From Cupriavidus sp. U2 (GTDB lineage Bacteria; Pseudomonadota; Gammaproteobacteria; Burkholderiales; Burkholderiaceae): a DNA stretch of 64,000 bases. Within the stretch, counting starts at the first letter, position 1. Each line of letters opens with the position of its first letter. Below are positions 1-64,000 of this stretch, piece by piece. The translations under genes and the position numbers were made by a program. The notes beneath the pieces were generated by a model. That model was given only the letters and a program-made list of their open reading frames with translations. It was not told the DNA's origin and did no database searches. The DNA lies in the NCBI RefSeq assembly GCF_009663685.2, contig NZ_RCOG02000026.1, positions 1 to 64,000 of the forward strand. The letters run 5' to 3'.

Positions 1-651
1 CGGATGGGCATCGGCTCGGACCCCCGCATCGGCTACAGCTTCCTGTACGCGGGCGCCGGCTACGGTGGCTCCTGCTTTCCCAAGGACGTGCAGGCGCTGA
101 TGCGCACAGCCAGCGCCTATGGCAAGCCGATGCGGGTGCTGGAGGCCGTGGAGGCCGTCAACGATGCGCAAAAGCAGGTGCTGGGCCGCAAGGTGGTCAA
201 TCGCTTTGGTGAGGATCTGACCGGCAAGACTTTCGGTGTCTGGGGCCTGGCATTCAAGCCCAATACCGACGACATGCGCGAGGCGCCGGCCCGCGTGCTG
301 GCCCGTGAACTGGTATCGCGCGGCGCGTCGCTGCGCGTGCACGACCCCGTGGCGATGCACGAGGCCCGCCGCGTGCTGGAAGCCGACCTGGCTGATATCC
401 CCGGCGGCGTCGACCGCGTGTTGTTCTGCGACGCACAGATGGACGTGCTGAAGGACGCCGACGCGCTGGTAATCGTGACAGAGTGGAAGGTCTTCCGAAG
501 CCCCGATTTCTCGCAGATTCGTGCTTCGCTCAAGACGCCTGTCATCATCGACGGCCGCAATCTCTATGAACCGGATGCCATGGCACAGGCCGGCATCGAA
601 TATCACGCGATCGGGCGCTCATCCGGTTTGACACGATCATTAGCGTCATAA
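1..651 (+). CDS. ugd: UDP-glucose 6-dehydrogenase, C-terminal part (5' end outside window)
   Basis: Oxidises UDP-glucose to UDP-glucuronate with two NAD+, in the cytoplasm, supplying capsule and lipid A sugars. The frame is open from base 1, so the N-terminal NAD-binding domain lies upstream. The active-site cysteine motif GGSCFPKD is near residue 26, followed by the dimerisation helix and the C-terminal UDP-binding domain, with [18 protein letters not shown] and an IIDGRN motif. Family members usually end near YHAIGR; here about ten extra residues follow ([10 protein letters not shown]), and the next DNA is lower in GC. The tail may therefore have been altered by the neighbouring rearrangement. 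UDP-glucuronate is the substrate of the broken pentose synthase at 11617-12583. The family assignment is firm. Confidence 0.93.
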
Positions 652-1000
652 TGTGAAAACGCCCCCGGTGATCGTATAAAAGTTTGCCCGATTTAGAGTC
701 AAGGCATGTGAATTATGCTGGGGGCGCAGCGAGGCGCATCACCGATGCTGGCATGTAAGGTGAGCAGTTAGCGGCTTCCGCACAAGCCGGTTATCTCCTC
801 GATAGTGATTCCTATTATCATGAGTTTTGGGATGTCAACGACCGCGGTTGCCCTATAGGACACTAAATGCGTCAATTCGTACACAAATGAGGTAATGATC
901 ACAGCAATCGCTTCGAGCATCAGAATTTCTCGCCAGTTGCGCAAGCAGTGGCGGCATCGAAGTATCTCAAGCTAGCCGGTATCCTTCCGATAGTCCTTTA
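652..1000. other. Gene-free stretch, lower GC
   Basis: No coding region or RNA gene is recognisable here. Base composition falls compared with ugd and marks the start of an accessory region that runs to about 5390. Short complementary runs of C and G near 661 and 722 lie about 55 bases apart without a U-tract, so they are not called a terminator. Confidence 0.4.
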
Positions 1001-1318
1001 ATGGACCTCAGCGATATCACCCAACGTGCCGCCTCGAATAACGAAGTCACTGACTGGGAACACGCATCCTCACAGGTGATCGCCCGTGCTCTCAATTCTG
1101 CGCTCGGTGCTCAGGATATTGCGGGTTTCGCCAGCCTGCTCTTCGAAATTGCGGAGGACCGTGGCCTCGTGGGCGTGGATGGCACGCACCTGTCGACTAG
1201 CAATGCGCCATATGCGAGTCTGCTGCCGCGAGAAAAACATCTGCTCGCTGATGCCTTTGATCTTTTCTTGCACCTTGACCTAGTGTTCAAAGTAAGCGGC
1301 GGCGACATCGAGGGCTGA
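1001..1318 (+). CDS. Hypothetical protein, 105 aa
   Basis: I do not recognise this family. The frame encodes a soluble, acidic, mostly helical protein with no signal peptide or membrane segment. It lies between ugd and a broken flagellin gene. No good ribosome binding site precedes the ATG, and codon use is less GC3-rich than in the housekeeping genes nearby. It could be a small accessory-region gene or a chance frame; the composition looks protein-like (many aliphatic residues spaced in a helical pattern around residues 25-60 and 80-100). Confidence 0.35.
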   Translation: MDLSDITQRAASNNEVTDWEHASSQVIARALNSALGAQDIAGFASLLFEIAEDRGLVGVDGTHLSTSNAPYASLLPREKHLLADAFDLFLHLDLVFKVSGGDIEG

Positions 1319-1629
1319 ATGATACCGCTGACCTGACCCGAGCGCAAAGATTCCCAACGCTCGGCGTCATTCTTGTCGCAAGCCTGGCTTCTGTACGGGT
1401 CCGCATACTTCCCCAGTCACCACGCGGTGTCATGCACCGCGTATAGCGCGACGTTGGCCGCTACGTCAGCGTAGTGTTTCGGCCTCGCCGACGCAGGTAG
1501 ACCAGCGTCCGAACAGCGTTCGAAGTCCCGAAGATCGGCGAGACCCTACTTCAGTATGGGGAATACGCCTTCAGGCCATTCGATAATGAGGTCGATAACC
1601 CACATACCAAAAACAATAAAACAGGAATT
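1319..1629. other. Gene-free stretch before the flagellin remnant
   Basis: Nothing coding is supported. A small perfect hairpin sits at 1461-1474 (CTACG, loop TCAG, CGTAG). A short AT-rich segment at 1600-1627 precedes the flagellin ATG and includes an AGGA ribosome binding site. A convincing sigma-28 promoter was not found. Confidence 0.35.
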
Positions 1630-3055
1630 ATGACGCTCATCATTGCCACCAATGTTCTGGCGCTCAATGCGGCCGCGAACGCGCGATGGGCCAATAGTGC
1701 CTTGGCTGACAGCATCAGACGGTTATCGTCCGGACTACGCGTGAACAGTGCGCGCGACGATGCGGCGGGACTGTCGATTGCCAATCGCATGTGGGGACAA
1801 ATCACCGCGGCAAACCAGGCACGCCGCAACGCAGGCGATGGTATTTCGATGCTCGAAACGGCCAGTGGGGCGCTGGACTCGCTCAATGGTCGCCTGCAGC
1901 GCGTGCGAGAACTCAGTGTGCAGGGGCTCAACGGCACGCTGTCGCTTGCGGATACAGATGCCATTCAGGAAGAAATCAATTCGAACCTAAAGGAAATTGA
2001 CCGGCTGACACGCCAGACGGCATTCAATGGGCGTCGGCTTCTGGACGGCAGCGCCGGCACAGTCAATCTGCAGGTCGGAGCCAATGACGCAGAAGAACTG
2101 TCGGTGAACCTAGGTGGTGCAGGTTTTGGCGGCCGGCATCTCGGATACGGTTCTGGGTATCACCACGCTGGTAGGGCGGAGCACTAACGTACAGGTAGAC
2201 AGCGCGACCACCACCGTTCACTGGCCGGCGGGAAGCACCAGTCCGAACATTGTGCGCGATGCCAGCGGCCATATCTATGTGCAGGATGTAGATGGCTCCG
2301 GTCGGCCTACCTTTCAGGAAGTAGGCTATTTACCCCGCACCGACACGGTCACCGGTCTCAGCGACGTCGGGCTTTATCCGTCGGGACCGCTGGTCTTCGA
2401 TGCGCTAGCAGCAGTGGCGCCACGCGGCTTTGGTACGCCAAACTTGCTGGACGATACCAATACTCCGATTTCCGGCGGCTCGTTGGTGCAGGCCGACGAT
2501 GGGCGGTATTTCATCCTGAAGGCGGGCAATTATTACGCGGCCGCCATCCGCTTCGGCCAGTCCGGCGCGCTGTCAGCTACGGCCACGGACATGACCGCGC
2601 CGCTGACCGCTGCGGACTTTGCCACGCTGCCTGCGACCCTGACCCAGACGCCGGCCGTCGACCCGGCTACCGATTCCGTAGCGTTCGAGGACAGTAGCGG
2701 CACCACGATCAGCGCATCGGCGGCGCGCTTGCTTCAGCGCAGCGACGGGACCTATACGATCGAAGTGGATGCGGGGGGAGGCAACCTGCGCTACTACGAT
2801 GCCAACGTGGCCATGGAAGCCGATGGCACCACGCGGACCATGACAGCCCGCGCCATGAGCACAGCGTACCAGGTGTTCACTGACCTGCCGTCGCTGGGCG
2901 GGACCTCATACATCACGCTGAATCCGGCCAATGTCACGGTCAACTACACCGATGGCAACGGCTTCACGCGTACCGACGTGATGACGCTCGGCGACGACGG
3001 CAGCGGCGTCGGTGGAACACCCGCTTGGGCGGCCAACTTCCTGAGACTGCGATGA
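1630..3055 (+). pseudogene. fliC: Flagellin, frameshifted and truncated
   Basis: The first 160 residues form a canonical flagellin D0/D1 N-terminal domain (TNVLALNAAANAR, LSSGLRVNSARDDAAGLSIA, then a D1 helix with ISMLETASGAL). The frame breaks at about 2128-2133 within AGFG. The protein continues one frame over from AAGISDTVLGITTL into a long surface-exposed D2/D3-like domain rich in Thr, Ser, Gly and Asp. Flagellin needs a C-terminal D0/D1 helix to polymerise. This is missing, because the sequence runs into transposon-derived DNA near 3045. The product is therefore non-functional even if the shift were repaired. No other flagellar gene is present in the window. Confidence 0.85.
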
Positions 3056-4515
3056 GGAGTGTTGTTGTAGTCAGTGACGATTCTTACTAACTCTCTATAT
3101 CCATCAACCAGCGAACTTACAGAAACTTCTTTGGCTTTTTTGAAGTGTTGACGACTGTTGGGATCCAGGGGGCGATCCATGTATGCGCCGGATAGTCCGC
3201 AGGAAGCCTGTCTTTGCTTTACACTTTTGATCAATCGCTCAATTATCGCTTTTGCGTCAGGATTTTTCGGGGGCATGTTATGTCGCCCGTATCCGAAGAG
3301 ATTCCGTAACCGATTTGATGGTCGCGTTAGAAATCATTTCTGAGCCGTGATCCGCAGTTATGCATAAGCAAACAACGCCGCGCGGCCAGGACGTGTCGTC
3401 TACGTCGATTCCTAGGATAGGAAAGCGCGGCGTCCTTGCTGTGAATGCTACTAGTAGGGCATATTTCAGTTCTTCATAGGATGCTGGCTTAAGGGATATA
3501 TATGCCGAAACAACGTAGCGACTCCATCGGTCAATAATCAAATAGATGATTGCCGTACGAAGCGGGATTGCGTTGGAATCGCTTGACCGTAAATGCATTC
3601 GGCCACCTGTGGCATCGACCTCGTAATTGATCCCTGGGCCTTGTGAATGATGGGCTCCCGCGAATCCCGGGTTGTTAGGTCGCGTCCTGATATTTTCAAG
3701 TTCTTCTTTGGTAAGAATTAAATTGCGTTGTAGATAATATCGAATTTGGCACGCTGAAACAGGTTCGGGAATCTTTTTATGGATGTAGGCGATATGTGTT
3801 TCTGGGTGTCTCTTTGGGAACTCATTAGCAAGATAATCTTCATGGATCTGGCTCACAAACGTAGGTTTTTGCGCGCAACGTTTCGCAGCCACATTCATGT
3901 CCCAAATATCCTCTTGGGTCACGACAAAAGAATTCGGTCCTCTAACGATCGAAATCGCCGGTTAACGTCCCCTACGCCCTTCCGTCGCGATGGCCGACGG
4001 TTGGGATACGTTGCCGCCTGGTTTTGTGCCGCGAGGAAGGGCCATTAAAGCCCTCCGATCACAGCCAAAGTAGTAATATCTGATAACTAACCTGAACAGG
4101 CTCGTGAATTTTCGTTCGGTTCTTTCCGCGTATCTACGTATGATAAATGTATAGCGATCGCGCTCGAGATTTCTCTTAATTTCAAACTCGGTTAGCAAAG
4201 GCTCTAATACCGTCCATGCTTGAATGTAAGCATGGTATTCGATCGTGTCCTTATCTGGCTCCAAGAGTAGTGCGGCAGGAAGATCAATCTTAACCCATAT
4301 TGTATTAGTTTCTTGAATTATGTTCTCAAATTCAGAATATGTAAATTTAATTTTTGAGGCCGCCTTGCGTATCTTGCGTATTCGGCGTCCCGAACCAAAA
4401 TTGCGTAAAGGCAATCATCGAATAAATGCGTAATACGCAGAAGTCTGCTTTCTTTCGTCCTTATTGCCAGCCCCCTTGCGTAGGCCGGCATCGATATTGG
4501 AGTGGTTATTAGCAT
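3045..4515 (-). pseudogene. tnsB: Tn7-like transposase TnsB, decayed
   Basis: TnsB is the DDE (retroviral integrase-fold) strand transferase of Tn7-like elements. Starting at 4515, two bases after the tnsA stop, the N-terminal DNA-binding part reads to a frameshift near 4380-4410. It then runs in a second frame to an in-frame TAA at 3962-3964, and the same frame resumes into the catalytic core: first Asp in YEVDATGG, second in ITADHGS. A second shift near 3278 leads to the catalytic Glu region IIERLIKSVKQ and YNNTPHRSL. The C-terminal TnsC-interacting part is lost at the junction with the flagellin remnant, about 3045 (junction estimated from where homology stops). With two frameshifts, one nonsense codon and a 3' truncation, it is inactive. 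GC is clearly below its surroundings. Confidence 0.8.
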
Positions 4516-4516
4516 G

Positions 4517-5317
4517 TTACTCGTGCAGAATAACAGGAGCGTATAATTTCAATGCGTGGAATAGCGAAACGCGAAGCAGATCTTTCCAGGCACAATATCG
4601 AAATGTGTCCAAGGACGTCTTTTTGCTTATGGATAGTTGCTTTGATAGGGTGCTTATTATCTCGTTCAAAGTCCCGGCCCGGTCATGGGTTCTGAGGAAC
4701 GCATTGACATAGTTCTGGAGTCCACTAATAGGAGTGTACCGATTGACAAACCAGGCGCGCATAAAAGTTAGCGCATCCAAGACTAGGGGGTACTTGGAAG
4801 GATCGAATAGTGACGTGTCGACTACCTTCCACGAAAGATCATTATTTTTACACCATTCGTACTAGACCGCGAGTCGGCGTTTGACATTGGGATCATCTAG
4901 ATCATCAATGGTCTTGATGCTGTGTGCGCTATATAGAAGGCCGGAATCAGATTTGCGTGTGATGAGAAAATCGACAGTAAACGGTTCTGGGTAGATCCCT
5001 TTGTTCGGGTGACGCAAGCCGTACTTAGAGGAGATAATTTCCGTGGCGCCGATGTCAAGGATCGGCCATTGTTCGCGAATGTCTACAACGTCTTGCTGCC
5101 GTTCGCGGATAAAGAAGTAAGCTAGTTCGATGGATGACAGGAAATGGTAATTCCTGGGCACCAAGATTCCGCGGACAACACTTGAGTCACCCTTTGACTT
5201 CACATCTTTGACCGTGAGCCAAGGGCGGTAGTCGATACCTGAGCCTACGCCGCGGTGCTTTGCAATGCGCGATCGAAGGTACGGAGGATAGCGAAGTGGG
5301 CCAACGGGCCATTCCAT
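4517..5317 (-). pseudogene. tnsA: Tn7-like endonuclease TnsA with one amber codon
   Basis: TnsA cuts the 5' ends during cut-and-paste transposition of Tn7-like elements and resembles a type II restriction endonuclease. The N-terminal catalytic domain is intact: VRGILVPRNYHFLSSIELAYFFI, VVDIREQWPILDIGATEII, then VDFLIT and a later IK. These fit the family's Glu, Asp and Lys active site. A single TAG at 4862-4864 interrupts the frame after RRLAV. The same frame then continues with YEWCKNNDLSWKVVD and a full helical C-terminal domain to LHE, directly before tnsB. The full length would be about 266 residues, normal for TnsA. One nucleotide change would restore it, so tnsA has decayed less than tnsB. 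Confidence 0.82.
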
Positions 5318-5341
5318 AGCTTCAGGTTAGACCTTCTGCCA

Positions 5342-5369
5342 AAATTCTCCGTAACAAATTCTCCGTAAC
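5342..5369. repeat. 14-bp tandem duplication upstream of tnsA
   Basis: The unit AAATTCTCCGTAAC occurs twice without a gap, 5342-5355 and 5356-5369, immediately outside the 5' end of tnsA. In Tn7 the right end with its repeated TnsB sites lies next to tnsA, so these could be remnants of end repeats. No TGT/ACA terminus or target duplication could be placed, so a plain tandem duplication is also possible. Confidence 0.45.
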
Positions 5370-5390
5370 CTTAGTCAGCCCAAGCCAGCC

Positions 5391-5570
5391 ATGACACCTA
5401 GCCGAATCGCCGCGATCGCCGTGATCGCCCGCATTGCCGTCCTCCTGCTGCCGGTCAGCCTTGCCGGCTGCGTATCGATCAGCAGCAGCGATCCCAACCC
5501 GCCGCAATCGTCCACCGTGGTCACGCCTGCCGGCAGTGCAACCACCGTCTGCAGCCCCGGCCCCTGCTAG
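5391..5570 (+). CDS. Small lipoprotein, 59 aa
   Basis: The frame encodes a positively charged start, a hydrophobic stretch rich in Ala, Ile, Val and Leu, and a lipobox ending LPVSLAGC, so Cys near residue 27 would be lipidated after signal peptidase II cleavage. The mature part is about 33 residues: Ser/Pro/Thr-rich with two more cysteines near its end (CSPGPC). It ends within four bases of the convergent DUF2459-like gene, with which it shares the palindromic CTAG. No function is known to me. The ribosome binding site is weak. It marks the return to high-GC backbone after the transposon remnant. Confidence 0.65.
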   Translation: MTPSRIAAIAVIARIAVLLLPVSLAGCVSISSSDPNPPQSSTVVTPAGSATTVCSPGPC

Positions 5571-6277
5571 GGCGCCGGCCGTGCGCCCTGTCGCGCGGCG
5601 GCCAGATCCCGCACCTGTCGCATGACGCCCTCGGCGAACAGCACCGGGCCGTGCATCGGGATGCCCGCTTCGCGCAACGCGTCGGCCGTCCACGTATTGC
5701 AGGTATAGAAGCCGTTGTAGCGCGCCGTGGCGCCGAAGTAGAGACCGCCGGGATAGGGGCCGTTGCCCAGCCCCAGCGGCTCGCCGGCGTCGTTTTCCTC
5801 GATCGTCCGGTTCAGGAACGCGCGCAGGCGGCCGATGCCGGCTTCGTCCAGTTCCAGGTCCACCACATTGCCCGCGCCGAACGCGGCAGCCGGGGTGTCG
5901 CGCAGGATCGTCAGCAGGATGGCGCCATCGCCGGGCAGCAGGGCCGACAGCAGTGTCATCGGACCGCGCTCGCCGGTGATCAGGTAGTGGCGGTCGCCAA
6001 AGCCAAAACAGAGATAGGTGGAACCGTCATAGCCCCGGGTCACGCGCAGGAGCCGCGCATCGGCATCGACGCTGCGGATGCAGATGTCGGTGTGCCAGTC
6101 GCGCTCAACCACCGAGATGGCGGTGACGGCTGGCGCTGCCACGGCCGCCGGTGCTGTGGCGCAGCCGTATATGACCAGGGTGGTGGCCAAGGTGGTGGCC
6201 GCGCCGGTCAGGGCGATGCGCAGGCGGCCGGGCATGGTCAGGCGGCCGCCACCGTGCGCCATCGATTCCGGACTCAT
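5567..6277 (-). CDS. DUF2459-family putative lipoprotein
   Basis: The 236-residue product has an N-terminal hydrophobic segment ending LVIYGCATAP, a likely lipobox, so it is probably anchored in the cell envelope. The conserved core matches DUF2459 proteins: VERDWHTDICI early, YLCFGFGDRHY, and NGFYTCNTWTADAL near the end, with conserved His, Cys and Asn-Thr positions. The biochemical role of the family is unknown. Its ATG overlaps the chrA stop in ATGA at 6274-6277, which decides this start over the alternative ATG at 6235 and implies translational coupling. It is last in the regulator-kinase-chrA-DUF2459 chain. Confidence 0.78.
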   Translation of the reverse strand: MSPESMAHGGGRLTMPGRLRIALTGAATTLATTLVIYGCATAPAAVAAPAVTAISVVERDWHTDICIRSVDADARLLRVTRGYDGSTYLCFGFGDRHYLITGERGPMTLLSALLPGDGAILLTILRDTPAAAFGAGNVVDLELDEAGIGRLRAFLNRTIEENDAGEPLGLGNGPYPGGLYFGATARYNGFYTCNTWTADALREAGIPMHGPVLFAEGVMRQVRDLAAARQGARPAP

Positions 6278-7464
6278 GCGATGCCTGCTGCCTGCAGTCC
6301 CCACCCGGCCAGCGCGCACGCCAGCACCACCGCCCATGGCGGCACGCGCCAGACGGCCAGCGCAACCAGCGCCAGCAGGGCCAGCGCGAAATCCGCCGGA
6401 GTCAGCACGGCGCTGGTCCAGACCGGGTGATACAAGGCCGCCAGCAGCAGCCCCACCACCGCCGCGTTGACACCGGCCAGCGCGGCACGCGTGGCGCCAT
6501 GGCGGCGCAGCCGTTCCCAGAAGGGCAGCGCGCCGAAGACCAGCAGGAACGACGGCGCGAAGATGGCCACCAGGCAGAGCGCGCCGCCGGCCCAGCCGCT
6601 GGGCGCCAGCGTACCGGCGGCGCCCAGGAAGGCGGCGAACGTGAAGAGCGGCCCGGGCACCGCCTGCGCCGCGCCGTAGCCGGCCAGGAACGTATCGTTG
6701 TCCACCCAGCCTGGCGGCACCACGGCGGCCTGCAGCAGCGGCAGCACGACGTGACCGCCGCCGAAGACCAGCGCCCCGGCGCGGTAGAAGGCATCGAACA
6801 GGGCCACCGCGTGATCGCCGGACGCGCGCGCGGCAAACGGCAATCCCACCAGCAACACCGCGAAGGCCGCCAGGCACAGCAGCGCCACGCCATGGCCCAC
6901 CGGCACGGACAGCGGTTCGTGCGGCACGGCCTCGCCGCTGCGGAAGCGGCGCGCGCCAATCAGGCCGGCCACCACCATCACGCCGAGCTGGCACGCCGGC
7001 GACGGCACCAGGCTGACCGCCACGGCGGCCAGCGCCATCAGCGTGATACGCGGGGCGTCAGGGCAGAGCGACCGGGCCATGCCCCATACCGCCTGCGCCA
7101 CCACGGCCACCGCCGCCACCTTGAGACCGTGCAGCGCGCCGGCCGGCATGAGATTGCCATAGCGCGACAGGCCCAGCGCAAACAGGATCAGCGCCACGGC
7201 GGAAGGCAGCGTGAAGCCGATCCACGCCGCCAGCGCGCCCAGGTAGCCGGCGCGTGACAGGCCGACCACCATGCCTACCTGGCTGCTGGCCGGACCCGGC
7301 AGGAACTGGCACAGCGCCACGATATCGGCATAGGCGTGTTCACTGAGCCAGCGGCGCTGCGCCACGAACGCCTCGCGAAAATACCCCAGGTGCGCCACGG
7401 GGCCGCCGAACGACGTCAGGCCCAGGCGCAGGAACACCACAAACACTTCCCACGCGGCGCTCAT
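6274..7464 (-). CDS. chrA: Chromate transporter ChrA (two-domain CHR family)
   Basis: An inner-membrane carrier of 396 residues, the usual length of long-chain CHR proteins. It is made of two homologous halves, each starting with a conserved motif: LGLTSFGGPVAHLGYFREAFV near the N-terminus and AFYRAGALVFGGGHVVLPLL at about residue 230. The two halves and roughly ten membrane segments are visible. Family members export chromate, driven by the membrane potential, although many CHR proteins have untested substrates. Start and stop overlap both neighbours by ATGA. Placement under a two-component system with an ArnT-linked promoter is unusual for chromate resistance, so the physiological substrate here may differ. 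Confidence 0.9.
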   Translation of the reverse strand: MSAAWEVFVVFLRLGLTSFGGPVAHLGYFREAFVAQRRWLSEHAYADIVALCQFLPGPASSQVGMVVGLSRAGYLGALAAWIGFTLPSAVALILFALGLSRYGNLMPAGALHGLKVAAVAVVAQAVWGMARSLCPDAPRITLMALAAVAVSLVPSPACQLGVMVVAGLIGARRFRSGEAVPHEPLSVPVGHGVALLCLAAFAVLLVGLPFAARASGDHAVALFDAFYRAGALVFGGGHVVLPLLQAAVVPPGWVDNDTFLAGYGAAQAVPGPLFTFAAFLGAAGTLAPSGWAGGALCLVAIFAPSFLLVFGALPFWERLRRHGATRAALAGVNAAVVGLLLAALYHPVWTSAVLTPADFALALLALVALAVWRVPPWAVVLACALAGWGLQAAGIA

Positions 7465-8846
7465 GCCTGGTTTCCTTTGGTGTCGTTCATGCGGATGGTC
7501 GCCACCAGCCCGGTGCCTTCCGACGCCGGCCGGTTGGCCAGGTCGATCGACAGTCCATGCAGTTCGGCAATGCGCCGCGCGATGGAAATGCCGAGCCCGG
7601 TGCCCTGTTCATGCTGCGAGCCGCCCCGGAAAAAGCGGCTGCCCAGCCGCGCCAGCTGGTCCGGCTGCACGCCGGGGCCGCGGTCGGCCACCACGATGCA
7701 GTCGGGCCTGAAGGTCAGCGTGACGGTAGACCCCGCCGGGCTGTAGCGCAGCGCGTTGTCCATCAGGTTGCGCAACATGGTGCCAAGCAGCGTGGGGTCG
7801 CCGCAAACGTCGATGGGTTTGGCGTCGGGCGGCGGCCAGACGATCTCCATGTCGACGCGGCGGCGTTCGGCCAGCAGGAGGCAGTCGGAGAGCACTTGCT
7901 GCGACACATCGCGCCAGTTCACCGCGCTGCACGAAGGCGGGCCGTTTTCGTCCTCCAGCCGGCTCATCGTCAGCAGTTGCGATACAAGATGGCTCAGGCG
8001 GTCGATGCCGGCTTCGACGTTGATGGCGGCCTGGGCACGCTCGGCCGGGTCGGCGGAGCGCCGGGCCACGTCCCACTGCGCCTTCAGCGCGGCCAGCGGC
8101 GTGCGCATTTCGTGCGCGGCATCGGCGGTCAGCCGGCGTTCGTGTTCGAGCAGCGCCGATACGCGGTCCAGCTGGCGGTTCATCGCGTGCACCAGCGGCG
8201 CCAGTTCGGGCGGCGCATCGTGCAGCGAGATCGGCGTGGGATCGCCCGGGGCCCGCGTGGCGATGGTGTGCGACAGCGCCAGCATCGGATGCAGCATCCG
8301 GCGGATGCCCCACACCAGCAGCGTGGTCAGCAGCGGCAGCCCCACCACCCAGGGCAGGACCTGCGCCTGCAGGTACGACCACACCAGTTCCTCGCGCTCG
8401 GCCATGATCTGGCCCACGCAGACGCGCCAGCCAGCCGCGGGCCCATCCAGATAGTAAAGGCGCCATGGCACGCCATCGATCTGCCGGTCGGTAAAGCCAC
8501 GCACGCCGGGCAGGCGCGGCAGGCGGTCGCCGTCGGGATCGATGCGGAAGGGCTGGCCGGTGCCGCGCCAGGTGGCGATCGCCATGTCGCCAAGCCCGGC
8601 GGCGCCGAGGTCGCCCAGGTCGGTATCGCCGGGCACCATGCCGTCTGGCTGCGGGTGCGGCGGTACCGCGCCGGTGCTGATCAACGGCAGCACCGCCTGC
8701 ATCTGCTGCGCCATGCGCACCATGGCGGTGTCATAGAACTCGTTGATCTCCATGCGCGCGTTCAGGAAGATCATGACGCTGGTGAGGACCCAGGCAAATG
8801 CCACCGATGCCAGCACGACCAGTATCAGCCGCCGCTGCAGGGTCAT
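7461..8846 (-). CDS. Sensor histidine kinase (QseC/PmrB type)
   Basis: A 461-residue inner-membrane kinase. The first membrane helix spans about residues 8-28, then a periplasmic sensor domain of about 130 residues, a second helix (VVGLPLLTTLLVWGI), a HAMP-like linker, the phospho-acceptor motif AHEMRTPLAAL, the N box NLMDNALRYSP, and the G boxes DRGPGV and GTGLGISIARR. All catalytic motifs are present. The start at 8846 overlaps the regulator stop in ATGA; longer upstream frames are only shadows of the regulator gene. It should phosphorylate the adjacent OmpR-type regulator. Confidence 0.92.
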   Translation of the reverse strand: MTLQRRLILVVLASVAFAWVLTSVMIFLNARMEINEFYDTAMVRMAQQMQAVLPLISTGAVPPHPQPDGMVPGDTDLGDLGAAGLGDMAIATWRGTGQPFRIDPDGDRLPRLPGVRGFTDRQIDGVPWRLYYLDGPAAGWRVCVGQIMAEREELVWSYLQAQVLPWVVGLPLLTTLLVWGIRRMLHPMLALSHTIATRAPGDPTPISLHDAPPELAPLVHAMNRQLDRVSALLEHERRLTADAAHEMRTPLAALKAQWDVARRSADPAERAQAAINVEAGIDRLSHLVSQLLTMSRLEDENGPPSCSAVNWRDVSQQVLSDCLLLAERRRVDMEIVWPPPDAKPIDVCGDPTLLGTMLRNLMDNALRYSPAGSTVTLTFRPDCIVVADRGPGVQPDQLARLGSRFFRGGSQHEQGTGLGISIARRIAELHGLSIDLANRPASEGTGLVATIRMNDTKGNQA

Positions 8847-9562
8847 GCATCGTCCCCGTTGCCGTTGCCGTTGCCGGTGTCTGTCGAGGGGGTTTCCAGC
8901 GCGTCGAGCGTGCCGAGCGTGTAGCCGGCGCCGCGCAGCGTGCGCACAATGCCGGGATGAATCTTGCGCCGCAGGTGGTGGATATGCACTTCGAGCGTGT
9001 TGCTCTCGGAGCCTTTTTCCCACTCGTAAAGCTTGTCGCGCAGGAATTCGCGCGTCAGCACGCGGTTGGGGTGCGCCAGCAGCAGTTCCAGGAGCATCGA
9101 TTCGCGGCTGGTCAGGTCCACCGACTTGCCTTGCCAGACGGCCAGCCGCGCGGCCGGGTGGTATTCGAGCGGGCCGTGGCGCCACACCGGCTCGGGCATG
9201 CCCGCCGACCGGCGCGTGACGGCACGCAGGCGGGCAGCCAGTTCGTCCAAATCCACAGGTTTGATCAGGTAGTCGTCGGCGCCGGCATCGAGCCCGCTGA
9301 TGCGGCTTTGCACCGCGTCGCGGGCGGTCAGCACCACTACCGGCGTCGGGCGGCCCTGGTTGCGCCAGCGCGAGAGCAGCGTCACCCCGTCCTGGTCGGG
9401 CAGGCCCAGATCCAGCAGCACCGCGTCGTAGTGCATGGCGGCAATGGCGCGGTCGGCATCGGCCCCGGTACGGAACCAGTCCACGGCGTGGCCCATCAAC
9501 TTCAGGCCGCGCTGCATGCCATCGCCCAGCATGGGGTCGTCTTCAACGATAAGTATTCTCAT
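8843..9562 (-). CDS. OmpR-family response regulator (QseB/PmrA type)
   Basis: The 239-residue protein has a receiver domain with phospho-acceptor Asp51 (DAVLLDLGLPDQDG), acidic pocket EDD at residues 7-9, Thr79 and Lys101 (LIKP). A winged-helix DNA-binding domain covers about residues 125-225 (HPNRVLTREFLRDKLY, LEVHIHHLRRKI, GAGYTLG). The tail carries a short Gly-Asn repeat (GNGNGNG) of no evident role. It heads the chain with the kinase and chrA. The divergent arnT-like gene and a PmrA-type box between them suggest it controls lipid A modification and possibly its own transcription. Confidence 0.93.
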   Translation of the reverse strand: MRILIVEDDPMLGDGMQRGLKLMGHAVDWFRTGADADRAIAAMHYDAVLLDLGLPDQDGVTLLSRWRNQGRPTPVVVLTARDAVQSRISGLDAGADDYLIKPVDLDELAARLRAVTRRSAGMPEPVWRHGPLEYHPAARLAVWQGKSVDLTSRESMLLELLLAHPNRVLTREFLRDKLYEWEKGSESNTLEVHIHHLRRKIHPGIVRTLRGAGYTLGTLDALETPSTDTGNGNGNGDDA

Positions 9563-9665
9563 GAGCGAACTGCTTGAAACGGCTGTTTATTGGTATCGAA
9601 TGAGACGGGACGCATGATGCACTTGAAGCGGTCCAAGCGTAGCATCGTGACGGGCCAGGTGCACG

Positions 9666-9682
9666 CTTAATCTGAAGTTAAG
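9666..9682 (+). promoter_or_regulatory. PmrA/QseB-type box upstream of arnT-like gene
   Basis: CTTAAT at 9666-9671, five bases, then GTTAAG at 9677-9682. This fits the known PmrA box of two YTTAAK-like half sites spaced by five (the second starts with G instead of C or T). A possible -10 (TAATCT, 9693-9698) follows. A transcript starting near 9705 argues for translation from 9783 rather than 9708. Confidence 0.6.
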
Positions 9683-9782
9683 GCAGATTCCCTAATCTGC
9701 GCGCTCGATGCTCCGAGATCAATGCGCGTGCGGGACGGATCAGGCACAAACGCGACTTCGGCGGCCCCTATCCGGACACGAC

Positions 9783-11546
9783 ATGCACCTTCCTCCTAGT
9801 AAGCAACGCATCACGCACGATGCGGCTGACCGCGCCCGTACGGTTTCGCTGCCGGCTGGCTTGCGCGTGTCTGCCGTGGCCGGCTGGACGGCGCTGTTCG
9901 TGGCCGTGGCGCTGCTGGTGTGGTTCGGGACGCTGGGCCTGCGGCACCTGGTGGGGCCCGACGAAGGGCGCTACGCGGAAATCTCGCGCGAGATGCTGGC
10001 CACGGGCGACTGGGTCACGATCCGCTACAACGCCCTCAAGTATTTCGAAAAGCCGCCATTCCATATGTGGGCGACCGCCGTGACCTATGCGCTGTTCGGC
10101 GTGGGCGAATGGCAGGCACGCCTGACCGTGGCGCTGGCCGGCCTGCTGGGAATCGGCATGTCGATGCTGGCCACCTGGCGCTGGTTCGGCCCGCGTGCCG
10201 CCGCGTTTGCCGGGCTGGCGCTGCTGGCCGCGCCGATGTGGAGCGTGGCCGCGCATTTCAACACGCTCGACATGACGCTGGCGGGCGTGATGTCGTGCAT
10301 CCTGGCCTGCATGCTGGTAGCCCAGCACCCTGGCGCCTCGCCAGCAAGCCGGCTGCGGTGGATGGTCGCGTGCTGGGCGGCGATGGGCGTGGCCATCCTG
10401 ACCAAGGGGCTGGTGGGCATCGCGTTGCCCGGCCTGGTGCTGGTGGTCTATACGCTGGTCACGCGCGATTGGGGATTGTGGCGCAGGCTGCACCTGACCG
10501 CTGGCGCGGTGACGATGCTGGTCGTCGCCGTGCCGTGGTTCTACCTGGTGTCCGAGCGCAATCCCGAGTTCCTGAACTTCTTCTTTATCCACGAGCACTG
10601 GCAGCGATACACGTCGGGCGTGCATTCGCGCGGCGGCCCGGTCGTGTACTTCGTGCCGCTGGTGCTGGCGGGCTTCCTGCCCTGGGCGGGGCTGTTCCCC
10701 CGGCTCTGGACAGCCATGCGCAGCGCGGCCCCGGCCGAGGATGCCACCACGCGCGCGCGCTTCCGTCCGGCGCTGATGGCCGGCATCTGGGCCATCGCCA
10801 TCTTCGTGTTCTTCAGTCTGTCGCGCTCGAAGCTGCCCGGCTACATCGTGCCGGTATTCCCGGCGCTGGGCATCCTGGCCGGCGTGGCGCTCGACCGCAT
10901 GGATGCGCGGGCCTGGGGCCGCCAGCTGCGGGCCATGGCCATCGTTGCGATCTGCGGCTTGCTGGCCAGCCCGATCGTGGCCACGCTCAATGCCAACCAC
11001 ACGCCCAATGCGTTCTACCGCGCCTATGCCGTCTGGGTCGCCGTGGCCTTCGTGGTGATGCTGCTGGCCATCCTTGCCGCACGCATGCTGCTGCAGCGTC
11101 GTGGCGTGCTGCCCAGCGTGGCAGTCTACGCCCTGGGCATGTACATGGGATTCACCGCCGCACTGCTCGGCCACGAGACGGTGGGCGGCCCGGCATCGGG
11201 CGCCGACCTGGTGCCGCAGATCCACCAGCGGCTGACGCCGGGCATGAAGCTGTACGGCGTCAACATGCTGGATCACACACTGCCGTTCTACCTGGGCCAT
11301 CCGCTGACGATGGTGGGGGCGGCGGACGAGCTGACATTCGGCACCACGGTGGAACCGCAGCGATGGGTGCCCGACATGGCGGCCTTCGCAACGGTCTGGA
11401 AGCAGGGCGAGCCCGCGATGGCGGTCATGTCGTCCCAGACCTACAGGGAACTGTCGCCAGGCCTTCCACTCTACGTCGTGGCGCGCGACTGGCGCCGTGT
11501 GGTGGTGACCAACGTCCCGGCTGAGCCGCCGCCACAGGCGCGCTAG
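9783..11546 (+). CDS. arnT: ArnT-like glycosyltransferase (GT39/PMT fold)
   Basis: An integral inner-membrane enzyme of 587 residues, of the family that transfers 4-amino-4-deoxy-L-arabinose (or a related sugar) from undecaprenyl phosphate to lipid A, giving cationic-peptide resistance. The first extracytoplasmic loop motif GPDEGRYAEISREM (catalytic Asp) and YNALKYFEKPPFHMW are typical. About a dozen hydrophobic segments follow, then a periplasmic C-terminal domain from about residue 450. An ATG at 9708 is also in frame, but it would lie at the predicted transcription start. An intrinsic terminator follows. The rest of the L-Ara4N pathway is not in this window except for the damaged gene at 11617. 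Confidence 0.85.
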   Translation: MHLPPSKQRITHDAADRARTVSLPAGLRVSAVAGWTALFVAVALLVWFGTLGLRHLVGPDEGRYAEISREMLATGDWVTIRYNALKYFEKPPFHMWATAVTYALFGVGEWQARLTVALAGLLGIGMSMLATWRWFGPRAAAFAGLALLAAPMWSVAAHFNTLDMTLAGVMSCILACMLVAQHPGASPASRLRWMVACWAAMGVAILTKGLVGIALPGLVLVVYTLVTRDWGLWRRLHLTAGAVTMLVVAVPWFYLVSERNPEFLNFFFIHEHWQRYTSGVHSRGGPVVYFVPLVLAGFLPWAGLFPRLWTAMRSAAPAEDATTRARFRPALMAGIWAIAIFVFFSLSRSKLPGYIVPVFPALGILAGVALDRMDARAWGRQLRAMAIVAICGLLASPIVATLNANHTPNAFYRAYAVWVAVAFVVMLLAILAARMLLQRRGVLPSVAVYALGMYMGFTAALLGHETVGGPASGADLVPQIHQRLTPGMKLYGVNMLDHTLPFYLGHPLTMVGAADELTFGTTVEPQRWVPDMAAFATVWKQGEPAMAVMSSQTYRELSPGLPLYVVARDWRRVVVTNVPAEPPPQAR

Positions 11547-11570
11547 ACCGACCTTCGAACTACCCGTTTT

Positions 11571-11594
11571 GGCCGACACCGCGCGGCCCTTTTT
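11571..11594 (+). terminator. Intrinsic terminator after arnT
   Basis: Stem GGCCG (11571-11575) pairs with CGGCC (11584-11588), followed by C and TTTTT then more T. It lies 25 bases after the arnT stop and before the damaged pentose synthase, so it ends or attenuates transcription between the two. Confidence 0.65.
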
Positions 11595-11616
11595 CGTTTT
11601 GAAAGATTCCCGATCC

Positions 11617-12583
11617 ATGCACCAAAAGCGAGTCCTGATTCTTGGCGTCAACGGCTTCATCGGCCACCACCTGACGCGCCTCCGAGGGTGACATCACCAT
11701 CAACAAGGAGTGGGTGGAGTACAACATCCGCAAGTGCGACGTGATCCTGCCGCTGGTGGCCATCGCCACGCCGGCCACGTACGTGCGCAACCCGCTGCGC
11801 GTGTTCGAGCTGGACTTCGAGGCCAACCTGCCGATCGTGCGCAGCGCCGTGAAGTACGGCAAGCACCTGGTGTTCCCGTCGACCTCGGAGGTCTACGGCA
11901 TGTGCGCCGACGAGGAATTCGACCCCGAGGCCTCGCCGCTGATCTACGGGCCGATCAACAAGCCGCGCTGGATCTACGCCTGCTCCAAGCAGCTGATGGA
12001 CCGCGTGATCCACGCCTACGGCATGGAGCAGGGCCTGAACTACACGCTGTTCCGCCCGTTCAACTGGATCGGCGCGGGGCTGGACTCGATCTTCGAATCG
12101 AAGGAAGGGTCGTCGCGCGTGGTGACGCAGTTCCTGGGCCATATCGTGCGCGGCGAGCCGATCAAGCTGGTCGATGGCGGCGCGCAGAAGCGGGCGTTTG
12201 CCGATATCTCGGACGGCATCTCGGCGCTGATGCAGATCATCGAGAACAAGGATGGCGTGGCCAGCGGCAAGATCTTCAACATCGGCAACCCGAAGAACAT
12301 CCACTCGGTGCGCGAGCTGGCCGAGATGATGCTGAAGATGGCGGCCGATTACCCGGAGTACGCCGAGGAAGCGCGCAAGACGCAGATCGTGGAGACGTCG
12401 TCGGGCGAGTTCTACGGCAAGGGCTACCAGGACGTGCAGCATCGCGTGCCGAAGATCGACAACACGATCGACGAACTGGGCTGGAAGCCCGAGGTGACGA
12501 TGGAACAGGCGCTGCGCCGCATCTTCGAGGCCTACCGCGACAAGGTGGTGGACGCCCGTACGCTGGTCGACAGCAGCAACTGA
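11617..12583 (+). pseudogene. UDP-4-keto-pentose/UDP-xylose synthase (ArnA dehydrogenase-like), internal deletion
   Basis: A short-chain epimerase/decarboxylase fold acting on UDP-glucuronate. The start encodes MHQKRVLILGVNGFIGHHLTR (Rossmann glycine motif), then hits TGA in RG-stop. The protein resumes in another frame at about 11688 with EGDITINKEWVEYNIRKCDV and is intact to the end: STSEVYG, the YACSK catalytic pair, FRPFNWIGAGLD. Homologues (ArnA C-terminal domain; the single-domain enzyme known from Ralstonia) carry about 30 more residues at this point, covering the second beta strand that binds the NAD adenosine. Roughly 90 bases have therefore been deleted out of frame. A shorter frame from a GTG at 11714 lacks the cofactor site and should be inactive. 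Confidence 0.8.
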
Positions 12584-12602
12584 CCGTCGCCGCCCCCAAC
12601 TT

Positions 12603-12629
12603 CCGACGGCGCCGGGGCGGCGCTGTCGG
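12603..12629. terminator. Hairpin after the pentose synthase remnant
   Basis: CCGAC-G-GCGCC pairs across GGGGC with GGCGC-T-GTCGG. The hairpin is strong but has no U-tract, so it is only a possible terminator. Confidence 0.35.
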
Positions 12630-12724
12630 AATCCGGCCGACGGCGGCGGCATGTCCACTGAGGGTAGACTAGGCGCCACGCGCGATTCGCGCGTGCGAGG
12701 TGTCTATCTTCGGGACGCGCCCCC

Positions 12725-14842
12725 ATGCACGCTGCCGGCAGGACCCAGACTTCCGCCCGTTCCATTTTTTCGCGCCCCCGCGCAGCCGTCTGGCTCGTGG
12801 TGCCATGGGCCTTGGCGTCTGGTGCGCCGGCTGCCGCCGAAGAAGCTACCTTACCCGACGTGGTGGTCAGCGCCAGCCGCAACGAGCAACGGCGCTTCGA
12901 CGCCCCCGCCGCCATCGACAGTATCCCGGTCGATCCCTTCACGGCCACCTCGCCGCTGGTCAACCTGTCCGAACTGACCCTGACCAGCCCCGGCATCGCC
13001 GTGCGCGACCGCCAGAACTATTCCCAGGATTTGCAGATTGCCGTGCGCGGCTTTGGCAGCCGCTCGACCTTCGGCGTGCGCGGCGTGCGGCTGTTTATCG
13101 ACGGCATTCCGGCGACCATGCCCGACGGCCAGGGCCAGGCATCGACCTTCGACCTGGCCAATGCCAGCCGCATCGAGGTACTGCGCGGGCCGTTCGCCCA
13201 GATGTACGGCAACGCGTCGGGCGGGGTGGTGCAGGTGTTCACGCCCGACCCGCCGAAGTCCGGCTTCACCGGACGGGCCTCGACCGGCTTTGGCTCGGAC
13301 GGGCAGTGGCAGGCAGGCGTTTCGCTGGCCGGCGGCAACGACCGGCTGGGCGGCACGCTCGATGCCTGGACCTACCAGACCGACGGCTACCGCGACCACA
13401 GCGCGGCCAAACGCTACCAGCTCAACGCCAAGGTCGTGGCGCAGCCCAGCACGGCCACCCGGATCACGGGCCAGTTCAACTATTTCAACCAGCCGCTGGC
13501 CGAGGACCCGCTCGGCCTGACGCGCGCCCAGGCCGACGCCAACCCCCGCCAGGCGATTGCGGCGGCCACCCAGTTCAACACCGGCAAGGACGTGGAACAG
13601 ACCCAGGCTGGCGTGGTGGTCGAACATCAGCTGACCGATCACGACAGCCTGAACTTCCGCCTGTACGGCGGTGGCCGGCAACTGACCCAGCGACTGGGCT
13701 TCAGCGGGGCGGCGCCGGGTTCGGCGGGCGGCATCGTCGATCTGGATCGCACCTATGGCGGCGGCGCGCTGTCCTGGACGCGCAAGACCACGGCCAACGG
13801 CCTGCCGCTGCAGTGGACGGCCGGGCTCGAAGTCAACGGCATGCGCGACGCCCGGCACGGCTATGTCAACGACAACGGGCAGCAGGGCGCGCTGCGGCGC
13901 GACGAGACCGACGAGGCGGCCGACTACGGCGCCTACGCGCAGTTCAACTGGACCGTGCATCCGGCCTGGGAAATCGTGGGCGGCCTGCGCGCCAGCATGG
14001 TGCGGCTGCGTATCGACGACCACTACGTGACGGCGGCCAGCCCCGACGACAGCGGCACGTCCACCTATCGCAACCTGAGCCCGGTGCTGGGCGTGGTCTG
14101 GCATGCGATGGAGACCCTCAACGTCTACGCCAACCTGGGCCGCGGCTTCGAGACGCCCACGCTGACCGAGGTGGCCTATGGCCCGAACGGCGTCGGTGCC
14201 AACCTGGGGCTGCAGGCCTCGACCAGCCGGCAGGGCGAGATCGGCGTGAAATGGGAATCGGACGGCCAGCGGATCGATGCGGCACTGTTCGATGCGGACA
14301 GCCACAGCGAGATCGTGCCGCAGTCGAACAACAACGGCCGCACGGTCTATCAGAACGTGGACGGCGTACGCCGGCGCGGGCTGGAACTGGGCTGGCGCGG
14401 CGCATTCGGCCCGGCCCGCCGGCTGGCCGCCGGGCTCGCGTACACCTACCTCGATGCCTATTTCGGGGACGCCTTCGTCAACGCGCAGGGCGCCACCGTG
14501 GCGGCCGGCAACCGGCTGCCGGGCACGGCGCGCCACAGCTTCGGGGCAGAGCTGACCTACAAGCCGTGGGGCCAGTGGATGGTGGGCGTGGAGGCCAGGG
14601 CCGACAGCAAGGTCTACGCGGACGAGCTGAATACGCAGGCCGCGCCAGGATACTTCGTCTTCAACCTGAAGACCGGCTACACGTTCAAGACCGGCGCCAC
14701 ACAGTGGTACGTATTCGGGCGCATCGACAACGTGGCCGACCGGCACTACATCGGATCGGTCATCGTCAATGAAGCGAACGGCAGGTACTACGAGCCAGCG
14801 CCGGGGCGGCGGTTCTTCGTGGGCCTGCGGGCGTCGATGTGA
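12725..14842 (+). CDS. TonB-dependent outer-membrane receptor
   Basis: A 705-residue gated beta-barrel that imports a ligand using TonB energy. The signal peptide ends near PAAAEE. A TonB box-like LPDVVVSAS follows at about residue 43. The plug domain contains RGFGSRSTFGVRGVRLFIDG, then ASRIEVLRGPFAQMYGNASGGVV. The barrel is full length and closes with FFVGLRASM, ending in an aromatic/Met pattern usual for BamA recognition. No linked uptake or siderophore genes show what is imported; iron complexes are the default guess for the family. It is flanked by unrelated genes and seems to be a single transcription unit. Confidence 0.9.
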   Translation: MHAAGRTQTSARSIFSRPRAAVWLVVPWALASGAPAAAEEATLPDVVVSASRNEQRRFDAPAAIDSIPVDPFTATSPLVNLSELTLTSPGIAVRDRQNYSQDLQIAVRGFGSRSTFGVRGVRLFIDGIPATMPDGQGQASTFDLANASRIEVLRGPFAQMYGNASGGVVQVFTPDPPKSGFTGRASTGFGSDGQWQAGVSLAGGNDRLGGTLDAWTYQTDGYRDHSAAKRYQLNAKVVAQPSTATRITGQFNYFNQPLAEDPLGLTRAQADANPRQAIAAATQFNTGKDVEQTQAGVVVEHQLTDHDSLNFRLYGGGRQLTQRLGFSGAAPGSAGGIVDLDRTYGGGALSWTRKTTANGLPLQWTAGLEVNGMRDARHGYVNDNGQQGALRRDETDEAADYGAYAQFNWTVHPAWEIVGGLRASMVRLRIDDHYVTAASPDDSGTSTYRNLSPVLGVVWHAMETLNVYANLGRGFETPTLTEVAYGPNGVGANLGLQASTSRQGEIGVKWESDGQRIDAALFDADSHSEIVPQSNNNGRTVYQNVDGVRRRGLELGWRGAFGPARRLAAGLAYTYLDAYFGDAFVNAQGATVAAGNRLPGTARHSFGAELTYKPWGQWMVGVEARADSKVYADELNTQAAPGYFVFNLKTGYTFKTGATQWYVFGRIDNVADRHYIGSVIVNEANGRYYEPAPGRRFFVGLRASM

Positions 14843-14938
14843 TGCCCCCGGATTGCGCGATCTCCGCCTGCCTGACTTGCCAACGCCGCGTCACACGCCT
14901 AAGGTGGCGGTTTTAGCCACGATCAGCGTGCCGCTGCC

Positions 14939-16381
14939 ATGTCTCTAGCCACGCCTCCCGCCGAATCCGCCGCCATGCCCCAGGACCCCAAGCTTCGCAT
15001 CATGCTTTGGGTGGTGGCGGTGGGGTTCTTCATGCAGACGCTCGACTCCACGATCGTCAACACCGCCTTGCCGTCGATGGCGCGCAGCCTGGGCGAGAGC
15101 CCGCTGCGCATGCAGTCGGTGGTCATCGCCTATTCGCTCACGATGGCCGTGATCATCCCGGCATCGGGCTGGCTGGCCGACCGCTTCGGCACGCGCACGA
15201 TCTTCCAGACCGCCATCGGGCTGTTCGTGCTGGGGTCGCTGCTGTGCGCCTGGGCCCCCACGCTGCCGATGCTGTCCGCCGCCCGCGTAGTGCAGGGGGC
15301 GGGCGGCGCGATGCTGCTGCCGGTGGGCCGGCTGTCGGTGCTGCGGACGTTTCCGCGCGAGCAGTATCTGCAGGCGCTGAGTTTCGTGGCGATCCCCGGC
15401 ATGATCGGGCCGCTGATCGGCCCGACGCTGGGCGGCTGGATCACGCAGACGTTTTCCTGGCACTGGATCTTCCTGATCAACGTGCCGGTGGGTGTGATGG
15501 GCGCGATTGCCACGGTGAAATACATGCCCAACGCGCGGCTGCCGGGCATGGGACGCTTCGATATCGCAGGCTATGCGTTCCTGGCCATCGCCATGGTGAC
15601 GCTGTCCTTTTCGCTGGACGGGCTGGCCGGCATGGGGTTCCAGCACGCCACGGTGCTGATGCTGCTGATCGCCAGCATGGCGGCGCTGTCGGCCTACGTG
15701 CTGCATGCGCGGCGCAGCAAGATGCCGTTGTTTCCGCTCAAGCTGTTTGACATCCATAGCTTCAGCGTGGGCCTGCTGGGCAACCTGTTCGCGCGGATCG
15801 GCAACGGCGCCATGCCATTCCTGATTCCGCTGACGCTGCAGGTCAGCCTGGGGTATTCGCCGTTCAATGCGGGCCTGATGATGGTGCCGGTGACGGTGGC
15901 CGGCATGGCGTCCAAGCGGCTGGCGACGCGGCTGATCGAGCAGTTCGGCTACCGCAAGGTGCTGGTCACCAACACGTTCCTGGTGGGGCTGGTGATGGCG
16001 TCGTTCGCGCTGATCTCGCCGGACCGGCCGCTGCCGCTGGTGATCGTCCAGATGGCGATCTTCGGCGCGGTCAATTCCGTCCAGTTCACGGCCATGAACA
16101 CCGTCACGCTCAAGGACCTGAGCGGGGTCAACGCCAGCAGCGGCAACAGCATGCTGTCGATGGTGCAGATGCTGTCGATGAGCCTGGCCGTGACATCGGC
16201 CGGCGCGCTGCTGGCCACGTTCCAGGCCGGCATCGGCTCCCATCACTTCGACGTGCTGCCGGCCTTCCACGCCACCTTCATCTGCGTGGGGCTGATCACC
16301 TCGGCCTCGGCCTGGATCTTCATGCAGCTCGATCCCGAAAAGGTCGTGGTGGCCAGGGCGCAGCCATCGGAAGAGGTATAG
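14939..16381 (+). CDS. MdtD/HsrA-like DHA2 multidrug efflux transporter
   Basis: An inner-membrane proton antiporter of 480 residues with 14 predicted helices. The N-terminal region FFMQTLDSTIVNTALPSMARSLG and GWLADRFGTRTIF (motif A) closely follow the MdtD pattern. The motif C region has GPLIGPTLGGWI. There is no adjacent membrane-fusion protein, so it probably works alone. The start at 14939 lacks a clear ribosome binding site; the ATG at 14975 is a possible alternative. Confidence 0.88.
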   Translation: MSLATPPAESAAMPQDPKLRIMLWVVAVGFFMQTLDSTIVNTALPSMARSLGESPLRMQSVVIAYSLTMAVIIPASGWLADRFGTRTIFQTAIGLFVLGSLLCAWAPTLPMLSAARVVQGAGGAMLLPVGRLSVLRTFPREQYLQALSFVAIPGMIGPLIGPTLGGWITQTFSWHWIFLINVPVGVMGAIATVKYMPNARLPGMGRFDIAGYAFLAIAMVTLSFSLDGLAGMGFQHATVLMLLIASMAALSAYVLHARRSKMPLFPLKLFDIHSFSVGLLGNLFARIGNGAMPFLIPLTLQVSLGYSPFNAGLMMVPVTVAGMASKRLATRLIEQFGYRKVLVTNTFLVGLVMASFALISPDRPLPLVIVQMAIFGAVNSVQFTAMNTVTLKDLSGVNASSGNSMLSMVQMLSMSLAVTSAGALLATFQAGIGSHHFDVLPAFHATFICVGLITSASAWIFMQLDPEKVVVARAQPSEEV

Positions 16382-16409
16382 GGCGAGTGCAATGCCCGCG
16401 GTTTTCTCG

Positions 16410-16431
16410 CCTCTCCCACTTGTGGGAGAGG
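16410..16431. repeat. Palindromic element between convergent genes
   Basis: CCTCTCCCA, loop CTTG, TGGGAGAGG forms a perfect hairpin. A second similar CTCTCCC-rich block lies at 16492-16510. It stands between the convergent mdtD-like and dehydratase genes. It resembles the CTCTCCC...GGGAGAG palindromes scattered through many Burkholderiales genomes and may act as a bidirectional terminator. Confidence 0.55.
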
Positions 16432-16532
16432 GGCGGGGGAGAGGGTCAGCCGTTCAAATTGCGACAAGTCGGCAAGCAGAGCCGCCTCGCTCTCTCCCGG
16501 CCCCTCTCCGCAGGGCGCACGCCAGCGGTACG

Positions 16533-17501
16533 TCAACGCCCCATCAGCTCGCAGAACCACGAGATATCGACGTTGCCGCCGCTGATGATGATGCCCACGC
16601 GCTTGCCCTTGAGCTGATCCTGGATCTGCTGGGCGGCCGCCAGGCCCAGGGCGCCGGTCGGCTCGACGATCATCTTCATGCGCTCGGCGAAGAAGCGCAT
16701 GGCTTCCACCAGTTGCGCGTCCGACGCGGTCAGGATGTCGTTGACGTCGCGCCGGATGATCGGGAATGTGTACTGGCCCAGGTGCTGCGTCTGCGCGCCG
16801 TCGGCAATGGTCTTGGGCGTGTCGATATGCACGATCGCACCGCTGTGGAACGACTGCTGGCCGTCGTTGCCGGCCTCGGGCTCCACGCCGTACAGCCGGC
16901 ACTGCGGCGCCAGCGCGCGCGTGGCCAGTGCCGTGCCGGACAGCAGCCCGCCACCGCCCAGCGGGGCCAACAGCACGTCGAGCGGACCCACTTCGTCGAA
17001 CAGTTCGCGGGCGGCGGTGCCCTGGCCGGCCATCACATCGGGATGGTCGTACGGCGGAATCAGCGTCATGCCGTGCTTTTCGGCCAGGTCGCGGCCGATG
17101 GCCTCGCGGTCTTCCTTGTAGCGGTCGTACATCACCACGGTGGCGCCGTAGCCCTTTGTGGCGGCCACCTTCAGCGCCGGCGCGTCCTGCGGCATCACGA
17201 TGGTGGCCGGCATGCCCAGCAGCTTTGCCGACAGCGCGATGCCCTGCGCGTGGTTGCCCGACGAGAAGGCGACCACGCCGCCCTTGCGCTGCTCCGGCGT
17301 GAACTTCGACAGCGCGTTGAACGCGCCACGGAACTTGAAGGCGCCCATGCGCTGGAAGTTCTCGCACTTGAAGAACACTTTGGCGCCAAGCCGCTCGTCG
17401 AGCGTGCGCGAGGTGTTGACCGGGGTGCGGTTGGCGTAGCCTTCCAGCCGCTTGGCAGCGGCCTCGACGTCGGCGTAGGTGGGCAGTTGCAGGGTCGTCA
17501 T
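16533..17501 (-). CDS. PLP-dependent threo-3-hydroxyaspartate/threonine dehydratase
   Basis: A fold type II PLP enzyme of 322 residues. Lys56 in FKFRGAFNAL forms the Schiff base, SSGNHAQG binds the substrate, GGGGLLSG binds the PLP phosphate, and SGGNVD closes the site. It has no C-terminal ACT domain, so it is a catabolic enzyme like serine racemase, threonine dehydratase TdcB or 3-hydroxyaspartate dehydratase. The pairing with an ornithine cyclodeaminase-family gene 48 bases upstream favours 3-hydroxyaspartate, because BhcB and BhcD of the beta-hydroxyaspartate cycle belong to these two families. This is inference from context; L-threonine remains possible. Confidence 0.82.
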   Translation of the reverse strand: MTTLQLPTYADVEAAAKRLEGYANRTPVNTSRTLDERLGAKVFFKCENFQRMGAFKFRGAFNALSKFTPEQRKGGVVAFSSGNHAQGIALSAKLLGMPATIVMPQDAPALKVAATKGYGATVVMYDRYKEDREAIGRDLAEKHGMTLIPPYDHPDVMAGQGTAARELFDEVGPLDVLLAPLGGGGLLSGTALATRALAPQCRLYGVEPEAGNDGQQSFHSGAIVHIDTPKTIADGAQTQHLGQYTFPIIRRDVNDILTASDAQLVEAMRFFAERMKMIVEPTGALGLAAAQQIQDQLKGKRVGIIISGGNVDISWFCELMGR

Positions 17502-17549
17502 GGTGGTATCGGGTGCGGGATGCAGGGTCCGGAAACGAAGGGAAGGGGC

Positions 17550-18527
17550 TTACCAGGGCCAGGCCAGGCGCGTGCCGGTGCCATCGGCCAGGGCCCGTTC
17601 ATGCAGGAAGCGGGCGACGGTCAGGTCTTGAAGCGCCAGGCCGGTCATGTCGAATACGGTGATGTCTTCGGCCTGCCGCTGGAACGCGGCGGCGCCGGTC
17701 AGCAGGTCGCCGATCTCGATGCAGTGCAGGTCGGGCGACCACTGGCACTCGCCGATGCTGCGCGCCTGTTCCAGGTCGTCGGCCACGATGCGGGCGCGTT
17801 CCAGCACGCCGTCGGGCAGTTCGCGCTTGCCGGTGGTGTCGGCGCCCACGCAGGTAAGATGGGTGCCCGGTTGCACGGCATCGGCGTCGAACAGGGCGCC
17901 CCCACCGGGCGTGGCCGTGATCACGACATCGCTTTGGGCCACGGCGGCATTGCGGTCGGTGGCCAGCGCGATGTGGCAGCGCCCGGCGAATTCTGCTTCG
18001 AAGCTGGCGCTGGGCGCGCCGCTGGCGCTGACATAGCGCACGTCGGTCAGCGATGGCAGCAGCGCCAGCGCATACGATAGCTGCACGCGCGCCTGTACGC
18101 CGGTGCCGAACACGCATACGCGGCGGCTGTCCGGGCGTGCCAGGGCCTTCAGCCCGATGCCGCCGGCGGCGCCGGTGCGCGCCGTGGTGATCGCGTTGCC
18201 GTCGAGCATGCACAAGGGCCGTCCGGTCGCCGGATCGATCAGCACGATGGTGGCCTGATGCGGCTCGCCGCCGCGGTCGCGGTTGCCCGGCCAGAATCCC
18301 GCAGCCTTGAAGCCGAGCAGGTTCTGCCGGCCGACATCGCCGGCCTTGATGCCGAACACGCCGCCGGTCGCCAGCTTTTCGCGGATCAGCGGAAAGACCC
18401 GCCCCTCGCGATGGCTGTGCAGGATAAAGGCTTCGCGCACGGCGGCCAGGACATCGTCGGGGACCAGCGCCGCTTCCACGGCGTGCTTGTCGAGCAGTAG
18501 CAACTGCGCGGCGGAGTTAGCGTGCAT
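17550..18527 (-). CDS. Ornithine cyclodeaminase/mu-crystallin family (possible iminosuccinate reductase)
   Basis: A 325-residue NAD(P)-dependent enzyme. The substrate half holds KAGDVGRQNLLGFKAAGFWPGN, and the Rossmann half has VCVFGTGVQARVQ (residues about 138-150) and VITATPGGGALF. Members include ornithine cyclodeaminase, ketimine reductases and BhcD iminosuccinate reductase. Its start overlaps the regulator stop by 11 bases, and the dehydratase follows. A dehydratase that makes iminosuccinate plus a reductase to aspartate would make chemical sense, but the reaction is not shown by sequence alone. Confidence 0.85.
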   Translation of the reverse strand: MHANSAAQLLLLDKHAVEAALVPDDVLAAVREAFILHSHREGRVFPLIREKLATGGVFGIKAGDVGRQNLLGFKAAGFWPGNRDRGGEPHQATIVLIDPATGRPLCMLDGNAITTARTGAAGGIGLKALARPDSRRVCVFGTGVQARVQLSYALALLPSLTDVRYVSASGAPSASFEAEFAGRCHIALATDRNAAVAQSDVVITATPGGGALFDADAVQPGTHLTCVGADTTGKRELPDGVLERARIVADDLEQARSIGECQWSPDLHCIEIGDLLTGAAAFQRQAEDITVFDMTGLALQDLTVARFLHERALADGTGTRLAWPW

Positions 18528-19143
18528 AGCTGTAGACGGTTGCGCGCGACACGCCCAGGTGTGCCGCGATGGTTTCCATGGCCCGGCGCACTTCCAGCAG
18601 GCCGGACGCCTTGAGTTCGGCCAGCAGCGCGCGCCGCTCGTCGGTCTTCAGCGCGCGGGGCGTGGTGGCCAGCCGTGCCGCGAAGGCGTCGATGCGCGAG
18701 CGCAGCACTTCGGTGCTGGCGGGGTCGAGCGTTTCCTCCGGTCCGTCGGCGGCGGTCTGCACGAACTGGCCCATGGCCATCTGCAGGCTGCGGAACAGCG
18801 TCAGGTCGACGTTCATGCACAGCGCGGCGATGTAGCGGCCGCTGCTGTCCTTGATGCCGATGGACGTGCTCTTGGCCAGGCGGCCATCGGCAAACTGGTT
18901 CGCGTAGTTGGCCAGCACCTGTGGATAGTCGGGGTCCGTGATGCGGGCTTCGCCCAGCTCCGTGGTGGGGTCGCCGACGGCGCGGCCCGACAGATTGTTG
19001 TGGATGGCCAGGATTGACTGGCCAGGCTCCAGCAGATCGTGCACCACGACCTCGCAGAACGGCGCCAGCGTCTGACCCAGGCCATCGGCAATCTGCTTGA
19101 GCTGGTCCAGCAGCAGACGCTGCTCGGGCGTACGTTGCATCAT
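18517..19143 (-). CDS. YheO/DauR-type PAS-like and HTH regulator
   Basis: The 208-residue protein joins an N-terminal YheO-like PAS domain (about residues 15-125: FCEVVVHDLLEPGQSILAI, KSTSIGIKDSSGRYIAALCMN) to a C-terminal helix-turn-helix (AMETIAAHLGVSRATVYSYAR). DauR, which controls D-arginine catabolism, has this architecture, so a small amino-acid-derived effector is likely. I chose the second-line ATG pair at 19143/19140 because the upstream in-frame extension to 19209 crosses the predicted operator region. It leads the transcription unit with the two enzymes. Confidence 0.85.
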   Translation of the reverse strand: MMQRTPEQRLLLDQLKQIADGLGQTLAPFCEVVVHDLLEPGQSILAIHNNLSGRAVGDPTTELGEARITDPDYPQVLANYANQFADGRLAKSTSIGIKDSSGRYIAALCMNVDLTLFRSLQMAMGQFVQTAADGPEETLDPASTEVLRSRIDAFAARLATTPRALKTDERRALLAELKASGLLEVRRAMETIAAHLGVSRATVYSYAR

Positions 19144-19171
19144 CTCGGTCGATGGAATTAGATGAGATTCG

Positions 19172-19199
19172 ATGCTGGACAGTTTGTATAGTGCTGGAC
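19172..19199 (-). promoter_or_regulatory. Direct repeat operator candidate of the YheO-type regulator
   Basis: On the plus strand ATGCTGGAC (19172-19180) and GTGCTGGAC (19191-19199) repeat with a 19-base period, two helical turns, just upstream of the regulator start. A TTGACA-like -35 on the minus strand lies at 19204-19209. The position suits autoregulation. Confidence 0.4.
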
Positions 19200-19296
19200 T
19201 AAATGTCAAGAACTGGGCGTGAAAAATGGCGCGGGAGCCGCATGGACTGCCGCGCCATCTGCCGGTATCGCTGGTATCGCCGATCCGTGAAGGCGG

Positions 19297-22044
19297 TCAG
19301 GCTGCTGCCGCGATCCGGATCTCCGCCAGCAGCTTGCGCAGTTCCGGCACGCAAGACCCGCAGTTGCCGCCGGCCTTCACGCAGGCGGTGATGTCGGCCG
19401 GCGTCTTGAGGTCGTGCTTGCGCACGGCGTCGCAGATCGTATTGCGGCCCACGCCGAAGCAGGCGCACACCGTGGGGCCGGCGTCGGCGGTCTTTTCCAT
19501 CGGCTGGCCCAGCAGCAGGCCGATACGATCGGGATCTTCCAGCCGATCCTGCCCGAACAGTTGCGAAAGCCAGGCGCGCGACGGCAGATCGGCCCGCGTG
19601 GACACGTAGACGCACGCTTCCAGCCGGTCGTTGACCACGAACCCCGCGTGATAGACCCCGGCCGAGCGGTCTTCGTATTCAAGCCAGTCCGCGTCGGGAT
19701 CGTGCACGCCCAGCAGGGCCCGCGCCCAGGCGGCGCGGTCAGCGACGGTTTCCCGGCCGGCGAATTCGTAACGCTGAAACTGCTTGCCCTGGATGCGCGT
19801 CCAGTAGGTCAGCGAATCGGCCGGCAGCGCGTTGCGGCTCAGCACGAAGCCGTGCCACGAGACTCGGAATTCCTCCACGCGCACCGGCGTGTGCTTGAAC
19901 TCGGGCTCGCCCGAGACCGGATCGACTACCGGATTGACCACGGCGCCCACGCGCGCATCGGAGCTGAACTGATCGTTCCAGTGAATCGGCACGAACACGC
20001 TGCCCCGCGCAATGCCGCCGCCAAACCGCACCCGGGCCACCATGGCGCCCCAGCGGCTGGTCACGCGGGCGAGCTTGCCTTCGCCCACGCCGCATAGCAG
20101 CGCGTCCTGCGGATGCATGTCGACGAACGGCTCGGGCAGGTGGTCGGACAGCCGCGCTGCCTTGCCGGTGCGCGTCATGGTGTGCCACTGGTCGCGCACG
20201 CGGCCCGTGTTCAGGATCAGCGGAAATTCGTCGTCGGCCGCGTGGGCCGGCGCGCGGGCCGCGGTCGGCACGAAACGGGCGCGGCCATCGGCAAAGGCAT
20301 AGCGGCCATCCTCGAACAGGCGCTGGGTACCACCCGGCGTGGCGGCGCGGTACGGCCATTGCACCGGCGCGAAGGCGTCGTATTGGTCCTGGCTCAGCCC
20401 GACCAGACCGCCGATATCAAACATGCGCGGCGCGTCGCGGTCGCTGGCATCGCCGTTTCGCCAGGCCGAGAGCCGCGCGTGTTCGTCGAAGATCTCGTGC
20501 GGGGTCTGGTAGTCGAAGCCGGCGAAACCCATGCGGCGGGCCACGTCGCACAGGATGTCCCAGTCGGCGCGGGCCTCGCCGGGGGCCGGCAGGAAGGCGC
20601 GCTGGCGCGAGATGCGGCGCTCGGAGTTGGTGACCGTGCCGTCCTTCTCGCCCCAGCCCAGCGCGGGCAGCAGCACGTGCGCGGCATCATTGGTATCGGT
20701 GTGCGTGACGATGTCTGACGACACCACCAGTTCGCACCTGGCCAGCGCACGGCGTGCCTGGTCGGCGTCGGGCAGGCTGACCACCGGGTTGGTGGCGATG
20801 ACCCACACGGCCTTGACCTGGCCGGCCTCGATGGCGTTGAACAGGTCCACGGCCTTGAGGCCGGGCTTGTCGGCCATGCGCGGCGACTGCCAGAAGTCCT
20901 GCACGATGTCGCGATGCACCGGGTTGGCCAGTTCCATGTGCGCGGCCAGCATGTTGGCCAGCCCGCCCACTTCGCGGCCGCCCATGGCATTGGGCTGCCC
21001 GGTCAGCGAGAACGGACCCATGCCCGGACGGCCGATGCGGCCGGTCAGCAGATGGCAGTTGATGATGCTGTTGACCTTGTCGGTGCCGGCCGACGACTGG
21101 TTCACGCCCATCGAGAACGCCGTGATGACCTTTTGCGTACCGGCGAACAGTTCGAAGAACGCCCGCAGGTCCTGCGGATCGAGCTTGCAGGCACGGGCGA
21201 GGGCGGTCAGGTCCCCGGCATCGGAGCCGTCGGCATCGGCCACGGCCAGTGCGTCGTCCAGGCCGGCCGTGTGCGCATCGACAAAGGCCGCATCGGTGTG
21301 GCCGTGGCGCGCCAGGTAGCCGAGCAGGCCGTTGAACAGCCGTACGTCGGTGCCGGGGCGCAGCGGCAGGTGCAGGTCGGCCAGTTCGCAGGTGGCGGTG
21401 CGGCGCGGATCGATGGCCACGATCTTCATGTCGGGCCGTGCTTCCTTGGCGCGCGTCAGGCGCTGGAACAGGATCGGATGGCACCAGACCGTGTTCGAGC
21501 CCACCAGCACCACCAGATCGGCCTGTTCCAGGTCTTCGTAGCTGCACGGCACCAGGTCTTCGCCAAACGCGCGCTTGTGGCCGGCCACGGCCGACGACAT
21601 GCACAGCCGCGAGTTGGTGTCGATGTTGGCCGAGCCGATAAAGCCCTTCATCAGCTTGTTGGCGACGTAGTAGTCCTCGGTCAGGATCTGGCCCGACACG
21701 TACAGGGCCACGGCGTCGGGGCCGTGCCTGGCGATGACGTCGGCAAAGCCGCTGGCCACCTTGTCGAGCGCCTGGTCCCAGCTCACGCGATGCAGCGATC
21801 CGTCGGCATCGCGCAGTTGGGGATGGAGCAGGCGGCCGTCCAGGCTGACCGTGTCGCCCAGCGCCGAGCCCTTGACGCACAGGCGGCCATGGTTCGACGC
21901 GTGGTCGGCATCGCCTTGCACTTCCACCTGGCCGTCGGCGCGCGCGGTGGCGCGCACGCCGCAGCCCACGCCGCAGTACGGGCAGGTGGTGGAGACCGTC
22001 TTGGTCGAGGTGGTGGCAACCACGGCAATATCGGACAGGTTCAC
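19297..22044 (-). CDS. nasA: Assimilatory nitrate reductase, catalytic subunit
   Basis: Reduces nitrate to nitrite in the cytoplasm. The 915-residue protein has an N-terminal [4Fe-4S] motif CPYCGVGCG at about residues 21-29, the molybdopterin dinucleotide-binding core (NTGRVRDQWHTMTRTGKAA), and a C-terminal BFD-like [2Fe-2S] domain with CACFGVG and GGNCGSC. The extra domain is typical of NasA, which receives electrons from an NAD(P)H flavoprotein. The start is a GTG (VNLSDIAV) at 22044. An ATG further upstream lies inside the preceding gene and is unlikely. It is last in the nitrate operon, 46 bases after the flavoprotein gene. Confidence 0.93.
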   Translation of the reverse strand: MNLSDIAVVATTSTKTVSTTCPYCGVGCGVRATARADGQVEVQGDADHASNHGRLCVKGSALGDTVSLDGRLLHPQLRDADGSLHRVSWDQALDKVASGFADVIARHGPDAVALYVSGQILTEDYYVANKLMKGFIGSANIDTNSRLCMSSAVAGHKRAFGEDLVPCSYEDLEQADLVVLVGSNTVWCHPILFQRLTRAKEARPDMKIVAIDPRRTATCELADLHLPLRPGTDVRLFNGLLGYLARHGHTDAAFVDAHTAGLDDALAVADADGSDAGDLTALARACKLDPQDLRAFFELFAGTQKVITAFSMGVNQSSAGTDKVNSIINCHLLTGRIGRPGMGPFSLTGQPNAMGGREVGGLANMLAAHMELANPVHRDIVQDFWQSPRMADKPGLKAVDLFNAIEAGQVKAVWVIATNPVVSLPDADQARRALARCELVVSSDIVTHTDTNDAAHVLLPALGWGEKDGTVTNSERRISRQRAFLPAPGEARADWDILCDVARRMGFAGFDYQTPHEIFDEHARLSAWRNGDASDRDAPRMFDIGGLVGLSQDQYDAFAPVQWPYRAATPGGTQRLFEDGRYAFADGRARFVPTAARAPAHAADDEFPLILNTGRVRDQWHTMTRTGKAARLSDHLPEPFVDMHPQDALLCGVGEGKLARVTSRWGAMVARVRFGGGIARGSVFVPIHWNDQFSSDARVGAVVNPVVDPVSGEPEFKHTPVRVEEFRVSWHGFVLSRNALPADSLTYWTRIQGKQFQRYEFAGRETVADRAAWARALLGVHDPDADWLEYEDRSAGVYHAGFVVNDRLEACVYVSTRADLPSRAWLSQLFGQDRLEDPDRIGLLLGQPMEKTADAGPTVCACFGVGRNTICDAVRKHDLKTPADITACVKAGGNCGSCVPELRKLLAEIRIAAAA

Positions 22045-22090
22045 GGCAGAATCTCTTCGGTCGGTGGCGGCGCGGGCCGGGGAGCTTGGG

Positions 22091-23350
22091 TCAGGCCGCC
22101 AGGGCCTCGCATTGCGCCTGGCCAAACAGCAGGCGCTGACGCAGCGCGGCCACGGGCTTGCCGGACTGGATCAGGTCGAAATACCACGGGCCATCCTTCA
22201 CGTCGCCATACAGCACGGCGCCGACCAGCCGGCCGTCCTGCAGGACCAGGCGCTTGTAGATACCGCGGCGCGGATCGCGCAGGACGAGGTCCTCGCTGCC
22301 TTCGGCGCCGATGAAATCGCCGGCCGAGTACAGGTCCACACCCGTCACCTTGAGCTTGGTGGCCGTGGCCTGCTGCACGTAGCGCCGATGCCCGGCGCCA
22401 GCCAGATGCGCGGCGCAGACGCGGGCCTGGTCCCAGATCGGGGCCACCAGGCCAAACGTGGCGTTGCGGTGTTGCACGCATTCACCCACGGCGTAGATGC
22501 GTGGATCGAAGGTCTGCAGCGTGTCGTCCACCACGATGGCGCGCTCGCAACGCAGGCCGGCGCCGGCGGCCAGCTCGATATTGGGGCGCACGCCGGCGGT
22601 CATCACCACCAGGTCGGCCGGAATCCGCGTGCCGTCCTTGAACAGGACGCCGGCCACGCGGTCCTGGCCAAGAATGCCGGCCGTCTGGGCGCTCAGCAGA
22701 AAACGCAGGCCCTTGCGTTCGAGCGCCAGCTTCAGCAGGTCGGCGGCGGGTTTGTCCAGCTGGCGCTCCATCAGGCTGTCGGCCAGATGCACCACGGTGA
22801 CATCCATGCCTTGCCGCATGAGGCCATTGGCGGCCTCCAGACCCAGCAGGCCGCCGCCGATCACGACCGCGTGGCGATGGTTGCGCGCGGCGTGCAGCAT
22901 GGTTTCCACGTCCTGGATGTCGCGGAAGGCGATCACGCCGTCCAGCGTATGACCGGGTACCGGAATGATGAACGGCCTGGAGCCCGTGGCCAGCAGCAGG
23001 CGGTCGTAGTGGACTGCCTTGCCGGAAGCCGAGCGCACGGTGCGGCGCGGCCGGTCGATGGCCACCACGGGGTCACCGGCCAGCAGTTCGATGCCGTTCT
23101 GCGCGTACCAGTCGCGCGTGTTGAGCATGATGTCGTCGACGGTCTTTTCGCCGGCGAGCACCGGGCTCAGCAGGATGCGGTTGTAGTTGCCGTGCGGCTC
23201 GGCGCCGAACACCGTGATGTCGTACAGGTCCGGCGCGAGCTTCAGCAGTTCCTCGACCGTGCGCATGGCGGCCATGCCGTTGCCAACCACCACCAGCCGT
23301 GGCTTGGCCGGGGTGGCGGGAGACGAGGCGGGGGGCGTCGTGGGCATCAT
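22091..23350 (-). CDS. FAD/NAD(P)H oxidoreductase of nitrate assimilation
   Basis: The 419-residue flavoprotein has an N-terminal FAD Rossmann motif (LVVVGNGMAAMR), an NAD(P) motif at about residues 150-165 (AVVIGGGLLGLEAA) and the conserved VVMTAGVRPN and IYAVGEC. It resembles the NAD(P)H-oxidising front half of NirB and the NasB-type electron donors. Placement between nirD and nasA suggests it passes electrons from NAD(P)H to the NasA iron-sulphur domains. Two ATGs stand in a row (23350, 23347). The gene is separated from nirD by 106 bases containing six copies of an 8-base repeat. Confidence 0.87.
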   Translation of the reverse strand: MMPTTPPASSPATPAKPRLVVVGNGMAAMRTVEELLKLAPDLYDITVFGAEPHGNYNRILLSPVLAGEKTVDDIMLNTRDWYAQNGIELLAGDPVVAIDRPRRTVRSASGKAVHYDRLLLATGSRPFIIPVPGHTLDGVIAFRDIQDVETMLHAARNHRHAVVIGGGLLGLEAANGLMRQGMDVTVVHLADSLMERQLDKPAADLLKLALERKGLRFLLSAQTAGILGQDRVAGVLFKDGTRIPADLVVMTAGVRPNIELAAGAGLRCERAIVVDDTLQTFDPRIYAVGECVQHRNATFGLVAPIWDQARVCAAHLAGAGHRRYVQQATATKLKVTGVDLYSAGDFIGAEGSEDLVLRDPRRGIYKRLVLQDGRLVGAVLYGDVKDGPWYFDLIQSGKPVAALRQRLLFGQAQCEALAA

Positions 23351-23367
23351 CTTCTGGGGGCCTGTTT

Positions 23368-23415
23368 GCGTAATGGCGTAATGGCGTAATGGCGTAATGG
23401 CGTAATGGCGTAATG
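23368..23415. repeat. Six tandem copies of an 8-bp unit upstream of the flavoprotein gene
   Basis: GCGTAATG repeats six times perfectly from 23368 to 23415, starting about 18 bases before the ATG of the flavoprotein gene on the minus strand. The unit is not a multiple of three, and the array is non-coding. It sits where copy number changes could alter translation initiation or readthrough from nirD. Confidence 0.85.
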
Positions 23416-23456
23416 GCGCGTTGGCTGCGGGCGTGCTCGAAGACAGGGGCTGCGGG

Positions 23457-23855
23457 TCAGGCGGCCATTTCTTCCTCGACCTTGCCTGCCTGGGCTTCGC
23501 GCTGGACGACCGAGGCCGCCACCCAGACCTTGCCGTCATAGACGCGCGCGGCGTGGGCGTGGACCGAGTGCTCGGGCGCCTCCAGGCACTCGCCGGTGCG
23601 CAGGTCGAAGTGGTGCTTGTAGATTGGCGACGCCACCACCACGCGCTCGCCGAGGCTGCCGACCAGCCCGCGCGACAGCACGTTGGCCTGCGAATTCGGG
23701 TCGAAATTGGCGATGGCGTAGACCTCTTCGCCGCGGCCGACGCGGAAGACCGCCACCTGCTGCCCGTCGACCAGTGCGCAGACACCAGTATTGGGCACGA
23801 TATCGCGCAAGGTGCAAATCGCGGTCCAGGTTTCGGGATGGTGGGTTTGGCTCAT
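23457..23855 (-). CDS. nirD: Nitrite reductase [NAD(P)H] small subunit
   Basis: The 132-residue Rieske-like protein that partners NirB for reduction of nitrite to ammonia. ICTLRDIVPNTGVCALV, VYAIANFDPNSQANVLSRGLVG and VASPIYKHHFDLRTGECLE are family hallmarks. It keeps the Rieske fold but lacks a full Cys-His cluster set, as usual for NirD. The ATG at 23855 is preferred over the GTG at 23858 because AAGGAG stands six bases upstream. It lies 15 bases after nirB. Confidence 0.92.
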   Translation of the reverse strand: MSQTHHPETWTAICTLRDIVPNTGVCALVDGQQVAVFRVGRGEEVYAIANFDPNSQANVLSRGLVGSLGERVVVASPIYKHHFDLRTGECLEAPEHSVHAHAARVYDGKVWVAASVVQREAQAGKVEEEMAA

Positions 23856-23870
23856 CACGTTCTCCTTGTG

Positions 23871-26432
23871 TCAGGCTGCTTTTGCGGGCACGGCGACCAC
23901 GGGAATGTGGCTCAGGCGGGAACGCTGCAAGTTCCGTTCCTCCGGCGTGGCAGGGCGGATCTGGCCGCGCGCTTCCATGAAGACCAGGTTGTCGTCGCGC
24001 AGGTCGCTGTTGACGAAGTGGCGGAATCGCTTGCGGGTTTCCGGGTCGGTGATGGCCTTTTTCCATTCGTCCTCGTAGGTGTCCACCACGTGCTGCATTT
24101 CGGCTTCCAGTTCGGCGCCGATGCCCAGCTTGTCGTCGATGACCACGGCCTTCAGGTAGTCCAGGCCGCCTTCGAGGTTGTCGCGCCAGGTGCTGGTGCG
24201 TTGCAGGCGGTCGGCGGTGCGCACGTAGAACATCAGGAAGCGGTCGACGTAGCGGATCAGCGTGTCGCGGTCCAGGTCGCCGGCCAGCAGTTCGGCGTGG
24301 CGCGGCTTCATGCCGCCGTTGCCGCAGACGTAGAGGTTCCAGCCCTTTTCGGTGGCGATGATGCCTACGTCCTTGCCCTGGGCTTCGGCGCACTCGCGGG
24401 TGCAGCCCGACACGCCAAACTTGATCTTGTGCGGCGCGCGCAGGCCCTTGTAGCGGTTTTCGATGTCGATGGCCAGGCCAACCGAGTCGTCAACGCCGTA
24501 GCGGCACCACGTGGAGCCCACGCACGACTTGACGGTGCGCAGCGACTTGCCGTAGGCGTGGCCGGATTCGAACCCGGCCGCCACCAGTTCTTCCCAGATC
24601 AGCGGCAGTTCTTCCAGGCGGGCGCCGAACATGTCCACCCGCGCGCCGCCGGTGATCTTGGTGTACAGGCCGTACTTCTTGGCCACCTGGCCCACGGCGA
24701 TCAGGCCGTCGGGCGTGACTTCGCCGCCGGGCATGCGCGGCACCACGGAGTACGTGCCGTCCTTCTGGATATTGGCCAGGAAGTAGTCGTTCGAATCCTG
24801 CAGGCTGGCATGTTCTTCCTTGAGCACGAATTCGTTCCAGCACGATGCCAGGATGCTGCCCACCGTAGGCTTGCAGATGTCGCAGCCCAGCCCCTTGCCA
24901 TGCGCGGCCAGCAGGTCATCGAAGGTCTTGATCTTGCCCACGCGCACCAGGTGGTACAGCTCCTGGCGCGAGTACGGGAAGTGCTCGCAGACATGGTTGT
25001 TCACGGCCATGCCCTGCTTTTTCATTTCGGCCTTCATGATCTGCGTGACCAGCGGCACGCAGCCGCCGCAGGCCGTGCCGGCCTTGGTGCACGACTTCAG
25101 CGCGCCGATGCTGGTGGCGCCATCGGTCACGGCCGCGCAGATCTGGCCCTTGCTGACGTTGTTGCACGAGCAGATCTGGGCCGTGTCGGGCAGCGCGTCG
25201 GCGCCCAGTGCCGGCCGGGCCTGTCCATCCGACGACGGGAGGATCAGGAACTCCGGCGATTCGGGCAGCTCGATGCGGTTCAGCATCATCTGCAGCAGCG
25301 TGCCGTATTCGGCGGCATCGCCCACCAGCACGCCACCGAGCAGGTACTTGCCGCAATCGGACACCACGAGCTTCTTGTAGACCTGCTTGCGCTCGTCGGT
25401 GAACTGGTACGAGCGGCTGCCCGGCGCATTGCCGTGCGGGTCGCCGATGCTGGCTACGTCCACGCCCATCAGCTTGAGCTTGGTGCTCATGTCGGCGCCG
25501 GTGAACCGGGCGGCCTCGCCCCGCAGATGGCGGGCGGCCACACGGGCCATATCGTAGCCCGGGGCCACCAGGCCGTAGATCTTGCCGTCCCACAGCGCGC
25601 ATTCGCCGATGGCGTAGATGTCCGGGTGCGAGGTCAGGCAGTTGTCGTCGATCACGATGCCGCCGCGCGGGCCAATGGCCAGGCCGCTGTCGCGGGCCAG
25701 TTCGTCGCGCGGACGAATACCGGCCGAGAACACGATCATGTCGGTGTCCAGATGCGTACCATCGGTGAAGTTCATGCGGTGCGTGCCGTCCACGCCATCG
25801 ACGATCTCCACGGTGTTCTTGCCCGTGTGCGCCTTCACGCCGAGGTCTTCGATCTTCTGGCGCAGCATGCGGCCGCCGCCGTCGTCGACCTGTACGGCCA
25901 TCAGGCGCGGGGCGAACTCCACCACGTGGGTGTCCAGGTTCATGTCGCGCAGCGCCTTGGCGCACTCCAGGCCCAGCAGGCCGCCGCCGATGACCACGCC
26001 CGACCTGGCGCGGCGGCCGCATTCCAGCATGGCCTCCAGGTCTTCGATGGTGCGGTAGACGAAGGTGTCCTTGCGGTCCTTGCCCGGCAGCGGCGGCACG
26101 AACGGGTACGAGCCGGTGGCCAGCACCAGCTTGTCGTAGGGCAGCGTCTCCCCGGTAGACGTGGTGACCGTCTTCGCGGCCGTATCGATGGCCGTGGCCC
26201 TGGCATTCAGACGCAGCAGCATGTTGTTGTGCTGGTCGAAGAAGCCCGCCGGCACCAGCGACAAGTCATCGGCCGACTTGCCGGCGAAGAATTCCGACAG
26301 GTGGACGCGATCGTAGGCGGGGCGCGGCTCCTCGCAGAGCACCGTCACTTCCAGGTCTTGTGCGCCGGCCTCTGCCAGGCATTCCAGGAATTTGTGGCCG
26401 ACCATGCCGTGCCCGACGATGATGATCTTCAT
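23871..26432 (-). CDS. nirB: Nitrite reductase [NAD(P)H] large subunit
   Basis: Cytoplasmic sirohaem enzyme reducing nitrite to ammonium, 853 residues. FAD site IIIVGHGMVGHKFLE at the N-terminus, NAD site VVIGGGLLGLECAKAL, BFD-like [2Fe-2S] motifs CSCNNVS and GTACGGC at about residues 420-460, and the sulphite/nitrite reductase half. That half ends with the [4Fe-4S]/sirohaem ligands in CVGSTWC and GVSGCTREC, then YVCGNGG. All cofactor motifs are present. It follows narK by 49 bases and precedes nirD. Confidence 0.95.
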   Translation of the reverse strand: MKIIIVGHGMVGHKFLECLAEAGAQDLEVTVLCEEPRPAYDRVHLSEFFAGKSADDLSLVPAGFFDQHNNMLLRLNARATAIDTAAKTVTTSTGETLPYDKLVLATGSYPFVPPLPGKDRKDTFVYRTIEDLEAMLECGRRARSGVVIGGGLLGLECAKALRDMNLDTHVVEFAPRLMAVQVDDGGGRMLRQKIEDLGVKAHTGKNTVEIVDGVDGTHRMNFTDGTHLDTDMIVFSAGIRPRDELARDSGLAIGPRGGIVIDDNCLTSHPDIYAIGECALWDGKIYGLVAPGYDMARVAARHLRGEAARFTGADMSTKLKLMGVDVASIGDPHGNAPGSRSYQFTDERKQVYKKLVVSDCGKYLLGGVLVGDAAEYGTLLQMMLNRIELPESPEFLILPSSDGQARPALGADALPDTAQICSCNNVSKGQICAAVTDGATSIGALKSCTKAGTACGGCVPLVTQIMKAEMKKQGMAVNNHVCEHFPYSRQELYHLVRVGKIKTFDDLLAAHGKGLGCDICKPTVGSILASCWNEFVLKEEHASLQDSNDYFLANIQKDGTYSVVPRMPGGEVTPDGLIAVGQVAKKYGLYTKITGGARVDMFGARLEELPLIWEELVAAGFESGHAYGKSLRTVKSCVGSTWCRYGVDDSVGLAIDIENRYKGLRAPHKIKFGVSGCTRECAEAQGKDVGIIATEKGWNLYVCGNGGMKPRHAELLAGDLDRDTLIRYVDRFLMFYVRTADRLQRTSTWRDNLEGGLDYLKAVVIDDKLGIGAELEAEMQHVVDTYEDEWKKAITDPETRKRFRHFVNSDLRDDNLVFMEARGQIRPATPEERNLQRSRLSHIPVVAVPAKAA

Positions 26433-26481
26433 GATGCTTTCCTTGTCCGGAGGAGTCGTAACTTTGGTTTGTTGGCGTCGA

Positions 26482-27795
26482 TCAGTTGGCCAGCGCGCTG
26501 TCGTACAGGGCTTGCTCCTGCGCCTTGTGCTCGGCGCTGAAGCGCACGGCGATGGCGCACAGCGCGGCCAGCGTGGCGGTCACGCCCAGGTACGTCAGCG
26601 TCTGCTGCAGGTCGCCCAGGCCTTTCATCAGGAAGCCCGCGGCCACCGCGCCGACGTTGCCGCCAGCGCCGATGATCCCGGCCACGCCGCCCAGCGCCTT
26701 GCGGTCGATGAACGGCACCAGCGCGTAGGTGGCGCCGCAGGCCATGTGCGTGAACAGGCCGAACGTCAGCATGGCGGCGACGGCAGTGACCACGCCCGCG
26801 GCATGCGCAAACGCCAGCAGGCCCAGGCCTTCGCCCAGAATGAAGACGAACAGCACGATCGACCGCGCGTCGAGGCCACGGCGACGGGCCACGCGATCCG
26901 AAACGTAGCCGCCCAATGCCCGGGCGAACAGGGCCAGCAGGCCGAAGCTGGCTGCGGCCATGCCGGCGGCGGACAGCGACAGGCCGAAGTGGTCGACGTA
27001 GTAGGTGGCCGCCACGTTGTGGATGAAAATTTCCACGCCGAAGCATGCGCCGTACGTGATGAACAGCAGCCAGACGCGGTAGTTGGCGCTGGCCGCGCGG
27101 AAGCTGGCCCAGCCGCCACCGCCCTTGCCGCCGCTCACGGCGATGCCGCGGGCGCGCAGGTCCGAGAAGTTGCCTTCGGGGCAGTCCTGCGTGAAGCGCC
27201 AGTAGACAACGGCCATGATCAGCATCAGCACGCCCGGCACGATCAGCGCCACGCGCCAGCCCATGGCGTGGTCCACGCCCAGGAACAGCACGGCGGCCAG
27301 CAGCAGCGGCATCGCGCCCTGTGCGGCGCCGCCGCCCGCGTTGCCCCAGCCGGCCGACGCCGCATTGGCGGTGCCGACCACGTTCGGCGCGAACATCACC
27401 GACGTGTGGTACTGCGTGATGACAAAGCTCGCGCCCACCGCCCCGATCAGCAGGCGAAAAAACAGGAAGGTCTCGTAGTTCTGGGCAAACGCCACGCCGA
27501 TCACCGGAATCGCACCGATGGCCAGCAGGCCGGTGTACGTCTTGCGCGGGCCGAAGCGGTCGCACATCGGGCCGATCACCAGGCGTACCAGGATGGTCAC
27601 GGCCACGGCGGCGATATTGATATTGGCAATCTGGCCGGGGGTCAGGCCAAATTCGCCCTTGAGCACCGGCATCAGCGGCGCGCAGGCAAACCACGCGAAG
27701 AAACAGACGAAGAACGCCATCCAGGTCAGGTGGAAGGCGCGCATCTGCGGGGTCTTCAGACTTAGCAGATCGATCCGGGTGGCTTTGCCGTTCAT
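26482..27795 (-). CDS. narK: NarK-type nitrate/nitrite transporter
   Basis: A major facilitator of 437 residues with 12 predicted helices. The nitrate signature motifs are present as FVITQYHTSVMFAPNVVGTANAASAGWGNAGGG and, in the second half, GIIGAGGNVGAVAAGF. As the first gene of the operon with nirBD and nasA it should import nitrate for assimilation. The start at 27795 is chosen because upstream sequence folds into a terminator-like leader hairpin; the longer frame would run through that hairpin. Confidence 0.92.
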   Translation of the reverse strand: MNGKATRIDLLSLKTPQMRAFHLTWMAFFVCFFAWFACAPLMPVLKGEFGLTPGQIANINIAAVAVTILVRLVIGPMCDRFGPRKTYTGLLAIGAIPVIGVAFAQNYETFLFFRLLIGAVGASFVITQYHTSVMFAPNVVGTANAASAGWGNAGGGAAQGAMPLLLAAVLFLGVDHAMGWRVALIVPGVLMLIMAVVYWRFTQDCPEGNFSDLRARGIAVSGGKGGGGWASFRAASANYRVWLLFITYGACFGVEIFIHNVAATYYVDHFGLSLSAAGMAAASFGLLALFARALGGYVSDRVARRRGLDARSIVLFVFILGEGLGLLAFAHAAGVVTAVAAMLTFGLFTHMACGATYALVPFIDRKALGGVAGIIGAGGNVGAVAAGFLMKGLGDLQQTLTYLGVTATLAALCAIAVRFSAEHKAQEQALYDSALAN

Positions 27796-27806
27796 TCTTG
27801 GGCTCC

Positions 27807-27894
27807 AAAAACAAAAGGCGTCCCGAGAGGCTGGCGCTGATGAGCCAGTTCTGGGGACGCCGTTGTCCTGACGGCTGCTACCTACGGATAGCAG
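27807..27894 (-). promoter_or_regulatory. Leader RNA with mutually exclusive hairpins (putative attenuator) of the nitrate operon
   Basis: Reading the minus strand: hairpin P1 CTGCTA...TAGCAG (27894-27875), hairpin P2 GCCGT, loop CAGGACA, ACGGC (27875-27859), then an intrinsic terminator whose arms GGCGTCCC (27861-27854) and GGGACGCC (27824-27817) enclose an inner CTGGC/GCCAG stem and are followed by TTTTGTTTTT. P2 shares three bases with the terminator 5' arm, so the two compete. A terminator lying between promoter and narK, with P2 before it, matches the logic of ANTAR-protein (NasR/NasT) antitermination of nitrate operons. The loops do not clearly fit the A1/G4 hexaloop consensus. Confidence 0.65.
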
Positions 27895-27946
27895 TCGTGC
27901 TGTGTGGGGTGGGCAGATCGCCGTTGACCGGCCCACGCTTCCTATC

Positions 27947-27961
27947 GCAAGCGGTGTGCCA
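27947..27961 (-). promoter_or_regulatory. Sigma-54 promoter of the nitrate operon
   Basis: On the minus strand TGGCAC, five bases, TTGC, with the GG and GC doublets at the exact -24/-12 spacing of the RpoN consensus. Transcription would begin near 27936, giving a leader of about 140 bases that holds the attenuator. NtrC-type nitrogen control is therefore expected. Confidence 0.75.
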
Positions 27962-28139
27962 GCCCCAACAAGTGTTGGTTTGGAGACTTCGAGAAGGGAA
28001 AACGCGCTGATTAGTGCCGTATGGCGCACTAATCCGCATCATGGTGCGGCGCCAGAGTTGGGCGGGCGCACGGCTATGGTGCGGTGCAATGTGCGGCGCC
28101 GGTGCGTGCGCAGGTCCGGGGGCCCGGCGGTCAGTCGGC

Positions 28140-28616
28140 CTATTCGGCCTGCGGCAGCAGGGAAATCAGCTGCATGTCGGAGGGGGAGACCAGCTGATCG
28201 GCTTCGTCGATCAGTGCGGCGCGTACCTTGAGCCCGTTGACCCGCGAGCGGATCTCCGCCGGACCCTGGCCATCCGGCTTCATATGGGCATCGCCCCACT
28301 GCATCAGGCCCACGATCACTGGCAGCAACTCCACGGCGGCACGAGTAGGGCGGTAGGCAAAGCGCTCGCGCTCGCCTGGCGCCTTGTAGCTGACCTTGCG
28401 CAGCAGGCCGGCTTCCGTCAGCGTCTTCAGCCGCGCCGACAGCACGGCGGGCGAGCACTGAAGCCGCTCCAGAAAGTCATCGAAACGTTGGACCCCCGAA
28501 AACACGTCGCGCAAGATAAGAATTGTCCACTTCTCGCCAATCAGCGACAGCGTGGCCGCGATCGAGCATTGCGCGAAGGCCTCGGGCGACACAGGAGGCG
28601 GCAGTGACGTATTCAT
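28140..28616 (-). CDS. HxlR-family winged-helix regulator
   Basis: The 158-residue protein has the HxlR core: IGEKWTILILRDVFSGVQRFDDF, SPAVLSARLKTLTEAGLL and the wing YRPTRAAVELLPVI. HxlR proteins bind as dimers and often respond to aldehydes, quinones or redox. The start MNTSLPPP at 28616 is preferred. The gene is divergent from a GNAT gene whose promoter lies in the short spacer, so it may regulate that gene and itself. Confidence 0.88.
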   Translation of the reverse strand: MNTSLPPPVSPEAFAQCSIAATLSLIGEKWTILILRDVFSGVQRFDDFLERLQCSPAVLSARLKTLTEAGLLRKVSYKAPGERERFAYRPTRAAVELLPVIVGLMQWGDAHMKPDGQGPAEIRSRVNGLKVRAALIDEADQLVSPSDMQLISLLPQAE

Positions 28617-28643
28617 GATTTGAGGATAGCACTCTAACTTCAT

Positions 28644-28671
28644 TTGAAAAAGTCAGGGTTTCGACTATAGT
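28644..28671 (+). promoter_or_regulatory. Sigma-70 promoter of the GNAT gene
   Basis: TTGAAA at 28644-28649 and TATAGT at 28666-28671, 16 bases apart, 33 bases before the GNAT ATG. ACTTCA (28638) and TGAAGT (28687) flank it as a loose inverted pair, plausible HxlR operator halves. Confidence 0.6.
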
Positions 28672-28704
28672 CCTGCCTACAGAAGATGAAGTCAGGGGTG
28701 GGCC

Positions 28705-29328
28705 ATGAACGATGGCGACGACGCAGGCGACAGCAGCACGGGTTCGCGGATTACCGAAGAACGGTGGACAGCACGCGGTGGCCAACAGGTGACGGTGCGG
28801 GCGGTACGGGCAGCGGATCAGGCGGGGCTGCGCGCGTTTGTCGATGGCCTGTCGCGTGAGAGCCGTTACTACCGGTTTCTGACCGGAGGCCGGGTGGCGG
28901 ACGAGATCATCCAAGGCTTTGTCGCCCATCATCCCCAGCGAGACGCCGCCATCGTGGTAACCGTGCGCGCTGAGGATGGTGGCGAGTCGATCGTCGCCAA
29001 CGCCGAATATGTGGTGAACGCCGACAACGTGGCGGAACTGGCCGTGGTGGTGGCGGACGACTGGCAAGGGCAGGGGTTGGGCCGGCGGTTGATCCAACGG
29101 CTGCAACAGATGGCGAGGACCAGCCGGCTGCAGGGTATGCGTGGCGACGTGCTCAGCGAGAACCGGCGCATGCTTGCCATCATGCGCGATTGCGGATTTG
29201 CCGCACGTCGCAATACGGAGGACAGCTTTCTGCATGAGGTCAGCTTGTCGCTGGTTGACGCGCAGGACCGCGCGCCCCGGCCACAACGCGCGCATTGGCT
29301 GCCGCGCGACTGGTTCGCGGATAACTAG
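28705..29328 (+). CDS. GNAT-family N-acetyltransferase
   Basis: The 207-residue protein has one GNAT domain: VTVRAVRAADQAGLRAFVDGLSRESRYYRF, the beta-4 strand AELAVVVADDWQGQGLGRRLIQRL (acetyl-CoA P-loop Q-G-Q-G-L-G), and LSENRRMLAIMRDCGFA. The opening resembles the acetyltransferase domain of Pat-type protein lysine acetylases, but no acyl-CoA synthetase-like domain is attached. The substrate is unknown. Its own promoter is visible, and the HxlR gene is divergent. Confidence 0.85.
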   Translation: MNDGDDAGDSSTGSRITEERWTARGGQQVTVRAVRAADQAGLRAFVDGLSRESRYYRFLTGGRVADEIIQGFVAHHPQRDAAIVVTVRAEDGGESIVANAEYVVNADNVAELAVVVADDWQGQGLGRRLIQRLQQMARTSRLQGMRGDVLSENRRMLAIMRDCGFAARRNTEDSFLHEVSLSLVDAQDRAPRPQRAHWLPRDWFADN

Positions 29329-29366
29329 CTCGCGTTCGAGCGCACCATGGGCGGTTTGACAGGCCG

Positions 29367-30233
29367 TCAGTGCTTGCCGCGCGAAGTCGCCGTACAGCCA
29401 ATCGACGCCGTGATGATGGCGGCAATGGCCACCCACTGAATGGCCGTGAGCTGTTCGTGCAGGAATGCCAGGCCCGCCAGGGCACCCATGGCCGGCTCCA
29501 GACTCAGCAGAATGCCAAACGTCCTGCGCGGCAGCCGCTTCAGTGCCACCATCTCCAGCGAATAGGGAATCGCGCTCGACATCAGGCCGACCGCCAGCCC
29601 GGAGAGCAACAGCCCGGGGCTGAAAATCTGCGTGCCGGCATGGCCAAGGCCGAAAGGCAGCGCCACCAGCGCCGCCATGGTCATGCCCAGCGACGTCGCC
29701 TGGCCGCCATGCGCGTTGCCTGCCATCTGGCCGAACACAATATAGAGCGCCCAGCCAACGCCGGCCGCCAACGCATAGCCGATACCCACCGGATCGAGAT
29801 GGGTCGAGGCCTCGCCCACTGGCAGCAGCAGGACAAGGCCAGCCACAGCGCAGGCAATCCAGAGAAAATCGATGGCCTTGCGGGACGACAACACCGCAAC
29901 GGCCAGTGGACCGGTGAATTCGATGGCGATCGCCAACCCCAGCGGGATGGTGCGCAGCGACATATAGAACAGCAGGTTCGTGGCCCCCAGTGCCGCCCCA
30001 TATAGCGCAATGGCGCGGGCATGCTTGCCCGACAACGGGAAGCGCCACGGCCGCCAGACCGCGATCAGGATCAACGCCGCAAAGCCGACGCGCAGCGCAA
30101 CCGTGCCCTGGGCGCCAATGGCGCCGAACAGGCTCTTGGCAAACGAGGTCCCGACGCATAGCGACGCCATGGAGCCGATCAGGGCCAGCACGGCCAGCAG
30201 GGTTTCGCTCTGCTTGATGCGGGTGAGGGGCAC
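29367..30233 (-). CDS. rhtA: RhtA-like EamA exporter
   Basis: A 288-residue inner-membrane carrier with ten hydrophobic helices arranged as two EamA repeats. The sequence pattern (CVGTSFAKSLF, LRVGFAALIL, IPLGLAIAIEFTGPLAVA, SSAIPYSLEMVALKRLP) matches RhtA, the threonine/homoserine exporter. The specificity of homologues varies among amino acids and purine-like metabolites. It is transcribed alone and converges on the GNAT gene. Confidence 0.83.
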   Translation of the reverse strand: MPLTRIKQSETLLAVLALIGSMASLCVGTSFAKSLFGAIGAQGTVALRVGFAALILIAVWRPWRFPLSGKHARAIALYGAALGATNLLFYMSLRTIPLGLAIAIEFTGPLAVAVLSSRKAIDFLWIACAVAGLVLLLPVGEASTHLDPVGIGYALAAGVGWALYIVFGQMAGNAHGGQATSLGMTMAALVALPFGLGHAGTQIFSPGLLLSGLAVGLMSSAIPYSLEMVALKRLPRRTFGILLSLEPAMGALAGLAFLHEQLTAIQWVAIAAIITASIGCTATSRGKH

Positions 30234-30438
30234 TTCCTTGTCCTGGTACGGTAGACCCGGCTACGGGCGGTGCGGCATCTTGCCCGAACATCGGCTGGGC
30301 GGCCATACACAGATGCCGGTGCCGCTTGCTGTACAGTTGGGCGCGCCGGGCCGGAATGCGAGCCAGTGCCCGGACCGGCGCTGGCGGAGTCCAGGTCAAG
30401 GCACTATGGTGGAAGGACCGTTTTTGCCGGAGTTCACC

Positions 30439-31158
30439 ATGGAAGCCAAGGCACCCCGCCGTCATGTCGTCATTACCGGCGCCGCCGGCGCGCTGGGTCG
30501 CGCCGTGGCCAGCCGGTTCGCCGGAGAGGGCGCACGGCTGGCGCTGATCGACCACAACCTGCAGCACCTGCAGAGCGTGTTTGCGCACCCGGAGCCCGAC
30601 CACGGCGGTACGCTGCTGCACGCGGCCGACGTGACCTCCGATACGGCGATGGCCCCTGTGGCTGCCGCCATCCTCGACGCGTTCGGCACGGTCGATGTGC
30701 TGGTGCACGTGGCCGGCGGCTTCGAGATGGGCGAGCCCACCCACGCCCTGAGCCGTGAATCCTGGCAGCGCATGATGGACCTGAACGCCTGGTCGTTCGT
30801 CGCCGTCACGGGCCACTTCATTCCGGCCATGATGTTTCAGCGTAGCGGCAAGGTCGTGGCCGTTTCCGCGCGCGGCGCCGCCCACGGCGCGGCCGCGATG
30901 GGCGCCTATACCGCTTCCAAGAGCGCGCTGCAGCGACTCGTGGAAAGCCTGTCGCACGAGGTCAGAAGTTCGGGCATCAATGTCAACAGCATTGCCCCCA
31001 GCATTCTTGATACGCCCGCCAACCGCCACGCCATGTCGTCGGCCGATCCGGCGCAGTGGGTATCCACCGGCGCCGCGGCGCGGGCGGTGGCATTCCTGGC
31101 ATCGGACGGGTCGGAGGCCATGCACGGACAGCATCTGGTGCTGGACGGCCTGAGTTGA
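30439..31158 (+). CDS. Short-chain dehydrogenase/reductase
   Basis: The 239-residue FabG-like enzyme has the cofactor motif ITGAAGALGRAVA at the N-terminus, the NAG-type region VDVLVHVAGGFE, catalytic Ser in AVSARGAAHG, and YTASK (Tyr and Lys) at about residues 155-159. The acidic residue after the second strand (IDHN) suggests NAD preference. The substrate is unknown. The ATG at 30439 has GGAG six bases upstream; an earlier in-frame ATG at 30406 lacks one. Confidence 0.87.
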   Translation: MEAKAPRRHVVITGAAGALGRAVASRFAGEGARLALIDHNLQHLQSVFAHPEPDHGGTLLHAADVTSDTAMAPVAAAILDAFGTVDVLVHVAGGFEMGEPTHALSRESWQRMMDLNAWSFVAVTGHFIPAMMFQRSGKVVAVSARGAAHGAAAMGAYTASKSALQRLVESLSHEVRSSGINVNSIAPSILDTPANRHAMSSADPAQWVSTGAAARAVAFLASDGSEAMHGQHLVLDGLS

Positions 31159-31172
31159 GCGTCCGCCCTGCC

Positions 31173-31568
31173 TCATAGCGCCAGCCTCATGCCGATGGCA
31201 CGGGCGGCCTTGCGGTCGAAGGTGGCCGTGTGATGGCAGCCGGCGCTCTGGCAGGTCCGCTGGATCAGGCAGTCGGGGAAATCGCTGGGCGTGGACTTGA
31301 AGAGCCGCAGCGCCGACTTCACAATGGCCATCGATTCGATCACGAGATCATTGCTTTCGATCAAATGTTCAATGATCTCGACAAGTTCGGGCTGGCCGGC
31401 TCCATAGCGTTTGTCCATGGTCCAGACAAGTTCTGCCAGAACGACAATTGGCACGTATCCCCGCCAGTGGTCGGACAGCGACTCGAGGACGGCATCCGCC
31501 ACCGGCGTCTGGATCGGGTCGTCGCGGGTGAAGTATCGAACGAGGATATTGGTGTCCAGGCCGATCAT
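31173..31568 (-). CDS. vapC: PIN-domain RNase toxin (VapC family)
   Basis: The 131-residue PIN nuclease has the expected acidic residues: Asp5 in MIGLDTNILVRYF, Glu in VVLAELVW, Asp in DFPDCLIQ and Asp in TATFDRKAAR. VapC toxins cut specific tRNAs or rRNA when freed from antitoxin. The start overlaps the upstream antitoxin stop by ATGA (31565-31568), so the pair is translationally coupled. Confidence 0.88.
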   Translation of the reverse strand: MIGLDTNILVRYFTRDDPIQTPVADAVLESLSDHWRGYVPIVVLAELVWTMDKRYGAGQPELVEIIEHLIESNDLVIESMAIVKSALRLFKSTPSDFPDCLIQRTCQSAGCHHTATFDRKAARAIGMRLAL

Positions 31569-31963
31569 GCAAAGCTCCGGAGATAGCGTTCCCAGATAGC
31601 CTGAGCAATGACTTCATCCATTTCCTCTATGGACGGGACGGGCCCCTGCCCACGACCCGCCAGGCACCCCTTCAGATCCTTGATCGAACAGGGCTGACCC
31701 GGGGCACGCTTTGGCAAAAAGCGCCGGACTGGTGCGGTGCCGCCGTTTCGCTTCTCGCCGGCATCCTGGGCGTTGGCGATAGCTGTCGCGATCTCTTGTT
31801 CCGTTGGAGGAGACTTGCGGCCTGCAAGGCAGCCTTTCAGATCCCGGAGAGAGGACGTCTTTCCGGTTCCAGGTGTCGACGTACGCAAGCTGTCTTCCGC
31901 AGGGCCTGCCACCGCAGCCCCCACGTCCTTCAACGCAACATGCTGCTCTGCTTGATACTGCAT
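31565..31963 (-). CDS. Putative VapC antitoxin with a duplicated motif
   Basis: The 132-residue protein directly precedes and overlaps the toxin gene. It has no AbrB, RHH or XRE DNA-binding domain that I can see. Instead it contains a motif twice: SLRDLKGCLAGR at about residue 37 and SIKDLKGCLAGR at about residue 92, each followed by a Pro-rich turn and an acidic helix (PPTEQEIATAIANA; PSIEEMDEVIAQAI). The second copy is the expected C-terminal toxin-wrapping segment; the first looks like an internal copy. AGAGGGG stands upstream as a ribosome binding site. Confidence 0.72.
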   Translation of the reverse strand: MQYQAEQHVALKDVGAAVAGPAEDSLRTSTPGTGKTSSLRDLKGCLAGRKSPPTEQEIATAIANAQDAGEKRNGGTAPVRRFLPKRAPGQPCSIKDLKGCLAGRGQGPVPSIEEMDEVIAQAIWERYLRSFA

Positions 31964-32041
31964 GAGATTGACCCCTCTATTGTCTGGTTTAGCCGGCGCG
32001 ATTCGCGCCTGACGAAACCATTCTGGGCCGCCGTCAAGTAG

Positions 32042-32073
32042 AAAAAAATGGGACGTGTCTCAAAATGCGTCCC
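32042..32073 (-). terminator. Intrinsic terminator of hipBA
   Basis: On the minus strand GGGACG, a 12-base loop, CGTCCC, then A and seven T (plus-strand positions 32073 down to 32042), 17 bases after the hipA stop. Confidence 0.75.
32046..32065. repeat. Left copy of a 20-bp near-direct repeat flanking hipBA
   Basis: AAATGGGACGTGTCTCAAAA; it matches 33966-33985 at 18 of 20 positions. It overlaps the hipBA terminator. Confidence 0.6.
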
Positions 32074-32089
32074 GCATTGTGGTACCCCG

Positions 32090-33397
32090 TTATCGGCGGC
32101 GCAGCAATGCCAGCGGCAGGGTGCGCAGCCGTTCGAGAACCACGGATTTCATCGCCACTGGCGTCGGCAGCGAATCGAGCAGCGCGGGCCACCGTTCCTG
32201 GGCCATCGTCACGGCGTCTTTCACGGCGGCGACGGCGATGCGCTCGGCAATCCGGGCTTCGCGCGCGAAGTCCCGGTAGGTTTCCAGTGTCTGGCTGCGT
32301 TGCAGAAGATCGATGGCGACGTTCTGTCCGAAAGCCGCGAAGCCTGGCAGGGCGGCCACGCTGACGATGTCATAGGCCGGCGACAGCTCGGGCATCGTGC
32401 CATTGCGATAGAGGAACGAGAAATTCTTGAGGTGAGCGTCGCTGTTGCCCAGCAGCGTATGGACGGCTTGCCGCATGAAGAACTGCCGGACGTCTTCGAT
32501 GCCGCGTACGCTCAGTCGGTCCAGCAGCCGGACGATGGCCACGTAGGCATCGTTGCCGGCGTACTTGCGTGCCGGCATGCGCGTCAGGATCTGGCAGCCG
32601 TCTTCGGCATGGACCCGGCCGCCGGGCTCGCGATCGAAGCGGTCCACTGCCAGGAAGTGCAGGTCCGCGCCCAACGCATCGGCCAGGCCCGGCACATCGA
32701 TGGCCGCCAGCGGCTGCGGCCGGCACACGGCCACCGCCACGCCGGCTGCCTGGGCCAACTGCATCGACACATATTCGTTATAGATCTGGCTGTCGTCGTT
32801 GCGTGCCGGCAGCTTGGCGATCAGGTCGGACAGCCGCCCGTGGGTAGGCATGGTGTAGCGCCTGCCTGCGTGCGCGGTAGACAGCGCCAGCTTGTTCTGC
32901 ACGCCGGACACCGAGGCGGCACCTTCGGTCGCGCCTTCCACGACGGCGATCTCGAGGTTGTCCGCGCCGCCCGTCACCCCGATGGTGCGGACATGATCGG
33001 GCAAGGTGTCCAGATTGGCCGGGCGCACGGTCAAGGCACCGGGCAGGTCTTCGCCGGCCGCGGCCAGCACGCCGAAGTCGTCGCGATCATCGGGATGGTG
33101 ACGCGTGGCCTCCAGCCGCTTGCGCAGTTCGCCCTCGGGCAGCAGCCCGGCAAAGTAGGGGGGAAGTTCGCCGCCGACGTTGTAGACCGCAGGGTGGAAC
33201 GGATTCGACAGGATGGTGCCAGTCAACGGTTCGTTGCCGGGGATGGTCAGCGAGAGGCTGAGCGTCGGCCGGCCGGGATCGCCGCGAAATTGCTCGCCAG
33301 GCACGAAGCGCGTGGTTCGCCCGGCTTCGCAGAGGTAGCCGCAGAGTACTCCGTGCAAGTGCACCGACAGATAGCGCGGCCGGAGTTCGTCGCTCAT
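32090..33397 (-). CDS. hipA: HipA-family serine/threonine kinase toxin
   Basis: The 435-residue kinase has an N-terminal HipA_N region (residues about 8-110, LSLSLTIP, LPPYFAGLLPEGELR), the Gly-rich loop ASVSGVQNKLAL (about 162-172), and the catalytic loop GNSDAHLKNFSF with Asp320 and Asn325. The metal-binding Asp343 lies in SPAYDIVS. All kinase residues are present, so it should be active; E. coli HipA phosphorylates GltX and induces dormancy. The start overlaps the hipB stop by ATGA. Confidence 0.92.
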   Translation of the reverse strand: MSDELRPRYLSVHLHGVLCGYLCEAGRTTRFVPGEQFRGDPGRPTLSLSLTIPGNEPLTGTILSNPFHPAVYNVGGELPPYFAGLLPEGELRKRLEATRHHPDDRDDFGVLAAAGEDLPGALTVRPANLDTLPDHVRTIGVTGGADNLEIAVVEGATEGAASVSGVQNKLALSTAHAGRRYTMPTHGRLSDLIAKLPARNDDSQIYNEYVSMQLAQAAGVAVAVCRPQPLAAIDVPGLADALGADLHFLAVDRFDREPGGRVHAEDGCQILTRMPARKYAGNDAYVAIVRLLDRLSVRGIEDVRQFFMRQAVHTLLGNSDAHLKNFSFLYRNGTMPELSPAYDIVSVAALPGFAAFGQNVAIDLLQRSQTLETYRDFAREARIAERIAVAAVKDAVTMAQERWPALLDSLPTPVAMKSVVLERLRTLPLALLRRR

Positions 33398-33687
33398 GTC
33401 TCATCCCCGAGCAGCAAATCGACGGAAGTCGGAGCGCCCCGGTCGGGTCCGGCAGCCTTGCCGGCCAGCGTCTGCCGAACCTCCGCCAGATGCTCTTTGG
33501 GCACGAGCACCCACTCGGCGTCCAGCGCAGAGGCAATCGCATCGAGTGTCGAAGCGCGCACATCCTGCTTGCCGCTCAGGGCGACGGAGAGGTTGGAACT
33601 GGCCATGCCGATCAATCGGCCCACCTCCATTAGAGAGAGTTTCCGGAGCTTCCGAAGCGCGCGCAGTTGGTGGTCGAAATCGGACAT
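33394..33687 (-). CDS. hipB: HipB-family XRE antitoxin/repressor
   Basis: The 97-residue protein has a helix-turn-helix (LSLMEVGRLIGMASSNLSVALSG) and a C-terminal tail carrying SVDLLLGDET. It should neutralise HipA and repress the operon. Two inverted repeats upstream suit dimeric binding, one of them close to the E. coli HipB operator pattern. Confidence 0.88.
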   Translation of the reverse strand: MSDFDHQLRALRKLRKLSLMEVGRLIGMASSNLSVALSGKQDVRASTLDAIASALDAEWVLVPKEHLAEVRQTLAGKAAGPDRGAPTSVDLLLGDET

Positions 33688-33736
33688 GAGGCGAGTCGCA
33701 GGCCTGTTCTATTTATTAACATAGCATACGAGATAG

Positions 33737-33756
33737 ATTTATGTGTAAACATAAAT
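33737..33756 (-). promoter_or_regulatory. Perfect 20-bp palindrome upstream of hipBA
   Basis: ATTTATGT-GTAA-ACATAAAT, 50 bases upstream of the hipB ATG. AT-rich and overlapping the likely promoter, so a HipB operator is probable. Confidence 0.65.
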
Positions 33757-33764
33757 ATTTACAG

Positions 33765-33783
33765 TATCTTATGTATTAAGATA
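33765..33783 (-). promoter_or_regulatory. Second operator-like inverted repeat, HipB type
   Basis: TATCTTA-TGTAT-TAAGATA. E. coli HipB binds TATCC(N8)GGATA; here TATCT(N9)AGATA has the same shape with changed inner bases. Confidence 0.6.
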
Positions 33784-33965
33784 AGGACGCAGCAGGCGGA
33801 AGCCGGCACTGGCCGCTCCCTTTCCTCGGCCGGCTGGGTCGGCTCGGTGGACTCGGTACTGAGGGCCGCCTGGCCCGGATGCGTGGTCTGCATGGCGATC
33901 TCCTGTGTCTGGGCGCACGGGATTGCGCGGTCAAGGGACAGTCTGCAGGCCGGATACCGTCATGG

Positions 33966-33985
33966 AAATGGGACGGTTCTCAAAA
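33966..33985. repeat. Right copy of a 20-bp near-direct repeat flanking hipBA
   Basis: AAATGGGACGGTTCTCAAAA; the partner of 32046-32065 in the same orientation. The 180 bases between it and the operators hold no recognisable gene. Confidence 0.6.
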
Positions 33986-33999
33986 ATTCCGGGGCGTCG

Positions 34000-35430
34000 T
34001 CAATCGCGTTCCGCCCCCAACGGCGGCGCGATATCCTCCAGCGCACGCCTCTCGGCATCCACGCCGAAGCGGAGCGCCAGCAGGCCGGCCAAGATCACGA
34101 GCGTGGCGCCGATGCCGTAGCCAGCGGCCACCGCGCCCCGGCTGCCGGTTTCGATCAGCATGCCGAACAGCACGGGGGCGACAAAGCCGCCCGTGCCCGT
34201 GCCCACGGCGTAGAACACCGAAATCGCCAGGGCGCGCATCTCCAGCGGGAAGACTTCGCTGGCGGTCAGATAGGCGGAGCTGGCCGCGGCCGACGCCAGG
34301 AAGAATACGGCGGACCAGCACAGGGCCTGCGCGCGTGCATCGAGCCAGCCTTGCATGAACGCCCAGCCGGTGGCGGCCAGGCCGACGCCCGACAGCACAT
34401 AGGTGACGGCGATCATCCTGCGCCGTCCGATCCGGTCGAACAGCGGGCCCAGCACCAGTGGGCCCAGCGCGTTGCCCAGCGCGAACGGGAAGATATAGAG
34501 CGCCACGCGTTCCTCGGGCACGCCCTGGAACCGGGTCAGCACCAGCGAGTAGGTGAAAAAGATTGCGTTGTAGAAGAACGCCTGCGCCACCATCAGCGCG
34601 AACGTGACGACACTGCGCGTGCGGTAGCGGCGCAGCAGCAGGCGCATGATCTCGCCCAGCGCGGGAATGGGTTTGCCGGCGTAGGCCACCGTGGCGGCTG
34701 CGCCCACTGGCGGCAACACGCCATGCCGCCGCGCCACTTCCGATTCGATGCTGGCAATCACGCGCGCGGCTTCGTCGTGACGGCCGTGCGTCGTCAGCCA
34801 GCGCGGGCTTTCCGGCACATGCCGCCGGATCAGGACGATCGCCACGGCCAGTACCGCGCCCAACGCAAAGCAGACGCGCCAGCCCCATACCGGGCCGAAT
34901 ACGCGCGGGTCCAGCAGCACCAGGCTCAGGCCGGCGCCCAGTGCCGCGCCAATCCAGAAGCTGCCGTTGATGGCCAGGTTCACGCGTCCGCGCACGCGGG
35001 CCGGTATCAGTTCGTCGATGGCCGAGTTGATGGCCGCGTACTCGCCGCCGATGCCCAGTCCGGTCAGGAACCGGCAGACGGCGAAGAACGCGAAATTGGG
35101 AGAGAAGGCCGTGGCCAGGGTGGCCGCCATATAGACCGCCAGCGTGGCCAGGAACAGTGTCTTGCGGCCCAGCCGGTCGGCCAGGCGGCCAAACAGCAAC
35201 GCGCCGATGACCGCCCCTGATATATAGATGGAGCCGGACCAGCCTACCTGCGTGGCATCGAGCCCCAGGGTGTCGGGCCGCGACAGGACAGCGCCGACCG
35301 AGCCCACCAGGGTCACCTCCAGTCCGTCGAGCACCCAGGCGATGCCCAGCGCGATGGCGACGCGCCAGTGCCAGGCGGACCACGGCAGGCGGTCCAGGCG
35401 GGCGGGGATATCGGAATGCCAGGCGGCGAT
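34000..35430 (-). CDS. MFS transporter (sugar/aromatic-acid porter type), non-ATG start
   Basis: A 12-helix inner-membrane carrier. VLDGLEVTLVGSVGAVL in helix 1, LFGRLADRLGRKTLFL (motif A), GIGGEYAAINSAIDELIPARVRG in helix 4, and DRIGRRRMIAVTY in the second half fit the metabolite:proton symporter group. No ATG or TTG precedes helix 1 in frame. The GTG at 35332-35334 would cut helix 1 in half. An AAGGAG ribosome binding site stands six bases before an ATC codon at 35428-35430, followed by AAWHSDIPARLDRLPWSAWHW, which resembles normal starts in this family. I therefore extend to 35430. The substrate is unknown. Confidence 0.75.
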   Translation of the reverse strand: MAAWHSDIPARLDRLPWSAWHWRVAIALGIAWVLDGLEVTLVGSVGAVLSRPDTLGLDATQVGWSGSIYISGAVIGALLFGRLADRLGRKTLFLATLAVYMAATLATAFSPNFAFFAVCRFLTGLGIGGEYAAINSAIDELIPARVRGRVNLAINGSFWIGAALGAGLSLVLLDPRVFGPVWGWRVCFALGAVLAVAIVLIRRHVPESPRWLTTHGRHDEAARVIASIESEVARRHGVLPPVGAAATVAYAGKPIPALGEIMRLLLRRYRTRSVVTFALMVAQAFFYNAIFFTYSLVLTRFQGVPEERVALYIFPFALGNALGPLVLGPLFDRIGRRRMIAVTYVLSGVGLAATGWAFMQGWLDARAQALCWSAVFFLASAAASSAYLTASEVFPLEMRALAISVFYAVGTGTGGFVAPVLFGMLIETGSRGAVAAGYGIGATLVILAGLLALRFGVDAERRALEDIAPPLGAERD

Positions 35431-35533
35431 GACGGGCTCCTTGGCGCCGGGATGGCACTCACAAGACTATAGCCACTCCGCAATCGGCTGCCTGTCGGCG
35501 ATCCGCCGACGCCGCCCCGCCAGCGTCCGCCAC

Positions 35534-35565
35534 AAAAAAAAGGGCGGCCCTTGCGCGGGCCGCCC
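35534..35565 (-). terminator. Intrinsic terminator of the phosphoesterase gene
   Basis: On the minus strand GGGCGGCCC, loop GCGCAA, GGGCCGCCC, then eight T (stem 35565-35542, U-tract 35541-35534), 23 bases after the stop. Confidence 0.85.
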
Positions 35566-35588
35566 CTTGCCGTCGGCGGATGCCTGTC

Positions 35589-37712
35589 TTACTGCGCCGG
35601 GAACGACAGCGCGTTGGTCAGGTCGCCCATGGCCGGCTTGCCGTTGGCCACCAGCGCATCGTCCCGCAGCTTCAGGCCCGGCAGCGTCGGCAGGGCAAAG
35701 CGGCGCGTGATGAAGCGCAGGATCGACGCCGTGTCGTACTGCGTATGGTCCACGAAGCCTTTCCTGGCGAACGGCGACACGATGATCGCCGGGATACGCG
35801 TGCCCGGACCCCAGCGGTCGGCGGTCGGCACCGGTGCGTGGTCGTAGAAGCCGCCGTTTTCGTCGTAGGTCACCACGATCAGCATGTTCTTGTACTGCGG
35901 GCTCTTCTGCAGCTGCTGGATCACGTCGACGATGTGGGCGTCGCCGTCGGCCACGTTGGCGTAACCGGGGTGCTGGTTCAGGTTGCCCTGCGGCTTGTAG
36001 AACGTCACGGCCGGCAGCTTGCCTGCGGCGGCATCGGCCAGGAACTGGCTGTCGAAATCCTTCAGGTGGGCCGTGCGGTAGTCGGCATGGTCAATCGGGC
36101 TGAACGCGGCAAAGAAGTTGAACGGCTGGTGGTGGGCCTGGAAGTTCGGCGTCGTGTTGTTGTAGATCTTGGTGCGATCGGCCGACACGGTCTTCCATGC
36201 GCCCGCGTACCAGGCCCAGTCCACGCCGCGCTTGTCGAGGTAGGTGGCGATGGTGTCCTGGGTTTGCGGCGGCAGGGTGCTGGCGGCGTTCGGGTCGGCC
36301 AGCAGCTTGGTGGCATCGGTCGAGGCCGGCGCGTTGCCGCTTGGCTGGAAGGCCGGCTGCATCGTATTCACGGCGTAGAACAGGCCGGTGGCCGGGTCCT
36401 TCGGCGTAATGGCGCCGTCGTTCACGTACGAGGCTCGGGCGGACAGGATGCTCGTGGAGCTGGTACCGGTCAGCTGCAGGCTCTTGCCGTCAGCTGCCAC
36501 GGCCGCGATCGATTTCGCTGCCACTGACGTATCGGCGTTCGGGTAGGTCGGCACGCAGGCGCAGACCAGGTACTGGTGGTTCAGGAACGAACCACCGAAC
36601 GCGCCCATGAAGAAGTTGTCGGCCAGCACGAAATCCTTGGCCACCTTCCACATCGCCATGCTGCTGCCGTCGTAGTAGCCCATGGTGAGGCCGCCGGCGT
36701 CGGAGAAGGCCGCGAACTTGTCGTTCTTGCCGCCATTGATCTGCATCTGGTTCTGGTAGAACTTGTGGACCAGGTCGCGGGTGACCACGTTCTGGTTCAC
36801 CACCACGCCCGTGCCATTGACGCCCAGCGGATCGTCGATGCGGAACGGCTTGTTGGCCCAGCCCACCGTATTGACTTCAGGCAGGGTCACGGACTGGCCC
36901 GCAGCAGTGAAACCACCCCAGGTCGGCGGCAGCGACGCCAGCGTCGAATTGTCGAAGTCCTTCTGCGGGGTCAGAGTGCCGACGGCGCTCGGGTTCACAC
37001 CCGGAATGCCATTGGCGCCGGGAAACAGGCCGTAAAGGTTGTCGAAGCCGCGGTTTTCGGCGTAGATCACCACCACGGTCTTGATGTTGTTCATGGCCAC
37101 GCGCTGGGCCACGCCGGTCTTGATGGCGGTGGCGATGTCGCCGCCGGCGGCCACCGCGTTGGCGATCAGGTCGATGGCCTGCTCGATCTCGCCCTGCAGC
37201 GCAGCCTTGATCTTGCCGTCCGTTTCCTTGTTGTGGTCTTCCAGCAGCTTGTCCGCGGCCACACCAAGGCGATCCGCCAGCTGGCTGCGCGCGGCGTCGA
37301 GGTTGCCGCCGTTGCCGTCCATCAGCGCGGCCAGTTCGGTGGAGATGGCGCTGACCACGCCATTGGCGCTGGCCGGCGCGCGGAACACCAGCTTGCGCGT
37401 CACGGCGGCATGGCCACCGGCATCGTCGTTACGGAACGCATCCGTGCCGATTTCGGCCACCACGGGGCCCTGGCCATTCACGGTAAAGGCGCCCTTGGCG
37501 TCGGTGAAGGCCGAGGCCTCGCTGCTGTCGCACGCGCCGTTGTTGTTGGCGTCGATACAGACCTTGGCGTGCTCGAAGTAGCTGCCGGTGACGACGCCCG
37601 ACGTGGTGGCGGCGGGGGTGGCGGCGCTGCTGCCGGAATCGCTGCCGCCACAGGCGGACAGGCATGCGGCGGCCAATGCGGCCAGCGGCCACAGACGGGT
37701 TTTAGGGCTCAT
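35589..37712 (-). CDS. Secreted acid phosphatase/phospholipase C-type phosphoesterase lipoprotein
   Basis: The 707-residue protein has a signal peptide with lipobox AACLSACGG, a Ser/Ala/Thr-rich linker, a calcium-binding-like segment CIDANNNGACD, and a C-terminal phosphoesterase domain of the AcpA/PLC family. Catalytic features include VVVIYAENRGFDNLYGLFPGANG (Glu-Asn metal site and nucleophile region), FFMGAFGGSFLNHQYL, and VTYDENGGFYDHAPVP near the end. It probably releases phosphate from organic esters in the periplasm or at the surface. The start at 37712 follows AGAGGAAAG. It is divergent from the di-heme peroxidase gene, with a PHO-box-like site between them. Confidence 0.85.
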   Translation of the reverse strand: MSPKTRLWPLAALAAACLSACGGSDSGSSAATPAATTSGVVTGSYFEHAKVCIDANNNGACDSSEASAFTDAKGAFTVNGQGPVVAEIGTDAFRNDDAGGHAAVTRKLVFRAPASANGVVSAISTELAALMDGNGGNLDAARSQLADRLGVAADKLLEDHNKETDGKIKAALQGEIEQAIDLIANAVAAGGDIATAIKTGVAQRVAMNNIKTVVVIYAENRGFDNLYGLFPGANGIPGVNPSAVGTLTPQKDFDNSTLASLPPTWGGFTAAGQSVTLPEVNTVGWANKPFRIDDPLGVNGTGVVVNQNVVTRDLVHKFYQNQMQINGGKNDKFAAFSDAGGLTMGYYDGSSMAMWKVAKDFVLADNFFMGAFGGSFLNHQYLVCACVPTYPNADTSVAAKSIAAVAADGKSLQLTGTSSTSILSARASYVNDGAITPKDPATGLFYAVNTMQPAFQPSGNAPASTDATKLLADPNAASTLPPQTQDTIATYLDKRGVDWAWYAGAWKTVSADRTKIYNNTTPNFQAHHQPFNFFAAFSPIDHADYRTAHLKDFDSQFLADAAAGKLPAVTFYKPQGNLNQHPGYANVADGDAHIVDVIQQLQKSPQYKNMLIVVTYDENGGFYDHAPVPTADRWGPGTRIPAIIVSPFARKGFVDHTQYDTASILRFITRRFALPTLPGLKLRDDALVANGKPAMGDLTNALSFPAQ

Positions 37713-37964
37713 GGCTTTCCTCTTTCTTATATGTGGGAAGACTGCGGTGCTGCGATGAAGCTTGTGGGTACTGCCTGGGTGCGCCGCGAGTGTGGGCCCG
37801 CCATGTGTCAGATTGATGATGAGGCGCAGGGAAATCCGATACACCTGCACCGCGCGGCGTTGTCAGGAGGCGGCGTGTCGTTTTCGTGAAGTGTCACGTG
37901 GATGTCATCCATCCGGCATAGCCTCTTGCGCCATCCATCGTCATCCCGCCGCCATCATTCCGTC
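37713..37964. other. Divergent intergenic region, phosphoesterase/peroxidase
   Basis: 252 bases with no supported gene. It carries the PHO-box-like repeat at 37891-37908 and the two divergent starts. No other structured element was found. Confidence 0.5.
37891..37908 (+). promoter_or_regulatory. PHO-box-like direct repeat
   Basis: GTGTCAC, four bases (GTGG), ATGTCAT. The E. coli PHO box is two CTGTCAY-type heptamers separated by four bases; each heptamer here matches at six of seven positions. It points towards the peroxidase gene, with CATAGC about ten bases downstream as a possible -10. Confidence 0.5.
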
Positions 37965-39392
37965 ATGAGCTTGCCGCCGCTGTTGTGGAACGCCGCGTTC
38001 CCGTCGCTCTTCACCTGGTTGCGCGTGGCGGGCAGCCTGCTGATCGTGCTGCTGGGCAGCCTGATGACAGGGTGCGGGCAACAGGATGCCGCGCCGGCAA
38101 CGGCCATCGGGAACACACCGCCCCCGCGGGCGGCAGCGGCCAGCGTGCCCGGAGCCGCCGGTCCGAAGCCGTTTTACGCGATGATGGCCGAGCGGCATCC
38201 CGACATCGCGCGGCTCAATGCGCTGGGCAAGGCGTTGTTCTTCGATCCGGCACTGTCGGCATCGGGCAAGCAGTCGTGTGCCACTTGCCACAGCCCCGCG
38301 CATGCCTATGGGCCGCCGAACAACCTGTCGGTGCAGCTGGGCGGTGCGGACATGACGCGCACCGGCGTGCGGGCGGCGCCGTCGCTGCGCTATGTGCAGA
38401 ACGTCCCGGCCTACACCGACCACTATCACGAGAACGACGGCAACGACGCCGAGGACCAGGGCCCGACCGGCGGCCACAACTGGGACGGCCGCGCCGCATC
38501 GACGCACGATCAGGCCCGCATCCCGCTGCTGTCCGCGCACGAGATGGCCAACGGCGAGCCACGGGTGGTGGTCGAGCGCATCCGCCACGGACCGCATGCC
38601 GAAACCTTCCGCAAGGTGCTGGGCCAGGACGTGCTGGACGACGAGGACACCGCGTTCAGCGCGGTGCTGATGGCGCTGGAGGCATTCCAGCAGACGCCCT
38701 CGGAGTTCTATCCCTATACCAGCAAGTACGACGCGGTACTGCGCGGCCAGGCGAAGCTCAACGCGGCGGAACTGCGCGGCCTGCGCGTGTTCAACGATCC
38801 GAACAAGGGCAACTGCGCCGCTTGCCACCCGGGCGATGTCCGGGAAGGCGCATTCCCCGCGTTCTCGGATTTCGGCTTTATCGCCGTGGGCGTGCCGCGC
38901 AATCGCAAGCTTGCAGGCAATGCCGATCCGGCATTCTTCGACATGGGGCTGTGCGGCCCGGACCGGACCGACCTCAAGGACCGTGCGGACTACTGCGGCC
39001 TGTTCCGTACCCCGTCATTGCGCAACGTGGCAATGCGCCACGCCTTTTTCCACAACGGCATCTTCCACTCGCTGGACGAGGTGCTGCACTTCTACGCCGA
39101 GCGCGATGTAAAGCCGCAGAATTGGTATCCGCGCGGCGCGGACGGCAGGGTGCGGAAGTTCGACGACCTGCCGGCGCAGTATCACGCGAACATCAACATG
39201 GAAGCGCCGTTTGGCGGCAAGCCGGGCGACAAGCCGCTGATGACCGAGGGGGAAATGCGCGATGTGATCGCGTTCCTGAAGACGCTGACCGATGGCTATC
39301 AGGCCCCGGCCGCAACCCTGAAGATGGCGGCCTCACCCGAAACATCACACCGCATCGGCGGCGGGCAGCAATGGAAGGGACAGGGCCGCTAG
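37965..39392 (+). CDS. Di-heme cytochrome c peroxidase/MauG-family protein
   Basis: The 475-residue envelope protein has an N-terminal hydrophobic segment with lipobox-like LMTGCGQQ, then two c-type haem sites: SCATCHSPAHAYG at about residue 102 and NCAACHPGDVR at about residue 287. FFDPALSASGKQSCATCH and RTPSLRNVAMRHAFFHNG are family signatures. Members either detoxify hydrogen peroxide or, as in MauG, oxidise other substrates. The ATG at 37965 is chosen because the upstream in-frame ATG at 37902 lies inside the PHO-box-like repeat. Confidence 0.87.
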   Translation: MSLPPLLWNAAFPSLFTWLRVAGSLLIVLLGSLMTGCGQQDAAPATAIGNTPPPRAAAASVPGAAGPKPFYAMMAERHPDIARLNALGKALFFDPALSASGKQSCATCHSPAHAYGPPNNLSVQLGGADMTRTGVRAAPSLRYVQNVPAYTDHYHENDGNDAEDQGPTGGHNWDGRAASTHDQARIPLLSAHEMANGEPRVVVERIRHGPHAETFRKVLGQDVLDDEDTAFSAVLMALEAFQQTPSEFYPYTSKYDAVLRGQAKLNAAELRGLRVFNDPNKGNCAACHPGDVREGAFPAFSDFGFIAVGVPRNRKLAGNADPAFFDMGLCGPDRTDLKDRADYCGLFRTPSLRNVAMRHAFFHNGIFHSLDEVLHFYAERDVKPQNWYPRGADGRVRKFDDLPAQYHANINMEAPFGGKPGDKPLMTEGEMRDVIAFLKTLTDGYQAPAATLKMAASPETSHRIGGGQQWKGQGR

Positions 39393-39613
39393 TTCAGGCG
39401 GCCCACCGCGGCCAGCATCGAGCGGCCATGCGCGGTGATTTGCGGGCAGGGACGTTTGCCCTGTTCGGATTCCAGGATCACCAGTTGCCGGGTGATCAGT
39501 GCATCGAGATCGACGGGGTCGATTTCGCGTGCGGCGATGCTTGACGTATCGTCGCGGGTATGTGGGCCGTTGCCGATCAACATCAGCGTGGCAAGTTCAT
39601 GTGGGCTCAGCAC
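39389..39613 (-). CDS. Small hypothetical protein, 74 aa
   Basis: I start at a GTG at 39613 because AAGGAG lies six bases upstream; longer in-frame versions have no ribosome binding site. The product (LSPHELATLMLIGNGP..., then DALITRQLVILE and PQITAHGRSMLAAVGRLN) looks like a compact helical or winged-helix-like protein without cysteines or membrane segments. Its last codons overlap the peroxidase 3' end. No function is known to me. Confidence 0.6.
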   Translation of the reverse strand: MLSPHELATLMLIGNGPHTRDDTSSIAAREIDPVDLDALITRQLVILESEQGKRPCPQITAHGRSMLAAVGRLN

Positions 39614-39904
39614 GGTGTTCTCCTTGGCGAGAGGGGAGCGGTTGCTGGGGACATGGGGAACGCGGGGCCGCTGGGAGCGGTGCGTTCCTCCGACGGGATT
39701 GTGGACCATCGCGCCGGCGCTTGCACGCTGCATCGCATCGTGACGGCCAGTCGACAGTTAAGGCATTGGACGGGCATGCGCGGCAGGGGTTCCAGCCCGA
39801 TACAAAACCGCTACAGAACGCAGGGCCTTCATGTGCGCGTCACGCGAAGGGTTGCCGTTTTCTCCCGGATGCCCAGATGATGCCTGACGTTTCCGATCCC
39901 GTGT

Positions 39905-41494
39905 CTATGCCCCTTGCAGCCCCATGGCGATGCCGTCACTGCGCGGATCGTGCGCGCCCGCGCAACTTCCGTCGTCGTACAACGCGATGGCGCCTGGATG
40001 GCCCGCCAACGGGCTCTGCGCCTCGATCACGCTGACTTCGTGACCGCGCGTTGAGAGCGTGGCGATCACATCATCGCCCGCATCGGCCTCGATCTTGAGG
40101 CTGTCACGCGTGTCGGAGAACGTGCGTCCGAGCAGAAACCGGGGCCGGGACAGCGCCTGCATCGGATCCATCCCATAGTCGATCAGCCGTGTCAGCACGG
40201 CGGCCAGCGTCTGGGGCTGGCCGTCGGCACCTTGCGTGCCATACGTCAGCCGCGGCTTGCCGTCGCGCAGATACATGCCCGGATTCAGCGTATGGAAAGG
40301 GCGCTTGTCCGGTTGAATCGCGTTGTGATGGGTGGGATCGGTGCTGAATGCGGCGCCCCGGTTGTGCCACAGGATGCCGGTGTCGCCCGCCACCACGCCG
40401 CTGCCCCAATCGAAATACACGGTCTGCAGCACGCTCACGCAGCGGCCCTGACGGTCGACGGCCGAAAGAAAGACCGTATCGCCATGCTGGTAGACATGCG
40501 GCCACGGCATCGCGTGGCCCATATCGATATGCGCGGCCAACGCCGACAACCGCGCCGGCGACAGCATCGCATCGACGGGCACGGCGGCGAACTCGGGGTC
40601 CGCCACGTGCCGGTTGCGCTCGATAAACGCCTGTTTCACGGCTTCCACCAGCAGGTGGTAGTAGTCCGCGCTGCCCTCGGGGATGCTGGCCACGTCGAAG
40701 CGTTCCAGGATGCCCATGATCTGCAGCGTGGTCACGCCCTGCGTCGGTGGCGCCAGGCTCAGCAGTTCGCCGCCGCGATATGGCACGCGCAGTGGCGCTT
40801 CGTCGCGCGCCGCGGTGCAGGCCAGGTCCTGCAGCCCGAGCGGCGACCCGGCGGCACGCAGCCCCGCGACGATGCGCTCGGCCAGTTCGCCTTCGTAAAA
40901 TTCGCGCGAACCGAAGTTCGCGATGCGATCAAGGCTGCGGGCCAGGGCGGGCTGCCGCAGCCGGTCGCCTTGCCGGGGCAGGCGTCCGTCGGGCATGAAG
41001 ACGTCGGCAAAGCCGGGCCAGTCCGACAGTTCCTCGTGCCGGAAGGCCTGCCAGAATCGCTGCGACGGCGTGACGTCGAAGCCTTCCTGCGCCAGTGCGA
41101 TGGCGCGCTGGAACAGTTGCTTCCACGGTTGCTGACCACCCCAATGGTCGCGGCTGATGGCGAACGCACGGTCCCAGGTGTCGACCGTGGCCGCCGACGT
41201 GATGGCCGACGCTGCGCCGCGCGTGGGGATCGCATCGCCGTAGTCCGGCAGCGTGGCTGCGGCCTGTCCGATGCCGGAGAGCGCGCGCACGTTGCCGGCC
41301 TGATCGCTGACGATCCAGAAGGCGTCGCCGCCCAGGCCCGTGAAGTGCGGATAGGTGACGGACAGCGTGGCGCCGATGGCGATGGCGGCCTCGATGGCAT
41401 TGCCGCCGGCGCGCAGGATCTCCAGGCCGGCTTCGCTTGCCAATGCATGCGGGCTGGTGACCATGCCCGCGCTGGAAGTGGCCAGATGCTTCAT
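39905..41494 (-). CDS. Gamma-glutamyltransferase family hydrolase
   Basis: A 529-residue Ntn-hydrolase precursor. The autocleavage/nucleophile threonine is most likely Thr340 in YQHGDTVFLSAVD. The N-terminal LEILRAGGNAIEAAIAIGATL and HFTGLGGDAF, and C-terminal NPGMYLRDGKPRLTYGTQGADGQPQT, are typical. No signal peptide is visible, so it is probably cytoplasmic, unlike classical periplasmic GGT. Its start overlaps the stop of the ABC fusion gene by ATGA, so it acts downstream of an amino-acid-type importer. It may hydrolyse an imported gamma-glutamyl or acylated amino compound. Confidence 0.88.
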   Translation of the reverse strand: MKHLATSSAGMVTSPHALASEAGLEILRAGGNAIEAAIAIGATLSVTYPHFTGLGGDAFWIVSDQAGNVRALSGIGQAAATLPDYGDAIPTRGAASAITSAATVDTWDRAFAISRDHWGGQQPWKQLFQRAIALAQEGFDVTPSQRFWQAFRHEELSDWPGFADVFMPDGRLPRQGDRLRQPALARSLDRIANFGSREFYEGELAERIVAGLRAAGSPLGLQDLACTAARDEAPLRVPYRGGELLSLAPPTQGVTTLQIMGILERFDVASIPEGSADYYHLLVEAVKQAFIERNRHVADPEFAAVPVDAMLSPARLSALAAHIDMGHAMPWPHVYQHGDTVFLSAVDRQGRCVSVLQTVYFDWGSGVVAGDTGILWHNRGAAFSTDPTHHNAIQPDKRPFHTLNPGMYLRDGKPRLTYGTQGADGQPQTLAAVLTRLIDYGMDPMQALSRPRFLLGRTFSDTRDSLKIEADAGDDVIATLSTRGHEVSVIEAQSPLAGHPGAIALYDDGSCAGAHDPRSDGIAMGLQGA

Positions 41495-44103
41495 GCGTGC
41501 TGCCCGCCCAGGTAGGCCTGTACCAGCGCCGGGTCCTGGGCCAGTGCCTCGGCATCGCCGCTGGCCACCACGCGGCCTTCTTCGAGCACGTAGGCGCGGT
41601 CGGCCAGCGACAGGGCCAGCGCCGCCATCTGGTCCACCAGCAGGATGGTGATCGATGCCTCGCGCAGCGCGTCCAGCGACGCGAACAGTTCCTCGATGAC
41701 CTTCGGCGCCAAGCCCAGCGACGGCTCGTCGAGCAGCAGCACCGTCGGATTCGACATCAGCCCGCGCGCCACGGCCAGCATCTGCTGCTCGCCGCCGGAC
41801 ATCAGGCCCGCACGCTGGTGCTGGCGCTCGCGCAGGCGGGGCCAGCGCGCGAACATGGCCTCGATGCGGCGCATGGTTTCGGCACGCGAGATGCGGCCCG
41901 AAGGGAAGGCGCCCAGCCGCAGGTTGTCGAGCACCGACAGCTCGGGGAATACCTGCCGGCCTTCCGGCACCAGTACCACGCCCATTTCGGCAATCTTCGC
42001 CGCGTCGAGCCGGGCCAGATCGGTGCCGTCGAACGTGATGCCGCCCTGTACGGGACGATGCAGCCCCGACAGCGCACGCATCAACGTGGATTTGCCCGCG
42101 CCATTGGCACCCAGCAGCGCCACCATCTCGCCTTCGCGGACTTGCAGGTCCACATCGTGCAGTACCGGCGCCGCACCGTAGCCGGCACGCAGTGCGCTGA
42201 CGCCCAGCACTTCCGGCGGCACGGCGTTGTCCACCGACCGGACGCGCCGCCGCACCGGGGCGCCCGACGCCTCGCCCAGATAGGCGCGGCGCACGGCCGG
42301 ATCGGCACGCACTGCGTCGGGCGTACCGGCGGACAGGTGCTGACCCGCGTCGATCACCACGATGCTGTCGGACACATCCATCACCAGCGACATGTCATGC
42401 TCGACCAGGCCGACCGCGATGCCACTGTCGGCAATCCGCCGCAGCAGTCGGCCCAGCGTTGCCTTGTCCTCGCGGGACAGTCCGGCTGCGGGTTCGTCCA
42501 GCAGCAGCACGGCCGGCCGCGTGGCCAGCGCCCGGGCAATTTCCACCAGGCGGCGATCCACGTGGGCCAGGTCGGCGGCGCTGGCATCGGGGTCGCCGGT
42601 ATAGCCGCAGGCGGCCAGCAAGGCGCGCGCCTCGTTGCGCACGGCGGGGGCAGTGAAGCCCGCGATGCCGAGCAGCGTGCCGAGCCTGCCGCGCGTGAGG
42701 GCGATGGCCACGTTGTCGGCCGCGCTCATGCCGGTGAACAGTTGCGTGGTCTGGTAGGTGCGCGAGATGCCATGGCGCGCGCTGTGGCAGGCGCCGCGCG
42801 CGGGCAGGGCGTCGGCGCCGAGGCGGCGGCCGCCCGAGCGCGGCCGATAGTAGCCGGACAGCATGTTGAGCACGGTCGATTTGCCGGCGCCGTTCGGCCC
42901 GATCAGGCTGGTCACCTGGCCCGGCGGCAAGTCGAACGACAGATCGTCAACCGCGCGCACGCCGCCGAATACCATCGACAGGCCCAGTGCCGACAGCCCC
43001 CGGCGCTGCGCGGCCTCGCGCTGCGGCAGCATGGCGCCAGCCACGGCGTCGTGGCCGGCCGGCCTGGCAGGATGCAGGCGGCGGAACGCCGACGTCACCA
43101 CGCCCACCATGCCGCTGGGCGCTACCCAGAGCACCACCAGCAGCAGCACGCCAAAACAGAGCAGTCGCAGGTTTTCCAGGCTGGACAGGATTTCAGGCAG
43201 CAGGCCCACCACGACCGCGCCCGCGACGGGCCCGGCCACCGTGCCGGCACCGCCGATCATCACCACGAGCACGAACAGGATCGACTGCAGGAACGAGAAC
43301 ATGCCCGGCGTGACCATGCCCTGCAGCGGCGCGAACAGGCCGCCTGCCAGGCCGGCCAGCGCCGCCGAGAACGCAAAGCCGACCGTCTTCACGACCAGCG
43401 GGTTGACGCCGATCGACGCGGCAGCGGTCTCGCTGTCGCGCACCGCGCGCATGGCGGCACCCCAGCTGCCGCGCGCAATGCGCGCATACGCGGCCAGCGC
43501 AAGCCCTAGTACCGCGATGGCGATCAGCGCCAGCGCACGCTCGCCGCCGTCCACACCGGGCAGCGACGGTTGCGCGATGCCCATCAGGCCGTTCTGGCCG
43601 CCCGTCAGCCCACGCCATTCCACGGCGCCGTGCTCGACGATGAAGCCGAAGGCGATCGTTACCATCGCCAGCCCGGGGCCCTTGACGCGTAGCGCGGGCA
43701 GCGCCAGCAGGCCGCCCAGCGCGGCGGCCACCAGAGCGCCCACCGGCCATGCGGCCCAGAAGCTCCATCCCGCCTGGCCGGTCAGGATGGCCACCGCGTA
43801 GGCGCCAATCGCATAGAAGCCAACGTGGCCGAATGACACCTGGCCGGTCAGCCCGAGCAGCAGGTTCAGGCCCACGCCGCAAATGGCGAGCATTGCCACG
43901 CCGGCGATGACGAACACGAAATATCCGTTCAGCGTCAGGGTCAGGCCTGCGGCCGCGGCCAGCACCGCGCACATGGCGGCAATCTGCAGCGGCGTACCCA
44001 GGCCCAGCCACGGCGCGGCGGGGCGTGCCGGGTTGGCCGGCGGTGCGGTGGAGACCGTGGATGGCATGGTCTTGCTCATGCCCTGGCTTGTTCCTTCGCT
44101 CAT
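41491..44103 (-). CDS. Branched-chain amino acid-type ABC importer: LivM-LivG-LivF fused in one polypeptide
   Basis: A single 870-residue frame combines three normally separate subunits. Residues about 25-330 are a LivM permease with 8-9 helices (LNLLLGLTGQVSFGHVGFYAIGAY, GLTGGQNG). Residues about 365-600 are a LivG ATPase (Walker A GPNGAGKST, TYQTTQLF, Walker B LLLDEPAAGLS). Residues about 630-870 are a LivF ATPase (Walker A GANGAGKST, MSGGEQQMLAVARGL, LLLDEPSLGLAP). The LivG signature reads LAHVDRR and has lost the usual glycine; the LivF half is canonical. The start overlaps the livH-like stop by ATGA. The ligand is unknown; the gamma-glutamyltransferase and deacetylase neighbours hint at an amide compound. 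Confidence 0.9.
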   Translation of the reverse strand: MSEGTSQGMSKTMPSTVSTAPPANPARPAAPWLGLGTPLQIAAMCAVLAAAAGLTLTLNGYFVFVIAGVAMLAICGVGLNLLLGLTGQVSFGHVGFYAIGAYAVAILTGQAGWSFWAAWPVGALVAAALGGLLALPALRVKGPGLAMVTIAFGFIVEHGAVEWRGLTGGQNGLMGIAQPSLPGVDGGERALALIAIAVLGLALAAYARIARGSWGAAMRAVRDSETAAASIGVNPLVVKTVGFAFSAALAGLAGGLFAPLQGMVTPGMFSFLQSILFVLVVMIGGAGTVAGPVAGAVVVGLLPEILSSLENLRLLCFGVLLLVVLWVAPSGMVGVVTSAFRRLHPARPAGHDAVAGAMLPQREAAQRRGLSALGLSMVFGGVRAVDDLSFDLPPGQVTSLIGPNGAGKSTVLNMLSGYYRPRSGGRRLGADALPARGACHSARHGISRTYQTTQLFTGMSAADNVAIALTRGRLGTLLGIAGFTAPAVRNEARALLAACGYTGDPDASAADLAHVDRRLVEIARALATRPAVLLLDEPAAGLSREDKATLGRLLRRIADSGIAVGLVEHDMSLVMDVSDSIVVIDAGQHLSAGTPDAVRADPAVRRAYLGEASGAPVRRRVRSVDNAVPPEVLGVSALRAGYGAAPVLHDVDLQVREGEMVALLGANGAGKSTLMRALSGLHRPVQGGITFDGTDLARLDAAKIAEMGVVLVPEGRQVFPELSVLDNLRLGAFPSGRISRAETMRRIEAMFARWPRLRERQHQRAGLMSGGEQQMLAVARGLMSNPTVLLLDEPSLGLAPKVIEELFASLDALREASITILLVDQMAALALSLADRAYVLEEGRVVASGDAEALAQDPALVQAYLGGQHA

Positions 44104-44978
44104 ACCTTGCGTACCTCCGCGCGTCCGAACAGCCCATCGGGCCGCAGCGCCAGCAGCGCGATGACCAGGGCAAAGGTGATGATCTGCGTGTAGCTGGAAC
44201 CGAGCGATGCGGTCACCAGCGCCTCGGCCACGCCGAAGATCAGGCCGGCCACCATCACGCCCCAGGCGCTGGACAGTCCGCCAAGAATGGCCACGGCGAA
44301 CGCCTTGAGACCGAAGACGGTGCCCATGTCGGCCTGCACATTGAACAGCGGGGCAATCAGCACGCCGGCGATACCGGCCAGCAGCGTCGACAGCGCGAAC
44401 GCGCCGGCAATGGTGCGACGGATCGGAATGCCCATCAGGCGTGCCGCATCGCGGTTCTGTACCACGGCGAGCATGGCCACGCCCCAGCGCGACTTGCGCA
44501 GGACCACGTGCAGCACGGCCGCCAGCACCAGCCCGACCACCGGAATCACCAGCTGCAGCGGATATACGCCGACGCCCGAACTGCCCAGCTGTACCGACTG
44601 CGCGGCCAGCGGCGACGGCAGGCTGCGCGGCTCGGTGCCGAACCACAGCATCACCACGTTATCGAGCACGATGCCCAGCGCCACGGTGGCCATCAGCCAG
44701 GCGTTCGAGCCCCGGCTGGCAAACGGCCGCACGGCCAGGAATTCCACGGCCAGGCCGTACAGCGCGCACAGCGCCAGTGCCAGCACGATGGCCAGCGGCA
44801 TCGGCCAGCCCAGCGTCTGCGCAAACGTGTACGTGAGCACGGCGCCCAGCATCATCGAGCTGCCCTGCGCGAAATTGACCGTGGCAGAGACTGCGTAGGT
44901 GATGTGAAACCCCAGCGCCATCAGCCCGTACATGCTGCCCAGGCCCAGCCCGCTGATGAGGGCGGATATCCATAACAT
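44100..44978 (-). CDS. LivH-like ABC permease
   Basis: The 292-residue inner-membrane permease is the partner of the fused LivM domain. SGLGLGSMYGLMALGFHITYAVSATVNFAQG and LSSAWGVMVAGLIFGVAEAL are typical. The start MLWISAL at 44978 is chosen for its AAGGAC ribosome binding site; the frame's longer form begins with an unlikely basic stretch. It lies 75 bases after the binding-protein gene. Confidence 0.9.
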   Translation of the reverse strand: MLWISALISGLGLGSMYGLMALGFHITYAVSATVNFAQGSSMMLGAVLTYTFAQTLGWPMPLAIVLALALCALYGLAVEFLAVRPFASRGSNAWLMATVALGIVLDNVVMLWFGTEPRSLPSPLAAQSVQLGSSGVGVYPLQLVIPVVGLVLAAVLHVVLRKSRWGVAMLAVVQNRDAARLMGIPIRRTIAGAFALSTLLAGIAGVLIAPLFNVQADMGTVFGLKAFAVAILGGLSSAWGVMVAGLIFGVAEALVTASLGSSYTQIITFALVIALLALRPDGLFGRAEVRKV

Positions 44979-45053
44979 GGTGATGTCCTTCTCTTTACGT
45001 TTTCGCCCCACTGCCGCATGGCGGAAGCGGGGCGCAACATCGGCAACGCGCGT

Positions 45054-46229
45054 TTACGGCTTCACGGGCACGATACGGTTGTCGATGAACTGGGCCCAGA
45101 CGTAGTCGTTCTCGGTCAGCGCATCATGCTGCTGGGGCGAGAACGGCTTCACGTAGGTCTTGATCAGGCCCTCGTAGCGGTCGATCTTGTAGAAGCCCTC
45201 GCGCACTGCGTCGCCCTTGGTGCTGCCGGCCTTGGCGATGGCCAGCGCGGCCAGTTGCGTGGCGTCGTAGGCGTTGGCCACGCCCACGGCCGGCGTGATG
45301 TCGTCCGGGCCCTTCACGTCGCTGTACTTGGCCTTCAGGTCGTTGACCACGCGCGTGCTGACCGGCGTCGGCGTGCCGAAGAAGCTGTAGGTCTGCACGA
45401 AGTGGACGTTCTTCGCGTTCGGTCCCGCCAGTTCCGTGAAGCGGCCGCCGGCCGGGCCCCAATGCGACACCACCGGCACCTTCCAGCCCATCCGGTCGAG
45501 CGACTTGACCACCTGCGCCGACGGGCCGACGTTGCCCACCATCAGCAGCACGTCGGCGCCGGCGGCCTTCAGGCGGCCGAGCTGGGGCACCACATCCACG
45601 TCGTTGGCCTCGAATTTCTCGACGCCCACCGGCTTGCCGCCCTTGGCGGCCATCGCGGCCACGATGCCTTTCTCGTTCGATTCGCCCCACGGGTTATTCA
45701 CCAGGATCAGGCCCGGCTTGCTGGCGTTGAACGCCTTCTGTGCGTACTGCAGCATCGCCTTGTCCACCACCTCGTCCACGGCCGAGACACGGAACGCGAA
45801 GTTCGGATTCGCGCCGTTGTGGGTGATCGGCGTGCCGGCGGCCCACGGGCCCATGAACGGCACCTTCTCCTGATTGGCGATCGGCACGATGGCCATCGAG
45901 ACTGGCGTGTCGAGCCCGCCGAACAGCACGGCCACCTTCTCCTTGTAGATCAGTTCGCGCGCAGCCAGCACACCCTTGGCCGGATTGCCTTCGTCGTCGC
46001 GGCGCACCAGCTCGAGCTTGCGACCGCCCAGCAGGCCGCCCCTGGCATTGATTTCGTCGATGGCGATGGTCATGCCGCGCGTCAGCGATTCGCCGGCCCG
46101 GGCGGACTGGCCCGACAGCGCCGTGATCAGGCCGATCTTGATGGTGTCGGCGGCACGTGCGGGCAGGGCGGTCATGGCGCAGGCGGCCGCAGCGGCAGCG
46201 ATCAGTGCACGGCGTTGGGGACGAAACAT
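45054..46229 (-). CDS. LivK-like periplasmic substrate-binding protein
   Basis: The 391-residue protein has a clear Sec signal peptide (basic start, Ala-rich core, cleavage after LPARA) and the type I periplasmic-binding fold: IKIGLITALSGQSARAGES, INARGGLLGGRKLELV, and VLFGGLDTPVSMAIVPIANQ. It is first in the livK-livH-livMGF-ggt unit. The binding pocket cannot be read closely enough to name the ligand. The ATG at 46229 follows a GGAGATCC ribosome binding site. Confidence 0.92.
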   Translation of the reverse strand: MFRPQRRALIAAAAAACAMTALPARAADTIKIGLITALSGQSARAGESLTRGMTIAIDEINARGGLLGGRKLELVRRDDEGNPAKGVLAARELIYKEKVAVLFGGLDTPVSMAIVPIANQEKVPFMGPWAAGTPITHNGANPNFAFRVSAVDEVVDKAMLQYAQKAFNASKPGLILVNNPWGESNEKGIVAAMAAKGGKPVGVEKFEANDVDVVPQLGRLKAAGADVLLMVGNVGPSAQVVKSLDRMGWKVPVVSHWGPAGGRFTELAGPNAKNVHFVQTYSFFGTPTPVSTRVVNDLKAKYSDVKGPDDITPAVGVANAYDATQLAALAIAKAGSTKGDAVREGFYKIDRYEGLIKTYVKPFSPQQHDALTENDYVWAQFIDNRIVPVKP

Positions 46230-46321
46230 GGCGGATCTCCGGATGGGTTGGTGTCGGCGGGCTGTCTCGCAAGAGCCGTGCCATCGCGTTGACGAATCAC
46301 CCGGAAAGTCCGGGACAACCG

Positions 46322-46333
46322 GTATTTCAATAC
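46322..46333. promoter_or_regulatory. Palindrome in the livK/deacetylase divergent region
   Basis: GTATT-TC-AATAC, a perfect 5-2-5 inverted repeat about 90 bases from livK and 130 from the deacetylase gene. It is a candidate operator for the nearby GntR-family regulator. Confidence 0.4.
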
Positions 46334-46465
46334 GTAGACGATCTGGCCCGCAATTTGCGAACGATTAAGCGACATTCATGCATACGATCGGAATCGGGGC
46401 ATCGCGCACGAAGGCGGTGCCGGTTCCGGGGGCGGATGCACCAACCAGAAGAAAGGCACTCGTTC

Positions 46466-47446
46466 ATGACCTTCAATCCGAGTCCGCTGGCGGCGGCGCA
46501 GGCGGCGCCGTCGTTCGGTCCGTTGCGCCATCACGGCCGTTTTCCGTACCGCCCGATCACTGACGCCGATGGCTTCCGCTGGCCCAATGGCGCGCGCCTG
46601 GCCGTCTATCTCGGCTTCAATATCGAGCACTTCGCGTTTGGCGAGGGGCTGGGCGCGAACCTGGGCCCGGTATCGCCGCAGCCCGACGTGCTGAACTACA
46701 GCTGGCGCGAGTACGGCAACCGCGTGGGGGTATGGCGCTGCCTGGAACTGTTCGATCAGCTGGATATGCCCACCGGCGTGATCCTGAACACGGCCATCTA
46801 CGATCATTGCCCGGCGGTGCTCGATGCGTGCCTGGCGCGTGGCGACGAACTGATCGGCCATGGCCATACGAATGCCCACCGCCAGAGCGAATTCGACGAG
46901 GCTGGCGAGCGTGCGCTGCTGGTGCACTGCCGCGACCGCATCCGCGAACACAGCGGTCGTGCGCCGGGTGGCTGGCTTTCGCCCTGGATTTCCGAAACGA
47001 TGGTCACGCCCGACCTGCTGGCCGAAGCCGGCTACCGATACACCCTGAACTGGGCCCACGACGACCGGCCGGTGCGCATGCAGACGCGCAACGGCGGGGC
47101 GCTGTGGTCGATCCCGTACCCGCAGGAGCTCAACGACATCCCGATGATCATCGCCCGCCAGCTTGACGGCGTGGCATTCGCCGACATGATCATCGACCAG
47201 TTCGATGAAATGCTGCTACAGGCCAATCATCCGCAGCACCCGCAACCACTGGTGATGGGCATCGCGCTGCATCCGTATCTGGTGGGGCAGCCGTACCGGC
47301 TCAGGCACCTGCGTCGGGCGCTGGCACACATTGCCGCGCGGCGGTCGCACGGCGAGGTCTGGCTGACGACACCAGGCGCGATCTGCGACGCCATGGACGC
47401 CCAGGTGCCCATGGCGCTGGATAGCGCCAGTGCCGCCGCGCGCTAA
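46466..47446 (+). CDS. Polysaccharide deacetylase-family hydrolase (PuuE-like)
   Basis: A 326-residue cytoplasmic protein of the carbohydrate esterase 4/NodB fold, closest in pattern to allantoinase PuuE and related amidases. It has no signal peptide. Features are ARLAVYLGFNIEHFAFG, WREYGNRVGVWRCLELFDQL, GHGHTNAHRQSEF (metal His motif), WLSPWISETMVTPDLLAEAGY and a late IALHPYLVGQPYR. It probably hydrolyses an amide or cyclic imide rather than a polysaccharide. It is divergent from the ABC operon and followed by the GntR gene 31 bases later. Confidence 0.82.
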   Translation: MTFNPSPLAAAQAAPSFGPLRHHGRFPYRPITDADGFRWPNGARLAVYLGFNIEHFAFGEGLGANLGPVSPQPDVLNYSWREYGNRVGVWRCLELFDQLDMPTGVILNTAIYDHCPAVLDACLARGDELIGHGHTNAHRQSEFDEAGERALLVHCRDRIREHSGRAPGGWLSPWISETMVTPDLLAEAGYRYTLNWAHDDRPVRMQTRNGGALWSIPYPQELNDIPMIIARQLDGVAFADMIIDQFDEMLLQANHPQHPQPLVMGIALHPYLVGQPYRLRHLRRALAHIAARRSHGEVWLTTPGAICDAMDAQVPMALDSASAAAR

Positions 47447-47477
47447 CATCATGGGCATTGTTTCCCTGACCGACGCC

Positions 47478-48284
47478 ATGTCAACCAAAGCTGCAAGGAA
47501 AGCCGCCCCGAGGGCGGAGCAAGCGCGTCCGCCGGCGACTTCGGCCATCCCGGATGCGCCGGACGCACCGGACGAGCGGCAGGACGCCGACACCCGCATC
47601 TACCAGGCGATCTTCGACGGCGTGCTGAACCATCGGCTGACCCCGGGCACCAAGCTGCCCGAACCCGAGCTATGCACGCTGTTTGGCGTGGGCCGGGCCG
47701 TGGTGCGGCGTGTACTGGAAAAGCTCGCGCACGACGGCATCGTGGCGCTGCGGCCCAACAAGGGCGCGGTGATCGCCGAGCCGACGCCCGAGGAAACCAG
47801 CCAGATTTTCGAGGCGCGGCGGGCGATGGAGCGGGTGCTGGTCGAACTGGCCGTCGAGCGCGTGACGCCGGACGACCTGCGCGAACTGCGCCGGCAGCTG
47901 GCCGACGAGCACGACGCGATGCACCGCTTTGACCAGCCTTCATGGGCGCGGCTGGCCAGTGGCTTCCACCTGCGGATTGCCGCGCTGGCACGCAACCCGG
48001 TGCTGCAACGCTACCTGACCGAACTGGTCTCGCGCTGCTCACTGATCGTGGGGCTTTACGAGCCACCGGGTCACGCACCCTGCGAGCACGACGAGCACGC
48101 CGCCATCGTCGCCTGCATCGAGGCGCGTGACGCCGTGGGCGCGGTGACGCTGATGGAGGCCCACCTGCGCGAACTGGAACAGCGCATCGAAACGTCGCGC
48201 ATGCAGGGCGAAAAGAGCCTGGCGCAAATGCTGGGCCTGCCGCGGCGTGAAACCGGAGTCCCCAAGGAACACGATGGAAATTGA
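47478..48284 (+). CDS. GntR-family (FadR/FCD) transcriptional regulator
   Basis: The 268-residue protein begins with a disordered Ala/Pro-rich stretch. A winged helix at about residues 40-100 follows (LTPGTKLPEPELCTLFGVGRAVVRRVLEKLAHDGIVALRPNKGA), then a helical FCD effector domain with metal-binding His residues (GFHLRIAALARNP, HDEHAAIVACIEARD). It most likely represses the divergent importer and deacetylase genes. Alternative starts at 47451 and 47430 are possible; the latter overlaps the previous gene. It overlaps the next gene by 11 bases. Confidence 0.87.
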   Translation: MSTKAARKAAPRAEQARPPATSAIPDAPDAPDERQDADTRIYQAIFDGVLNHRLTPGTKLPEPELCTLFGVGRAVVRRVLEKLAHDGIVALRPNKGAVIAEPTPEETSQIFEARRAMERVLVELAVERVTPDDLRELRRQLADEHDAMHRFDQPSWARLASGFHLRIAALARNPVLQRYLTELVSRCSLIVGLYEPPGHAPCEHDEHAAIVACIEARDAVGAVTLMEAHLRELEQRIETSRMQGEKSLAQMLGLPRRETGVPKEHDGN

Positions 48285-48909
48285 TTTCACCGCGATCACC
48301 GAATATCAGCGTTACAAGCTCATGGCCAGCCTGATCGTGCCGCGGCCGATCGCGCTGGTCACCACGCTGGGCCCCGACGGCACGGCCAATGCGGCGCCGT
48401 TCTCGATGTTCAACATGCTGGGCGAGGAGCCGCCGATCGTGATGATCAGCGTGAACCGCCTGGGCGACGGCTCGCTGAAGGATACGGCGGCCAATATCGT
48501 GCGGACGCAGGAATTCGTCGTGCACCTCAGCGACGAGGCGATGGCCGAGAAAATGCATCGCTGTGGCGAACGCCTGCCGCCGGACATGAGCGAACTGGCC
48601 CACGTGGGGCTGACGGCCGCTGCGTGCACCGACGTGGCCCCCCCGCGCATCGCCGAGGCGCCGGTGGCGTTCGAATGCCGGCTCTGGGAAACGCTGGAGA
48701 CGGAAAGCCGCCAGATCTTCATCGGTCGCGTGCTGCGCCTGCATGCGCGCGACGGACTGATCGATACCGAACGCTGGCGCGTGCGGCTGCAGGAGTATTT
48801 CCCCGTGGGCCGCTTCGGCGCCAGCTTCTATGTCACCACGCGCGACCGCTTCTCGCTGGAGAAGGACGCCGGCGTGGTCACCGCGTCAACCGCGATCGAC
48901 GAGATGTGA
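48274..48909 (+). CDS. Flavin reductase-like FMN-binding protein
   Basis: The 211-residue split-barrel protein shows YKLMASLIVPRPIALVTTLGPDGTANAAPFSMFNMLGEEPPIVMISV, typical of FMN-binding flavin reductase-like proteins whose partners are often two-component monooxygenases. No monooxygenase is adjacent. It starts with AAGGAA upstream and overlaps the regulator, suggesting co-transcription with the deacetylase and regulator. Confidence 0.85.
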   Translation: MEIDFTAITEYQRYKLMASLIVPRPIALVTTLGPDGTANAAPFSMFNMLGEEPPIVMISVNRLGDGSLKDTAANIVRTQEFVVHLSDEAMAEKMHRCGERLPPDMSELAHVGLTAAACTDVAPPRIAEAPVAFECRLWETLETESRQIFIGRVLRLHARDGLIDTERWRVRLQEYFPVGRFGASFYVTTRDRFSLEKDAGVVTASTAIDEM

Positions 48910-48941
48910 GCCCAGCGGCGCCGGCGGATCGAGGACTTCTA

Positions 48942-48952
48942 CCCCCCCCCCC
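48942..48952. repeat. Run of eleven C
   Basis: A homopolymer in the 50-base gap between convergent genes. It lies outside any frame, so length changes would have no coding effect. It is also a typical site of read errors. Confidence 0.8.
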
Positions 48953-48959
48953 GCGCGGC

Positions 48960-49568
48960 TTAGCCCGGATGCACGACGACCAGCAGCGCCGTCGCCACGC
49001 TCTTGCCCGGATTGGAAATGGCATGGGTCACATCGGCGCCGTAGCGCGCGGTTTCGCCATGCTTCAGTTTCTTTTCATCGCCGGCTGACCGCACGGTCAT
49101 GGCCCCGCCCAGCACCGACAAGTGCTCTTGCGTGCCCGTCTCGTGCGGTTCGGACGCCAGCACGCCCCCGGGCTGGATGGTCAGTTCATACCATTCAAAG
49201 CGGCCGGCCAGGTCGATTGGACCCAGGATGCGCAGTTCGCAGCGCCCGTCCGGGCTCTTCAGCGCCGGCACCGCGTGCGCCTGAACCACCGTCACGGCGG
49301 GCGCCGGGGCCGATTCCGACCCCTGGGCGAGAAAATCCGTCAGGCTCACACCGAGCGCATTGGCCAGCCGCCACAGCACCGCCACCGTGGGATTGGCCAG
49401 GTTCCGTTCGATCTGCGACAGCATAGACTTGGAGACACCGGCGCGGCGCGACAGGTCGTCCAGCGACAGTTGCTGGCTCTGCCGCAGCGCCTGCAGGGCG
49501 CTGCCTACCGCCGGCGGGCCATCGACGGCCGCGGGTGGCTTGGCGGGTGAGGGTTGCGTCATCGACAT
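48960..49568 (-). CDS. XRE-cupin transcriptional regulator
   Basis: The 202-residue protein has an XRE helix-turn-helix ([40 protein letters not shown]) and a C-terminal cupin domain ([31 protein letters not shown]). This class often controls amino-acid or polyamine catabolism through a bound small molecule. The start at 49568 or 49562 is open; neither has a strong ribosome binding site. It is divergent from kbl and shares an operator-rich spacer with it. Confidence 0.88.
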
Positions 49569-49591
49569 CTGTTCGTTATAGTACACGTCAC

Positions 49592-49629
49592 GTTCGATAT
49601 ATAGAACACGTTCGATTTATCGATCGAAC
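49592..49629. promoter_or_regulatory. Operator cluster between the XRE-cupin regulator and kbl
   Basis: GTTCGAT occurs at 49592-49598 and 49610-49616, and its inverse ATCGAAC at 49623-49629. The direct copies are 18 bases apart and the last two form an inverted repeat with a six-base spacer. The position suits control of both divergent units by the XRE-cupin protein. Confidence 0.6.
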
Positions 49630-49660
49630 GATCCGAGACATTACCACCGGGAGTCTGGCC

Positions 49661-50863
49661 ATGTCGAGTGCCGAGGCTTTTTATGCATCGATCCGCGCCG
49701 AAGTCGACGCCATCCGCGCCGCGGGGCTGTACAAGCGCGAGCGCATCATCGCCACGCCGCAGGGCGCCACCATCCGCACGGCGGACGGGCGCGAGGTCAT
49801 CAACCTGTGCGCCAACAACTATCTTGGGTTGTCGTCGCACCCGAAGGTGATGGAGGCCGCCCACGCCGCGTTGCGCACGCATGGCTACGGGCTGTCGTCG
49901 GTGCGCTTCATCTGCGGCACGCAGGACCTGCACAAGGAACTGGAACGCCGCTTGGCCAGTTTTCTGGGCACCGAAGACACCATCCTCTACGGTTCGGCCT
50001 TCGATGCCAACGGCGGCCTGTTCGAAACGCTGCTGGGCCCCGAAGACGCCGTGATCAGCGACGAACTGAACCATGCGTCGATCATCGACGGCATCCGCCT
50101 GTCGAAAGCGCGCCGCTACCGCTACAAGCACAACGACCTGGACGACCTGCGCGCGCAACTGAAGCAGGCCGACGCTGAGGGCGCGCGCTTCAAGCTCGTG
50201 TTCAGCGACGGCGTCTTTTCGATGGACGGCACGGTGGCGCGCCTGGACGAGATCCGCAAGATCTGCGACGAGCACGGCGCGCTGCTGGGCATCGACGAAT
50301 GCCACGCCACCGGCTTCATGGGCCAGCGCGGCCGCGGCACGCACGAGGCGCGCGGCGTGTTCGGCAAGATCGACATCATCACCGGCACGCTTGGCAAGGC
50401 GCTGGGCGGGGCATCGGGCGGCTTCACCTCCGGCCGCAAGGAAGTGATCGAGTTGCTGCGCCAGCGTTCCCGGCCGTACCTGTTCTCGAATACCGTGGCG
50501 CCAGCCATCGTGGGCGGCAGCATCGCCGTGCTGGACCTGCTCGAAGCCAGCACCGAACTGCGCGACAGGCTGGAGCAGAACACGAAGTTCTTCCGCGAAG
50601 GCATCGTCAAGCTTGGCTACGACATCAAGCCCGGCGACCATCCGATCGTGCCGATCATGGTGTACGACGCCGACAAGGCCCAGAAGCTGGCCGACCGCCT
50701 GCTGGAACTGGGCGTCTACGTGGTGGGCTTCTTCTACCCCGTGGTGCCGAAGGGGCAGGCGCGCATCCGTGTGCAGATGAGCGCCATCCATGATGAAAGC
50801 ACCTTGCGTCCGGCACTGGACGCATTTGCCCAGGCCGGGCGCGAGCTGGGACTGATTCCATGA
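49661..50863 (+). CDS. kbl: 2-amino-3-ketobutyrate CoA ligase
   Basis: Converts 2-amino-3-ketobutyrate and CoA to glycine and acetyl-CoA. The 400-residue fold type I PLP enzyme has [48 protein letters not shown] and the PLP lysine in [14 protein letters not shown] (about residue 246). Length and motifs are canonical. It is followed with an ATGA overlap by a threonine dehydrogenase, giving a two-step threonine-to-glycine pathway. Confidence 0.95.
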
Positions 50864-51864
50864 CCGATGCAGCAGACAACGCGGTGCCGAAGATCCTGAT
50901 CATCGGCGCCAACGGGCAACTAGGTTCGGAACTGGCGCTGGCCCTGGCCGAGCGTTACGGCCGCGAGCAGGTGGTGACGTCCGACGTGGTGCCCACCGGG
51001 CGCCACGTGCACATCGCCCATGAAATGCTCAATGTCACCGACCGGGGCGAGCTGACCACGGTAATCGAGCGGCACGGCATCACGCAGATCTACCTGCTGG
51101 CGGCGGCGCTGTCCGCCACGGGGGAAAAGGCGCCGCAATGGGCCTGGAACCTGAACATGACGGGCCTGCTGAACGTGCTGGAAGCCGCGCGCCATCATGG
51201 CATCCAGCGCGTGTTCTGGCCCAGTTCGATTGCCGCGTTCGGGCCCACCACGCCACGGGTGAATACCCCGCAGAAGACCGTGATGGAGCCCACCACGGTC
51301 TACGGGATCTCGAAGCAGGCCGGCGAGGGCTGGTGCCGCTGGTACTTCGAAAATCACGGCGTGGACGTGCGCAGCGTGCGCTATCCGGGCCTGATCTCGC
51401 ACAAGACGCCGCCCGGCGGCGGCACCACCGACTATGCAGTGGACATCTTCCACTACGCCGTGCGCGGCGAGCCCTATACGTGCTTTCTCAATGCCGATGA
51501 GCGCCTGCCGATGATGTACATGCCCGACGCCATCCGCGCCACGCTGGAGCTCATGGAAGCCCCGCGCGAAGCGGTGCGCGAGCGCGGCAGCTACAACCTG
51601 GCCGGCATGAGCTTCACGCCGGCCGAGATTGCGGAAGCCATCCGCAAGCGCGAACCGGGCTTCGAGATCCGCTACGCAGCCGATTACCGGCAGGCCATCG
51701 CGCAAGGCTGGCCCGATTCGATCGATGACAACGCCGCCCGGCAGGATTGGGGCTGGCAGCCGCATTACGGCTTGCAGGAGATGGTCGACGACATGCTGCA
51801 GAACCTGCGGGCAACGGCCGGGGCGGGGGCCGTGGGGGCTGCTGCTGCGGCGGCTGCGGGATAA
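50860..51864 (+). CDS. L-threonine 3-dehydrogenase, NAD epimerase/SDR type
   Basis: The 334-residue extended SDR has the cofactor motif [18 protein letters not shown], a catalytic Ser in WPSSIAAFG, and Tyr/Lys in [14 protein letters not shown] epimerase-type threonine dehydrogenases, unlike zinc-dependent Tdh, are known from Cupriavidus necator and archaea. Adjacency to kbl makes threonine the expected substrate. The tail is Ala/Gly-rich low complexity (after about residue 315) and probably disordered. Confidence 0.9.
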
Positions 51865-51876
51865 GGGCGGGCTGGT

Positions 51877-52362
51877 TCAGTCGCTGCCCGACTGTTCGGG
51901 CCACCAGGCGAAACGCCAGTCCGCATAGCTGCCGGCGTGGGCAAAGGCGGCTTCCTCGGCCGCATGGCTGTACTGCCTGAGCGGGCGAAGCGGCGACGTG
52001 CTGTGGACACCCAGGAAGCCGTCGCCGGGCGCGGGGAGATATTGCCAGTCGCCGCCGGTCATGGGATCGCGCCAGGCGCGACGCAGCCATCGGCGTGGCT
52101 CGCTGCCGCGCTGATCGTCCACGAGGTCGTCGAGCGTACGCGGGTAGCTGCCGTCGCCGTTCTCGACATATCGCCGGATGGCCACCTGGATCTCCCGCCC
52201 AACGTGGCGCAGCTCGAACTCCCGTTCGCGCTGGGCGCGGGTCTGCCAGACATCGCCGATTTTCATCAGGTAGATGCCGGTCACTGCCACGGCCGCCAGG
52301 CACAACACCAATGCAAAGCCGGCCGGGCGGCCGGTGCTAGAGATCCTCGAACGGCGTGCCAT
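51877..52362 (-). CDS. Atypical pseudopilin-like protein
   Basis: The 161-residue protein has a prepilin-like N-terminus: a short basic leader, Gly then Phe (RPAG/FALVLCLAAVAVTGIYL), a single hydrophobic helix and a small C-terminal domain (DVWQTRAQREREFELRHVGREIQ, DPMTGGDWQYLPAPGDG). The glutamate at mature position five, needed for assembly of major pilins, is absent, as in tip-type GspK pseudopilins. The start at 52362 lies inside the end of the preceding gene. It is last in the secretion operon. Confidence 0.72.
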   Translation of the reverse strand: MARRSRISSTGRPAGFALVLCLAAVAVTGIYLMKIGDVWQTRAQREREFELRHVGREIQVAIRRYVENGDGSYPRTLDDLVDDQRGSEPRRWLRRAWRDPMTGGDWQYLPAPGDGFLGVHSTSPLRPLRQYSHAAEEAAFAHAGSYADWRFAWWPEQSGSD

Positions 52363-52756
52363 CGCGGGTCTGGCCGGGCGCGGTGCTGCGGACATCGAAA
52401 ACGCCTTCGGATGCCGGGCGGCCGTAGGCCGTGCTGTCGGACATCGGCGGGGGGACCACCCGCCAGGCCGTGGTACTGCGCAGGATGGGGTCTACCGGAA
52501 TCTGGCGCAGATACGACTGCGCCACCAGCGCCTCCAGCGACGGCGGGTAATCGCCGTGATCGGCGTGGAACCGGTCGATCGCCTCGCGCATCGCCAGCAG
52601 GTTGTGCCGCAGCACCACCTCTTCGGCGCGGTCGGTCTGGGTGGCATAGCGCGGCACGACCAGCGTCATCAACGCGGCCATAATGGCCAGCACTACGAGC
52701 AGTTCGATCAGCGTAAAGCCGGCCCGGCGTTGGTTGGCGAAAATGCGACGTCCCAT
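52337..52756 (-). CDS. GspG/H-like pseudopilin
   Basis: The 139-residue protein has a type IV prepilin leader cut at RRAG/FTLIELLVVLAIMAALM, with Glu5 present, then a globular domain with EAIDRFHADHGDYPPSLEALV and a C-terminal region typical of GspG-like proteins. It starts directly after the stop of the upstream pseudopilin gene (ATG next to the stop at 52757). Confidence 0.85.
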   Translation of the reverse strand: MGRRIFANQRRAGFTLIELLVVLAIMAALMTLVVPRYATQTDRAEEVVLRHNLLAMREAIDRFHADHGDYPPSLEALVAQSYLRQIPVDPILRSTTAWRVVPPPMSDSTAYGRPASEGVFDVRSTAPGQTRDGTPFEDL

Positions 52757-53263
52757 CTACCAGTCCTTGTAACGCACGCCGTTGGTGCCGACATCGACCG
52801 ATGTCGAATAGACGTCGAAGACGTCGTCCCCGGCTTCGGGGGCATCGGGTGGGCTGGCGTAGGCGCGCAGGCCCCAGGTATCCGCGTCGGGGGTGCCAGG
52901 ACAGGCGCACATCGGATCGCGCGGAATGCGGCGCAGAAAGTAGAGCTTGGCGCCGGCCGGGTTGCGGATGTCGGTCACGCCTTCGACCAGCGCCGCCAGC
53001 GTGGGTGGATAACCGCTGGCCCCGACCATGCGCGTCAGGCGGCCGCCGTCCATGGCAGCCTTGTGGGCGTCGATTGCCTCACGAATCTGCCACAACGCCC
53101 GGCGCAGTTCGGCCTCGCGATTCTGCTGCGCGGCAATGCGGGCGAGCGGCCACGCGATCATGGCCAGCGTGGCCAGCAGGGTCAGCGTCACCAGCACTTC
53201 GATCAGCGTGAAGCCTGCGCCTCCGCGCGCCGATGCGCCGAGGCGTGTTGCGGCGCGTCTCAT
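52757..53263 (-). CDS. GspG-like pseudopilin
   Basis: The 168-residue protein has leader cleavage at GGAG/FTLIEVLVTLTLLATLAMIAWPL with Glu5, the helix REAIDAHKAAMDGG, then SGYPPTLAALVEGV and a loop with two cysteines (PMCACPG). It would be coupled to the secretin gene by an ATGA overlap at 53260-53263 if the secretin frameshift were absent. Confidence 0.85.
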   Translation of the reverse strand: MRRAATRLGASARGGAGFTLIEVLVTLTLLATLAMIAWPLARIAAQQNREAELRRALWQIREAIDAHKAAMDGGRLTRMVGASGYPPTLAALVEGVTDIRNPAGAKLYFLRRIPRDPMCACPGTPDADTWGLRAYASPPDAPEAGDDVFDVYSTSVDVGTNGVRYKDW

Positions 53264-55079
53264 TGACTGAACTCGAAGGGCGGCACCGGCTTGGCAGGCA
53301 CGCGCGCGGGCCGGACGGCGGCGGGCGCAGGCTGCAGCACCAGCGGGGCGGTGGTGATGGCGCCTGGGGCCCGCTATTGAAGGCGGTGACGTGCGCGGCC
53401 GGCACGGGAAGATTGCGCACGATGCGCGGGGTGATCAGCAGTACCAGTTCGGTGGTGGTCGTCTTGGTCTCGCGGGTGCCGAAGACACGATCGAGAATCG
53501 GAATATCGCCAAGTCCCGGTATGGCGTGGCCGCGCGACTGCGCATTGCGGTTGAGCAGTCCGGCCAGCACCTGGGTTTCGCCGTCCCGGGCGGTCATGTT
53601 GGTCTCCGCCTTGCGCGTGCCGATCTGGTAGGCCATCAGCCCGGTCTGGGTCTTGATCGTGCTGACGACATTGGACACTTCCAGCGCCACCTTGACACTG
53701 ATCTCGCCATCCTGTGACAGCGTCGGCGTGACATCGAGCTGCAGGCCCACGTCCTGGTAGCTGACCGATTCGGTGACCACGCCATTGCCGTTGACAGTCG
53801 TCACCACCGGCAGCCGGTCGCCAATCATGATCTTGGCTTTTTCCCGATTCTTGACGCGAATGCGCGGATTGGCCAGCAGTTGTCCCTGGCCCGTCTCGCG
53901 CGCCAGGTTGGCCGTGACCACCGGATCGCCGAGATTGACCCCGACCTTGTCGCCGTTCAGATGCCGCAGTTCGTTCCAGGTCAGCGTGCCGGCCTTGCCG
54001 GCGGCGCCCGCCACCGAGGCGGAGACGCTGGACGGATAGCGAATGCCAAGGTTCAGGGCATCGGCGTTGTTGACTTCGAGAATCTGCACATCGAACATCA
54101 CCTCGGATTGCGGCAGGTCATGGGCGATTACCAGCCGCTCGGCCACTTCCACGGCTTCGGGGGTATCCCGGACCACCAGCATGCCTAGCCGTTCGTCCAC
54201 ATAGACGTCTTTCGTCTTCACGATCTGCTTGATCATGCTCATCACCTGCTTGGGATCGGCGTTGCTCAGGTAGAACGTGCGCGTGGTCAGATCGCGGTAT
54301 TGCTGCTGCTTATCGGCCACCTTCGGGTAGATCAGCAGCGTTGTGTCGTTGAGAATCTTCTTGTCTAGATGGTTGGTGGCCAGCACCAGATCCACGATGG
54401 CCTCCACCGAGGTGTCGTTGGCGGACACCGTGGCACGCAGGTCCTGCGGCACATCCTTGTCCAGCACGAAGCTGAGCTTCGACAGCGTGGAGATGGTGGT
54501 CAGCACCGTGGACAACGGCTGATCGCGGAACTGTACGGAAATGGGCTGGCGCAGCGACGCGGCCAGTGTGCGGGCCGGGCGGCCACGCTGGCGTTCCTGC
54601 GTCACCACCAGTTCGTCGCGCAAGGCGCGTGCCTGGGCGTGCCGGGCATCGGTGGCCAGCGCGTCGTCCAGCGTGTCGATGGCGCCGGCCGGGTTGGCGT
54701 CTGCCTGTGCCCGTGCCGCTGCGACCGCTGCAGCCATCGGCTGCGCGCTGGCGGCACGCCGGGCGCCCTCCAGCGCACGCGCATTGGCCGGATCGATGGA
54801 CAGCGCTTCGGCAAACGATGCGGCCGCGGCATCCACGTTCCCGAGATCGAGCTGCGCGGCGCCTTGCTGCACGAGCGTCCAGATGCGCTGTTCGCGCTCC
54901 ACGCGATAGCGAAGCTGGCTGGCGACATCGTCTGGCGCCGCGGCGGCGTCGGCGGCGGCCTTTGCGAGCGACGCGCCGGGGTTCGGTGCGGCACCTGGCG
55001 CCCGGCCGGGCAAGGCCGCGCAGCCGCTGAGCAAGAGCGCGCTGACGGCTATGGCGCTCAACTGCATGGGGACATTCAA
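53260..55079 (-). pseudogene. gspD: Type II secretion/MSHA-like secretin, frameshifted near its 3' end
   Basis: Outer-membrane secretin. Lipobox LLLSGCAALPG; a TPR-like region at about residues 65-110; an STN/N0-type domain (ISVQFRDQPLSTVLTTISTLSKLSFVLDKDVP); N1-like domains; and the secretin core ending LVLLITPRIVRNL. The frame is normal to HVTAFNSG, then shifts at about 53366-53373 in GGGGCCC. In the alternative frame the protein ends PAPAAVRPARVPAKPVPPFEFSQ and its TGA overlaps the next gene by ATGA, so this is surely the original ending. As written, a scrambled tail runs on to 53079. The barrel is complete, so partial function is conceivable. The start is a TTG behind AGGAG; an ATG at 55067 is an alternative. 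Confidence 0.85.
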
Positions 55080-55106
55080 GGTAAGACTCTCCTGGTGTCT
55101 GGGGCG

Positions 55107-55634
55107 TCAGGCGGGTACGCCCAGATGCAAGCGGTTTCCTGTCGACAAATCGGTCACGGTGGCACCCGACGCGTCGATGGCGTCGAGCCGGTATCCCTTC
55201 CATCGTTCGCCGGGACGTAGCCGGCCGGGTGTCGCGCACTGCTCGCACGCAATGCGGGTAGCCTCCCCGAGCGTGAGCACGACCATCACCCCTCGGGTGT
55301 CGCGCCAGATTGCGCTGGCTTCGAGGTCGGCACGCGCCGTGACGCGCGCAGATTCCGCTGCCCGCGCCGGGTCGGCTTCGGCATATGGCTCCAGCGAAGG
55401 GGTCATCGCGCCAAGTCGCCACCCTGGCGGCGCGAACAGGTCCACCGAGCGGCTCGGTTCTGGCGTTTCGGCTATGTGTCTGGACGGCGTTGCCGGGGCG
55501 CTTGCCGGTAGTGTCTGGCGTATTGCGGCATCCGTCGTACTGGCAGCGTCGTCGGACCGGCCGATCCAGGCGGCGTAGAGCGATGCGCAGACCGTGGCCA
55601 CCAGCAGGCACTGAAGGGATCGGGAAATCTTCAT
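55107..55634 (-). CDS. GspC/PilP-like periplasmic linker protein
   Basis: The 175-residue protein has one N-terminal membrane helix (LQCLLVATVCASLYAAWI), a Ser/Thr/Pro/Ala-rich linker and a small C-terminal domain (RDTRGVMVVLTLGEATRIACEQC, RLRPGERWKGYRLDAIDASGATVTDLSTGNRLHL). This resembles the secretin-contacting HR/PilP domain. Its position between the PilO-like gene and the secretin supports a link between inner-membrane platform and secretin. The start overlaps the previous stop by ATGA. Confidence 0.7.
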   Translation of the reverse strand: MKISRSLQCLLVATVCASLYAAWIGRSDDAASTTDAAIRQTLPASAPATPSRHIAETPEPSRSVDLFAPPGWRLGAMTPSLEPYAEADPARAAESARVTARADLEASAIWRDTRGVMVVLTLGEATRIACEQCATPGRLRPGERWKGYRLDAIDASGATVTDLSTGNRLHLGVPA

Positions 55635-56152
55635 GGTCCGGTCTCCACGAGATAGCTGATCTGCACCAGCGCATTGACCGTCCGGCTGGCGTCGGACTGG
55701 CGCATGAACGATATCGATTCGATCCGCACGCCAGCAATCTCCTCCAACGTTGCGAGGTAGTCGCGCAGTTCGGGGTAGCGGCCTTCGATGGTGTAGCGCA
55801 TCGTATGGCGCAGCAGCCGCTGGCCGGCTTCGGCGCGGGAGGTGTAGTCGATCTCCGTCAGGACGATCGAGCGGGCCGTGGCCAACGCCGCGTGGGCACG
55901 CAGGAATTCGGTGTACGTGGAGGCGTCGGGCAGGCTGTGCTGGCGAGCCGGCATCGCCCTGGCCGCCAGTTCGCGCTTCAACGTGGCGACTTGCCCGGTC
56001 TCCTGCTGCAATGCAGCCGTTTGCGCCACGCGTTCCGGCCGGATATGCGCGACGACGGCCACGACACTCCCCATGGCAAGTGCGATGCCGGCCACGCCCA
56101 GCCATCCCAATGTGTGCCGCCAGCGGCGGAGCATCCAGACGAAGCGGTTCAT
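55631..56152 (-). CDS. PilO/GspM-like inner-membrane assembly protein
   Basis: The 173-residue protein has a cytoplasmic stub, one membrane helix (LGWLGVAGIALAMGSVVAVVAHI), a coiled-coil segment (ALQQETGQVATLKRELAARA) and a ferredoxin-like periplasmic domain (RYTIEGRYPELRDYLATLEEIAGVRIESISF). This is the usual PilO/GspM plan. ATGA overlaps exist on both sides. Confidence 0.78.
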   Translation of the reverse strand: MNRFVWMLRRWRHTLGWLGVAGIALAMGSVVAVVAHIRPERVAQTAALQQETGQVATLKRELAARAMPARQHSLPDASTYTEFLRAHAALATARSIVLTEIDYTSRAEAGQRLLRHTMRYTIEGRYPELRDYLATLEEIAGVRIESISFMRQSDASRTVNALVQISYLVETGP

Positions 56153-56667
56153 CGCGCGGGTTCCTGCCTATCCTGCCAACGCAGCCGAAGCTCGGCTTCG
56201 ACGGCGTGGTCGCCTTGCCGCTGGCGGGTCAGCGATACGGGTCCAACGGCAGGCGTGGCCGACAGGCGGTCGACCAGCGCGAGCAGTGCATCGGCATGCT
56301 CGGCTTCCAGTTCGATCCGCTGCGTGCGCGCCGCGCCGTCCACGTCAAGGCGCGCGATGGCCACGTCTTCGGCCCAGCTCTGCTCCAGCCACGCCAAAGT
56401 CGGCACCAGCTTTTCGGCCTGTCTGGCGGCGACGTCAGTCTGCTGGGTGGCCTTGGCAGGGGGCCGGGCAGCCAGCTTGCGGCGCATTGTGGCGCTTTCG
56501 GCTTCCATGGCAACCCGTTCGGCGCGCAGCGACGCGAGGGCGCGGTGTTCGTACATCGCCCAGGTGGCAACGCCGATGCCGATGGCGAGCAGGCCGGCGC
56601 CGAGCGACGCCCGGTGTAACCAGCCGCACCGCGTTGCAGCCAGAAGATTCGGCGGCCGCGCCATCAT
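56149..56667 (-). CDS. PilN/GspL C-terminal-like assembly protein
   Basis: The 172-residue protein has a membrane helix (ASLGAGLLAIGIGVATWAMY), a coiled coil rich in Arg, Ala and Glu, and a periplasmic domain with LAWLEQSWAEDVAIARLDVDG, matching the PilN plan. Its first ATG overlaps the stop of the upstream gene. It would dimerise with the PilO-like protein. Confidence 0.75.
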   Translation of the reverse strand: MMARPPNLLAATRCGWLHRASLGAGLLAIGIGVATWAMYEHRALASLRAERVAMEAESATMRRKLAARPPAKATQQTDVAARQAEKLVPTLAWLEQSWAEDVAIARLDVDGAARTQRIELEAEHADALLALVDRLSATPAVGPVSLTRQRQGDHAVEAELRLRWQDRQEPAR

Positions 56668-57434
56668 GCCGGGCCGCCTTCGCCGATGGCGCGCAGATGG
56701 TCGCCCAGCCAGTGGATACGCTCGTCCGGCGCCGCCGCGTCGCCAATGAGGGCGACCGTATCCGGCGCCGGCGCCGACGCCGCCAGCGCCAGGCAGCGCA
56801 GCACGGCATGGATCTGTGGCGATACGTCGGTCTGCGCGGCCACCGTGGTCATTGCCGTGATGGAAGGTCCGTCTCGCAACGCGCATGTCAGCATGCCGCG
56901 CTCAAGCATCGCCAGCGCGCAGCCGGTGACCGGCAGCTCGCGTCGATAACGGTGCAGCGCATAGGCGAAGGTTGACGTCGCGGCGGTCAGGTGCACGCGA
57001 TGCGATTGGCACTGCGCGATCAGGGCTTTCAGTAGTGGCGTACTGCCAATGATGGCCAGGCGCGGGGCGCCATGGCGGGCTGCCGTCAAGGCGATATGCG
57101 GCGGTTTGTCGCGGTCGTCACCGGCAATCGTTCCACCCTCGCCGCCCGGTTCTTCGCTGGCCGCGCATGCCCATGCCATCCATTCCGCTTCGGAAACCAG
57201 GCGCGGATGCCAGGGTACGACGACATGCCGCGTCCACGGAAAGCCCAGCCGTACCGTGACACGGTGGCCCGACAGCGGCGCAAGCAGCGCGTCGGTGGCC
57301 TGCAGAGTATCTTCGATGCCTGCCGCTTCGCGGTAGAGGGCCGGTGCTTGATGCATGGCGTTGCCACCTTCAGCGCGCAGGAAGACGGCGTCACGCAGAA
57401 TCCAGAGCCCGTGCTTATTCGACGAACGTGACAC
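56664..57434 (-). CDS. Putative PilM/GspL-like cytoplasmic platform protein
   Basis: The 256-residue protein starts with a GTG at 57434 inside the end of gspE. It has no membrane segment. The order E, this gene, N-like, O-like, P-like, secretin places it where PilM or the cytoplasmic half of GspL sits. Supporting hints are VTVRLGFPWTRHVVVPWHP, PRLAIIGSTPLLKALIAQC and CALAMLERGMLTCAL, which could be two ribonuclease H-like lobes. Sequence similarity that I can see is weak, so the assignment rests mainly on gene order. Confidence 0.6.
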   Translation of the reverse strand: MSRSSNKHGLWILRDAVFLRAEGGNAMHQAPALYREAAGIEDTLQATDALLAPLSGHRVTVRLGFPWTRHVVVPWHPRLVSEAEWMAWACAASEEPGGEGGTIAGDDRDKPPHIALTAARHGAPRLAIIGSTPLLKALIAQCQSHRVHLTAATSTFAYALHRYRRELPVTGCALAMLERGMLTCALRDGPSITAMTTVAAQTDVSPQIHAVLRCLALAASAPAPDTVALIGDAAAPDERIHWLGDHLRAIGEGGPA

Positions 57435-59112
57435 GGTTTGCCTCCTGTAGGGTGGTGACCCCCTGAGCGACCAGGGCCAGCGTGGACTGTCGCAGCGAGG
57501 CAAAGCCGCCCGCTCGCGCCAAGGCGCGTTGTTCGCCCGAGGGCGCCTGTCCGAGGATTGCGTCGCGCAGTGCATCGTCGATGCGCAAGACTTCGGCCAC
57601 CGCACGGCGCCCGCGATATCCGGTGCCGTGGCAGGCGTCACAGCCCCGGCCGGCGCGCAGGCGCCAATTGGCCACCGATGCAGCCACCAGACCCGAGCGC
57701 GCCAGCAGTTCGGCGCCCGGGCGGACAGATTCTCCGCAATCGGGGCAGATCGTCCGGATCAGTTGCTGGGCCACGATGCCGATCAGCGATTCCACCAGGC
57801 TGTGTGGCGGGATGCCCATGTGCAGGAATCGGTCGACCACCGAGAACGCGCCATTGGCGTGGACGCTGGTCAGTACCAGATGGCCGGTCAGCGCGGCCTG
57901 GACGGCGATGCTGGCGGTTTCCCCATCGCGGATCTCGCCCACGAGGATCTTGTCGGGGTCGTGCCGCAGGATGGAGAGTAGCCCGCGCGCGAAGGTCAGG
58001 CCCTTGCGGTCGTTGACCGGAATCTGCAGCACGCCCGGCAGTTCATACTCGACGGGGTCCTCGATCGTGATGATCTTTTCCGCGCCCGTGTCCAGTTCGG
58101 ACAACGTGGCGTAGAGCGTGGTGGACTTGCCCGAACCCGTGGGGCCCGTCACCAGCAGCAGGCCGTGCGGCATGGCGGCCAGCGCACGGATGGCAGCCAC
58201 GGCCTGGGCGTCATGGCCAAGCCGGTCCAGGCTTAGGCGGCCGCCTGCCGCGTTGCCGCCGCGCTTGTCGAGCACACGCAGCACGGCATCCTCGCCGTGG
58301 ATCGACGGCATGATCGACACCCGGAAATCGATCTCGCGGCCGTCCACGGTTGCCTTGAAGCGGCCATCCTGCGGAACGCGGCGCTCGGCAATGTCCAGCT
58401 CTGCCATGACCTTGATGCGCGATATGGCCTGTTCGGCAATATCGATGCCGGCCGCGGTGGCGGCATCGAGCAGCACACCGTCGATGCGGTATCTGACGGC
58501 CAGCGCGTCTTGCCGGGTTTCGAGGTGAATGTCCGACGCGGCCATGCGCAACGCATCGTAAAGCGTGGAGTTGACCAGCCGGACCACCGGGCTGGTGTCC
58601 TGAGCCAGGCTGGCCAGCGAGATGCCGGCGTCGGGTAACGCGTCCGCATGCGGCCCGGGCGCCGTGGCGACATGATCCAGCGCCCGCTGGCGTTCGCCAT
58701 GGCTGTCGAGCATCGCGCGCACGAGATTTGTGGCGCCCAGGCATTCGGCGCAGGACAGGCCGCCGAGCGCCAGCCGCCGGGCGACATGCTGACGCACGGC
58801 CAGGCGCGTGGGATCGGTCAGGACCAATGTCAGGGCGGGTGACGCCGGTTCGAGTTGCGCCAGCACACAGCCGCCCGCGACGGCATCGGCATAGGGAAAC
58901 AGGTCGAAGCGTGGCACGGCAGCGGCCAGGGCCACGGCATCGACCAGCGGCAAGCCGAGCAGGGCGGCGACGTGTGCGGCGCAGGCGTCCGGCGGCAGGC
59001 CGCTGGCCTGCGCCACCACGTCCTGCAGGTCGCGTCCGGGCTCGGCATCGCGCAGAGCCTGTAGCGCCTGCAGGGTCGGCATGGGTGGGGAGATTGGCGC
59101 GTGCGGTGTCAT
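57415..59112 (-). CDS. gspE: GspE-family secretion ATPase
   Basis: The 565-residue hexameric ATPase powers pseudopilus assembly. It has an N-terminal MshEN-like domain (about residues 30-120), the N2 domain ASDIHLETRQDALAVRYRIDG, Walker A GPTGSGKSTTLY, Asp box IITIEDPVEYELPG, Walker B LSILRHDPDKILVGEIRD, His box LTGHLVLTSVHAN, and a four-cysteine zinc motif (CPDCGES, CDACHGTGYRGR). All motifs are intact. The start overlaps the gspF stop by ATGA. Confidence 0.93.
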   Translation of the reverse strand: MTPHAPISPPMPTLQALQALRDAEPGRDLQDVVAQASGLPPDACAAHVAALLGLPLVDAVALAAAVPRFDLFPYADAVAGGCVLAQLEPASPALTLVLTDPTRLAVRQHVARRLALGGLSCAECLGATNLVRAMLDSHGERQRALDHVATAPGPHADALPDAGISLASLAQDTSPVVRLVNSTLYDALRMAASDIHLETRQDALAVRYRIDGVLLDAATAAGIDIAEQAISRIKVMAELDIAERRVPQDGRFKATVDGREIDFRVSIMPSIHGEDAVLRVLDKRGGNAAGGRLSLDRLGHDAQAVAAIRALAAMPHGLLLVTGPTGSGKSTTLYATLSELDTGAEKIITIEDPVEYELPGVLQIPVNDRKGLTFARGLLSILRHDPDKILVGEIRDGETASIAVQAALTGHLVLTSVHANGAFSVVDRFLHMGIPPHSLVESLIGIVAQQLIRTICPDCGESVRPGAELLARSGLVAASVANWRLRAGRGCDACHGTGYRGRRAVAEVLRIDDALRDAILGQAPSGEQRALARAGGFASLRQSTLALVAQGVTTLQEANRVTFVE

Positions 59113-60287
59113 TGCATGCTCCCGGCAAGCTCGAAAATCGGCATGTAGAGCAGGAAGACGATGCCGCCGACCAGGGCGCCAACCACGAGCATCAGCAGCG
59201 GTTCCACCAGTTTCGTGGCGGTGTCGATGGCCCGGTCGATGGCTTCGTCGCAGAATTGCGCCGCGCGTTCGCACATCTCCGGCAGTTCGCCGCTGCGTTC
59301 GCCCACGCGTAGCAGCCGTTCGGCCACGGGTGTGGTCAAGTGGTGCCGGGCCAGTGTGTCGGCCATCGGCTTGCCGGCTTCGATCTCGGCAATGGCCTGC
59401 GACATGGCGCCTTGCAAGTGCTCCGGCAGAAGCGGTGTGGCCAGCCGCAGCGCGGGGATGGCGGCCATGCCGCCGGCCAGCAGCAGGCCGGTGGTCCGGT
59501 ACAGCCGGGTCAGCGCCAACAGGTGCTGGAACGCGTGGAGGCGAGGGATGTGCCAGCTTAGTGCCGCAATCCGGCGCACCAGTTGTACTTGCCGGGCGCC
59601 GGCAACCAGCAGCAGGGCCGACACCACCATCCCCAGCGCCATCGTGCCGGCGTGCGCATCGACGGTCTGGCCCCACCACAGGAGCCAGCGCGCGGTCGCG
59701 GGCAGTTCACGCATCGATGCGTAGACCTGGCTGAAGCGCGGAATCACGAAGAACAGCAGGAACGCCATGATGCCCGCGCCGATGGCTATGACCACGGCGG
59801 GGTAGATCAAGGCGCTGGCGACCTTCCGGCGGACAGCGCCAAGGCGCATCTGGTAGTGGTGATAGCGCGCCAGCGCGTCGGCAAGATGGCCGGTGCGCTC
59901 GGCCGACGCAACCGTGGCCACGTAGAGCGTCGGGAAGTGGCCGGGCATGCCTGCCAGCACGCCGGAAAGCGGCAAGCCCTGATAGAGGCCGGCGACGATC
60001 TGATCGAGCACGGTGCGGGTGGCGGTCTCCGACGCGCCGGCGGTCTTGTCCCGCAAGGCCTCGACGGACTCGACCAGCGACAGCCCGGCGCGCAGCAGGG
60101 CGATCAGTTCCTGCGTGAACAGGGCGATGCCGAACGCCGCTTGGCGGCGCAGCATCACGATGCGGCGGCATGCAAGTACGCTGGCGCCATCCGTCTGCGC
60201 CTGCCGCCGGGCGTCGGCGGCGGAGGGCGCGAATATACGGATGTCCTGGATCTGGCCGCTACGGGCCACGGTAAGGCGGAACTGCAT
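59109..60287 (-). CDS. gspF: GspF-family inner-membrane platform protein
   Basis: The 392-residue polytopic protein has two homologous cytoplasmic helical domains and three membrane helices (near residues 160-185, 210-230 and 365-385). FTQELIALLRAGLSLVESVEAL, GHLADALARYHHY and the second-half MADTLARHHLTTPVAERLLRVGERSGEL are characteristic. It lies nine bases after the gspG stop. Confidence 0.93.
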   Translation of the reverse strand: MQFRLTVARSGQIQDIRIFAPSAADARRQAQTDGASVLACRRIVMLRRQAAFGIALFTQELIALLRAGLSLVESVEALRDKTAGASETATRTVLDQIVAGLYQGLPLSGVLAGMPGHFPTLYVATVASAERTGHLADALARYHHYQMRLGAVRRKVASALIYPAVVIAIGAGIMAFLLFFVIPRFSQVYASMRELPATARWLLWWGQTVDAHAGTMALGMVVSALLLVAGARQVQLVRRIAALSWHIPRLHAFQHLLALTRLYRTTGLLLAGGMAAIPALRLATPLLPEHLQGAMSQAIAEIEAGKPMADTLARHHLTTPVAERLLRVGERSGELPEMCERAAQFCDEAIDRAIDTATKLVEPLLMLVVGALVGGIVFLLYMPIFELAGSMQ

Positions 60288-60296
60288 CGGACACCC

Positions 60297-60737
60297 TCAC
60301 CAGCCAATGTCGCTGGCGTAGCCGGTGCCACCGGGCTTGCCATCGGCGCCATGGGAAAACAGGTCGTAGTCCTTGCCGTCGGTGCCGGGCTGCCGGTACT
60401 GGTAGGGCTGTCCCCAGGGATCGGCGGGGATGTCGCGGGTCAGATACGGCCCATGCCAGCGGTTGCCGGCATCCGCCGGCGGTTCGATGAGCGCCGTCAG
60501 GCCGGCTTCTGTCGTGGGGAAATGTCCGGTGTCGAGCCGGTAGCGATCCAGCGCGTCGCCCAGCGCCTTCAGCTGCCCGGACGCGGTCTTGACCTTGGCC
60601 TTGTCGAGTTCGCGGAACAGCCTGGGGCCGACGAAGCCGGCCAGCATGGCGATGATCAGCAGGACCACCAGCAGTTCCAGTAGCGTAAAGCCACCGTGTG
60701 GGCGGCGGCGGGATGCGATGTGCGAAAGCGAGGACAT
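60297..60737 (-). CDS. gspG: Major pseudopilin GspG
   Basis: The 146-residue protein has a prepilin peptidase site (RPHGG/FTLLELLVVLLIIAMLAGFVGPRLF) with Glu5. The GspG core includes FPTTEAGLTALIEPP, WHGPYLTRDIPADPWGQPYQYRQPGTDGKDYDLFSHGADGKPGG, typical of the calcium-binding C-terminal loop. It heads the secretion operon, 106 bases after the chitinase pseudogene and on the same strand. A start at 60773 is possible. Confidence 0.93.
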   Translation of the reverse strand: MSSLSHIASRRRPHGGFTLLELLVVLLIIAMLAGFVGPRLFRELDKAKVKTASGQLKALGDALDRYRLDTGHFPTTEAGLTALIEPPADAGNRWHGPYLTRDIPADPWGQPYQYRQPGTDGKDYDLFSHGADGKPGGTGYASDIGW

Positions 60738-60843
60738 GGACGGCTCGGAAGAATCGGGGCGCCGCCGCGGCAATGTCTGGCACGGCCACGGCGGCGGGTG
60801 AGGCGAACCGCTTGTGGCGATTCGCCTCGGGCAATACGCTGGA

Positions 60844-63581
60844 TCAGCGTTTGATGGGTTCCATGGCGTTGATCAGCTCGGCCTTGTCGTCCGCGCCAAG
60901 GTCGCTGGCATACATGCCGCCAGCCCTGGTCCTGCGCACGGCTTCGACCTTGGCCTTGACGATGGCCGGCGTGTCGTAGGACCAGAAGGTCCAGCCGTCA
61001 TAGCGCCACGCGGCCTGGGACGCGGCATCCGAGAACAGCTTGCCGTTCTGCATGCGCTTGATGTCGCGATAGTCGCGCTGGCCCTGTCCGTTGCGGACCG
61101 GCGCACCGGCCATCCACAGGCCGTTGCGGCGTCCCGGCTTGACCGACGTCCAGCCGTGGCCATGGAATGGCACGCCGAAGACCTGTTTTTCCTGCGGGAT
61201 GTCGAACTCGTATGCGTCCCAGATGGTGCCCATCAGGCTGCGCTGCTTCATGCCCTGGACCCGGGTCCATGGCGAGTCGCGACCGACCTGCAGCGCGGCG
61301 GCGTGGCCGGTGCTGGCATCCCATCCGCCGGTGAAGTCATAGGCCTGGATGTTGACCCAGTTCAACTCGGCAGCGATGGCGACGGCCGTCCTGGCGTCCG
61401 GCGCGCTTTCGGCCAGGTTCATGGTGGACGTCAGCAAATGCCGGCTGTCCTCGCGTTCGAGCGCGTCGCGGAACGCCCTGACCAACGCCAGGTAGTTGCC
61501 CCAGTCCATGGCACCGGCCTGGCCGTCACGCACCAGCGCCGCGCGCGGGGCCAGCCATTCCAGGTTGATGCCGTCGAAGACGCCCTTGGCCAGCCCCTTG
61601 CCGCCCGCGCTGGACCGGCTGGCGGCGAGGTTGCCCTTGATATAGACGTCCACGCAGCTCTCGGCCAGTGCGTTGCGGCCGGCCTCGGTCCGGGCAGCCT
61701 GGGCGAAGCGGTCGCCCAGGCCTGGGCCGCCAATCGAGATCAGCGTCTTGACCGGATAGGTCTGCTTCAGCTTGAGGATCTGGTTGAAGTTGCCGCGCAG
61801 CACGTGCTTGCCCGCCGGGTCGGCCTTGCCGTCCACCGATTCCGTGGCGCTGAATCGCTTGCCATAGTCGGCAAACGGGTCGCTCGGGCCGCGTGTGTCG
61901 CCGCTCTGGCAGCGGTAGAGGCCATCCTCGCCGCGATGCAGGTTGGCGCTGCCGTATTCAGGTACGTCAGCTTGCGGGCCGCGCCGGACCGCGCCACATC
62001 GCGGATCAGGTAGTTGCGCTGGTAGATGCTGGCTTGCGTGTAGGTGCCGCCAAGCTGGCCGGCCTTGGGCGCGGGCACTGCCGAGCGCGGCGTGACGTCG
62101 GGTCCGTCCGCGGGATCGGCTGGCTTGGCGGGGTCACCTGGCTCGCCGGGACCGGTGGGGTCTGCGGGATCGGTCGGATCAGGGTCGGCAGGGTCGGTGG
62201 GGCCTGTCGGGTCGGTCGGGTCGGTCGGGTCCTTCGGGTCCTTCGGGTCCACCGGGGTCTTCGGTTCGACCGGGTCCTTCGGGTCCTTCGGTTCCTTCGG
62301 GTCGACAGTGGGCGGGACGGCCTCCACCTTTTCGACGGTCATGTCGAGCTTGATGTCGAGCGTCTGGTAGGACTGGTCGGCGTCCTGTCCCGCGGCGTTG
62401 CGCACGGCAATCCGGTACGGGAACGCGTTGCGGATCCGGTTGCCCACCGACGTCGAGAACAGCGTCGGGTTGTCTTCGGGGCGAAGCTCGAACACCAGCG
62501 ATTCGGTGCCCGTGGTGCTGGGCAGGCGGCAGGCCACCGTCGTGCCCGTGCCCGTGCCGTCCGCGCTGGCGGCCTTGTGGGCGCGCAACATTACCGGGAA
62601 CGGCACGTTGTTCTCGTCAACCGCCGCCACGCGGAAGATATCGCTGGCGTTCTCGGGACAATGGCCCGTGCCGTGCTCGCGCCCGGTGGTCTGCTCATGC
62701 GTCGTGGCATACCAGGCGCTGCGGCCCTGGTCGGTCCGCAGAGGCAGGACAAAACGTGCCTGCTTGCCATCGAACTGCACGGTGGTTGCCTTCGGCGCGC
62801 GATGCACGATATCGATGCCCAGGCTGAAGGTCTTCAGCACCGGCCGATTCGGCAGGTCGTTGCCCACGGCCTGCACGCTCACGCGATGCATTGCCGGCGT
62901 GCGGTAGCGCGTGCCCGGTGTCAGGCGCGGATTGTCTGCGGGTTCGTACCAGACCACCAGCGTGCCGGGGCCGGCAGGGCCGCCGTTGCCGTCGATCTGC
63001 ACGCGCTTTCCGTCATAGCCCGTGCCGGTCATATTGCGCTGGGCGCGCAGCCGGACAGGCGCCAGCCGGCCCGGCATCGAAACGTCTTCCGCCATGACGT
63101 CGATGACGGAAAACTCGCCTTCCAGGGCCGGCCGGTTGCTGTGGCGCGTATTGCCGTGCAGCGGCGTCACGAAATGCACGCTGGTCTTTTCCTTGTTCGG
63201 CACGACGTAGACCACGGGCTTGCCCGGCTCGGCGCCCTGGATCGACACGAGCAGGTCCGGCGTGGCGGACGGCGGCACGTGTTCACCGATATCGAACCAC
63301 AGCTGTGCGGTGGGACTGCGGTGCGCGCCGAAGTAGATCGCATGATCCACGCCGGGGCGTTGGCCGGGGTGCGCGAAGCGGTCGTTCGCCCAGACGCGTT
63401 TTTCATACGTCACGCAGCTTTTGGGCGGATAGCGATCGAAGCCGGTCCATTCCGAAATCGTGCGACAGGCATCCGGGGTCGTTGGCCGGGCGGCGTCGGC
63501 GCCGCCTGCGGTGGTTAGCAGCAAGGCGAAGGCGGCAGACGGAATGGCTGCGCGCCGCAGGGATGTGCTTTTCATGTCCAT
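60844..63581 (-). pseudogene. Secreted GH18 chitinase-like protein, single frameshift
   Basis: The signal peptide (LRRAAIPSAAFALLLTTAGGADA) leads into a 380-residue N-terminal region of no recognised family and a Pro-Asp/Lys/Thr repeat linker (62100-62320). A GH18 TIM barrel then begins GTYTQASIYQRNYLIRDV. The frame breaks at about 61955-61965, after KLTYLNTA. In the other frame the barrel continues GSANLHRGEDGLYRCQSGDTRG and keeps LISIGGPG and FDGINLEWL, with the DGxxxE-type catalytic glutamate, to a normal end. It lies directly upstream of a type II secretion-like operon, so it was plausibly an exported substrate. As written it would lose the catalytic half. AAGGACC precedes the ATG at 63581. 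Confidence 0.82.
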
Positions 63582-63603
63582 GGTCCTTGAAAAGTTGTTT
63601 TCA

Positions 63604-63628
63604 GGTCGCCGGAACCGGTTCGGCGACC
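63604..63628 (-). promoter_or_regulatory. Inverted repeat upstream of the chitinase-like gene
   Basis: GGTCGCCG and CGGCGACC flank nine bases; the inner GAACCGGTTC is itself palindromic. It stands 23 bases upstream of the chitinase ATG, so it is an operator or a 5' leader hairpin. Confidence 0.45.
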
Positions 63629-63782
63629 AGACTGTGGGCCATGGACGAGAGGCCGGAAATCGCCGTTTGCTGAAATTGAGTGCCAATTGCGCGCAATAGG
63701 CTGCAATGAGACGTTTCTGGGAACAATGCAGGAAAGGGTGGCCACCTCGACTTCGCGTTATGCGCCTGACGCAGCACGTGTG

Positions 63783-63796
63783 GCGAACTAATTCGC
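63783..63796. promoter_or_regulatory. MarR-type operator candidate
   Basis: GCGAA-CTAA-TTCGC, a perfect 5-4-5 palindrome just upstream of the -35 of the marR-like gene, a usual place for autoregulation or control of divergent genes. Confidence 0.45.
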
Positions 63797-63807
63797 AAAG
63801 AAATCAT

Positions 63808-63836
63808 TTGCATCCTAATTAATTCACGTCTATCAT
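63808..63836 (+). promoter_or_regulatory. Sigma-70 promoter of the MarR gene
   Basis: TTGCAT at 63808-63813, 17 bases, TATCAT at 63831-63836. The ATG follows seven bases after the -10, so the transcript would be leaderless or nearly so. Confidence 0.6.
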
Positions 63837-63843
63837 TCGGCCC

Positions 63844-64000
63844 ATGCCACATATCGATGCGCTCCGATTCGCCTTCACCGGCCAGGTCATGCTGTCCGGT
63901 CGTCAATGGCGACAGATCAGCCAGGCCGCTGTGACCGCCCATGGCATTTCCGCCGCGGCCGCCGCGCCTTTGCTGTTTATCCGTCGACTGGGCGGCGGTG
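63844..64000 (+). CDS. MarR-family regulator, N-terminal part (3' end outside window)
   Basis: The frame is open from ATG 63844 to the window end (52 codons). LRFAFTGQVMLSGRQWRQISQAAVTAHGIS matches the first helices of MarR proteins, with the dimerisation helix followed by the start of the winged-helix domain (APLLFIRRLGGG). The DNA-binding helix is beyond the window. The assignment is from pattern recognition of the family's N-terminus only. Confidence 0.65.
   Translation, partial: MPHIDALRFAFTGQVMLSGRQWRQISQAAVTAHGISAAAAAPLLFIRRLGGG

Follow-up and report, generated by a model that had tools for sequence, protein, structure and literature searches.

The window, by which we mean the whole 64,000-nucleotide stretch of Cupriavidus sp. 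U2 DNA that was analysed, carries on its minus strand an operon that opens with a narK-type MFS transporter (26482..27795, an open reading frame matching PF07690), for which we keep the name that the initial annotation took from the operon context. It is followed by nirB, encoding the nitrite reductase large subunit (23871..26432; TIGR02374, 1150 bits, over the cut-off), nirD, encoding the small subunit (23457..23858; TIGR02378, 116.6 bits, over the cut-off), a NirB-like FAD/NAD reductase (22091..23398; PF07992) and a nasA-type molybdopterin nitrate reductase (19297..22125, an open reading frame matching PF00384, PF01568 and PF04324), the last two without defined starts; the best NCBIfam matches of the nasA-type reductase score below their cut-offs. 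A gene for an HxlR-type regulator (28140-28643, minus strand, PF01638) lies directly 5' of the narK promoter region. Further away, the minus strand of the window encodes a PIN-domain protein (31173-31568, PF01850) and a HipA-like protein (32090-33397, PF07804 and PF13657), both of which are frequent members of toxin-antitoxin modules.

The TGGCAC-N5-TTGC promoter named in the initial annotation is present at 27961..27947 on the minus strand as TGGCAC-ACCGC-TTGC, a match to the sigma-54 element. In the same-genus alignment the pattern TGGCA[C/T]N5TTGC occurs in 33/33 leaders, where it also served to cut the leaders out, all 33 BLAST-matched loci having it. An exact match to GCAC-N7-GTGC, which we take to be the NtrC consensus, lies upstream at 28068..28082 (minus strand, GCACCATAGCCGTGC), and the same exact match is found in each of the 33 same-genus leaders, 98-121 nt 5' of TGGCA, compared with 4.6 of 33 leaders expected from shuffles even when one mismatch is tolerated. 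Both parts of an NtrC/sigma-54 promoter, the -24/-12 element and an NtrC-type site, are thus at hand, and the genome encodes an NtrC protein that scores over its family cut-off. Assuming the usual spacing between a sigma-54 promoter and its start, transcription of the operon is predicted to begin near 27936. The stretch that separates the NtrC-type site from the promoter holds an inverted repeat, GATTAGTGC...GCACTAATC (28009-28034); its strict pattern was found in just 1 of the 33 relatives.

The RNA between this promoter and narK folds better than all 200 of its dinucleotide shuffles (z -3.79). Its minimum-energy fold contains an upstream ANTAR hairpin, P0 (27909..27936, minus strand; GGUC-AACGGC-GAUC), absent from the initial annotation, with a loop at 27925..27920, a C-G closing pair and inner pair probabilities above 0.99, and a middle hairpin (27871..27898, minus strand) whose loop is not of the A1/G4 type. 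Next comes P2 (27855..27868, minus strand; GGAC-AACGGC-GUCC), a putative antiterminator hairpin whose A1/G4 loop and C-G closing pair are identical to those of P0. The strong terminator reported before narK is confirmed: an intrinsic stem, GGCGUCCC...GGGACGCC (27817..27861, minus strand, -27.4 kcal/mol), runs into the T-run TTTTGTTTTT (27807..27816, minus strand), and narK starts at 27795. The 3' arm of P2 is the 5' arm of the terminator, so that the two are computed to be mutually exclusive, and P2 has a probability of about 0.9 in a nascent RNA that ends at P2 and about 0 once the terminator has been synthesised. At -4.0 kcal/mol P2 is weak next to the strong terminator, so that keeping it folded would call for a protein.

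This fold retains part of the earlier picture and replaces the rest. Of the two small hairpins proposed there, the first is our middle hairpin (27898..27871) and covaries; the second, GCCGU/ACGGC, has cells that pair in 87.3% of cases, yet none of its pairs changed on both sides, and its arm overlaps P2, against which its probability in the nascent RNA is about 0.017 compared with about 0.9. The statement that only one of two structures can form applies to P2 and the terminator, and the bases shared with the terminator, which do exist, are the end of the P2 loop and the P2 3' arm. The loops had been described as deviating from the A1/G4 consensus because the wrong bases had been folded; those of P0 and P2 both fit it.

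To establish how far these elements are conserved, we compared leaders across relatives. A BLAST search with the leader matched 34 of 60, of which 33 belong to the 36 genomes of the same genus and the remaining one is a short match outside it; two short matches without P2 (G009:C52 and G058) were left out, and a narK relative lies 3' of the leader in 33/33 aligned loci. The covariation check suggested in the initial annotation bore out two stems: P0 and the middle hairpin together show 61 double-change cells against a shuffled mean of 23.3, with none of 500 shuffles as high and at most 27 when the structure is slid along the alignment. The number of pairs with a double change was 12 against 8.8 in shuffles (reached by 6 of 500), and further pair types were not above shuffles (432 of 500 as high). 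The P2 pairs are invariant across the 33 leaders, so that within the genus P2 pairing escapes the covariation test, which counts against the explanation that we favour below. The closing pair is CG in every leader for P0 as for P2. Some rows break P0 pairs, and in five an A-C mismatch stands in place of the third pair counted from the loop. These broken pairs, and the pair-type counts that do not exceed shuffles, likewise weigh against our explanation. The P0 loop itself varies in two rows, to AACGAC and AATGGC, both still A1/G4. The middle loops are variable and 3-6 nt long, and none is A1/G4, either among the 33 leaders by script or among five further narK leaders by eye.

The distance from A1 of P0 to A1 of P2 is 58-64 nt in 33/33 leaders. 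In the source genome the linker between the two hairpins measures 40 nt, or 12 nt unpaired if the middle hairpin folds. Usual ANTAR linkers are 5-12 nt in eut RNAs and 2-25 nt in a published screen; the raw linker exceeds both, and we therefore file the leader as a variant ANTAR target RNA. According to the accessible portions of the eut studies, a 14-nt linker drastically reduces induction (PMC3369931, PMC8934654) and 20 added nucleotides abolish EutV antitermination in vitro (PMC8934654), and the 40-nt linker accordingly weighs against our explanation. The linker folds with a median z of -3.7, below -1.5 in 28/28 genus leaders (the five mismatch rows being unscored). After folding, a median of 13 nucleotides stay unpaired, which is not less than the 12.3 of shuffled linkers, and a spacing role for the middle hairpin is therefore put forward as a proposal.

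The genome encodes one ANTAR protein, a NasT-like protein of 211 aa from its likely start, so that the search for NasT, NasS or NasR homologues suggested in the initial annotation yielded the first of these but no cytoplasmic NasS. It aligns with NasT-type proteins that adjoin NasS in other genera, and its receiver-like front part goes unrecognised by Pfam. This part (L045:4421-5170, minus strand, for the whole protein) reads PDLVIIASES, several other NasT proteins having an acidic residue, as in ILIDTES; judging from these residues, it may not be phosphorylated. Downstream of nasT lie, in order, an nrtA leader, nrtA, nrtB and an ATPase gene. In the own genome the best PF13379 match is the twin-arginine NrtA (356.5 bits), followed by one of 92.4 bits, where a Pseudomonas NasS scores 316.8 bits. 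With that Pseudomonas NasS as query, 38 of 40 congeners have one strong relative per genome, and four of the 38 carry a second, weak one (34% identity). An RR pattern is present in 31/31 NrtA N-termini read by script (30 plus our own, from the 38 genomes with the gene). From these scores and relatives, Cupriavidus appears to keep NasT while lacking NasS, so that NasS as the partner of NasT is not supported here. In Pseudomonas, Oxalobacteraceae and Caballeronia, reading by eye finds a signal-less NasS-like protein near nasT. Four congeners (G004, G009, G017 and G334; loci L303, L302, L306 and L323) encode a NIT-ANTAR protein of the NasR type, which in G004 and G334 is the only ANTAR match, the narK leader being nevertheless kept.

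A second NasT-type leader lies outside the window, just after nasT and before nrtA (L045:4036-4049; G000:C2:92535-92548, minus strand). It has a sigma-54 element, a terminator and three A1/G4 hexaloops, AACGAC in P0, AACGAC in the middle hairpin and AACGGC in P2, so that an ANTAR hairpin occupies the position of the middle hairpin of the narK leader. The nrtA leader could be read in 35 of the 38 congeners with the gene (our own included) and was not found in the other three; P0 is A1/G4 in 35/35 and the middle loop in 33/35, of which 31 were called by script and the other two, which have a stem mismatch, were read by eye. In the alignment of these 33 middle loops, which excludes the two leaders without one, A1, A2 and G4 are invariant while positions 3, 5 and 6 vary; the script required A1 and G4 in 31 of the 33 rows and A2 in none. 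The middle stem covaries, with 16 double-change cells against 3.8 in shuffles and 0 of 500 as high, while the number of double-change pairs (4, which 82 of 500 shuffles attain, the shuffled value being 2.7) and further pair types (222 of 500 as high) do not stand out. The two leaders without a middle loop belong to G334, whose only ANTAR protein is the NIT-type NasR, and to G009, which has NasR and another, untyped ANTAR protein; the loop is kept in G017, which has NasR together with an ANTAR gene next to the nrtA leader. Run on the own genome, a covariance model of the middle hairpin and P2 picks out the nrtA leader clearly (63.9 bits, all others at most 22.1) and matches the narK leader at P2 only (17.4 bits). 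A third exact P2 match, at C23:262585, had no P1-like hairpin, terminator or promoter that could be found and was taken as chance.

Beyond the genus, the P2 pattern matched in 83 of 300 genomes of the order, with about 58 in the reversed control, so that many of these matches must be due to chance; among congeners it is present in 39/40. Combining P2 with the promoter in named genomes gave at least 120 loci. We omitted G170 and G195, where the P2 sites lie at contig ends, and 11 of 187 leaders shorter than 50 nt. Three biases bear on the counts that follow: an exact P2 was demanded, the promoter distance used for named genomes suits three hairpins, and genomes that are related do not count independently. 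They therefore do not give the fraction of triplets among NasT leaders as a whole. Among the matches listed, 63 named leaders had a strict promoter and a terminator; two upstream A1/G4 hexaloops were found in 20, one in 34 and none in 9, compared with dinucleotide shuffles of which 95.4% had no upstream hexaloop and 0.1% had two. Under relaxed rules, 176 leaders among the matches listed divide into 57 with both loops, 81 with P0 only, 25 with the middle loop only and 13 with neither, five of the last being genus rows missed through the A-C mismatch; of the mononucleotide shuffles, 94.9% had neither loop and 0.1% had both.

By genus, and among the matches listed, both loops occur in Massilia (3/3), Pseudoduganella (3/3), Janthinobacterium (2/2), Undibacterium (1/1), Xanthomonas (1/1), Pseudomonas (19/26) and Rhodoferax (3/7), P0 only in Paraburkholderia (6/6) and in single leaders of Ralstonia, Caballeronia, Pandoraea and Cupriavidus, and the middle loop only, with the upstream loop presumably lost, in Variovorax (6/8). 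The downstream gene differs, again among the matches listed: nine Oxalobacteraceae leaders and that of Xanthomonas precede narK, those of Rhodoferax and Variovorax precede nrtA, and 5/6 Paraburkholderia and 29/30 Pseudomonas-group leaders precede nirB. All nine Oxalobacteraceae narK leaders among these matches carry the full triplet, in contrast to the presumed loop loss in the narK leaders of Cupriavidus. Of 30 Pseudomonas-group leaders among the matches listed, 24 bear an A1/G4 hexaloop on their middle hairpin (CCCG/CGGG); four of the 24 loops could close further with A-U pairs. The spacing from the middle hairpin to P2 is 1-16 nt, with a median of 5 (n=89).

We consider it very probable, from the sequence as it stands, that the narK leader is an ANTAR attenuator that responds to NasT and is transcribed under the control of NtrC and sigma-54, in a variant form whose middle loop has been lost. 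It has what characterises dual-hexaloop ANTAR targets, namely two A1/G4 hexaloops, C-G closing pairs and exclusivity of P2 and terminator, and together with the NasT-like protein and the NtrC-type site these support the ANTAR antitermination from a sigma-54 promoter that had been proposed at the outset. Under nitrogen shortage, phosphorylated NtrC would start transcription; without active NasT the RNA would stop at the terminator, so that only a leader transcript some 130 nt long would be left. When nitrate is present, NasT would bind the P0 hexaloop in a recruitment step and then hold P2 as it emerges, blocking the terminator so that narK, nirB, nirD, the reductase and nasA could be made. The leader would descend from an array of three hexaloops (P0, middle and P2) of which the middle stem was kept and its ANTAR loop lost, and P0 would have to serve P2 over 40 nt, shortened to 12 unpaired nucleotides by the folded middle hairpin.

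One could also speculate that the middle hairpin remains a binding site, either for the regulator by way of a loop with looser or altered requirements or for some other factor, and that the functional pair is the middle hairpin and P2. Its retention and covariation across 33 narK leaders, and a spacing to P2 near that usual for ANTAR RNAs, would suit this, but its loops vary between 3 and 6 nt and are A1/G4 in 0/33 whereas P0 keeps A1/G4, and in what the sources make available EutV activity is lost once A1 or G4 is mutated (PMC3369931) and NasR prefers A1/G4 and a C-G closing pair in SELEX (PMC7496416); we regard it as unlikely. Still less likely, in our judgement, is a leader with just two ANTAR hairpins, between which an unrelated hairpin happens to lie, the likeness to the nrtA triplet being coincidental or a separate gain. 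Random linkers of equal length do reach a similar unpaired length, and that the loop was lost rather than gained is a presumption. Such an origin fits poorly, however, with two upstream hexaloops in 20 of the 63 named leaders listed against 0.1% of shuffles, with the A1/G4 middle loop in 33/35 nrtA leaders, with the triplet in Oxalobacteraceae narK leaders and with the consistently negative z of linker folding (median -3.7, 28/28 below -1.5). The lowest probability falls to a terminated leader acting in trans as the main product, a P11-like small RNA with read-through secondary: the leader has a P11 match (E 0.0098, below gathering) and the P11 of P. aeruginosa has been studied as a small RNA, as the available text of PMC12080996 describes it, but position, promoter, the switch between P2 and terminator and the operon itself all suit a role in cis.

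Building on the variant ANTAR attenuator, we offer a broader proposal more tentatively, and would give it somewhat less than an even chance. In many beta- and gammaproteobacteria the ancestral NasT leader may have had three hexaloops instead of the textbook pair, P0 and the middle loop recruiting and P2 antiterminating, with individual lineages losing one recruitment loop while keeping its stem; in Cupriavidus, without NasS, the twin-arginine NrtA encoded behind nasT would be a candidate reader of nitrate before its export; and P11 (a triplet) and the narK RNA (a pair) would form one family. If so, the middle loop was lost in the narK leaders of Cupriavidus and the nirB/narK leaders of Paraburkholderia, and P0 in the nrtA leaders of Variovorax, and since either loop can be lost by lineage, recruitment could work from nearby or from about 60 nt away. 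Natural triplets, together with two leaders of one genome, nrtA with the middle loop and narK without it, allow the model of recruitment followed by transfer to be tested directly. Given that NasS, the usual nitrate sensor for NasT, is apparently absent from Cupriavidus, it has to be asked by what route nitrate acts on NasT there.

Control of nitrate leaders by ANTAR proteins with sigma-54 promoters is already known, NasT-NalA antitermination with such a promoter having been published for Pseudomonas in the part of PMC12830290 open to us. The three-hexaloop array, the lineage-specific loop losses and the narK RNA as an ANTAR leader are new as far as searches of an open library show, a scope outside which the primary NalA papers fall. 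The Rfam models for P11 (RF00625; 21.5 of 70 bits gathering, E 0.0098) and for the narK RNA (RF03032; 25.1 of 43.2 bits, at the promoter and P0 region) both match our leader below threshold, and we count both matches in favour of an ANTAR attenuator. The Rfam consensus for the narK RNA has one hairpin only. Of ten loci scanned with Rfam, two from Pseudomonas, L157 and L174, were alone in giving matches over gathering, P11 on the leader type described here and the narK RNA on a second leader (L157:3146-3215, which follows nasS-nasT, and L174:485-556). By eye, from sequence and fold, the latter contains a P1 hairpin with AACGGC and a P2, CGAC-AAAGAC-GUCG, inside the terminator, so that the Rfam narK RNA reads as a two-hexaloop ANTAR leader, which suggests a mechanism for it. 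The same comparison would place the Pseudomonas P11-type leaders among three-hexaloop ANTAR leaders, at Pseudomonas loci other than P. aeruginosa P11, the C. elegans avoidance small RNA.

Among the known systems closest to the Cupriavidus leader is the NalA/P11 system of Pseudomonas nirBD, which, as far as the accessible sections of PMC12830290 describe it, shares the sigma-54 promoter, the hexaloop hairpins, a nitrite reductase operon and NasT, and also has a P2, GGACAAAGGCGUCC, that overlaps the terminator; the Cupriavidus leader differs in having narK first, a middle hairpin without A1/G4 and a genome apparently without NasS. Its likeness to the dual-hexaloop RNAs of EutV and NasR lies in the A1/G4 loops, the C-G closing pair and a second hairpin that overlaps the terminator, from which it is set apart by a long linker enclosing a third hairpin. 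In the excerpts available of PMC8934654, the EutV model requires two closely spaced hexaloops, the protein being recruited at one hairpin and passed on from there to the antitermination hairpin, and the extra single hexaloop described in EutX is the nearest precedent for a third loop that we found. The Kosakonia nasF-type leader, with one hexaloop hairpin 5' of P2, agrees with the published nasF motif of two hairpins, as given in the accessible text of PMC7496416.
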